32,198 nucleotides of DNA from Thermoleophilaceae bacterium (GTDB taxonomy: Bacteria > Actinomycetota > Thermoleophilia > Solirubrobacterales > Thermoleophilaceae): assembly GCA_016929195.1 (NCBI GenBank), contig JAFGJG010000085.1:1-32198 (forward strand), written 5' to 3'. Of this stretch, positions 1 through 32,198 are shown piece after piece (within the stretch, counting starts at the first letter, position 1; each line of letters starts with the position of its first letter). The notes below the pieces were generated by a model, which did no database searches, was not told the DNA's origin, and worked only from the letters and a program-made list of their open reading frames with translations. Made by a program: the position numbers and the translations under genes.

Positions 1-105
1 TACTGCGCCAACTGGTCCCTGTGGCTGGACGCGAAGATCCTCGCGCGGACGATCCCGTACGTCCTCAGCTCGAGGAGCGGCGAGTACCTGTCGAACCGGC
101 GCTAG
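1..105 (+). CDS. Priming sugar transferase, C-terminal end (partial)
   Basis: Only the last 34 codons are inside the window; the start lies upstream. The peptide begins YCANWSLWLDAKILARTIP and ends at a TAG. A C-terminal N-W-S-x-x-x-D-x-K-I-L-x-x-T-I-P pattern is typical of polyprenyl glycosylphosphotransferases (WbaP/CpsE type, bacterial sugar transferase family). These transfer a sugar-1-phosphate to undecaprenyl phosphate and so start a repeat unit at the inner membrane. The position next to a Wzz/BY-kinase gene fits this role. The call rests on a short tail, and the sugar cannot be told. A hairpin at 147-166 may end the transcript. Confidence 0.75.
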   Translation, partial: YCANWSLWLDAKILARTIPYVLSSRSGEYLSNRR

Positions 106-412
106 CGCCCAGGCCGGGGGCTTGCGTTCCGGCAGCGTTCCCCGCTCGACACCTGAAACGGTGTCGCCCGGGAATCGCCGCCGTCACCGCCTCCGGAAGA
201 ACCGCAACTGGGTCTCTATTGCTTTAGGCAAAGGGGAGAAGCGTCGAGCATGGCCGCCATCCCTCAGCCGACTCTTCAACGAAGGCCAGGCATCAGCCGC
301 GCGGTTCATCCGCGGGCGGCGACGGCGGGCGTTCCCGGACGGGTCCGTTTCTAGGACCCGGACGGCGAATGCCTGCCGGAGCGCAAGCCCAGCGGCCAGA
401 AACCAACGGCCG
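106..412. other. Intergenic region between convergent genes, with three hairpins
   Basis: This 307-bp gap lies between two converging genes. It holds the hairpin at 147-166, a second inverted repeat GGGTCC / GGACCC at 341-346 and 354-359 (loop of 7), and the hairpin at 391-414. A less GC-rich stretch at about 210-235 precedes AAGGGGAG and, 11 nt later, an ATG at 250. That ATG opens a 34-codon frame ending at 354 which has no recognisable content. No RNA family was recognised. Confidence 0.5.
147..166 (+). terminator. Hairpin downstream of the sugar transferase
   Basis: CGACACC (147-153) and GGTGTCG (160-166) form a perfect 7-bp stem around the loop TGAAAC. It starts 41 nt after the sugar transferase stop codon. 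There is no T-run after it, as is common for hairpins in high-GC actinobacteria. Its role as a terminator is inferred from position only. Confidence 0.45.
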
Positions 413-414
413 CT
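391..414 (-). terminator. Hairpin at the end of the Wzz/BY-kinase gene
   Basis: AGCGGCC (391-397) and GGCCGCT (408-414) form a 7-bp perfect stem with a 10-nt loop. The stem overlaps the stop codon of the minus-strand Wzz/BY-kinase gene (413-415), which is a usual place for a terminator. No T-tract follows. Confidence 0.4.
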
Positions 415-2014
415 AGCTGCGGAGGTGCGGAGCGTCCGTCGTGTCGTCGACCGTGAACGGCCGGTGCTCGGCCGGGGAGGCGGACGACCTGATGCTCGGC
501 ACGTAGCCGTAGCCGCCGATCGCGGAGCCGCGGTTGACCACCACTCCGAGCACCTTGGCGTCGAGGCCCTGGAGCTGCTCGCGGAGGCGGCGCGCGTCGT
601 CGCCGCGCGTGGAGTTCGCCGAGGCGGCCACCACGACGCCGTCGAGCTGGCGCAGCAGTGAGATCGCGTCGGCCACGTGCGGCAGCGGCGGCGTGTCGAC
701 GACCACGAGATCGTGGTCGCGCTTGAGGGTCTGGAGGATCCAGCCCATGGCCTCCGACTGGAGGACGGCCCAGGGATCCGGGGGCAGCTGTCCGGCCACG
801 AGCACGTCGAGCTGGCGGCCGTGGCGGTCGCCGCGGACGTTGGTGAGCGGCTGGAGCGCGTCCTCGAGGCTCGCCCGGCCCTCGACCACCTCGGTCACGC
901 CGGGGCCCGGCTGGAGCCCGTAGCGATCGGCCAGCGTGGGGCGGCGCATGTCGGCCTCGACGAGGGCCACGCTCATGCCGGCGGAGAGGGCGGCGCAGGA
1001 CAGGTTCCAGGCGACCGTGGTCTTGCCCTCGCCGGCGCGCGACGAGGTGAGGACCAGGCTGCGGACGGGCTCGTCCCAGGCGAAGCGCAGGTTCATCTGG
1101 AGCATCCGGAACGCCTCGGCCACCTCGGGCGGGAGGTCGGCGAACGGGACCGGCCGCTTCAGGGCGCGATGGCGCGGGACCGTCGTGAGGACCGGCGCGT
1201 CGAACGCGACCGCGGCCTCCTCGGCGCCGTGGAGGCGCCGATCGCTCTGATCGCGCAGGAGCGCGAGGCCGCTGCCGAGGACCGCGCCGAGCAGCACGCC
1301 CAGAAGGATCGTGGTGAGCGGGCTGCCGCTCTTGTCCGTAGGCACGTAGCCGGGCTGCACGACCTGCGGGCTTCCGTTGCCCACGTCCGCGATCACCTGC
1401 ATCTTCTGCATGTTGTTGCGAAGCTGGGCGCCCGGGCCGGACACGTGGTTCTGGACGTTCGTCGGGAGTGCCTCGAACTGCCGGCGAAGGCTCGCAAGCG
1501 CCATCCGCGCGAGCTCCCGGTCCTCGTCGGCGGCCAGGCGCCTGGCGCTCTGGGCGTAGACGTTGGTGAGCAGCGCGGCGCGCTGGGCGTCGTCCGCGGA
1601 GCCCGTGACCTTCACGACGTCGCTGGTCTTGTCACCCACGACGGTGACGTCGTCCTGGATGTCGGCGGGCGACATGTCGACGCCGCGGGCCGCGAGCGCC
1701 TCGGATGCGTCGACCGCGACGGCCTTGGAGGCAACCCGCTCGCGGTTGTCCTCGGCCAGGTTGTCGGCCGCAACGGTGTTCGGGATGAGCCCGATCGAGT
1801 TGAGCTGGGGAGCGATCGTCTGACGGAAGACGAGCGTCGCCGTGGACTCGTAGTCCTTGTTCGTCGCGAACGCGAGCGCGGCCGCGGCGCCGCCGGCGAG
1901 CACCATCGTGATCACGATGATCGGCCACCTGCGCCGGAGTGCTCCGAGCAGTGACAGTCCCTTGCCGTTGGATGAGCTGTATCCCTGCATCCCTGCGTTT
2001 TCGGTGGAGGTCAT
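413..2014 (-). CDS. Wzz-type polysaccharide co-polymerase fused to a BY-kinase
   Basis: 533 residues from the ATG at 2014. The N-terminus has a membrane segment at about 31-50, then a Wzz-like extracellular region, then a second membrane segment at about 234-253. The cytoplasmic part carries a Walker A motif SRAGEGKTT (325-333), Walker A' ALVEADM (about 350-356) and Walker B LVVVDTP (436-442). This is the order of CapA-CapB type fusions that control chain length of exported polysaccharides and autophosphorylate on tyrosine. The C-terminal tail has only two clustered tyrosines (GGYGY, 500-504), a poor Tyr cluster for this family. The frame stays open up to 2092, but an AGGCTA box (minus-strand TAGCCT) 8 nt before 2014 favours that start. 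It is divergent from the GT4 gene at 2093. Confidence 0.93.
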   Translation of the reverse strand: MTSTENAGMQGYSSSNGKGLSLLGALRRRWPIIVITMVLAGGAAAALAFATNKDYESTATLVFRQTIAPQLNSIGLIPNTVAADNLAEDNRERVASKAVAVDASEALAARGVDMSPADIQDDVTVVGDKTSDVVKVTGSADDAQRAALLTNVYAQSARRLAADEDRELARMALASLRRQFEALPTNVQNHVSGPGAQLRNNMQKMQVIADVGNGSPQVVQPGYVPTDKSGSPLTTILLGVLLGAVLGSGLALLRDQSDRRLHGAEEAAVAFDAPVLTTVPRHRALKRPVPFADLPPEVAEAFRMLQMNLRFAWDEPVRSLVLTSSRAGEGKTTVAWNLSCAALSAGMSVALVEADMRRPTLADRYGLQPGPGVTEVVEGRASLEDALQPLTNVRGDRHGRQLDVLVAGQLPPDPWAVLQSEAMGWILQTLKRDHDLVVVDTPPLPHVADAISLLRQLDGVVVAASANSTRGDDARRLREQLQGLDAKVLGVVVNRGSAIGGYGYVPSIRSSASPAEHRPFTVDDTTDAPHLRS

Positions 2015-2022
2015 CTTCGGCC

Positions 2023-2028
2023 AGGCTA
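2023..2028 (-). promoter_or_regulatory. -10-like hexamer TAGCCT for the Wzz/BY-kinase gene
   Basis: On the minus strand TAGCCT ends 8 nt before the ATG at 2014. This fits the TAnnnT consensus of actinobacterial -10 boxes and would give a leaderless or nearly leaderless mRNA. No clear -35 and no Shine-Dalgarno sequence is visible. Confidence 0.35.
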
Positions 2029-2077
2029 GCGCAGATTTCGGCTTCCACGACCCATATCCGCGAGGCCTGATCCTTTG

Positions 2078-2090
2078 GGGGATCATCCCC
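2078..2090. promoter_or_regulatory. Perfect 13-bp palindrome between divergent genes
   Basis: GGGGATCATCCCC has two 6-bp arms around a single C. It lies between the divergent starts at 2014 and 2093 and ends 2 nt before the GTG of the GT4 gene. It could be an operator controlling both genes, or a hairpin over the GT4 start. No regulator gene is in the window, so this is a candidate site only. Confidence 0.35.
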
Positions 2091-2092
2091 AT

Positions 2093-3241
2093 GTGAGGCT
2101 CCGTCTATTCCTCGTGCCCGCGTCCGCGATGCTCACCGATCACCGCCCCCACGGGGACGGGCTCGTCGGGTACGGGTTCATCCGCGAGCTGGGCGGCCGC
2201 GGCCACGATCTCGAGGTGGCGGCCGGGCGGGTCGATCTCGCGGGCGCGCTCCCCGGCTCGGTGCGCGTGCACGCGCTGGGCCAGGACGGTCCGTCGCGGC
2301 CGGCGTTCATGTGGCGCCTGCGCCGCCTGTACGAACGCCTGGCGCGGGAGCGGCCCTTCGACGCGGTGCACCAGCTCACGCCCGTGGACGTCGGGGTCAG
2401 CCTCGCCCTGCCGAGGGACGCGCCGCTCGTGCTGGGCCCCTACGTGCCCGACTGGGCTCCGAGCGGCCCGGGCGCCGACCGGGAGGTGGGCGCGCTCGCG
2501 CTGCGGGTCAAGCGCTCGCTCAGGAGGGCACAGCAGGCACGGGCGGACGCGGTCCTGCTCTCGACCGCGGCCGCCGCCGGCAAGCTCGAGCTGAACGGGT
2601 CCCGGCGGGAGCGGGTGCACGAGCTGCCGCTGGGGGTGGACGCGGGCTTCTGGCGGCCCGCGCCGTCGCCGGCGGAGGGGCTCGACGTGCTCTACCTCGC
2701 CGGTCTCGAGGTCCGCAAGGGAATCCACGTGCTGCTCGACGCCTGGGAGCGGCTGTCGCCGCGCATCCCGGAGGCGCGCCTCCTGCTGGCCGGGGACGGC
2801 GCCGAGCGCGACGCGGTGCTGGAACGGCTCCGCAGCACCGAGCGCCTGGCGCGCGTCGAGCTCGCCGGGCGCCTCGACCGCGAGGCCGCGCGTGCCGCGA
2901 TGCAGGCCTGCGCGGTCTTCTGCCTGCCCTCCTACGGCGACCCGGCGCCGCTCGCCGCGGTCGAGGCGATGGCCTGCGGCCGGCCCGTGGTGGCCACGGA
3001 CGCGAGCGGCCTGGGGAAACTCGTGCCGGATGCCGGCGGGATCAAGGTCCCGCAGGGCGACGCGGGACGGCTCGCGGAGGCGCTGGCGGAGCTCCTGGGG
3101 GACCGCGACAGGCGCGAGGCCATGGGCGCGTCCAACCGCCGGGCCGTGGAGGAGCGCTACAGCTGGCCGCGCGTGGTGGACCGGCTGGAGGAGCTCTACG
3201 TGGGCGCCGCGTCGCGCAGACCCGGCCGCGGCCGGCCCTGA
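2093..3241 (+). CDS. GT4-type glycosyltransferase
   Basis: 382 residues from the GTG at 2093, chosen because the first strand of the Rossmann fold (RLRLFLVPAS) starts there; the open frame reaches back only to 2075. It is a GT-B fold enzyme of the GT4 kind. The N-terminal acceptor domain has GDGLVGYGFIRELGGRGHDL. The C-terminal donor domain begins near YLAGLEVRKGIHVLLDAW. The usual E-x7-E motif reads D283-x7-E291 (DPAPLAAVE), so the first acid is Asp. It likely adds a sugar from a nucleotide donor to the lipid-linked repeat unit in the cytoplasm; the sugar is unknown. Its last 46 bp overlap the convergent O-antigen ligase-like gene. Confidence 0.9.
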   Translation: MRLRLFLVPASAMLTDHRPHGDGLVGYGFIRELGGRGHDLEVAAGRVDLAGALPGSVRVHALGQDGPSRPAFMWRLRRLYERLARERPFDAVHQLTPVDVGVSLALPRDAPLVLGPYVPDWAPSGPGADREVGALALRVKRSLRRAQQARADAVLLSTAAAAGKLELNGSRRERVHELPLGVDAGFWRPAPSPAEGLDVLYLAGLEVRKGIHVLLDAWERLSPRIPEARLLLAGDGAERDAVLERLRSTERLARVELAGRLDREAARAAMQACAVFCLPSYGDPAPLAAVEAMACGRPVVATDASGLGKLVPDAGGIKVPQGDAGRLAEALAELLGDRDRREAMGASNRRAVEERYSWPRVVDRLEELYVGAASRRPGRGRP

Positions 3242-4644
3242 CGCCGCAGGTAGTCGGCCGCCAGGACCTGGCCCGCGATCAGCCAGAGGATCACGCCGTG
3301 GCTCCCGTAGAACGAGTCGCCCGTGTAGAGCACGACGAGCATGAACACGAGCAGCGCGAACAGCAGCTGCCGCATCTCCTGGCCGGGGGCGGGGTCACGC
3401 GCCCCGTTCCAGGCGGCCCGGGTTATGTAACCCAGGCTGATCAGCACGAGCAACAGCCCGATCGGGCCGGACTGGTAGAGCAGCGAGAGGTAGCCGTTGT
3501 CCGGGTGGCGAAGGTCGCTCTCCTGGGTGCCCAGCCGCGACGCCTCCCCGGCGGTCCCGAGCCCGTGTCCGAGCGGAGCCGCGATCGCCGTAGGGGCGAC
3601 CTCGCTGACGGTCGCCTGCCTTTCCGTCGTGGAGGTGTCCTCGCGGTTGGTGATCGACTTGAACCGGTCCACCACGTCCTGGGCGGTCGAGCTCACGGGT
3701 GAGAGGGCGATCGATGCCGCCACCATCACGGCGACGGCTCCGAAGACGGGCCGTGCGCTCCGGCCGCGCGAGGCGGCGACGTGCGCGACGCCGGCCACGA
3801 GCAGGGCCACCCACGCCGAGCGCACGAAGGTCATGGACAGCGCAAGGACGACGAGCGTGAGCCCGATCAGGGTTGCGAGCCGCGCGCGGCGGACTGTGAG
3901 GTAGCACAGCACCGAGAGCCCCAGCAGCGGCGCCAGCGCGCCCGGGCCGTTCAGGGACGAGAAGGCCCGCACCGCGCCCAGCTTCGGATCGCCCACGCTG
4001 GCGAAGTCGATCGACTCGAGCCAGGTGAAGTCCCAGGCGGGAAGCACGATCTCCCGCTGGAGTATCGCGTAGGCCGCGAGCGGGGGCATGCCGTAGAGAA
4101 GGACCTTCCTGAGCGTGCTCCCGGGCACGCCGCCCGGCTCGTTCATCCCGAGCACCGCGCCGCTGAGGCCGGCGAGGTAGGCGATGAACGCGTAGATCGC
4201 GGCCCTGGGCCCCGCCAGGAGTCCCAGCGGGAGGCCCACCGCGAAGCCGGCGGCTCCGAGGAGCAGCACGTTGCGTATCTCGCGGGGAAGCGGCGTGCGG
4301 AACAGCTCGACCATCGCGATCGCCCCGGTCGCGACGAAGGGGGCGAGCGAGAGCGGGTCGTTGCCCAGGTGCCCCGTGCTCAGCTCGAGCAGCCTCCGCA
4401 CGAGCGGCGCCAGGAACCAGAACCCGAACAGGGCGTAGATGCCGAGCACGCGGTCGTACTCGTGGAGCGCGATGATGCTCACCACCGCGACCAGCGCGAC
4501 GGCCGCCTGGATGGAGAGCATCAGCGCAAGCGCCAGCGCAAGGGCGGTGGTTCCTCCGGCCCAGAGCGCGAAGCCGATGTCCCCTGAATAGCCGCCGGCG
4601 CGCTCGGGTCCGACCCCGCGCAGCCGCCCGATCAGCTCCGCCAA
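3196..4644 (-). CDS. O-antigen ligase / Wzy polymerase-like membrane protein
   Basis: 482 residues, mostly hydrophobic, with about ten to twelve membrane segments. A larger polar loop lies between the late segments (around FKSITNREDTSTTERQ to LRHPDNGYLSLLYQSG). H-P-D-N-x-Y-L, followed by G-x-x-G-L-L, is the signature seen in the WaaL/Wzy (O-antigen ligase, Wzy_C) family. Such proteins join lipid-linked glycan units or transfer them to an acceptor outside the membrane; sequence alone does not separate polymerase from ligase. It is the last gene of a minus-strand operon; its ATG overlaps the upstream GT4 gene by 13 bp. The 3' end runs into the convergent GT4 gene by 46 bp. Confidence 0.88.
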   Translation of the reverse strand: MAELIGRLRGVGPERAGGYSGDIGFALWAGGTTALALALALMLSIQAAVALVAVVSIIALHEYDRVLGIYALFGFWFLAPLVRRLLELSTGHLGNDPLSLAPFVATGAIAMVELFRTPLPREIRNVLLLGAAGFAVGLPLGLLAGPRAAIYAFIAYLAGLSGAVLGMNEPGGVPGSTLRKVLLYGMPPLAAYAILQREIVLPAWDFTWLESIDFASVGDPKLGAVRAFSSLNGPGALAPLLGLSVLCYLTVRRARLATLIGLTLVVLALSMTFVRSAWVALLVAGVAHVAASRGRSARPVFGAVAVMVAASIALSPVSSTAQDVVDRFKSITNREDTSTTERQATVSEVAPTAIAAPLGHGLGTAGEASRLGTQESDLRHPDNGYLSLLYQSGPIGLLLVLISLGYITRAAWNGARDPAPGQEMRQLLFALLVFMLVVLYTGDSFYGSHGVILWLIAGQVLAADYLRRQGRPRPGLRDAAPT

Positions 4645-5855
4645 GCCGACCCCACCTCCGCCTTGGGCTCCCGCGGAGCGACCGGTTCGGCGGTCGCGCC
4701 CGCGGCGCGTTCGTAGATACCGAGCATCTCCCTAGCATGAACGTCGTCGCGGAAGCGCGCGGCGGCTCCCGGCCCGGCGGCGCCGATCCGGCGCAGCAGC
4801 TCGGGCTGCGAGAGCAGCTCGCGGGCGGCCGCCGCCCAGGCCGCCGGATCCCGCGGCGGCAGCAGCCGGCCGGTCACGCGATCCTGCACGAGCTCGGGTG
4901 CGGCCCCGACGGAGGTGACCAGCGGGGGCACTCCCATCGCCATGCTCTCGACCACCGCGAGCCCGAACGGCTCCTCCCAGGAGGGGAGGAGAGAGAGGTC
5001 CAGCTCGGCGAGGATCTCGGGCACGTCGTCGCGCTGGCCGAGGAAGTGGACGGCGTCGCCGACGCCGAGCTCCGCGACCAGGCCGCGGAGCGACTCGAGG
5101 AACGCGTGGTTGTCGTGGCGAACCCCGCTCCCGCCGAAAGCGATCTGCCCCACGAGCGCCAGGTGCACGTCGATCCCCTCGGCCCGGAGCTGGGCGAGCA
5201 TGCGGACCGAGACGTCCTGGCCCTTCCACGGGGTGATCTGGGCGACGTGGCCGAGCAGGTGCGCCTCCGGGCCGATGCCCAGCCGCTCGCGCAGCCCCGC
5301 CGGGCGGGTCACGCTCGGATCGAAGCGATCGTGGTCGATGCTGTTGTAGACGCGCACGGCGACGGGCCGGCCGAGGACCTCGTCGAGGCGGGCGGCGGTG
5401 TAGTCCGAGTTGGCGACCACCGCCTCCGCGCTCCTCGAGAGCACTCCTAGCACCGAGCGGCCGACCGTGCTCGGGGGGAGATGCTCATGGGCGCGCACCA
5501 CGAACGGCGCGGCTCCCCGGCGTCTCGCGATCGCGGCCATCAGCCCGGCCCGGGCCGTGTTGGCATGGATCACGTCCGGCGCGGCGCGCCGGGCCGCGCC
5601 GGCGAGCGCCCAGCCGGCCGCGGCGAGCTGCGCCACGCCCACCGGTGTCTGGACCGGGTGGATGCGGAGGCTTGCGTCCACCCCCGGCAGGGGCAGCAGG
5701 TCCAGGCCCGCCCCGCGCACGGCGTCGGCGAGCGGGCCCTCGTCCGGGCAGGCGACGCTGACGGCGTGCGAGTCGCGCAGGCCGGCGATCACGCGCAGGA
5801 GCGACACCTCGGCGCCGCTCCACGCGCCCGTGTGGTTTGCGAACAGGATCCTCAT
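4632..5855 (-). CDS. GT4-type glycosyltransferase
   Basis: 407 residues from the ATG at 5855. The frame is open to 5906, but the fold begins at MRILFANHTGAWSGAEVSLL, a standard GT4 opening with the SGAE donor-domain contact. The C-terminal domain has HVAQITPWKGQD and the E-x7-E motif E295-PFGLAVV-E303. This predicts a retaining transferase using a nucleotide sugar in the cytoplasm. It sits between the exostosin-like gene (54 nt upstream) and the ligase-like gene (13-bp overlap), so it should be co-transcribed with both. The donor and acceptor are unknown. Confidence 0.92.
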   Translation of the reverse strand: MRILFANHTGAWSGAEVSLLRVIAGLRDSHAVSVACPDEGPLADAVRGAGLDLLPLPGVDASLRIHPVQTPVGVAQLAAAGWALAGAARRAAPDVIHANTARAGLMAAIARRRGAAPFVVRAHEHLPPSTVGRSVLGVLSRSAEAVVANSDYTAARLDEVLGRPVAVRVYNSIDHDRFDPSVTRPAGLRERLGIGPEAHLLGHVAQITPWKGQDVSVRMLAQLRAEGIDVHLALVGQIAFGGSGVRHDNHAFLESLRGLVAELGVGDAVHFLGQRDDVPEILAELDLSLLPSWEEPFGLAVVESMAMGVPPLVTSVGAAPELVQDRVTGRLLPPRDPAAWAAAARELLSQPELLRRIGAAGPGAAARFRDDVHAREMLGIYERAAGATAEPVAPREPKAEVGSAWRS

Positions 5856-5909
5856 CGCGAAAGTCGGGTCCCCCGAAGCGTGACAGGGGAATGGCCTGAT
5901 CGCCAACGC

Positions 5910-6914
5910 TCAGAGCCGGTTGAGACGCTCCGCCATGAGCCGGCCCAGCGCCTCCTCAGAGCACTTCTCGCGCCACCAGTCGAGGCTCGCCGCGTGGAGC
6001 CGCTCCAGCTCGGCCGGGTCGTCGAGCAGCGGCTCGACCACGTCGCCCAGCTGCGACCAGGAGTCGATCTGGAGGATCGGCCCGCCGTCGTAGAACCAGA
6101 ACCGCGGAAGGCGCTCGCTCACGACCACGCAGCCCGCGCGGAGGCCTTCGAACACGCGGAACGTCTCCGCCGAGTTCCCGCGCGGCGCCAGACACACCCG
6201 CGCGTCCATGAGCGCCTGCGAGTACCCCTCCGCGGCGTCCTCGGACGAGGTGAACCCCTCGGTCAGCCTGATGTCGGTCCGGAGGCCGGGCCGGCCCCGG
6301 GCGAGGAGGTCGACCGCCTCGATCATCTCGCGCCGGCTGCGCGCCTTGGGAGACGCCAGCCGGTAGCGGAGGCCGGCCTCGTGCTCGACGCTGCCGGCGA
6401 AGAACAGGTCGGTCGGCCGCTCGGCGATCGGAGTCACGGGCAGGTCGACCTGGTTGTAGGTGCCGAGCGGGATCAGCATCACTCCCGGCTGCCCGGCGCG
6501 GGTCAGCCGCGCGCGCGCCTGCCGGGCGCCTCCGGGCAGCCAGCGCAGCCAGTGGACGCTCCGCTGAGCAAGCTCGAGCGCGGCCGTCACCGGAGATGCG
6601 CCACGGAGGCGCGTGCCGGGCTGCGGGCGCAGCCCGTAGCTCTTGAACACGGCCCGTACGCGGCCGGCGTAGCGCGGGATCCGCCCGGCCTCGTCGCCGA
6701 GCAGGACGGCGACGACGCGCGGTCCGTAGGCGGGCAGCCGCTCCGTGTCCCAGGTCAGGTACACGTCGATGTCCGGATCGCGCAGGCCGCGCTCCATCGC
6801 GGCAAAGGCCGCTCCGAAGTAGCGCGTGTCGGCGCGCTCGGGCCGCGGCCCCGCGTGCACCTCCCACGGGATCGGCGCGGGCTCCTCGGGAAGGTCGAGG
6901 AAGTAGCGGGGCAT
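5910..6914 (-). CDS. Exostosin-like (GT47-type) glycosyltransferase
   Basis: 334 residues. The C-terminal half holds RGNSAETFRVFEGLRAG followed by CVVVSERLPRFWFYDG, which matches the donor-binding part of exostosin-family proteins (P-R-G-x-x-x-x-x-x-R-x-x-E-x-x-x-x-G-x-x-P-V type). In animals and plants such enzymes build heparan sulfate, pectin and xyloglucan. Bacterial members occur in polysaccharide loci and mostly lack known products. No signal peptide is evident, so it should act in the cytoplasm. It follows the GH10-like gene by only 9 nt and has no clear Shine-Dalgarno sequence, which suggests coupling. The exact reaction is not known. Confidence 0.75.
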   Translation of the reverse strand: MPRYFLDLPEEPAPIPWEVHAGPRPERADTRYFGAAFAAMERGLRDPDIDVYLTWDTERLPAYGPRVVAVLLGDEAGRIPRYAGRVRAVFKSYGLRPQPGTRLRGASPVTAALELAQRSVHWLRWLPGGARQARARLTRAGQPGVMLIPLGTYNQVDLPVTPIAERPTDLFFAGSVEHEAGLRYRLASPKARSRREMIEAVDLLARGRPGLRTDIRLTEGFTSSEDAAEGYSQALMDARVCLAPRGNSAETFRVFEGLRAGCVVVSERLPRFWFYDGGPILQIDSWSQLGDVVEPLLDDPAELERLHAASLDWWREKCSEEALGRLMAERLNRL

Positions 6915-6923
6915 CGCCGGCGG

Positions 6924-7967
6924 CTACCGCCGCAGGGCGGACCGGATCGCCCGCCAGGCGGGCTTCGGCTCTCCGGCGGCGCTGAACGGGAGCGGGCGCT
7001 GGGCGGTGCCAAGCCAGGTCGACGCGTCGGTGAAGCCCCAGGTCGTGAAGCGGCCGCAGGCCGGCAGGTCGCGGCAGGCGGCCGCCACCCGCCGGTAGAT
7101 CCGCGCCTGCTCGAGCGCGTCCCTGCGTCCCGGGGCGGCCGCCACGTCCATCTCCGACACGTCCACCGCCAGGCCGAGCGCGGCATAGCGGCGCATCGTG
7201 GCGCGGAGCTCCGCCCGGCCGGGGTTGAAGGAGGTGGTCAGGTGGGTCTGGAGGCCGAGGCCGTCGAGCGGGACACCGTCGCCGCGCAGCCCTTTCAGGA
7301 GGGCGAGCATGCCGCGCGTCTTCCGCGAGCGCCCCTCGATGTTGAACTCGTTCACGTAGAGGCGGGCGCGCGGGTTCGCCTCGCGCGCCCACCGGAGCGC
7401 GTCCGCCACGTAGCCGGGGCCGATCTCGCGCAGCCACAGGTTGCGGCGCAGCGACCCATTCGCCGCCAGCGGCTCGTTGACCACGTCCCAGTCGTCCACA
7501 CGGCCGCGGAAGTGTCCGACCACGGCCTTCACGTATGACTCGAGCCAGGAGCGCAGCTCGCCGGGCTCCCAGTCGCGCCCGCTCATCCAGGCGGGCAGCT
7601 GCTTTCCCCAGACGAGCGCGTGCCCGTGGACGGCCACGTCGTGGCGCCGCGCCCAGCGCACGAGGCCGTCGGCCTCCGTGAAGTGGAGACGGTCCGGCGC
7701 GGGGGCCATGGAGTCCATCTTCATGACGTTCTCCGGGGTGAGGGCGCGGTAGTGCGCGAGGAACAGCCGCCGGTACGGCCGCGAGCTGCGCATCAGGTCC
7801 CAGCTCACCGCGGCCCCCAGCACCGGCGGGCCGGAGCGACGGGTCGGCGCCTGCTCGCGGCTCTGGGCCTGCGCGGGTGCGGTGGGGGCCACCGGGGCAT
7901 CATCCCGGCATCCGGCCGCGGCCGCGACTGCGGCCGCTCCCACGGCGAGCGCTAGGAAGGCCTTCAC
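6924..7967 (-). CDS. GH10 xylanase-like lipoprotein
   Basis: 347 residues from the GTG at 7967. This start places a hydrophobic signal at 1-19 ending in AAAG-C20, a lipobox-like site, so the protein is probably a lipoprotein. GH10 hallmarks are in order: LTPENVMKMDSMAP (77-90), HGHALVWGKQLPAW (114-127), DVVNEP with acid/base E165, DVSEMD with nucleophile E272, and WGFTDASTWL near the end. GH10 enzymes cut beta-1,4-xylan and related chains with retention. As first gene of an operon with two glycosyltransferases and a ligase-like protein, it may trim the locus polymer rather than digest food xylan; this is inference. The frame stays open to 8105, so the start is not certain. Confidence 0.88.
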   Translation of the reverse strand: MKAFLALAVGAAAVAAAAGCRDDAPVAPTAPAQAQSREQAPTRRSGPPVLGAAVSWDLMRSSRPYRRLFLAHYRALTPENVMKMDSMAPAPDRLHFTEADGLVRWARRHDVAVHGHALVWGKQLPAWMSGRDWEPGELRSWLESYVKAVVGHFRGRVDDWDVVNEPLAANGSLRRNLWLREIGPGYVADALRWAREANPRARLYVNEFNIEGRSRKTRGMLALLKGLRGDGVPLDGLGLQTHLTTSFNPGRAELRATMRRYAALGLAVDVSEMDVAAAPGRRDALEQARIYRRVAAACRDLPACGRFTTWGFTDASTWLGTAQRPLPFSAAGEPKPAWRAIRSALRR

Positions 7968-8016
7968 GAATACGGGGTGCGGCGGAGACGGAACCGGTGC
8001 GACCGCGCCCAAGATA

Positions 8017-8044
8017 TTGAATTCCTGACCAAAGTAAGTACCTT
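8017..8044 (+). promoter_or_regulatory. Promoter candidate for the GT39/GT2 operon
   Basis: TTGAAT (8017-8022) and TACCTT (8039-8044) are 16 bp apart and lie in the only clearly AT-rich patch between the divergent GH10-like and GT39-like genes. The expected transcription start is about 38 nt before the ATG at 8089. Confidence 0.45.
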
Positions 8045-8088
8045 CGACGCAGGGGGACGTCGACGGCGGCGTCGCTGCACACCTGCTC

Positions 8089-9576
8089 ATGGAATTGACG
8101 TCCACCTGGCTCGCAGAGACGTACCGGCCCCGGGCGCCGGTCTACGTGCTCACGCGTGCCTGGAGCGCGTGGGACACGGGCGCCGCGGCGCTGATTGCGG
8201 CCTTCGCGGCGGTCGAAACGCTGATCGTCACGGTAGCGGCCAAGGGCCCGACCCTCGACGAGGCCATCTACCTGACGGCCGGCCAGCGCCTGCTCGACGG
8301 CCACGGGATGAGCGACGGCTACCTGGCCTGGTTCGCCGGCTCGCTCGGCTGGCCGGCGCTCGCCGGCCTCGGCGACACGGTGGCCGGGCTCGCGGGGGCG
8401 CGATTGCTGGCCGCCCTCTTCGTGACGATCGCGCTCTTCGCGATGTGGCGTGCGGCCGCTGCGCTGTTCGACGCGCGGGCGGGCTTCTTCGCGGTCGCCC
8501 TCGGGGTGGCTTCGGGACCGGTGCTCGCGCTCGGCCACCTCGCGGTGATCGACACGCCCGCCGTCGCCGGCGTGGCGGTGGCGCTCTGGGGCGTGGCCGA
8601 GCTGGGACGCACCGGCGACCGGAAGTGGCTCGTGCTTGCCGCCGGCGCCTTCTCCCTCGGCGTCCTCGCGAAGTACCCCGCCATCGCGTGCGGCCTGCCC
8701 CTCCTGCTCGTGCTCGTCGTGCTGCGCGGCCGCCGGGCCGCGATGGACGCCGCGATCTTCGTCCTGATCACCGGCGCGGTTCTCATCACCTACTTCCTCT
8801 CGGCCAGAGGCCCGCTGTCCTACTTCCTCACCTGGCGCACGAGCAACAACCCGACGTTCGGGGTGACTCCGGAGATGATCGCGTTCTCCCAGCTCTGGTA
8901 CGGCGGCCTGCCCGTCCTCCTCGCGCTGGGCGGCTGGGTCGCGTGCGGGCGGCGCAGCCTCGGCGCGGCGCTGCTCGTGGGCGCGGTCCCGTTCCCCCTC
9001 TACGTGCTGGTGACGGGGAGCTCGGTGGGGGACACCAAGCACATGGTCTTCGGCTTCGTCTTCCTGCTGCCGCTCGCCGGCGTCCTGCTCGGGCGCCTGG
9101 CGCGCTGGCCCGCGGGCGCCGTCGTGGCCCTGATCCTGGCGGCCGCCGCCGGCGTCTTCGGCGCGCGTCAGGCCGAGCTGATGGAACGCGCCTGGATCGA
9201 CCTCGACCCCGCCACCCGGTACCTGTCGGCTCACGCTCGGCCGGGGCAGGACTACCTGATCGACAACTCCTGGCCGTTCATCCACCGCCTCTACGAGGAC
9301 GGGCGCGTGCGGGACCCCTGGAACGTGTACGACACCTACCGCGTCGCCCATCACCAGCTCCCGAAGCCCGTGTGCCGGGTGGACTGGTTCGTCGTCGCCC
9401 AGGGCGCCGGTGCGTGGCCCGCCCGCGTCCGTCGCCAGGTTGACGCCTGCGGGACCTTCAAGCGGGTCTACGCGCGGAAGCAGAGCGTCACGAACATCGG
9501 CCGCGACCTGAGCTTCGTGAAGTGGGACGGGCGCGTCGAGATCTACCGCAACGTCCGGGCGGGGAGGTCCGGATGA
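8089..9576 (+). CDS. GT39-type (ArnT/PMT-like) membrane glycosyltransferase
   Basis: 495 residues. After a short cytoplasmic tail and first membrane segment comes GPTLDEAIYL, where D57-E58 are placed like the catalytic acidic pair in the first outer loop of GT-C enzymes. About eight to ten further membrane segments follow, then a soluble C-terminal domain with YLIDNSWPFIHRLYED. GT39 and ArnT-like enzymes take sugars from polyprenyl-phosphate donors and add them to lipids, proteins or glycans on the outer face. DPM1-like synthases elsewhere in this locus could supply the donor. The ATG at 8089 lacks a good Shine-Dalgarno sequence. The stop overlaps the next start as ATGA. Confidence 0.85.
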   Translation: MELTSTWLAETYRPRAPVYVLTRAWSAWDTGAAALIAAFAAVETLIVTVAAKGPTLDEAIYLTAGQRLLDGHGMSDGYLAWFAGSLGWPALAGLGDTVAGLAGARLLAALFVTIALFAMWRAAAALFDARAGFFAVALGVASGPVLALGHLAVIDTPAVAGVAVALWGVAELGRTGDRKWLVLAAGAFSLGVLAKYPAIACGLPLLLVLVVLRGRRAAMDAAIFVLITGAVLITYFLSARGPLSYFLTWRTSNNPTFGVTPEMIAFSQLWYGGLPVLLALGGWVACGRRSLGAALLVGAVPFPLYVLVTGSSVGDTKHMVFGFVFLLPLAGVLLGRLARWPAGAVVALILAAAAGVFGARQAELMERAWIDLDPATRYLSAHARPGQDYLIDNSWPFIHRLYEDGRVRDPWNVYDTYRVAHHQLPKPVCRVDWFVVAQGAGAWPARVRRQVDACGTFKRVYARKQSVTNIGRDLSFVKWDGRVEIYRNVRAGRSG

Positions 9577-11951
9577 GCGGGCTCCGGTTCCGGGCCGTCG
9601 CCGTCGTCACGCTCGCGGCCTCCATCGTCTGGCTGCCGTTCGCGGCCGGCCACGTCAACGGCGACGCGCTCTGGCTCGCGGTCCCGTTCCTGCTGGCCAA
9701 CCTGCTCCTGACGCTCGGGCTCGGGGTGGCGCTCGTCAACAACTGGAGCCGCTCGGTCCCGCCCGCCTACACCGTCACCGAGGGGAGCGAGCCCGTCGTG
9801 GCGGTGATCGTGCCCACGGCGGGTGAGTCGCCCGAGCACGTCGGCCCGACGGTCAAGTCGGTGCTCCGCCAGGACTGGCCCGCGGAGCGGCTCGTGATCC
9901 TCGTGAGCGACGACGCCGGCTCCGATGAGATGCGCGCCTCGGTCGAGGCGCTGGCCGAGCGCCACCCCGCGGCGCGGATCCACTATCACCGGCCGCCGCC
10001 GCGCGAGTCGGAGGAGCGCCGGGGCGCGGCGAAGTCCGGCAACCTGAACTCGGCTCTCGAGCGTCTCCGGGAGCTCGCGCCCGACGCGGGCTTCATCGAG
10101 ACGCGCGACGCCGACGACCTCGTCGGCGACGCCTACTTCCTCCGCCGGTGCGTCGGGCACCTGATCCGCGACCCGCGGACCGCGTACGTCCAGACTGCGA
10201 AGGAGGCGCGCGTGTCCCCCGGCGACCCCTTCGACAACATCCAGCCGCTCTTCTTCCGCGGGGCCATGCTGGCGCGCCACGACGCCAACGCCGTCTTCCC
10301 GTGCGGGTCGGGGCTCGTCTGGCGGCGCGCCGCGCTCGAGGACATCGGCGGCTTCCCCACCTGGAACCTGGTCGAGGACGTCCAGTCGGGCGTCGAGGCG
10401 CTCCGCCGCGGCTGGCGGAGCGCGTACGTGCCGATCCTCGGCGCGCTGGGCCAGCACTCGCCCGAGGACCTCGCGAACGTCTACAAGCAGCGCGGAACCT
10501 GGGCGCTCGACACGGTGCGGCTGCTCGTCTGGGGCAACCTGCGCGGCCTCAACCTGCGGCAGCGCCTCCAGTTCGCGGAGCTCGGCCTCTTCTACGTGCA
10601 GAGCTTCGCGACGCTCGTGTTCGTCGCCTGTCCGGCGATCGGCTTCGCGGCCGGGGTCTACCCCCTGAACACCGACTACGGCGACTACGCGCTCCATTTC
10701 TGGCCGTTCGCGATCGCGGTCGAGCTCTACTTCGCGGCGCTGGCGGTCGGCGTCGGGTACGAGCGGGTGTGGCGGGCGCGCGTCCTCTGGACCGGGCTGG
10801 CGCCCGTCTACATGAAGGCCTGCGCGCTGGCGGTGATCGGCGGGCGCCGGCGCAAGCCCGTCTACCGGGTCACGCGCAAGCACGACGAGCACCGCTGGTA
10901 CTGGCGGCTCGTGCTGCCGCAGATGGCTCTGCTGGCGGTGCTGGTCGGCAGCATGGCGGTCGCCCTGACGCGCGACGACCCGGTCCACGACCTGGACCTC
11001 GGCTCGCTGTACTGGGCGGCCCTGTTCACGTTCACGCTCGGATGCTTCATTCCGCGGAGCTGGTTCCGCGTGGACGTGCGGGCGCGGCTGGCCGCCTTCG
11101 TCTCGAGGTCGACCCCCGGCCTGGCGCGCCCCGACCTCAGCCGCGAGGTGGTCGTCGTGATGCCGGCCTGCGAGTCGCCGGAGGCGATGGAGCGGGCGGT
11201 CGTCTCGGCGCAGGCGGTGCTCCAGCGGGTAGGGCGCTCGGCCAGGCTCCTGGTGGTGGACCGCGGCGCCCTCGACGGGTCCGCCGACGTCGCCCGCCGG
11301 CTTGCGGCGAGGCTGCCGGGAATATCCGTGATCCGAACGGACCGGCGCGGGCCCGGGCGCGCCTACCGCGCCGGCTTCGACGCCGCCCTCGGCTCCGGCG
11401 CCGAGCTGGTCCTGCAGATGGATCCCGGCCGCGGTCACGACCCGGGCGACATCATCCGGCTCATCGAGGCGGCCGGCGAGGCCGACGTGGCGATCGCGTC
11501 GCGCTGGGTCGACGGCGCGTCGGCCGGCCGCACGCACGCGCTCGGGCGCTGGATGGAGCGGCGCGGGTCGGCGTACGTCCGCGCCCGGCTCGGCGTCCAT
11601 ACCCGCGACGTCCTCAGTGGGCTCGTCTGCTTCCGGGCGGAGGCGCTGGCCTCCCTCGTGCCGCGCTCGACGCCGCGCAGCGCCGCCCTTCTCAACCTGG
11701 ACCTGATCCGCGCCGCGGAGCAGCGGGGGCTGAGCGTGGCCGAGGTCCCGGCGTCGATGGATGCGGAGGCCGGCACGCTCGACCGGCCGCTCGCGCGCCT
11801 CCTGGGGACCGTTGTGCGGCTGTGGCTCCGCTCGCCCGGTCAGCCGGTGCCGCGGCCGCCGGAGCACGAAGACGAGGCCGTCCACGGCCAGAGCGGGCGC
11901 TTCGCGCGCGGGCCGGCCGCGCCGGCGCCCACGCGCATCGGCGTCGACTAG
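9573..11951 (+). CDS. Two-domain GT2 protein: cellulose synthase-like plus DPM1-like
   Basis: 792 residues from the ATG at 9573, preceded by GGGGAGG (9561-9567, 5-nt spacing) and overlapping the GT39 stop as ATGA. Two N-terminal membrane segments (about 8-26, 34-56) precede a processive-type GT2 domain: VSDDAGS (111-117), DAD 179-181, ED 269-270 and Q306-R-G-T-W310. The last is a changed form of Q-x-x-R-W. Membrane segments follow at about 335-360, 375-395, 405-423, 449-466 and 478-495. A second GT2 domain (about 525-750) resembles polyprenol-phosphate mannose synthase (GRWMERRGSAYVRARLG, TRDVLSGLVCFR). Its D-D motif reads VVDRGALDGS and its D-x-D reads MDPGRGHDP, so it may be inactive or regulatory. 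The polymer made is unknown. Confidence 0.88.
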   Translation: MSGLRFRAVAVVTLAASIVWLPFAAGHVNGDALWLAVPFLLANLLLTLGLGVALVNNWSRSVPPAYTVTEGSEPVVAVIVPTAGESPEHVGPTVKSVLRQDWPAERLVILVSDDAGSDEMRASVEALAERHPAARIHYHRPPPRESEERRGAAKSGNLNSALERLRELAPDAGFIETRDADDLVGDAYFLRRCVGHLIRDPRTAYVQTAKEARVSPGDPFDNIQPLFFRGAMLARHDANAVFPCGSGLVWRRAALEDIGGFPTWNLVEDVQSGVEALRRGWRSAYVPILGALGQHSPEDLANVYKQRGTWALDTVRLLVWGNLRGLNLRQRLQFAELGLFYVQSFATLVFVACPAIGFAAGVYPLNTDYGDYALHFWPFAIAVELYFAALAVGVGYERVWRARVLWTGLAPVYMKACALAVIGGRRRKPVYRVTRKHDEHRWYWRLVLPQMALLAVLVGSMAVALTRDDPVHDLDLGSLYWAALFTFTLGCFIPRSWFRVDVRARLAAFVSRSTPGLARPDLSREVVVVMPACESPEAMERAVVSAQAVLQRVGRSARLLVVDRGALDGSADVARRLAARLPGISVIRTDRRGPGRAYRAGFDAALGSGAELVLQMDPGRGHDPGDIIRLIEAAGEADVAIASRWVDGASAGRTHALGRWMERRGSAYVRARLGVHTRDVLSGLVCFRAEALASLVPRSTPRSAALLNLDLIRAAEQRGLSVAEVPASMDAEAGTLDRPLARLLGTVVRLWLRSPGQPVPRPPEHEDEAVHGQSGRFARGPAAPAPTRIGVD

Positions 11952-13243
11952 CGCTGGCGCACGGTCACGATGACCGGGCTGGCGCCGAGGCGGAGCGCGA
12001 GCCGGCCGCCGCGGAGGCGCGCGGGCCTGGGCCGCGCCGAGACCGCCGGGTCCACGACGCCTGCGTCACGCATCCCGGGGAGCGCCAGCGTCACGCGCCG
12101 GGGCGCCACCCGCAGCGGGCGGCGCCGGTCACGGTCCCATGCGCTGTCGAGGCGCCAGAGCGCGACGAGGTAGGTGCCGTCCGGCCGGCGCAGCACCAGG
12201 CGCCGCACGCCCGCGGGCCCGTCGATCCCGATGCGAAGCGGCCTCAGCTCGGGGGTCCCCTGATCGGTCCCGACGACGTCGAGGAGGTTCCGGAGCGCCC
12301 GGAAGGCCGGCTTGCGGCTGAAGTCGCTGCGAAGCAGGCCGAAGTGCTGCTCCGGGTCGCGGCCGGCCCGCTCCGGCTTCTCGTCCAGCAGCTCGTATGC
12401 GTAGGTGCGCCGGATCCCGCTCCGGAAGTGCTCGAGGAACGTGCGGAGGAGGTAGACGGCCGCCACTCGCTCCGACACCGGCGCCTGCTCCGTGCGCGAG
12501 CGTGAGCGCAGCGCGTTGTGGAAGCCCACCTCGGTCGCCCACACCGGCTTGGCCCCCGACACCGCCGACGCGCGCTTCAGCTCCGTCCTCAGGTGGCCCG
12601 GGCCGGGCGACAGGCCGCCCGTGTAGGCGTGGACGTTGCCGCGATCGACATAGCCGCGCAGGTCGCCGACCATCAGCGGGCCGCGGATGGACGAGAAGCT
12701 CGGGCCGACGAACGGGAGCCCGCGCAGGCTCGGACTGGCCTTGACCTTGAGGAACAGGGTGCGGTTGTAGTCGGCCAGGCGCCGGGCCCAGCCACGGCCC
12801 CGCGCGCCCTTGTCGAACTCGTTCGGCGCCTCGAGCGCCTCGGCGGCGTGGCGCAGGCGGCCGCCGGCCACGGCGACCAGCTCGTCGATGCTCCCGATCC
12901 GGGCGCCGGGCTCGCCCATCCCGAAGTCGAAGCGCATCCCGCTCGCGGCGGCGAGTTCGACGGCGCGGTAGTAGCGCTCCGTCCAGTCGCGCCACTCCGG
13001 TGACTCGTTCGCGTAGAGGCCGTCCCGCAGATGGGTGACGCCCAGCTCGCGGAGGCGCGACACCACCTTCGGCCAGTTTCCGTAGCCGGTGTCGTAATAC
13101 ACTGAGTGAGTGACGACGCCCACCGAGTCATGGAAGGCGGGAGCGCTCCTAGGCGTGAGGCTGTAGGCGCCCGCCGCCGGCGTCGCGGTCAGCAAAGAGC
13201 ATGCAGCGGTCAGACCCACTGCGAGTGCGGCGAAAACTCGCAT
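11948..13243 (-). CDS. Secreted glycosidase-like protein (PslG/GH39-like), paralogue 1
   Basis: 431 residues with a signal peptide at 1-26 (MRVFAALAVG... ATPAAGA). The body looks like a clan GH-A TIM barrel: strand motif SVGVVTHSVYYDTGYG, APNEFD with candidate acid/base E142, VGPSF (179-183), NVHAYTGG, WATEVGFHN with candidate nucleophile E238, then YAYELLDEKPE and QHFGLLRSDFSRKPAF. A C-terminal beta domain has LVALWRLDSAWDRD. Two paralogues lie at 17225 and 18547. The pattern recalls GH39 proteins such as PslG that cut the polymer of their own exopolysaccharide locus, but family assignment and substrate are inferred. A GATAAG box lies 6 nt before the ATG. Its stop shares the palindrome CTAG with the stop of the convergent GT2 gene. 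Confidence 0.82.
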   Translation of the reverse strand: MRVFAALAVGLTAACSLLTATPAAGAYSLTPRSAPAFHDSVGVVTHSVYYDTGYGNWPKVVSRLRELGVTHLRDGLYANESPEWRDWTERYYRAVELAAASGMRFDFGMGEPGARIGSIDELVAVAGGRLRHAAEALEAPNEFDKGARGRGWARRLADYNRTLFLKVKASPSLRGLPFVGPSFSSIRGPLMVGDLRGYVDRGNVHAYTGGLSPGPGHLRTELKRASAVSGAKPVWATEVGFHNALRSRSRTEQAPVSERVAAVYLLRTFLEHFRSGIRRTYAYELLDEKPERAGRDPEQHFGLLRSDFSRKPAFRALRNLLDVVGTDQGTPELRPLRIGIDGPAGVRRLVLRRPDGTYLVALWRLDSAWDRDRRRPLRVAPRRVTLALPGMRDAGVVDPAVSARPRPARLRGGRLALRLGASPVIVTVRQR

Positions 13244-13249
13244 TGAGGT

Positions 13250-13255
13250 CTTATC
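13250..13255 (-). promoter_or_regulatory. -10-like hexamer GATAAG for glycosidase paralogue 1
   Basis: On the minus strand GATAAG ends 6 nt before the ATG at 13243. It matches the core of TATAAT and would give a leaderless mRNA. No -35 is obvious. Confidence 0.3.
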
Positions 13256-13324
13256 GTCGGTAGTGGTGCGACCTTGAGCACCCTGCCCGCAGGCCGGACC
13301 GCTACCGGTTGAAGGGGCTCGCCG

Positions 13325-13330
13325 TATCCT
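13325..13330 (+). promoter_or_regulatory. -10-like hexamer TATCCT for the GT4 gene at 13342
   Basis: TATCCT ends 11 nt before the ATG at 13342. The expected transcription start falls within about 5 nt of the ATG. The short spacing leaves no room for a Shine-Dalgarno sequence and supports this ATG over a TTG at 13309. Confidence 0.4.
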
Positions 13331-13341
13331 CTTTTGAACCC

Positions 13342-14499
13342 ATGGCAGGACTAGCTCTCGTACACGATTACCTCCTGGTCCTCCGCGGCGCGGAGCGCAC
13401 CTTCGCGGCGATGACCGAGGTCTGGCCCGAGGCGCCGATCGTCACGCTGCTCTACGACGAGTACGGGACCCAGGGCCGCTTCGCGGGCCGGGACATCACC
13501 ACGTCGCGGCTCCAGCGCCTGGGCGTGAGCCAGTCCAACTTCCGTGCCCTTCTGCCCCTGTTCCCGACTGCGGCGCGCCGCCTCAAGATCGGCCGCTACG
13601 ACCGCATCATCTCGAGCAGCAGCGCATTCGCCCATGGACTGCACAAGCCGCGCGGGGCGCTCCACGTCTGCTACTGCCACTCCCCGTTCCGGTACGCGTG
13701 GCACGAGCAGGCCGTCGCGCTCCAAGAGGTCAGCCTGCCCCTGCGCCCGGCGCTCCGGCTGCTGATGCGCCGGCACCGCGCGTTCGACCTGCGCGCCGCC
13801 CGCCGCGTGGACCAGTACATCGCGAACGGCCACATCACGCGCGAGCGGATCAAGCGCTACTGGGGCCGCGACGCACCGATCGTCTACCCGCCCGTGGACG
13901 TCGAGCGGTTCTCGACCGGCGAGCCGGACGACTACGTCCTGTTCGTCGGCGAGCTGGTGCGGCACAAGCTCCCGGACCTCGCGATCGAGGCCGCGGCCGA
14001 GGCGGGCCGCAGGATCAAGGTCGTGGGGACGGGCCCCGAGCTCATCCATCTGAAGGAGCGCTACACGGGCAAGGCCGAGTTCCTCGGCCGCGTGGACGAC
14101 AAGACGCTCGAGCGCCTCTACTCCGAGGCCGCGGCGCTCGTCGTTCCCAACGTCGAGGAGTTCGGGCTCGTGGCCGTCGAGGCGCAGGCCGCGGGCCGCC
14201 CCGTGGTCGGCATCAACGCGGGCGGTGTCAGCGAGACGGTGATCCACGGGGACACCGGCCTGCTCGTGCCGGAAGGGGACGTGAGCGCGCTGGCCAACGC
14301 CCTGCGCACGGACTTCACGCGCTTCGACTCCGGGGACATCTCACAGCACGCTCGCCGCTTCTCGCGCGAGGTGTTCCAGACGCGCCTCCGGGAGGTCGTG
14401 GAGAGCGTCTCGGAGCGGCCGTACCGGGCCACCTACGCCATCTCGCACGCCGAGACCTCCCCGCGCGCGGTGGCGCAGGAGCACCCGGCTAACCCCTGA
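13342..14499 (+). CDS. GT4 glycosyltransferase, WbaZ-like
   Basis: 385 residues from the ATG at 13342. The start is followed by LALVHDYLLVLRGAERTFAAM, typical of WbaZ-like GT4 enzymes. Other marks are HVCYCHSPFRYAW (108-120), IVYPPVDVERF, FVGELVRHKLPDLAI and E272-x7-E280 (EEFGLVAVE). The family includes mannosyltransferases of O-antigen assembly; here the sugar is unknown. A close paralogue is at 24331 in the same window, with the same motifs in the same order. It is a single-gene unit on the plus strand, and its 3' end overlaps the convergent FkbM gene by 11 bp. Confidence 0.92.
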   Translation: MAGLALVHDYLLVLRGAERTFAAMTEVWPEAPIVTLLYDEYGTQGRFAGRDITTSRLQRLGVSQSNFRALLPLFPTAARRLKIGRYDRIISSSSAFAHGLHKPRGALHVCYCHSPFRYAWHEQAVALQEVSLPLRPALRLLMRRHRAFDLRAARRVDQYIANGHITRERIKRYWGRDAPIVYPPVDVERFSTGEPDDYVLFVGELVRHKLPDLAIEAAAEAGRRIKVVGTGPELIHLKERYTGKAEFLGRVDDKTLERLYSEAAALVVPNVEEFGLVAVEAQAAGRPVVGINAGGVSETVIHGDTGLLVPEGDVSALANALRTDFTRFDSGDISQHARRFSREVFQTRLREVVESVSERPYRATYAISHAETSPRAVAQEHPANP

Positions 14500-15220
14500 C
14501 GAAGGTTCCGTCGAACTGCAGGTGCTCGCCTGTGCGCCAGTCGCGCAGGATGGGCTCGAGCGCCGCGAGCCGAAAGCCGGCCTCCGCGAGCGCGTTCAGC
14601 ATGTCCGCGATCAGCGGCGCTCCCTCGTAGAGGGGGACCACGGAGAGCTCCGACTCCACGACCCCGACCTCGGGCAGCAGGCCCGAAGCGCCCCGGAGCA
14701 CGCGCAGCTCGTATCCCTGGACGTCCAGCTTCAGCAGGGTCCGCTGCCCCGGAGGGAGATCGAGGTCCTGGGCGTCGAGGCGCACCGCCGGCACCGTCTC
14801 GGACGCGGCGGGCGCCGCCTCCGGGAAGAGCGAGGCCAGCTGGCCGGCCGGGGGGAGGGCGGAGGCGAAGTTCTCGGCCGAGCTGAGGCGGAGCTCGCCG
14901 GGCTCGTCCGACAGGGCCAGCTGCCGCGCCTCCCAGGGCGGCGCGGCCGCCGCTCGCCGTGCCAGCTCGCCGAAGGCCGCGGTCGCCGGCTCGAAGGACA
15001 CGATGCGCCCGCCGTAGCCGTGCTCGCGCAGCTCGCGCCCGTACAGGCCGCGGTGCGCGCCCGCGTCGACGACCAGCTCGATCCGGCGCTCGGCAAGCAG
15101 TCGCGCGCGCCGCTCGGCGGGCGGCCGCCGCATTCCGATCTCGAGACCGGCGCGCTCCCCGGCGCGCTTGACCGCGGCCCCGACCCATGCTCTGGTGCGG
15201 GCTCTCCGCAAGCCGGCCAT
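14489..15220 (-). CDS. FkbM family methyltransferase
   Basis: 243 residues from the ATG at 15220, chosen because the frame further upstream (to 15478) codes for an unlikely Ala/Ser-rich stretch and overlaps the divergent LPXTG gene. Class I SAM-binding motif VVDAGAHRGLYG is at about 50-61, followed by IVSFEPATAAFGEL. TLLKLDVQGYELRVLRGA and the later VESELSVVPLYEG are typical of FkbM proteins, which O-methylate sugars and related compounds. In this setting it probably caps or decorates a sugar of the polymer. The start lacks a clear Shine-Dalgarno sequence. Confidence 0.88.
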   Translation of the reverse strand: MAGLRRARTRAWVGAAVKRAGERAGLEIGMRRPPAERRARLLAERRIELVVDAGAHRGLYGRELREHGYGGRIVSFEPATAAFGELARRAAAAPPWEARQLALSDEPGELRLSSAENFASALPPAGQLASLFPEAAPAASETVPAVRLDAQDLDLPPGQRTLLKLDVQGYELRVLRGASGLLPEVGVVESELSVVPLYEGAPLIADMLNALAEAGFRLAALEPILRDWRTGEHLQFDGTFVRG

Positions 15221-15293
15221 CGTAACGTCGCGGGCCTGCAGCCGGCCCGCCACCCTGCGCCGCCCGGGGACAAACCTGCTAACAACTGTCGCC

Positions 15294-15755
15294 ATGAAAC
15301 GGGGAGTCATCGCAGTTCTCGTTCCGATCGCCCTGCTCCTGCTGGCGCCGCTCGGCGCCCGCGCGCAGGAGGCGGCCCCGGCCGCGCCCGCGGCGAGCGA
15401 CGTGGCGCCGGCGGCCATATCCGAGGAGCCGCAGGCCGCGCCCGCGCAGGACGAGCCGACCACCGACGAGGCGCCCACGAACGACCTTCAGGGCGACGAC
15501 AGCGACATCCCCCAGCAGTACACCGACCCGCTCGCCGGCGAGGACGACCAGAACAGCGGCGGCCAGCAGGGTCAGGAGGAGGCCGCTCCCGTCACGACCG
15601 CGCCGGCCGTTCAGACCACCGCGGCCCAGCTGCCGCAGACCGGCACCCCGCTCGGCGGGGTCTGGATCGCCGGCCTGCTCCTCCTCACCGTCGGCGCCGT
15701 GCTCCGCTTCGCGCTGCGCCGGCGCGAGTACCCGTACCCGCTGCCGCGCTACTAG
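15294..15755 (+). CDS. Small LPXTG-anchored surface protein
   Basis: 153 residues. A signal peptide (1-25, ending GARAQ) is followed by an Ala/Pro/Asp/Glu/Gln-rich low-complexity region. The C-terminus has LPQTG (113-117), a membrane segment (about 121-141) and RRRE, the full sortase sorting signal. The middle has QQYTDPLAG (74-82), which recurs as NQYEDPFAG in the small LPXTG protein at 23904-24260. The protein is therefore expected to be covalently bound to peptidoglycan; its function is unknown. No sortase gene is in the window. The ATG at 15294 is chosen for the signal peptide; the weak box TAACAA ends 8 nt before it. Confidence 0.85.
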   Translation: MKRGVIAVLVPIALLLLAPLGARAQEAAPAAPAASDVAPAAISEEPQAAPAQDEPTTDEAPTNDLQGDDSDIPQQYTDPLAGEDDQNSGGQQGQEEAAPVTTAPAVQTTAAQLPQTGTPLGGVWIAGLLLLTVGAVLRFALRRREYPYPLPRY

Positions 15756-15773
15756 CCGCGGCCCGGCCGTCGC

Positions 15774-15858
15774 GTCACTCTCGTCACGCTCCCGTTACGC
15801 GTCCGCGGGGGGCGTGTCGAGTTATGCACCGCATGGATGCACAACTCGCCGAACCCCC
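15774..15858. repeat. Structured repeat, copy A
   Basis: This copy starts with GTCACTCTCGTCACGC, 18 nt after the LPXTG stop codon, and continues through GTCGAGTTATGCA. CGAGTT-A-TGCA (15818-15828) pairs with TGCA-C-AACTCG (15838-15848) with one A/C mismatch and a 9-nt loop. An outer stem GGGGG (15808-15812) / CCCCC (15854-15858) encloses it. The second copy is at 31614-31689. Both lie between convergent genes and in the same direction. A bidirectional terminator, small RNA or REP-like element are possible. Confidence 0.7.
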
Positions 15859-15887
15859 GGCGAGGCGTCCGCGGAGGGCAGAGCCTC

Positions 15888-17228
15888 TCACCGCCCGTCG
15901 TTCGCCGGGCCCGGCGCCACCTCCGCCCCCTCCGGCTCCATCGCGAGCCGGCGGAGTCGCGCCGGCGTGGGCACCAGCTCGCGGCCGCGGATGCCGGTGA
16001 TCCAGAGGTAGGTGGCGACCATGGCCACGAACACCGTGGCGTAAGAGACGCTCGACACGATCGCCGCCGCGGTGATGCCGCCGTCGGGGACGAACACGAA
16101 CAGGCCGATCAGCGTCACGACCATCCCGAGCAGCTGCGGCAGCGTGGCGGCCAGCGGCCGCCCGGCCGCATAGACCCCGGCTCCGATGATCGAGGAGCCC
16201 GCGAACAGGACCGCGCCGGGCAGCAGCAGCCGCAGCGACTCGGCCGCGTCCCGGAACGCGTCCCCGTACACGAGCCCGAGCAGCGGCTCGGCGAGGACGG
16301 CGAGGCCCGCGGCGAGCACGATCGCGACCGCCATCGCGGCCCAGAACGAGCCGATCACCTTCCGGGCGCCGCCGCGCGTGTCGGCCGCCGCGGCGGGGAT
16401 GACCAGCGCCGCGAAGGTGTTCGCGAGCTGGTAGATGATCAGCGACACGTTCGTGGCCACCGAGTAGAGCCCGACGCTCGCCGCCGCCACGAAGGCCGGC
16501 AGCACGGCCACGTCGAGCCGCCCCGTCACGTGGTTGGCCACCGTGGCCCCCTGTCCGCGCACGCCGAACCAGAGCGTGTGCAGCCCGAGCCCGAAGTCGG
16601 GCATCTGCAGGCCGATCTGCCGGACGGAGCGCCACATGCCGACCACGAGCACCAGCGCGGTGGCTGCCGCCGGCGCGATGAGCGCCGACGTCACGGTGAG
16701 CGCGTCGAGCGGCCACAGGACCACGAACGCGGCCGCCATGAGCGCGGGTTGGGCGAGGCGCAGGACGTTGTACGCGACGAAGTCGTGCACGCCCAGCATC
16801 AGCCCGTAGTTCAGCTCGAGCGCCACGACCAGGGCGATCGTCAGCAGGAACCAGCGGCCGATCTCCACGGCGTCGTGAGGGTTGGTCGGGAAGATCGTCG
16901 GGAGGAGCAGCTCGCTGATCCCGATCGCGACGGCGGTCAGCGGGATCAGCATGAGCACCCAGGTGGTGAGCAGGCGCGGGCCGGTGCGGGGATCGCGGGC
17001 GATGAAGTAGCTCAGGCTCTGCGCGACCCCCATCGCGAACAGGAAGCCCGCGAGCTGGCTCACCGTGGTGAGCGCGACGGTCACGCCGCGGCCGCCCGGC
17101 CCGAGCGCCCGGGCCGAGATCACGCCGCTCGTGAGGTTGGCCACCAGCGTGAGCGCGGAGAACGCGTAGGTGACCACGCCAGCTCTCACGAGCCCCCTTC
17201 TCAGCAGTGATCGCACCGCGCTCGTCAC
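15888..17228 (-). CDS. Wzx-like polysaccharide flippase
   Basis: 446 residues from the GTG at 17228, which overlaps the stop of the upstream glycosidase-like gene as GTGA; the much longer open frame reaching 18050 is a shadow over that gene. The sequence is hydrophobic throughout, with about twelve membrane segments. It begins VVTYAFSALTLVANLTSGVISARALGPGGRG, split here as LVANLTSGVISARALGP, a typical start of polysaccharide transporters of the MATE/MOP (Wzx, RfbX) group. It should move lipid-linked repeat units across the membrane. Translational coupling to a membrane-anchored glycosidase-like protein suggests that export and trimming are linked; that is inference. Confidence 0.9.
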   Translation of the reverse strand: MTSAVRSLLRRGLVRAGVVTYAFSALTLVANLTSGVISARALGPGGRGVTVALTTVSQLAGFLFAMGVAQSLSYFIARDPRTGPRLLTTWVLMLIPLTAVAIGISELLLPTIFPTNPHDAVEIGRWFLLTIALVVALELNYGLMLGVHDFVAYNVLRLAQPALMAAAFVVLWPLDALTVTSALIAPAAATALVLVVGMWRSVRQIGLQMPDFGLGLHTLWFGVRGQGATVANHVTGRLDVAVLPAFVAAASVGLYSVATNVSLIIYQLANTFAALVIPAAAADTRGGARKVIGSFWAAMAVAIVLAAGLAVLAEPLLGLVYGDAFRDAAESLRLLLPGAVLFAGSSIIGAGVYAAGRPLAATLPQLLGMVVTLIGLFVFVPDGGITAAAIVSSVSYATVFVAMVATYLWITGIRGRELVPTPARLRRLAMEPEGAEVAPGPANDGR

Positions 17229-18496
17229 CGGAAGCTCACCAGCGTGACGTCGGCCCCGGCGTTCACGCGCAGCTTCGTAGCCCTCGGCACGGCCCTCACC
17301 GGCACGGGCGAAGCGCTCGGCCTCCAGACCCGCACGTCCCGGACCGCGCGGCCGAGCTCGAGCTCGACCGGCAGCCGCCCGGGCCGCTCCGGCCGGCCGG
17401 AGTCGCGGTCCCACACCGACGCCTGTCGCCACAGCGCGACCACGCGCGACCCGTCGGGCCGGACCAGGGTCAGGTGCGTCACGGCGTCCGCGCCCTCGCC
17501 GCCGTACCGGATCGGGAGCGGGGCCGGATCGCCCGCGCCGGGCGAGCTGCGCACGGCGGCGATCATCGTCTTGATCGCCGTGAACGCGGGCTTGGGCGAG
17601 AAGTCGCTGCGCAGCAGCCCGAAGTGCTGCTGGAGGTCGGACAGCGCCGGCTCCGGCTTCTCGTCGAGCAGCTCGTACACGAACGTGCGGCGGGCGCCGA
17701 GCGCGTAGGCGGCCAGGAGCAGGCGCGGGAAGTAGACGGCGGCGGCCTCCTCCGACACGGGCGGCTGGTCGGAGCGGTCGCGCAGGGCGTTGTGGTAGCC
17801 GGTTTCCGTGAAGACCAGCCCGCGCCGGCCGGGACCGCGCCCTGCCTGGTCCGCGGCCGCCGCGAGCGCGACCTCGGGCGGCGCTCCGCCGGGATATGGG
17901 TGCCCGTTCGCGAGCCCCGGAAGGTCCGCCGGCAGCCTGCTGCGGTTGTCCGGGTCGATGAAGCTGGGCCCGATCAGGTCCACCCCGGGGGCCTGGCGGC
18001 GCACCGCCTCGGCCAGCCGCGGCATGTACGAGCTGAGCGTGGCGACCCATCCCGTCTGGGCGGCGTCGAGCTCGTTCGGTCCCTCGAAGGCGTCGACGGC
18101 GTCGCCCATGACGACGAGCGAGTCCCGCACCGCCGCCTCCGGATCGTGGTTCACGTCCCCCGTGGCGAGCGTGGCGCGGATGCCGGCCTGCCGCGCCGCC
18201 CGCAGCCCCGCCCCGAGCGGCTCCACGGGCGAGGGCATGGCGTCGCGGATGTGGCGGACCCCGAGCTCGCGCAGGCGCGCGACCACGTCGTCACGGCGCC
18301 CGTACGCCGTGTCCACGTAGTTGAAGTGCACCACCACTCCGATGGAGTCCAGGAAGGCGGCGGCCGGCAGCTCACCGCGGTCCAGGTCCGGCGCGGGGCT
18401 GTCCCGGTCCCCGTCGCGCGCCAAGAAGATGACCGCGCCCAGAGCCGCGACGGCCACGGCCAGCGCGATCCAGATGCGCCCTCGGGGTGCCTTCAC
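17225..18496 (-). CDS. Membrane-anchored glycosidase-like protein (PslG/GH39-like), paralogue 2
   Basis: 423 residues from the GTG at 18496. Basic residues and a hydrophobic segment (about 8-26) without a clear cleavage site suggest a signal anchor. The TIM-barrel motifs match paralogue 1 in order: DSIGVVVHFNYVDTAYG, GPNELD with candidate E142, IGPSF (175-179), GHPYPGG, FTETGYHN with candidate E231, FVYELLDEKPE, QHFGLLRSDFSPKPAF and VVALWRQASVWDRD. The candidate acid/base residue falls at the same number, 142, in both. It is probably an endo-acting glycosidase facing the outside; the substrate is unknown. The gene is coupled to the flippase gene (4-bp overlap) and divergent from paralogue 3. 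Confidence 0.82.
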   Translation of the reverse strand: MKAPRGRIWIALAVAVAALGAVIFLARDGDRDSPAPDLDRGELPAAAFLDSIGVVVHFNYVDTAYGRRDDVVARLRELGVRHIRDAMPSPVEPLGAGLRAARQAGIRATLATGDVNHDPEAAVRDSLVVMGDAVDAFEGPNELDAAQTGWVATLSSYMPRLAEAVRRQAPGVDLIGPSFIDPDNRSRLPADLPGLANGHPYPGGAPPEVALAAAADQAGRGPGRRGLVFTETGYHNALRDRSDQPPVSEEAAAVYFPRLLLAAYALGARRTFVYELLDEKPEPALSDLQQHFGLLRSDFSPKPAFTAIKTMIAAVRSSPGAGDPAPLPIRYGGEGADAVTHLTLVRPDGSRVVALWRQASVWDRDSGRPERPGRLPVELELGRAVRDVRVWRPSASPVPVRAVPRATKLRVNAGADVTLVSFR

Positions 18497-18515
18497 GTCC
18501 AGACCCGGCCTGGAC
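18497..18515. promoter_or_regulatory. Inverted repeat between two divergent glycosidase genes
   Basis: GTCCAG (18497-18502) and CTGGAC (18510-18515) are perfect 6-bp arms around ACCCGGC. The repeat directly touches the GTG start of paralogue 2 at 18496 and lies 31 bp before the chosen start of paralogue 3. It may be an operator or a hairpin covering the start. Confidence 0.3.
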
Positions 18516-18546
18516 GGGTGTAGGAGGCCGGGCGCGATCGTCTAAC

Positions 18547-20154
18547 GTGTCGACGCCCGACTCCGACGGTCCGGGCATACCTATTTTCGCCGCCGCCGTA
18601 CCGATAATCGTGGCTGTCTGCACGATGGTCGCCGCCAGCTGCGCCCCTGCAGCCGCAGCCGACCCCTATCCCGCCGAGCCGTTCGTGGCGGCCGATCCCG
18701 CACGCGATTTCGGCAACACGTTCGGTGTCAACGTGCGCTTCGCGTGGAACGACACCGTGTACGGGAACTACGACGCGATGGAGGCGCGCCTGCTCGAGCT
18801 GGGCGCCCGCCACGTGCTCGACGGGCTCTGCGCCGCCTGTCCTTATCAGGTGGCGATGCTCCAGCGGCTCGCGGCGAAGGGCATTACGGCCGACGTGGGC
18901 GTGGGAAGTCTGGCCAGCGGGAGTGGCCACATGCAGACGCAGCTGGCCTCTGTGAAGGGGCCGCTCTCGGGCGCCGTCGAGGCCGTGGTCGCGCCCAACG
19001 AGCCCGACCTGGAGCCGGTCACGGACTGGGTGACGAAAACACGCGCCTTCCAGGTCGAGCTCTGGAACAGCGTCAAGGGCGACCCCGGCCTCGCGCATCT
19101 GCCCGTATACGGCCCCAGCCTCGTCCATCGCGAGTCGCGAGGGCTGCTCGGGAACCTCGCGGGCTACCTGGACTACGGCAACCTGCATCCCTACCCCGGC
19201 GGCATCATGCCGCTGTCCAACTTCGACAACGAGCGCACGATGATGTCGCTTGTGTCGGGGAGCAAGCCGTTGGTGATCACTGAGGTGGGCTACCACGCCG
19301 ACACGACCACCGACGACTCGCATCGCGGGGTCTCCGAGGCGGTCAACGCAAACTACACGCCCCGAATCCTGCTCGAGGCCTACCGCGACGGGATCAAGCG
19401 AACGTTCTTCTACCAGTTCGTCGATCCCTTCACGGAGGCCCAGCGCATCCAGAAGGGGCTCTCGAAGGCCGAGGGCACCTTCGGCCTGCTGCGCAACGAT
19501 CTGACGCCCCGTCCGTCGTTCATCGCCCTCCGGAACCTGATGGACGCGGTGGACGGCGGCTCGGCGCCCGTCGGCTCGCCCGGCGGCGTGAGGCTCGGCT
19601 TCGAGGGTGCCCCGTCCGACATGCGCCGGCTTCTGCTGCGGTCCGCCGACGGCAGCTACGCGCTGGTGCTCTGGCGTCAGGTGAGCCTCTGGGACCGCGT
19701 CGGCAAGCGGCCGGTGGCGGCCGCCCCAGTGCCCGTCGACGTCGTGATGGGAGAGCGGCTCTCGCTCGCCCGGCGCTTCGACCCGGTGGTCGCCTCGTCC
19801 GAGACGGCCCGCTGGAGCGACCCGCGCCGCATCAGGGTCGACCTGGCGGGGGCTCCGGTCGTGCTGCGGCTCACGCCGGCCGCGTCCTCGTCGTCTCCGG
19901 GCGGGGGCGGGCCGGGCGCGCCCGGCAGCCGGTCGTCCTCCGCCACCGGCGGGCGGCTCGTGGAGCGCGGGCGCTGCGCCAGGCCGTCGCGCCGGTCCAA
20001 GCGGTCAAAGCGCGCGCTCAGGGCGCGACGCCACGCTCGCGCCGGCCGCTCGGGCCGGGCGCGGGTGCGCTTCCGACCGCTCAGCCGGCGTACTTGCGCG
20101 CGATCTGGCGGTACGCGCTCACGGCCGGCCGGTCGGACGGCGCGGCACCGGTGA
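18547..20154 (+). CDS. Secreted glycosidase-like protein, paralogue 3, with basic tail
   Basis: 535 residues from the GTG at 18547; a GTG at 18487 is also in frame. The hydrophobic segment (about 10-32) followed by APAAAADP looks like a signal peptide. The barrel motifs match the other two paralogues: GVNVRFAWNDTVYG, APNEPD with candidate E152, YGPSL, NLHPYPGG, ITEVGYH with candidate E246, FGLLRNDLTPRPSF and YALVLWRQVSLWDR. It differs in having Q-F-V-D-P in place of E-L-L-D-E. After a Ser/Gly/Pro linker near 450-470 the frame codes for a very basic Arg/Ser/Ala tail of about 65 residues. The last 74 bp overlap the convergent gene. The tail may be real or may follow a frameshift. The start is uncertain because no Shine-Dalgarno sequence is close. 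Confidence 0.78.
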   Translation: MSTPDSDGPGIPIFAAAVPIIVAVCTMVAASCAPAAAADPYPAEPFVAADPARDFGNTFGVNVRFAWNDTVYGNYDAMEARLLELGARHVLDGLCAACPYQVAMLQRLAAKGITADVGVGSLASGSGHMQTQLASVKGPLSGAVEAVVAPNEPDLEPVTDWVTKTRAFQVELWNSVKGDPGLAHLPVYGPSLVHRESRGLLGNLAGYLDYGNLHPYPGGIMPLSNFDNERTMMSLVSGSKPLVITEVGYHADTTTDDSHRGVSEAVNANYTPRILLEAYRDGIKRTFFYQFVDPFTEAQRIQKGLSKAEGTFGLLRNDLTPRPSFIALRNLMDAVDGGSAPVGSPGGVRLGFEGAPSDMRRLLLRSADGSYALVLWRQVSLWDRVGKRPVAAAPVPVDVVMGERLSLARRFDPVVASSETARWSDPRRIRVDLAGAPVVLRLTPAASSSSPGGGGPGAPGSRSSSATGGRLVERGRCARPSRRSKRSKRALRARRHARAGRSGRARVRFRPLSRRTCARSGGTRSRPAGRTARHR

Positions 20155-21196
20155 AGCGGCGCAGGCCCGCGAACTCGAAGAACCCGAGCGGGTGCCCCTT
20201 CTGGTACGTGGACGCCCACGTGTACCAGTAGGCGCGCTCGATCCCCAGGCTCCGCCGGCCCTTGGTCGCGAACGCCTTGTAGGCGGCCTTGACGACCTTC
20301 GCCATCTGGGCGTCGGTCGTGACGAAGCGCCGCTGATACGACGGGATCCTGATGCGGCCCTTGGCGGCGGGTGCGGTGAACTCCGTGAACCAGATGGGCA
20401 CCTTGCGCGCGCCGTTCCGCCGGAGCACCTTCCGCACCGCACCGGCGATCTTGAGGTAGTCGGACGGCCGGTTCGAGTAGGCGTTGATCGCCGCCACGTC
20501 GAAGGCGCCCTTTATGTGGCCGCGTGAGTAGAGGGTGGCGAGGTCCTCCCAGGAGAAGTTGGTCAGCGCCGCGAGCACGACCTTGGAGCCGCGGTCGGCC
20601 TTCTTGAGCGTCTTGCGCGACGCCTTCAGGAGCTTCCCGTAGGCCGGTGCGATCTTCTTGAAGCCCTGGCCCTTCGGACGAGCCCACTGATACGGAAGGT
20701 TCGGCTCGTTCCAGATCTGCCATTGCCGGATCGGCCGCTTGGGGACGGTCGCGTTCTCCGTCCAGAAGCTGCCCTTCGGCCCGTAGCGGCTGACGAGCGC
20801 CCTGAGCAGCGCGGTGTAGTCCGACACGCGCTTGGGCGGGGAGCCCGTCTTGCCCGGGTACTTGCGCGCCCACGGCGGGGCGGACGTGACCACGGGAAGC
20901 AGGATCTGGCCGTGCTCGGCCGCCGCTCCCACGAGCACGTCCGTCTTCACGAACGTGGTCGTGCCGCGAACGGGCTGGATGTCGCCCCAGGCGAAGTTCG
21001 TCCGCGCCGACTCGACGCCGGCCGAGCTCATGCGCCCGAACTCGCCGTCGATGAGGGTGGGGGCGGCGCTCTTGATCGGTCCGTCGAAGACCGTCCCGAA
21101 GAAGCCGCGCGGGACCTTCCGCGCCGCGTCGGCGGTCGGGGCCGCCGCCAGCGACATGGCCAGCAGGCAGGCGGCGATCAGCAAACGGCGGGGCAT
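20081..21196 (-). CDS. Secreted glycosidase-like protein (GH-A clan)
   Basis: 371 residues from the ATG at 21196, with GAGGAG 9 nt upstream, a rare clear Shine-Dalgarno site here. A signal peptide covers about 1-25 (LLIAACLLAMSLAAAPTADA). The barrel shows TNFAWGDIQP, PVVTSAPPWARKYPGK, IWNEPNLPYQW with candidate acid/base E164 and WFTEFTAP with candidate nucleophile E272. This is a GH39/GH5-like pattern but differs clearly from the three paralogues. The body is rich in lysine compared with neighbours. Secretion and locus position suggest action on the locus polymer; the substrate is unknown. It follows the AidB-like gene by 72 bp on the same strand. Confidence 0.82.
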   Translation of the reverse strand: MPRRLLIAACLLAMSLAAAPTADAARKVPRGFFGTVFDGPIKSAAPTLIDGEFGRMSSAGVESARTNFAWGDIQPVRGTTTFVKTDVLVGAAAEHGQILLPVVTSAPPWARKYPGKTGSPPKRVSDYTALLRALVSRYGPKGSFWTENATVPKRPIRQWQIWNEPNLPYQWARPKGQGFKKIAPAYGKLLKASRKTLKKADRGSKVVLAALTNFSWEDLATLYSRGHIKGAFDVAAINAYSNRPSDYLKIAGAVRKVLRRNGARKVPIWFTEFTAPAAKGRIRIPSYQRRFVTTDAQMAKVVKAAYKAFATKGRRSLGIERAYWYTWASTYQKGHPLGFFEFAGLRRFTGAAPSDRPAVSAYRQIARKYAG

Positions 21197-21268
21197 GCGG
21201 CGATTCTCCTCGGCGGGAACAGCGACCCGGATCATCGTAGAGAAGCTCTGTTCGGACGACGCCGGTCG

Positions 21269-22855
21269 CTACGCGGCCAGAGCGCGCTGCGCGATCGCCT
21301 CGGCATCCACCCCGGCGGGCAGGGTGCCGAACACGCGGCCGCCGCCGTCGAGGCGGGCGGCGCAGAACGCGTCCGCGACAGCGGGCGGTGCATCGCGCAC
21401 CAGCAGGCTCGCCTGGAGGGCGAGCGCCAGGTCGCCGACGAGCCGGCGTGCCTCGAACTCGGGGTCCTGCGCCTGCGTGCCGAGCCTGTCGAGGTGGGCG
21501 TCCAGGCGGGCATCGCCGCCGCGCGCCAGCTCGCACTCGGCCAGGAAGGCCGGCAGCCCCTCCGGCTCCTTGAGCGTCGCGCGCAGAACGTCGAGCGCCG
21601 CGACGTTGCCAGAGCCCTCCCAGATCGAGTTGAGCGGGGAGTCGCGCAGCAGCCGCGCCATCCCCGACTCCTCGACGTAGCCGTTGCCGCCCAGGCACTC
21701 GAGCGCCTCGAGCGCGTGCTGCGGCGCGCGCTTGCAGACCCAGTACTTCATGACCGCGGTCGCGAAGCGCCGGAACGGGGCGTCCTGCTCGTCGTAGGCC
21801 CGCGCCACCCGCATTGCGGTGGCGGTGGCCGCCTCGGACTCGATGGCGAGGTCGGCCAGCACGTTCTGCATGAGCGGCTGCTGGGCGAGCAGCCTGCCGA
21901 AGGCGGTGCGATGGCGGGCGTGATGGACCGCCTGGGCCAGGCCCCAGCGCATTGCGGACGCCGAGCCGATCAGGCAGTCGAGCCGCGTGTGGTTGACCAT
22001 CCGGACGATCGTCCGCACGCCGTGGCCCTCCTCGCCGACCAGGCGGCCGCGCACGCCCTGGAACTCGACCTCGGAGGACGGCAGCGAGCGCGTGCCGAGC
22101 TTGTCCTTCAGCCGTTGGATGCGGAAGCCGGGGTCGCCGCCCTCGATCAGGAAGCAGGACAGCCCAGCCGGGGTCTGGGCGAGCGTCAGGAAGATGTCGC
22201 AGGGGGGATAGGAGCAGAACCACTTGTGGCCCGTGATCTCCCAGGTCCCGTCGCCGGCCGGCTCGGCCTCGGTCGTGTTCGCGCGCACGTCCGAGCCGCC
22301 CTGCTTCTCGGTCATGGCCATCCCGGACAGGGCGCCGTCCTCGTAGCTCGGCTTGGTCAGCCGCGGCTCCCACTCCTCGGCGAGGTCGGGTGCCTCGCGG
22401 AGCGCCGGAATCACCGAGTAGGTCATGGACACGGGGCACATCACGCCCGCGTTCACCTGGCTCCAGGTGTACATCAGCGCGGCGCGCACCACGTGCGACC
22501 CGGTCCGCGGCTCACGCCACGGCAGCGAGTGGATCTCGCGCTCGATCGCCTGCCGGAGCAGCCAGTGCCAGGACGGGTCCAGCTCGACCTCGTCGATGCG
22601 GTGGCCGTAGCGGTCGTGGGTCCGGAGGATCGGCTCGTTGCGCTCGCAGCGCTCCGAGTGCTCGATCGCCTCGGGACTGCCGGCCAGCTCTCCGGTGTCG
22701 CGCAGCCGGTCCACACCCCAGCCACCGCCCTCGCGCTCGAGCGCCTCGCGCAGTGGGAGGTCGGCCTCGAAGACGTTGTACGGGGCGAGCGGCGGAGGCT
22801 GGTTGAGGACCTCGTGGCTCCCGCGTTGAGCCAGCATCTCGCTGAAGCTTGCCAC
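21269..22855 (-). CDS. AidB-like acyl-CoA dehydrogenase family protein
   Basis: 528 residues from GTG 22855, or 522 from ATG 22837. The N-terminus HEVLNQPPPLAPYNVFE and LREALEREGGGW matches the E. coli AidB start (VFNQPxPL, EAVTREGAGW). Later motifs are SGMAMTEKQGGSDVRANTT, ITGHKWFCS, GTRSLPSSEVEF, LECLGGNGYVEESG and LLRDSPLNSIWEGSGNV, all typical of AidB. AidB is an FAD protein of the acyl-CoA dehydrogenase fold that binds DNA and takes part in the response to alkylating agents in E. coli; its reaction is unclear. The family has no known role in glycan synthesis, so its place between a GT4 and a glycosidase gene is odd. Its start is only 23 bp from the GT4 stop. Confidence 0.92.
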   Translation of the reverse strand: MASFSEMLAQRGSHEVLNQPPPLAPYNVFEADLPLREALEREGGGWGVDRLRDTGELAGSPEAIEHSERCERNEPILRTHDRYGHRIDEVELDPSWHWLLRQAIEREIHSLPWREPRTGSHVVRAALMYTWSQVNAGVMCPVSMTYSVIPALREAPDLAEEWEPRLTKPSYEDGALSGMAMTEKQGGSDVRANTTEAEPAGDGTWEITGHKWFCSYPPCDIFLTLAQTPAGLSCFLIEGGDPGFRIQRLKDKLGTRSLPSSEVEFQGVRGRLVGEEGHGVRTIVRMVNHTRLDCLIGSASAMRWGLAQAVHHARHRTAFGRLLAQQPLMQNVLADLAIESEAATATAMRVARAYDEQDAPFRRFATAVMKYWVCKRAPQHALEALECLGGNGYVEESGMARLLRDSPLNSIWEGSGNVAALDVLRATLKEPEGLPAFLAECELARGGDARLDAHLDRLGTQAQDPEFEARRLVGDLALALQASLLVRDAPPAVADAFCAARLDGGGRVFGTLPAGVDAEAIAQRALAA

Positions 22856-22878
22856 AACCGGCGGTCCGCGGCGACCGT

Positions 22879-23892
22879 TCAGCGCGCGCGGAGGAGGCCC
22901 GCGATCGCGCCGTCGGCCGCCTCGGCGGTCGCGCGCCAGGTGAAGCGCGCGGCCCGCTCGAGGCCGGCGGGGCGCAGGCGCTCGCGCAGCCCCTCGTCGG
23001 TGGCGGCGGCCACGACGGCGGCGGCCAAGGCCTCCTGGTCGTCCGGGTCCACCAGCAGCGCGGCGTCACCGCACACCTCGGGGAGCGCGGTGCGATCGGC
23101 CGCCACGACCGGGACGCCGCTCGCCATCGCCTCGAGGCAGGGGAGGCCGAAGCCCTCGTAGAGCGACGGCATGACGAGCGCGCGGGCGCCCGCGTAGAGG
23201 CCCGGCAGGTGCTCGTCGGCGACGTAGCCGAGCGAGCGCACCGGCGGGTCGGGGGAGTCGCGCATGTAGTCGCGCGGCGAGCCGGCCGCCACGAGGTCGA
23301 TCCCGGCTCGGTCGAGCGCCGCGCGCGTGGGGCCGAGCGCGTCCAGGTTCTTCCGGGCGATCCGGGTCCCGACGGCCAGCACGTAGGGCCGCGCGAGGGC
23401 GTGCGCCGCGCGGGCCGGCTCGGGGTCGGCGTCCGGGCGGAAGCGCTCGTCGACGCCGTTCGGCACGACCCGGATGCGCTCCTCCGGGATCCCGAGCACG
23501 TCGACGATCTCGCGGCGCGAGAACTCCGAGACGGTGAGGACGAGCCTCGCCCGGCGCGCGAGCAGCGGCAGGAGGGCGCGCTGGTAGCCCGCGTACAGGC
23601 GGCCGTACCACTCGGGATGCCGCAGCGCGACCACGTCGTGCAGCAGGAGGACCGTGCGCCGGGAGGCGACGGGCGCGAGGTTCGCCGGGCAGAGGATCAG
23701 CTCGGCCTTCCGGGCGGACCAGGGGAGGACCGCCTGCTCCCACGCGTGCCCCGCCTTGTGCGCGAGGAACGCCGGGGGCCGCATGACGCGGTACCGGCCG
23801 GGGGCCAGCCGCGGCAGCCAGTCCGCCAGCTCGCGCGTGACGCGCTCGACGCCGCCGACCTCGCTGCGCGCGGCGGCCCGGGCGTCGATCAC
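22879..23892 (-). CDS. GT4-type glycosyltransferase
   Basis: 337 residues from the GTG at 23892, which starts exactly at VIDARAAARSEVGGVERVTREL, the usual opening of this GT4 subgroup; upstream codons in frame overlap the LPXTG gene. The second domain has RIRVVPNGVDERF, VLAVGTRIARKNLDAL and the motif E246-GFGLPCL-E254. It is expected to use a nucleotide sugar in the cytoplasm; this subgroup contains many mannosyltransferases but the sugar is not proven. It follows the LPXTG gene by 11 nt with no good Shine-Dalgarno sequence. Confidence 0.92.
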   Translation of the reverse strand: MIDARAAARSEVGGVERVTRELADWLPRLAPGRYRVMRPPAFLAHKAGHAWEQAVLPWSARKAELILCPANLAPVASRRTVLLLHDVVALRHPEWYGRLYAGYQRALLPLLARRARLVLTVSEFSRREIVDVLGIPEERIRVVPNGVDERFRPDADPEPARAAHALARPYVLAVGTRIARKNLDALGPTRAALDRAGIDLVAAGSPRDYMRDSPDPPVRSLGYVADEHLPGLYAGARALVMPSLYEGFGLPCLEAMASGVPVVAADRTALPEVCGDAALLVDPDDQEALAAAVVAAATDEGLRERLRPAGLERAARFTWRATAEAADGAIAGLLRAR

Positions 23893-23903
23893 GACCGGGG
23901 GAC

Positions 23904-24260
23904 TCAGGGCGAGCGGCCCGGCGCCAGGCGCCGGTGGAGCGCCCAGCCGGAAGCCACGGCGACGAGCCCTGCGAGCAGCCACCAGACGGGCTCCTCACCC
24001 GTGCGCGGGAGCTCGGCGCCGGGCGCTGTGTCCGTGGGCACGGCCGCGGTGCCGGCCTGCGTGGACGCCGTCGGCACCGAGGTGTCCGGTGCTTCGGTGC
24101 CCGTCTGCGAAGGCGCCACGTCGTCGCCGGGTTGCTGCGGCCGCTCCGAGCCCGCGAAGGGATCCTCGTACTGATTGTCGCCCGCGCTCTGGGCGAGTGC
24201 TGATGACGGCACGACCAGCACCAATCCCGCCACCAGGGCGGTTAGGTGATGACGCCCCAT
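23904..24260 (-). CDS. Small LPXTG-anchored surface protein
   Basis: 118 residues. A signal peptide (1-24, ending SSALAQ) is followed by DNQYEDPFAG (28-37), a Thr/Pro/Ala-rich linker, LPRTG (84-88), a membrane segment (about 92-108) and a basic end (HRRLAPGR). This is a complete sortase signal. The QYEDPFAG block matches QYTDPLAG of the LPXTG protein at 15294, and its place soon after the signal peptide suggests a functional mature N-terminus. It is the first gene of a minus-strand run with a GT4, an AidB-like protein and a glycosidase. Function unknown; it may tether or organise the glycan at the wall. Confidence 0.85.
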   Translation of the reverse strand: MGRHHLTALVAGLVLVVPSSALAQSAGDNQYEDPFAGSERPQQPGDDVAPSQTGTEAPDTSVPTASTQAGTAAVPTDTAPGAELPRTGEEPVWWLLAGLVAVASGWALHRRLAPGRSP

Positions 24261-24269
24261 CGCTCAGGA

Positions 24270-24275
24270 TTAATA
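24270..24275 (-). promoter_or_regulatory. -10-like hexamer TATTAA for the LPXTG gene
   Basis: On the minus strand TATTAA ends 9 nt before the ATG at 24260, in an AT-rich patch. No -35 element stands out. It would drive the minus-strand LPXTG-GT4-AidB-glycosidase run. Confidence 0.4.
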
Positions 24276-24312
24276 GCAGAGCCCACTGACGTCCCTTCGG
24301 CCCTGCCTGGCT

Positions 24313-24318
24313 TAGACT
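24313..24318 (+). promoter_or_regulatory. -10-like hexamer TAGACT for the GT4 gene at 24331
   Basis: TAGACT ends 12 nt before the GTG at 24331 and fits TAnnnT. The divergent LPXTG gene has its own -10-like box 38 bp away, so two promoters are packed back to back in 70 bp. Confidence 0.4.
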
Positions 24319-24330
24319 CGGGTCATCAAG

Positions 24331-25506
24331 GTGGAGTTGGCACCACAACAAGCTCCCAGCAAGGTCGCGCTCGTGCACGACTTCCTGCTGGACCTCCGCG
24401 GCGCCGAGCGGGTCTTCCTGGCGATGTGCGAGATCTGGCCGGAGGCCGACCTGTTCACGGCCGTCTACAACGAGCACGGAACCGAGGGGCGCTTCGCGCA
24501 CCGCAACGTCCACACGTCCTTCCTGCAGAAGACGCGGCCGACGTCGCGGACGTTCCGTGCGCTGCTGCCGCTGTACCCCGCGGCGGTCGAGTCCTTCGAC
24601 CTGTCCGGCTACGACCTCGTGGTCTCCAGCTCGAGTGCCTGGGCGCACGCCGTGATCTGCGACGAGTTCACCGTCCACGTCTGCTACTGCCACAACCCGT
24701 TCCGGTACGCCTGGAACGACCGCGACCGGACGCTGGCCAGCAGGCGCAACCCGGTCACCCGCAGCTTCCTGCGCGGCCTGTTCCGCCGCTGGCGCCAGTG
24801 GGACTGGATCGCTGCCCAGCGGGTGGACCACTACGTGACCAACTCGCAGTCGACCCAGGCGCGCGTCAAGCGCTACCTCGGGCGCGACTCGACCGTCGTC
24901 TATCCGCCCGTCGAGACGGGCCGCTTCTCGGCCGGTCCCGTCGGCGACCACTACCTGGTGCTGTCGGAGCTGATGCCGCACAAGCGGATCGACGTGACGG
25001 TGCAGGCGTTCAACCGCCTCGGGCTGCCGCTCGTGGTCGTGGGCGACGGGCCCGACGGCCGCCGCCTCCAGCGCATGGCCGGCCCAAACGTGCGCTTCAC
25101 GGGGCGGGTGAGCGACGCCGAGACCGCCGCCTACCTGTCCGGCTGCCGCGCGCTCGTGGTCGCGGCCGTGGAGGAGTTCGGCATCGCCGCCGTGGAGGCC
25201 CAGGCCGCCGGCCGGCCGGTGATAGCAGTGCGCAGCGGAGGGACGCTCGAGACGGTCCGGCAGGGCCTGACCGGCTGCTTCTGGGACGGCGGGCCCGACG
25301 AGCTTGCGAGGGCGGTCCTCGACTTCGACGACGCGGCCGTCGACCCGCAGGACTGCCTGGAGAACGCGGCGCGGTTCGACACCGCCCGGTTCCAGGAGGC
25401 GCTGCCCCGCGAGGTGCAGAACACCATCGAGGCGCTCGACTCCCGCAGCCGCTGGCCGCGAACCGGGCCCCGGGCCGGCCGCCTGGCGCGGCCCGCCCTG
25501 ATCTAG
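24331..25506 (+). CDS. GT4 glycosyltransferase, WbaZ-like (paralogue of 13342)
   Basis: 391 residues from the GTG at 24331. The motifs follow the paralogue at 13342 closely: VALVHDFLLDLRGAERVFLAM, HVCYCHNPFRYAW (116-128), VVYPPVETGRF, LSELMPHKRIDVT and E281-x7-E289 (EEFGIAAVE). The two differ in the linker after RYAW and in the C-terminal tail. Two related but distinct enzymes in one locus probably add sugars at different steps. The gene ends in a TAG that shares the CTAG palindrome with the stop of the convergent DPM1-like gene. Confidence 0.92.
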   Translation: MELAPQQAPSKVALVHDFLLDLRGAERVFLAMCEIWPEADLFTAVYNEHGTEGRFAHRNVHTSFLQKTRPTSRTFRALLPLYPAAVESFDLSGYDLVVSSSSAWAHAVICDEFTVHVCYCHNPFRYAWNDRDRTLASRRNPVTRSFLRGLFRRWRQWDWIAAQRVDHYVTNSQSTQARVKRYLGRDSTVVYPPVETGRFSAGPVGDHYLVLSELMPHKRIDVTVQAFNRLGLPLVVVGDGPDGRRLQRMAGPNVRFTGRVSDAETAAYLSGCRALVVAAVEEFGIAAVEAQAAGRPVIAVRSGGTLETVRQGLTGCFWDGGPDELARAVLDFDDAAVDPQDCLENAARFDTARFQEALPREVQNTIEALDSRSRWPRTGPRAGRLARPALI

Positions 25507-26282
25507 GCCGGGGTTCGCTCCTCCGCGGCCTGCGCCTCGTCGCGCACCGCGGGCTTGTCGCGGCGGTGGGTCCGCCGGAGCCGCGGCACGAGCAGCAGGG
25601 CCTCGAAGGCGATGTCGAGCGAGATCTTGCTCTGGCCGGCCTTGCGGTCGCGGAAGGTGATCGGCACCTCGGCGACGCGGAACCCGGCCAGGATCGCGCG
25701 GTACGTCAGCTCGATGTTGAAGACGTAGCCCTGGGCCCGCAGCGTCGATGGCTCGACCGTCTCGAGCACCTCACGGCGGATGCAGCGGAAGCCGGTCGTC
25801 AGGTCCCGGATCTCGAGGCCCAGGATCATCCGCGCGTACGTGGAGCCACCGCGGCTGAGGAAGCGGCGCAGCGGCGGCCAGTCGACGATCTCACCGCCCT
25901 CGACGTAGCGCGACCCGAGCACGAGGTCGCTGTGCTCCGCGGCCTCGATGAGCGCGGGGATGTGACGCGGGTCGTGGGAGAGGTCCGCGTCCATGACGAT
26001 CGTCAGGTCGGCGCCGCGGCTGTGGGCGTAGCGAAAGCCGGCCAGGTACGCCTGCCCGAGCCCCTCCTTCCCGGTCCGGTGGAGCACCTCGACCTGCGGC
26101 AGCTCGGCCGCGAGGCGCTCCGCGATCTCGCCGGTCCCGTCCGGCGACGCGTCGTCGACGACGACCAGATGGCCGCGCCCCGGGACGGTCTCCTCGAGCT
26201 GCTTGACGACCGAGCGCACGAGCCCCTCGAGGTTCTGGGCCTCGTTGTAGGTCGGCACGGTAATCCAGACGGTGGGCGGCAT
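25503..26282 (-). CDS. Polyprenol-phosphate mannose synthase-like GT2 (DPM1/Ppm1-like)
   Basis: 259 residues. It has a complete DPM1-type set: VWITVPTYNEAQNLEGLV, VVVDDASPDGT (40-50), VMDADLSHDP with D98-A-D100, GSRYVEGGEIVDWP, LSRGGSTYARMILGL, RDLTTGFRCIRREVL and ITFRDRKAGQSKIS. No C-terminal membrane segments are present, as in soluble actinobacterial Ppm1 domains. It should charge polyprenyl phosphate with mannose or a related hexose, giving donors for GT-C enzymes such as the GT39 and YfhO-like proteins. A TATCGT box lies 8 nt before the ATG. The stop shares CTAG with the convergent GT4 gene. Confidence 0.93.
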   Translation of the reverse strand: MPPTVWITVPTYNEAQNLEGLVRSVVKQLEETVPGRGHLVVVDDASPDGTGEIAERLAAELPQVEVLHRTGKEGLGQAYLAGFRYAHSRGADLTIVMDADLSHDPRHIPALIEAAEHSDLVLGSRYVEGGEIVDWPPLRRFLSRGGSTYARMILGLEIRDLTTGFRCIRREVLETVEPSTLRAQGYVFNIELTYRAILAGFRVAEVPITFRDRKAGQSKISLDIAFEALLLVPRLRRTHRRDKPAVRDEAQAAEERTPA

Positions 26283-26290
26283 CCATAGAG

Positions 26291-26296
26291 ACGATA
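26291..26296 (-). promoter_or_regulatory. -10-like hexamer TATCGT for the DPM1-like gene
   Basis: On the minus strand TATCGT ends 8 nt before the ATG at 26282, a spacing that suggests a leaderless mRNA. No matching -35 is visible. Confidence 0.35.
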
Positions 26297-26370
26297 GGGG
26301 GCAATTCAGTGAGGCGCCACCCGGACCGTACCCGCCGCTCGGAGGTGCCGCGCCGTTCCGCGAGACCCGC

Positions 26371-26376
26371 TACCTT
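26371..26376 (+). promoter_or_regulatory. -10-like hexamer TACCTT for the GT4 gene at 26387
   Basis: TACCTT ends 10 nt before the GTG at 26387. The same hexamer is the -10 of the promoter candidate at 8039. Its position inside the longer open frame (from 26309) argues for the 26387 start. Confidence 0.4.
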
Positions 26377-26386
26377 TGCCCGTCTC

Positions 26387-27565
26387 GTGACCGGGCCCGG
26401 CGCGGAAAAGCCCCTGCACATCCTCGTCCTGGCCGACAGGGACTGGACGCATCCCCAGACGGGGGGCAACGGCGCGAACATCGACGCGCACGTGAGCCGC
26501 TGGGTGGCCTGGGGCCACCGCGTGACGATGGTGGCGGGGATGTATCCCGGCGCGAAGGCCGTCGAGACCTACGGCCCGCGCCTCACGGTCCACCGCATGG
26601 GCGGGCGCTCGACCGTGTTCCCGCGCGCGATCTGGGCCTGCATCCGCGGCCTCGGCCGCGAGGCCGACGTGGTGCTCGAGATCATCAACGGCATCACCTT
26701 CCTCACCCCGCTGTGGCTGCGCAAGCCGCGGGTGGCGATGGTCCACCACGTGCACCGCGACCTCTACATCGGCGAGTTCGGGCCGCGACTCGGCCGCGTG
26801 CTCGCGTGGGCGCTCGAGACCATGCCGCTCAAGCTGCTCTACCGCAGGGTGCGCTTCTCGACGATCTCGCTGTCGGCGCGGGACGACCTCGTGGACGTGG
26901 GCATCCCGGCCGAGCACATCCAGATCGAATACCTCGGCGTGGACCCGAAGGACTTCCACCGCGGCATCCGGGCGCCCACGCCGCGACTGCTGTTCGTGGG
27001 CCGGCTCAAGGCCTACAAGCGGATCGAGCGCGTGCTCGACGTGCTCGAGGCCGTGCCGGGCGCCGAGCTCGACATCGCTGGGGACGGCGACCACCGCGAG
27101 TCGCTCGAGCGGGAGATCGCGCGGCGCGGCCTCCAGGACCGGGTCACGATGCACGGCTACGTGAGCGACGAGCGGCGGGCCGAGCTGTACGCGCAGGCGT
27201 GGGTGGCGCTGACCGCCTCATCGTCCGAGGGCTGGTCCCTGACGGTCATGGAGGCGGCCCTGTGCGGCACGCCGAGCGCGGCCCTCGCCGTCGGCGGCCT
27301 GCCGGAGTCGATCGTCGACAACGAGACGGGGCTCCTGGCCCACAGCCCCGAGGAGCTGTGCGCGCGCGTGCGCGACCTCGTGGCTGACCCGGACCGGATC
27401 GAGGAGCTGGGCCAGGCCGCGGAGCGCCGTGCGCGCTACTTCAGCTGGGACCGGGTGGCCCAGGCCAACCTCGCGATCCTCCAGGCCGAGGCGGGGCACG
27501 AGCCCGTGGCCGATCCCGGTCCGGTGCCCGCCATGGCACCCAGCGAGACCGGCACCCCCGTATGA
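26387..27565 (+). CDS. GT4-type glycosyltransferase
   Basis: 392 residues from the GTG at 26387. The frame is open from 26309, but the extra residues are Arg-rich and the fold starts at LHILVLADRDWTHPQTGGNGANIDAH. The donor domain has LLFVGRLKAYKRIERVLDVL and E281-GWSLTVM-E289. It is a normal-length GT4 enzyme acting in the cytoplasm; donor unknown. It is the first gene of a plus-strand run with the methyltransferase (ATGA overlap at 27562) and the YfhO-like protein. A TACCTT box 10 nt before the start suggests a leaderless mRNA. Confidence 0.9.
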   Translation: MTGPGAEKPLHILVLADRDWTHPQTGGNGANIDAHVSRWVAWGHRVTMVAGMYPGAKAVETYGPRLTVHRMGGRSTVFPRAIWACIRGLGREADVVLEIINGITFLTPLWLRKPRVAMVHHVHRDLYIGEFGPRLGRVLAWALETMPLKLLYRRVRFSTISLSARDDLVDVGIPAEHIQIEYLGVDPKDFHRGIRAPTPRLLFVGRLKAYKRIERVLDVLEAVPGAELDIAGDGDHRESLEREIARRGLQDRVTMHGYVSDERRAELYAQAWVALTASSSEGWSLTVMEAALCGTPSAALAVGGLPESIVDNETGLLAHSPEELCARVRDLVADPDRIEELGQAAERRARYFSWDRVAQANLAILQAEAGHEPVADPGPVPAMAPSETGTPV

Positions 27566-28323
27566 GCGCCGTGGAGACCTCGAGCGGCTTCGAGGGCGCG
27601 CTCGAGGCCGTCGCGGGAGTCGAGGGCTGGCTGAGCGACGACCAGGCGCGGCGCCTGTGGGACGCGGCCGGGCGCGTGCAGGCCGGTGGCCGGATCGTCG
27701 AGATCGGCTCCTTCCGCGGCAGGTCCACCATCGTGCTCCGGCGCGCCTCGCTCCCGACCGTCGAGGTCGTGGCGATCGATCCGCACGCGGGCAGCGATCG
27801 CGGGCCGCAGGAGATCGACGCGGAGGCCGGCCGGGGCGGCCGCGACTTCGAGACCTTCCACGCCAACCTCGCGCGCGCCGGCGTGGACGACAAGATCCTG
27901 CACGTGCGCGAGATGTCGGATGCCGCCCACGCAGCGGTCGAGGGCCCGATCGATCTTCTCTACGTGGACGGCGCGCACCGCTACGCACCGGCCCGGAACG
28001 ACATCCGGGACTGGGGTGCCCGGGTGCCCGAGGGCGGCGCCATGCTGGTCCACGATTCCTACAACGCCGTCGGCGTCACGCTCGCGCAGCTCCGCCTGCT
28101 CGTGTTCTCGGGTCAGTGGCGCTACGTGGGGCGCGCCCGCTCACTCGCGGAGTACCGGCGCGAGCGGCTGGGTCCCGGTGCGCGTGTGACCGACGCGCTG
28201 CGCCAGCTCGGCGGCATGCCGTGGTTCGTCCGCAACTGCCTGATCAAGGTGGCCATGGTGGCCCGCCTGCGGCCCGTCGCCCGGGCGCTCGGGCTTCCCG
28301 ACGAGGACGACTGGCCGTACTGA
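27562..28323 (+). CDS. Class I SAM-dependent methyltransferase (Methyltransf_24-like)
   Basis: 253 residues, starting with an ATG that overlaps the GT4 stop as ATGA. The SAM motif reads IVEIGSFRGRST (45-56), followed by VVAIDPHAG (69-77) and DLLYVDGAHRYAPARNDI (131 on). IDLLYVDGAHxY is the mark of the Methyltransf_24 group, found in many glycan and antibiotic loci. It may methylate a sugar hydroxyl of the repeat unit, together with or instead of the FkbM enzyme. The C-terminal part (after about 200) has PWFVRNCLIKVAMVARL, perhaps a membrane-contacting helix. Confidence 0.87.
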   Translation: MSAVETSSGFEGALEAVAGVEGWLSDDQARRLWDAAGRVQAGGRIVEIGSFRGRSTIVLRRASLPTVEVVAIDPHAGSDRGPQEIDAEAGRGGRDFETFHANLARAGVDDKILHVREMSDAAHAAVEGPIDLLYVDGAHRYAPARNDIRDWGARVPEGGAMLVHDSYNAVGVTLAQLRLLVFSGQWRYVGRARSLAEYRRERLGPGARVTDALRQLGGMPWFVRNCLIKVAMVARLRPVARALGLPDEDDWPY

Positions 28324-28360
28324 TCAGGGAGCGGCCCTGCGCGCTGCGCTGACCGAGTGG

Positions 28361-30790
28361 GTGAGGCGCCGGCCGGTGACGGCCGCGGCGCTTGTCTACC
28401 TGGTGCTCGCCGTGGCCGTGTTCGCGCACGGGATGGTCCCCGGGCGCGCGCTCTCGGCGTCCGACTTCCTCTGGACCGCCACGCCGTGGCAGTCGTCGCG
28501 ACCGGCCGAGGTTCCAGCCCTCGGCTCGAACCGCGAGCTGGGCGACGCCGTCAACAAGTTCCAGCCGTCGCTCGAGTACACGCGCGCTCACCTCCCGGAC
28601 GTCCCGCTCTGGGACCCGCACGTGCTGAGCGGGCGCCCGTACTTCGCGGATCCGCAGGCGCTGATCTGGTCGCCGTTCAGCCTGCCGGCGTACGTCCTGC
28701 CGTTCTGGCAGTCGCTGGCGGTCATCGCGGCCCTCAAGCTGTTCGTGGCGGCGTTCGGGGCGTTCCTTCTGGGCCGGGCGCTCGGCATGCGGTTCGCCGC
28801 GGCGCTGATGACCGGGCTCGTCTTCGGGTTCAGCCTCTGGTGCGTGTTCTGGGTGTCCTGGAACACCATGGGCATCTGGCCGTTCCTCCCGTGGATCTGT
28901 CTGCTCGCGGAGCTCACGGTGCGAAGACCCGGACCGCTCCCGTGGGCCGGCCTCGCCGCGGTCACCGGGCTCCAGTGGCTCGGCGGGCACCCGTCGTCGA
29001 GCTTCCAGATGCTCTTCGTGGTGGGGTGCTTCTGGACGGGCCGGGTGCTCCTCGACCCGGTCCTGCGAAACGGCTTCCCGCGGCGGCTGCTGGCGCTCGG
29101 GACGGCGCTCGCCGCCGGCACCGCGCTCGCCGGCGTCGCGCTGATCCCGTTCGTGGAGCTGCTCTCCCACTCGGACGACGTGAACGCCCGGACGGGGCTG
29201 TCGGGCACCCTGTTCCAGCAGCCGCCGAAGTACCTGCTCGGGTTCTTCATGCACGACTTCTGGGGGGCGGGGCGGACGAGCTACGAGTTCGCGGCGAAGA
29301 ACCAGGAGCACGCCTGGTACGTGGCGGCCCTGCCGCTGATGCTGGTCGTGGCGGCGTTCGTGTCCCGGCCGACGTGGACGCGGGTGGCGGTCTTCCTCGT
29401 CGGCGCGGCGTCGCTGCTGATCGCGACCGGGCAGCCCCCGCTCTTCGACCTGCTGACGAGCCTGCCGGGGTTCAAGGTCGCAAACAACAGCCGCTTCGGC
29501 GTGATCACGGTGATGTGCCTCGCGGTGCTCGCCGGCTGGGGGATGGACGACCTCATGGCCGGCCGGCTTCGCGAAAGGCGGCGGGCGCTGCTCGTCGGGG
29601 CATCCGCGCTGCTCGTGATCGGGCCCGTGATCGTCGTGGCCGCGGGCGGCAACCTCCACCTCGACCTGCTCGGCAGGGCGCTGCGCGCGGCCTGGCTGTT
29701 CGACACGCCGCAGCCTGAGCTGCTCGCCACCCCCGATGGCCCCTTCGTGGTCAAGCTCGCCTCCGCGCTCGAGTGGCTGCTCCCCGCCGTGCTGGCGCTG
29801 GCGCTCGTGGCGGCGCTCGCTGCGCGCCGCATCTCGCCCTCGGCGTTCGCCGCGCTCGGGCTGGTGCTCGTGGCGCTCGACCTGGTCAAGGCGGGGGCCG
29901 ACTACAACCCGTCGATCCGCGAGAGCCACGCCGAGCAGCCGGTCACGGGGTCGATCCGGTACCTCCAGGCGCACAGGCCGGCCCGGTTCGCCGGGCTCGA
30001 GCCGCTCACACTCTCGCTGGCGCCGCCGCTTCCGCCGAACCTGGCGCTCCGCTACGACGTCTATGACGCGCGCGGCGACGCGATCCCCGGCGAGCGTCGC
30101 TACACCGAGCTGTGGCGCCAGGTGATCGGGCGCAACCGCAACTGCTACTCGTTCTTCTGCACCGTCGCCGCGGTCGCCGACCCCGCGTCCTACCGTGCCC
30201 TCGGCCTGCTCGGCGTCCAGTATCTGCTCCAGAACCGCGGTGACGACCCGCTGCCGGGGCTCGAGGAGGCCTACGACGGCCCGGACGCCCGGATCTACCG
30301 CAACCCGAGCGCGCTGCCGCGCGCGTTCCTCGTCACCGGCCAGCAGGTGCTCCCGGACGACGACGCCCAGCTGCTCACGGTGGCCTCCGAGGGCTTCCGG
30401 CCGCTCGAGGCCGCCATCACCGACGAGCCGGTGCCGGGCCTGCCGCAGGGTGCGCAGCGGGGCGCGGGCGGCGAGGCCCGCATCCAGCGCTACGACGACG
30501 ACGAGGTCACCGTTGCGACGAGCTCGAGCCGGCCCGGCCTGATGGTCCTGACCGACGCCTGGTACCCCGGGTGGAAGGCCGAGGTCGACGGCCGGGACGC
30601 CGAGGTCAGGCGGGTCGACTACGTGCTCCGCGGGGTGAGCGTGCCGGCCGGGGAGCACACCGTGGTGCTCCGCTACGAGCCGTCGAGCTGGCGCCTCGGG
30701 TGGATCACGAGCCTCGTCGCGCTGATCCTGATCGGAGGCGTGGCGGCGGTCGGATTCCGGCGCCGCGGGGGCGATCGGGCCGCCGCCTAG
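28361..30790 (+). CDS. YfhO-family membrane protein (GT-C-like)
   Basis: 809 residues from the GTG at 28361. The N-terminal two thirds hold about twelve membrane segments. The first outer loop has SASDFLWTATPW and PLWDPHVLSGRPYFADPQ, typical of YfhO. The C-terminal soluble part ends with LTDAWYPGWKAEVDG and GVSVPAGEHTVVLRYEP, the standard YfhO end, then a last membrane segment. YfhO proteins are GT-C-like and in Gram-positive bacteria help to glycosylate wall polymers such as lipoteichoic acid using polyprenyl-phosphate sugars. A CTG at 28337, in frame and 5 nt after GGGAG, is an alternative start adding 8 residues. It lies 37 bp after the methyltransferase gene. Confidence 0.9.
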   Translation: MRRRPVTAAALVYLVLAVAVFAHGMVPGRALSASDFLWTATPWQSSRPAEVPALGSNRELGDAVNKFQPSLEYTRAHLPDVPLWDPHVLSGRPYFADPQALIWSPFSLPAYVLPFWQSLAVIAALKLFVAAFGAFLLGRALGMRFAAALMTGLVFGFSLWCVFWVSWNTMGIWPFLPWICLLAELTVRRPGPLPWAGLAAVTGLQWLGGHPSSSFQMLFVVGCFWTGRVLLDPVLRNGFPRRLLALGTALAAGTALAGVALIPFVELLSHSDDVNARTGLSGTLFQQPPKYLLGFFMHDFWGAGRTSYEFAAKNQEHAWYVAALPLMLVVAAFVSRPTWTRVAVFLVGAASLLIATGQPPLFDLLTSLPGFKVANNSRFGVITVMCLAVLAGWGMDDLMAGRLRERRRALLVGASALLVIGPVIVVAAGGNLHLDLLGRALRAAWLFDTPQPELLATPDGPFVVKLASALEWLLPAVLALALVAALAARRISPSAFAALGLVLVALDLVKAGADYNPSIRESHAEQPVTGSIRYLQAHRPARFAGLEPLTLSLAPPLPPNLALRYDVYDARGDAIPGERRYTELWRQVIGRNRNCYSFFCTVAAVADPASYRALGLLGVQYLLQNRGDDPLPGLEEAYDGPDARIYRNPSALPRAFLVTGQQVLPDDDAQLLTVASEGFRPLEAAITDEPVPGLPQGAQRGAGGEARIQRYDDDEVTVATSSSRPGLMVLTDAWYPGWKAEVDGRDAEVRRVDYVLRGVSVPAGEHTVVLRYEPSSWRLGWITSLVALILIGGVAAVGFRRRGGDRAAA

Positions 30791-30816
30791 CGGGGACGTC
30801 TGCACGAAGCCGCGTG

Positions 30817-30822
30817 TATGTT
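30817..30822 (+). promoter_or_regulatory. -10-like hexamer TATGTT for the GT2 gene at 30829
   Basis: TATGTT ends 6 nt before the GTG at 30829, which would make the first transcribed base the start codon. It lies between the YfhO stop and the next gene, so that gene may have its own promoter. Confidence 0.35.
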
Positions 30823-30828
30823 CGGGCG

Positions 30829-31614
30829 GTGGGCGACGTTTGGATGTCGGTCGTCGTGCCGGCCTACAACGAGGAAGTCGGGATCCGCGGGACGATCGCG
30901 CTGCTGCGTGAGCAGCTCGAGCGCTTCGGTCGCCCTTACGAGATCATCGTGGTCGACAACGCCAGCGTCGACGACACCGTCGAGGTCGTGCAGCCGGCGC
31001 TCGACGGGACCACGGTCCGGCTGCTGCGCAACGAGCGAAACCGCGGAAAGGGCTACTCCGTGCGCCGGGGGATGCTCGAGGCGCAGGGCGAGCTGCGGCT
31101 GATGTGCGACGCGGACTGCGGGCCGTCGCTCGACTCGCTGCCCGAGATGCTCGAGGCGCTGGAGAGCGCCGACGTGATCGCCGGGTCGCGGACCGCCGCC
31201 GGGGCCAGGGTCGGCCACCAGCAGCCGTTCCGCCGGCGGCTCGTGGGGTGGCCGTTCATCGCGCTCACGCGACTGCTGATGGGGGAGCCCACCCGCGACG
31301 TGTACTGCGGCTTCAAGCTCTGGCGGGCGCCGGCGGCCGAGGCCGCCTTCTCGCGCCAGCGGCTCGACGGCTGGGTGTTCGACGCCGAGGTGCTGGCGCT
31401 GGCGCGGCGCTCGGGCTACCGGGTGCGCGAGGTCGGCGTCGCCTGGGCGGACCGTGAGGGCTCGAAGCTCTCGATCTTCAAGGTGCTCCTGCCCGCCGTG
31501 CGCGAGCTGATCGCCGCGCGGCGGAGCGTGTGGAAGCAGGCGCCGCGGCGCCGAGAGGTAGCGCTTCCGCCCGAGTCCGAGCTCACGCCGGAGTCGGCGG
31601 ACCGGAACCCCTAG
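30829..31614 (+). CDS. GT2 glycosyltransferase (DPM/DPG-synthase-like)
   Basis: 261 residues from GTG 30829; ATG 30844 is an alternative. The GT-A fold is clear: MSVVVPAYNEEVGIRGTI, IIVVDNASVDDT (39-50), NERNRGKGYSVRRGML and CDADCGPS with D94-A-D96. YCGFKLWRAPAAEAAFSR and DGWVFDAEVLALARRSGY follow, as in polyprenyl-phosphate glucose/mannose synthases. V-D-N replaces the V-D-D of the DPM1-like protein at 25503. No clear membrane segment is present. It probably makes a second polyprenol-linked donor. Its stop codon is the first base run of repeat copy B. Confidence 0.88.
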   Translation: MGDVWMSVVVPAYNEEVGIRGTIALLREQLERFGRPYEIIVVDNASVDDTVEVVQPALDGTTVRLLRNERNRGKGYSVRRGMLEAQGELRLMCDADCGPSLDSLPEMLEALESADVIAGSRTAAGARVGHQQPFRRRLVGWPFIALTRLLMGEPTRDVYCGFKLWRAPAAEAAFSRQRLDGWVFDAEVLALARRSGYRVREVGVAWADREGSKLSIFKVLLPAVRELIAARRSVWKQAPRRREVALPPESELTPESADRNP

Positions 31615-31689
31615 TCACCCTCCCGTCACGCGCCCGCTCGGGGGCTTGTCGAGTTATGCATCTCAGGGATGCACAGATCGCCAAGCCCC
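31614..31689. repeat. Structured repeat, copy B
   Basis: It begins GTCACCCTCCCGTCACGC, with the first G being the last base of the GT2 stop codon, and contains GTCGAGTTATGCA like copy A. GGGGCTTG (31641-31648) pairs fully with CAAGCCCC (31682-31689), and inside it TGCATC (31657-31662) pairs with GATGCA (31668-31673) around TCAGG. The inner and outer stems sit as in copy A at 15774-15858 but with different bases. It separates two convergent genes. Confidence 0.7.
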
Positions 31690-31725
31690 ACTGCCGGCCG
31701 TTCGCCGGACCCGGGAGGCGCCCGG

Positions 31726-32198
31726 TCAGCCGCGGGCCTGCGGCTGCGCGGGCTCCGCGGGGGCCTCGAAGCCGGGCTCCGAGCGCTGCCCCTTCACGAC
31801 GCGCGAGACGATGTAGAGGGGCCGGTCCAGCACCTGGTCGTGCACGTGCGCGAGGTAGCGGCCCAGGACCCCGATGCTCATCAGCTGCACGCCGCCCAGG
31901 AAGAGGACCGCGACGAGGATCCAGAGGGTGGTCGAGGCGGTCAGGGCGCCGGAGAGCGTCAGCAGCAGGACGATCGCGCCCGCGATGCCGCTGACCGCCG
32001 CGCACAGTGCGCCGATGTAGGTGGCGATGCTCAGCGGCACGTCCGAGAACGACGTGAGCGCCTCGAACGCCAGCCGGAAGAGCGCCGGGTACGAGGCGCC
32101 GCCGCCGGCCTGCCGCCCGGCGCGCCGATACTCGATCGGGACCTGCTTGAAGCCTACCCACGCGACCATCCCGCGCAGGAAGCGGCGCCGCTCGGGCA
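31726..32198 (-). CDS. Membrane-anchored GT2 glycosyltransferase, C-terminal part (partial)
   Basis: About 156 residues are visible and the start lies beyond the window. The frame reads PERRRFLRGMVAWVGFKQVP, then EYRRAGRQAGGGASYP, two membrane segments (SIATYIGALCAAVSGIAGAI region and TLWILVAVLFLGGVQLMSIG) and GRYLAHVHDQVLDRPLYIV. This is the C-terminal layout of GtrB/ArnC-like bactoprenol glycosyltransferases: R-F-x-R-G, amphipathic helix, two membrane helices and the G-x-x-G-R-Y end. Such enzymes load glucose or aminoarabinose on polyprenyl phosphate. The catalytic domain is not seen, so the sugar cannot be judged. Confidence 0.9.
   Translation of the reverse strand, partial: PERRRFLRGMVAWVGFKQVPIEYRRAGRQAGGGASYPALFRLAFEALTSFSDVPLSIATYIGALCAAVSGIAGAIVLLLTLSGALTASTTLWILVAVLFLGGVQLMSIGVLGRYLAHVHDQVLDRPLYIVSRVVKGQRSEPGFEAPAEPAQPQARG

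What the first reader, a model, noticed from the sequence alone, without database searches (positions are those of the whole stretch)
15774..15858. Structured repeat seen twice, each between convergent genes
Copies at 15774-15858 and 31614-31689 share GTCACnCTC, CGTCACGC, GGGGGC, GTCGAGTTATGCA and GGATGCACA in the same order and direction. Both fold into an outer G/C stem and an inner stem around TGCA. The stem bases differ (GGGGG/CCCCC in A, GGGGCTTG/CAAGCCCC in B; AACTCG arm only in A), so structure seems kept while sequence changes. Both sit right after a plus-strand stop codon and before the end of a minus-strand gene. No family I know fits. A bidirectional terminator, small RNA or REP-like repeat are options.
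Basis: partly seen in the sequence, partly recalled or inferred. Interest (0 to 1): 0.75.

Follow-up and report, generated by a model that had tools for sequence, protein, structure and literature searches.

The report
Mobile hairpins tied to a nuclease
The two hairpin repeats in this stretch are copies of a small mobile DNA palindrome that also wraps the start of a lone DNA-cutting-enzyme gene in the same genome; such enzyme genes are framed by private palindromes across Actinobacteria, which points to an undescribed kind of repeat-spreading element.

Summary
A 51-nt hairpin (15808-15858; 31640-31690), preceded in both copies by GTCAC..TCCCGTYACGCG, belongs to a family of at least 12 copies in this 3.46 Mb genome. 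Eight of the 10 gene-free copies with both neighbours callable lie between convergent genes, most about 25 nt past the stop codon. One copy (contig C12) wraps the start codon of a gene for an AbiEi-like winged-helix protein fused to a Vsr/homing-endonuclease-like nuclease (DUF559).

This is general. Terminal repeats, usually palindromes, flank 34% of 160 DUF559 genes from Actinomycetota, against 0 of 243 control genes. In Conexibacter arvalis and another Thermoleophilia genome the gene's own palindrome is dispersed in about 10 and 38 copies. One C. arvalis copy is an exact in-frame 18-residue insertion in a NAD-kinase-like gene, so the palindrome moves. The REP transposase (RAYT, Y1_Tnp) is absent from these three genomes.

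Best reading: a REP-like miniature element spread, I infer, by the DUF559 nuclease. It works like REP/RAYT but fails RAYT membership. Shown: copies, conserved structure, gene association, insertion. Inferred: binding, nicking, mobilisation, terminator role. I found no paper linking DUF559 to palindromes in the open-access library searched.

The parts
15808..15858 (+). Hairpin copy A, 51 nt, imperfect palindrome (outer GGGGG/CCCCC, mid-stem mismatches, inner stem TGCA, apex GCATG)
   Evidence: covariance model hit E 2.4e-10; pairs with 11 further copies
15774..15807 (+). Upstream block GTCACTCTCGTCACGCTCCCGTTACGCGTCCGCG of the extended element subtype
   Evidence: aligned in both window copies plus C86, C118 and partly C124; TCCCGTYACGCG occurs only 3 times in the genome, always at a hairpin
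31640..31690 (+). Hairpin copy B, 51 nt
   Evidence: covariance model hit E 5.7e-10
31614..31639 (+). Upstream block of copy B (GTCACCCTCCCGTCACGCGCCCGCTC)
15294..15755 (+). Gene left of copy A (C-terminal LPQTG-like sorting motif); stop codon 52 nt before the hairpin
   Evidence: sequence; gene call; no Pfam match
15888..17177 (-). Gene right of copy A, polysaccharide biosynthesis protein (PF13440), convergent
30844..31614 (+). Gene left of copy B, family 2 glycosyltransferase (PF00535); stop codon 25 nt before the hairpin
31726..32169 (-). Gene right of copy B, no Pfam match, convergent

Best explanation
The two hairpins are non-coding copies of a REP-like miniature mobile palindrome. The family's probable parent is the lone DUF559 gene on contig C12 of the same genome, whose start codon lies in the apex of a hairpin of the same family. 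The protein has an AbiEi-like half (winged helix plus nucleotidyltransferase-like fold) and a Vsr/I-Bth0305I-like nuclease half. Proposed mechanism: the AbiEi-like half recognises the palindrome, as duplex inverted repeat or extruded hairpin; the nuclease half nicks or cuts it; repair or strand transfer copies the palindrome, and rarely the gene with a palindrome at each end, to new places. Copies survive best just behind stop codons, above all between convergent genes, where a strong stem is harmless or useful as a terminator. Shown: multicopy family, covarying stem, gene-palindrome association in this genome and phylum-wide, dispersal of the gene's palindrome in two other genomes, one insertion into a coding gene. 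Inferred: binding, cleavage, that DUF559 is the mobiliser, terminator use.
For: Own genome: 12 copies, one wrapping the ATG of the C12 DUF559 gene. G028 (another family of the same order): a DUF559 gene with the same palindrome at both ends plus solitary copies. Phylum: strong hairpins at the 5' end of 29/80 DUF559 genes against 0.016 expected per window, and at 19/80 (5') and 19/80 (3') in a second sample mostly from other classes. Terminal repeats scoring at least 18 flank 55/160 DUF559 genes against 0.3% of mismatched 5'/3' pairs and 0/243 other genes of the same contigs. 19 of 40 5' hairpins hold an ATG in the apex, 14 of them in frame and open to DUF559. Palindrome similarity tracks protein similarity (Mantel r 0.29, 0/5000 permutations). 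Gene palindrome dispersed: about 10 sites in C. arvalis and about 38 in G062, where it flanks the gene on both sides; reversed-pattern controls 0. Mobility: a C. arvalis copy is an exact 18-residue in-frame insertion relative to a homologue. Protein: model pLDDT 91.8; AbiEi antitoxin Z 12.2, I-Bth0305I Z 12.5, Vsr Z 10.9; E196, D223, E234, D236, H241 invariant in 48 homologues. No Y1_Tnp in the window genome, C. arvalis, G062 or G025.
Against: In the window genome the link rests on one gene (C12), and a 3' palindrome was not found there. About two thirds of DUF559 genes show no detectable terminal repeat, which may be decay or another role. DUF559 genes could insert beside palindromes that something else spreads. 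No cleavage, binding or transposition has been measured. The two same-genus genomes have no copies, so the family is young or patchy, and whether they carry a C12 orthologue was not tested. The bias to convergent sites could also reflect selection for terminators.
Confidence: 0.62

Rival explanations
1. The palindromes are spread by some other, unidentified machinery, and DUF559 genes are homing-type nucleases that insert into or beside existing palindromes, so they end up flanked by them.
For: The nuclease domain resembles the homing endonuclease I-Bth0305I and a PADLOC homing-endonuclease model. Flanking copies are mostly in direct orientation, as expected if a gene lands in one palindrome that is duplicated. 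ISs inserting into REPs are known (ISPpu9, PMC8450116, listed).
Against: Each DUF559 gene has its own palindrome sequence that tracks the protein, and the start codon sits in the palindrome apex, so the two look like one unit. The known REP spreader Y1_Tnp is absent from three of the genomes with dispersed copies.
Confidence: 0.22
2. The hairpins are bidirectional transcription terminators shared by convergent genes, duplicated by chance or selection, with no mobility of their own.
For: 8 of 10 own-genome copies lie between convergent genes, most about 25 nt past the stop. The only two convergent pairs in the window with a gap both hold the hairpin. In G062 six copies lie 0-13 nt from, or slightly overlapping, the ends of two convergent genes.
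Against: No U-tract. Loop and inner-stem sequence are conserved far beyond what a terminator needs. Copies occur inside coding genes and around DUF559 genes. Related genomes lack the family.
Confidence: 0.08
3. The palindrome is the operator of the AbiEi-like winged-helix protein (autoregulation), and dispersed copies are its regulon.
For: AbiEi antitoxins are DNA-binding autoregulators (own knowledge; AbiE TA system in PMC3985639, listed). The palindrome overlaps the start codon of many DUF559 genes.
Against: Dispersed copies lie at gene 3' ends or inside genes, not at promoters. Many genes have a second copy behind the stop codon. An inserted copy is seen.
Confidence: 0.06

Closest known systems
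REP sequences with TnpA_REP/RAYT (REPtrons)
   Same: Short intergenic imperfect palindromes in many copies, one solitary nuclease gene flanked by the same palindromes, co-variation of enzyme and palindrome.
   Different: The nuclease is not a HUH/Y1 transposase but an AbiEi-Vsr/EDxHD fusion. No GTAG or CGTC tag at the foot of the stem. The stem is longer (about 50 nt against 20-40 bp). The enzyme's start codon lies in the palindrome apex.
AbiE type IV toxin-antitoxin (AbiEi antitoxin)
   Same: Two thirds of the protein fold and score as AbiEi (winged helix plus nucleotidyltransferase-like domain).
   Different: A nuclease is fused at the C-terminus, the neighbour scanned at C12 is not an AbiEii toxin, and palindromes lie at both gene ends.
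EDxHD/Vsr-like homing endonucleases (I-Bth0305I)
   Same: Catalytic-domain fold, and a solitary nuclease gene that seems selfish.
   Different: No intron or intein; recognition part is AbiEi-like; the dispersed unit is a palindrome, not an intron; many gene-free copies.

Membership tests
REP/RAYT (REPtron) | HUH Y1 transposase (PF01797) in the genome | tested here: not met
   No match in G000, G041, G062 or G025; controls ring in E. coli and others
REP/RAYT (REPtron) | Multicopy intergenic palindrome | tested here: met
   at least 12 copies own genome, about 10 in C. arvalis, about 38 in G062
REP/RAYT (REPtron) | Conserved GTAG or CGTC tag next to the stem foot (feature from PMC3733652 title and abstract, listed) | tested here: not met
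   No such tag conserved next to the 12 own copies (flanks printed, inspected by eye)
REP/RAYT (REPtron) | Solitary nuclease gene flanked by its own palindromes | tested here: met
   met with a different nuclease, DUF559
AbiE toxin-antitoxin | Adjacent AbiEii nucleotidyltransferase toxin gene | tested here: inconclusive
   One C12 neighbour is a CBS/M50 protein; the opposite-strand upstream gene was not scanned, nor were the neighbours of the other 160 genes
AbiE toxin-antitoxin | AbiEi fold | tested here: met
   PF13338; PADLOC AbiEi E 1e-27; 6y8q Z 12.2
EDxHD/Vsr-like nuclease | Fold and conserved acidic/histidine catalytic residues | tested here: met
   3r3p Z 12.5, 1cw0 Z 10.9; E196, D223, E234, D236, H241 invariant in 48 sequences
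EDxHD/Vsr-like nuclease | Homing activity of the gene | not testable with these tools
   needs cleavage and gene-transfer assays
Intrinsic terminator | U-tract after a GC stem | tested here: not met
   none at either window copy on either strand (read)
Known Rfam RNA | Score above a family's gathering threshold | tested here: not met
   0 matches in the window; best sub-threshold 17.6 against 71 bits

The most novel reading that the evidence does not exclude
AbiEi-DUF559 proteins across Actinomycetota are the enzymes of a new class of mobile element: a PD-(D/E)XK (Vsr/EDxHD-like) nuclease steered by an antitoxin-type DNA-binding half spreads its own private palindrome through the genome, a non-HUH counterpart of REP/RAYT that arose independently.
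Probability: 0.5. Interest if true: 0.9.

Novelty: new variant of a known kind. Interest (0 to 1): 0.75.

Why it matters
DUF559 is a family of unknown function found in about a third of sampled Actinomycetota genomes (105 of 296), and its AbiEi-fused members are usually read as antitoxins or Vsr repair enzymes. A private palindrome around many of these genes, dispersed through the genome, gives a concrete testable substrate and suggests that REP-like elements evolved a second time on an unrelated nuclease. It would also explain many structured intergenic repeats between convergent genes in high-GC actinobacteria.

Tried and rejected
Rfam: nothing. Plasmid similarity search: nothing. Exact core pattern in GTDB genome contigs: nothing, so this exact family is narrow. 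Empty-site test in the same-genus genome G002: one neighbouring gene is conserved (77%), but its convergent partner differs, so the site is not comparable. Upstream motif as an independent repeat: rejected, it occurs only with hairpins. RAYT as mobiliser: rejected for G000, C. arvalis and G062. Conserved mid-stem mismatch as a general feature of all DUF559 palindromes: only a mild signal, not claimed. Short DUF559-only proteins as a negative control: only 11 and mixed (two flanked by parS-like TGTTTCACGTGAAACA, one with direct repeats), so not used (one search was the same test with the wrong orientation and is void); 243 ordinary genes were used instead. Papers: searches combining DUF559/AbiEi/Vsr with palindromes, REP, homing endonucleases or Conexibacter found no report of the association; subscription journals and preprints are not covered.

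Full report
OBSERVATION. Both copies are as described. The structured unit is 51 nt, 15808-15858 and 31640-31690, 84% identical, with a shared upstream block. The core motif pair occurs nowhere else in the window nor in shuffles. Folding is better than shuffles on both strands, best on the bottom strand of copy A (z -3.0).

COPIES IN THE GENOME. A consensus blastn search and a covariance model from seven copies give 12 clear sites on eleven contigs. Two further weak hits (L028, L031) look like coding sequence and are not counted. Across the 12 copies the stem shows more double changes than shuffles (covariation score 0.203 against 0.138, 0/500), while the inner TGCA stem and outer GGGG/CCCC do not vary. 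About five copies also carry the upstream block; TCCCGTYACGCG occurs three times in the genome, always at a hairpin. Of the 10 gene-free copies with both neighbours callable, 8 lie between convergent genes and 2 between tandem genes, most about 25 nt past the stop. My gene caller is a simple GC-frame method, so gaps are approximate.

THE LINK. The copy on contig C12 straddles the start of a 308-residue protein with AbiEi_4 (PF13338) and DUF559 (PF04480) domains. In G028, from another family of the same order, the model's best hit lies at the 3' end of a DUF559 gene whose 5' end carries the same palindrome, with solitary copies elsewhere.

TEST ACROSS THERMOLEOPHILIA AND THE PHYLUM. Eighty loci for relatives of these proteins were scanned with one hairpin finder: 29/80 have a strong hairpin at the gene's 5' end and 13/80 at the 3' end, against 0.016 expected per window from the rest of the same DNA. 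Of 40 5' hairpins including weaker ones, 19 hold an ATG in the apex, most of them at or within two bases of the centre, and 14 are in frame and open to the DUF559 gene. A second sample of 80 loci, 64 of them from other classes of the phylum by my count, gave 19/80 at 5' and 19/80 at 3'. A few loci of the two samples come from the same genomes (L210/L100, L218/L099 and L238/L053 look identical), so they are not wholly independent. Comparing each gene's 5' flank with its own 3' flank, 55 of 160 share a repeat scoring at least 18, against 0.3% of mismatched pairs and 0 of 243 ordinary genes of 700-1200 nt on the same contigs. Flanking copies are more often direct than inverted, though palindromes make this weak. 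Palindrome similarity tracks protein similarity (Mantel r 0.29, 0/5000).

DISPERSAL AND MOBILITY. The C. arvalis DUF559 gene's palindrome is found at about 10 places, control 0. In G062 (Thermoleophilia bacterium 5_8_m_bin24) it is found at about 38 places, control 0, including both ends of the DUF559 gene. Six of the G062 copies read lie within 0-13 nt of, or slightly overlapping, two convergent gene ends. One C. arvalis copy lies inside a NAD-kinase-like gene and is precisely an extra 18 residues (LRRSAYRSGRQIDAAPDR) relative to a homologue in G052, so the palindrome inserts. A second lies in a linker of a CobU-aminotransferase fusion, in the same reading frame.

THE PROTEIN. The predicted model (pLDDT 91.8) matches AbiEi antitoxin over residues 6-186 (Z 12.2, rmsd 3.7, 173 aligned) and I-Bth0305I over 193-289 (Z 12.5, rmsd 2.7, 93 aligned), with Vsr at Z 10.9. 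Five acidic/histidine positions are invariant in 48 homologues, so the nuclease is probably active. A DUF559 protein of Caulobacter has been studied as a Vsr-like protein (PMC12907096).

MECHANISM. Shown: family, covariation, association, dispersal, one insertion. Inferred: the AbiEi half binds the palindrome, the nuclease nicks it, and repair copies it elsewhere; survival bias or target choice puts copies behind stop codons. The main rival is that DUF559 genes home into palindromes spread by something else; absence of Y1_Tnp in three genomes with dispersed copies and co-variation of gene and palindrome argue against it but do not exclude it.

COMPARISON AND NOVELTY. It works like REP/RAYT but is not RAYT by the tests run (no Y1 transposase, no GTAG/CGTC tag). 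I found no paper linking DUF559 to palindromes in the open-access library. I score it as a new variant of a known kind (REP-like elements with a solitary nuclease), with an even chance that it is a distinct class.

Noticed in passing
L190, L191 (genomes G201, G326): Short DUF559-only genes lie next to copies of TGTTTCACGTGAAACA, which reads like the ParB site parS.
   Followed up: no
L057, L087, L092, L107: A near-identical long hairpin TTGATGGGCCGAAAA..TTTTCGGCCCATCAA occurs in several Solirubrobacterales assemblies, perhaps another palindrome family of this kind.
   Followed up: no
L021 (genome G028) 1260-1296 and 1695-1731: Another exact repeated hairpin TGACGCCTCGTGCATGCAGGACATGCACGAGGCGTCA sits on both sides of a weak relative of the window hairpin; this genome does have three Y1_Tnp genes.
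   Followed up: partly
L034 1128-1180 (own contig C149): A weaker hairpin GGGGGGTGGGCCGAGTTGACCGCGCATATGG.. lies at the 5' side of another own-genome DUF559 gene, but its apex ATG is out of frame. Contigs C131 and C27 have in-frame ones.
   Followed up: partly
L055, L062, L064, L082, L085, L089, L098, L106: 8 of 80 DUF559 relatives carry in-frame stop codons, suggesting turnover by decay.
   Followed up: no
window 1-32198: The window holds many glycan genes (glycosyltransferases, FkbM methyltransferase, polysaccharide synthesis, YfhO). Four of its six convergent gene pairs overlap; the other two hold the hairpins.
   Followed up: partly
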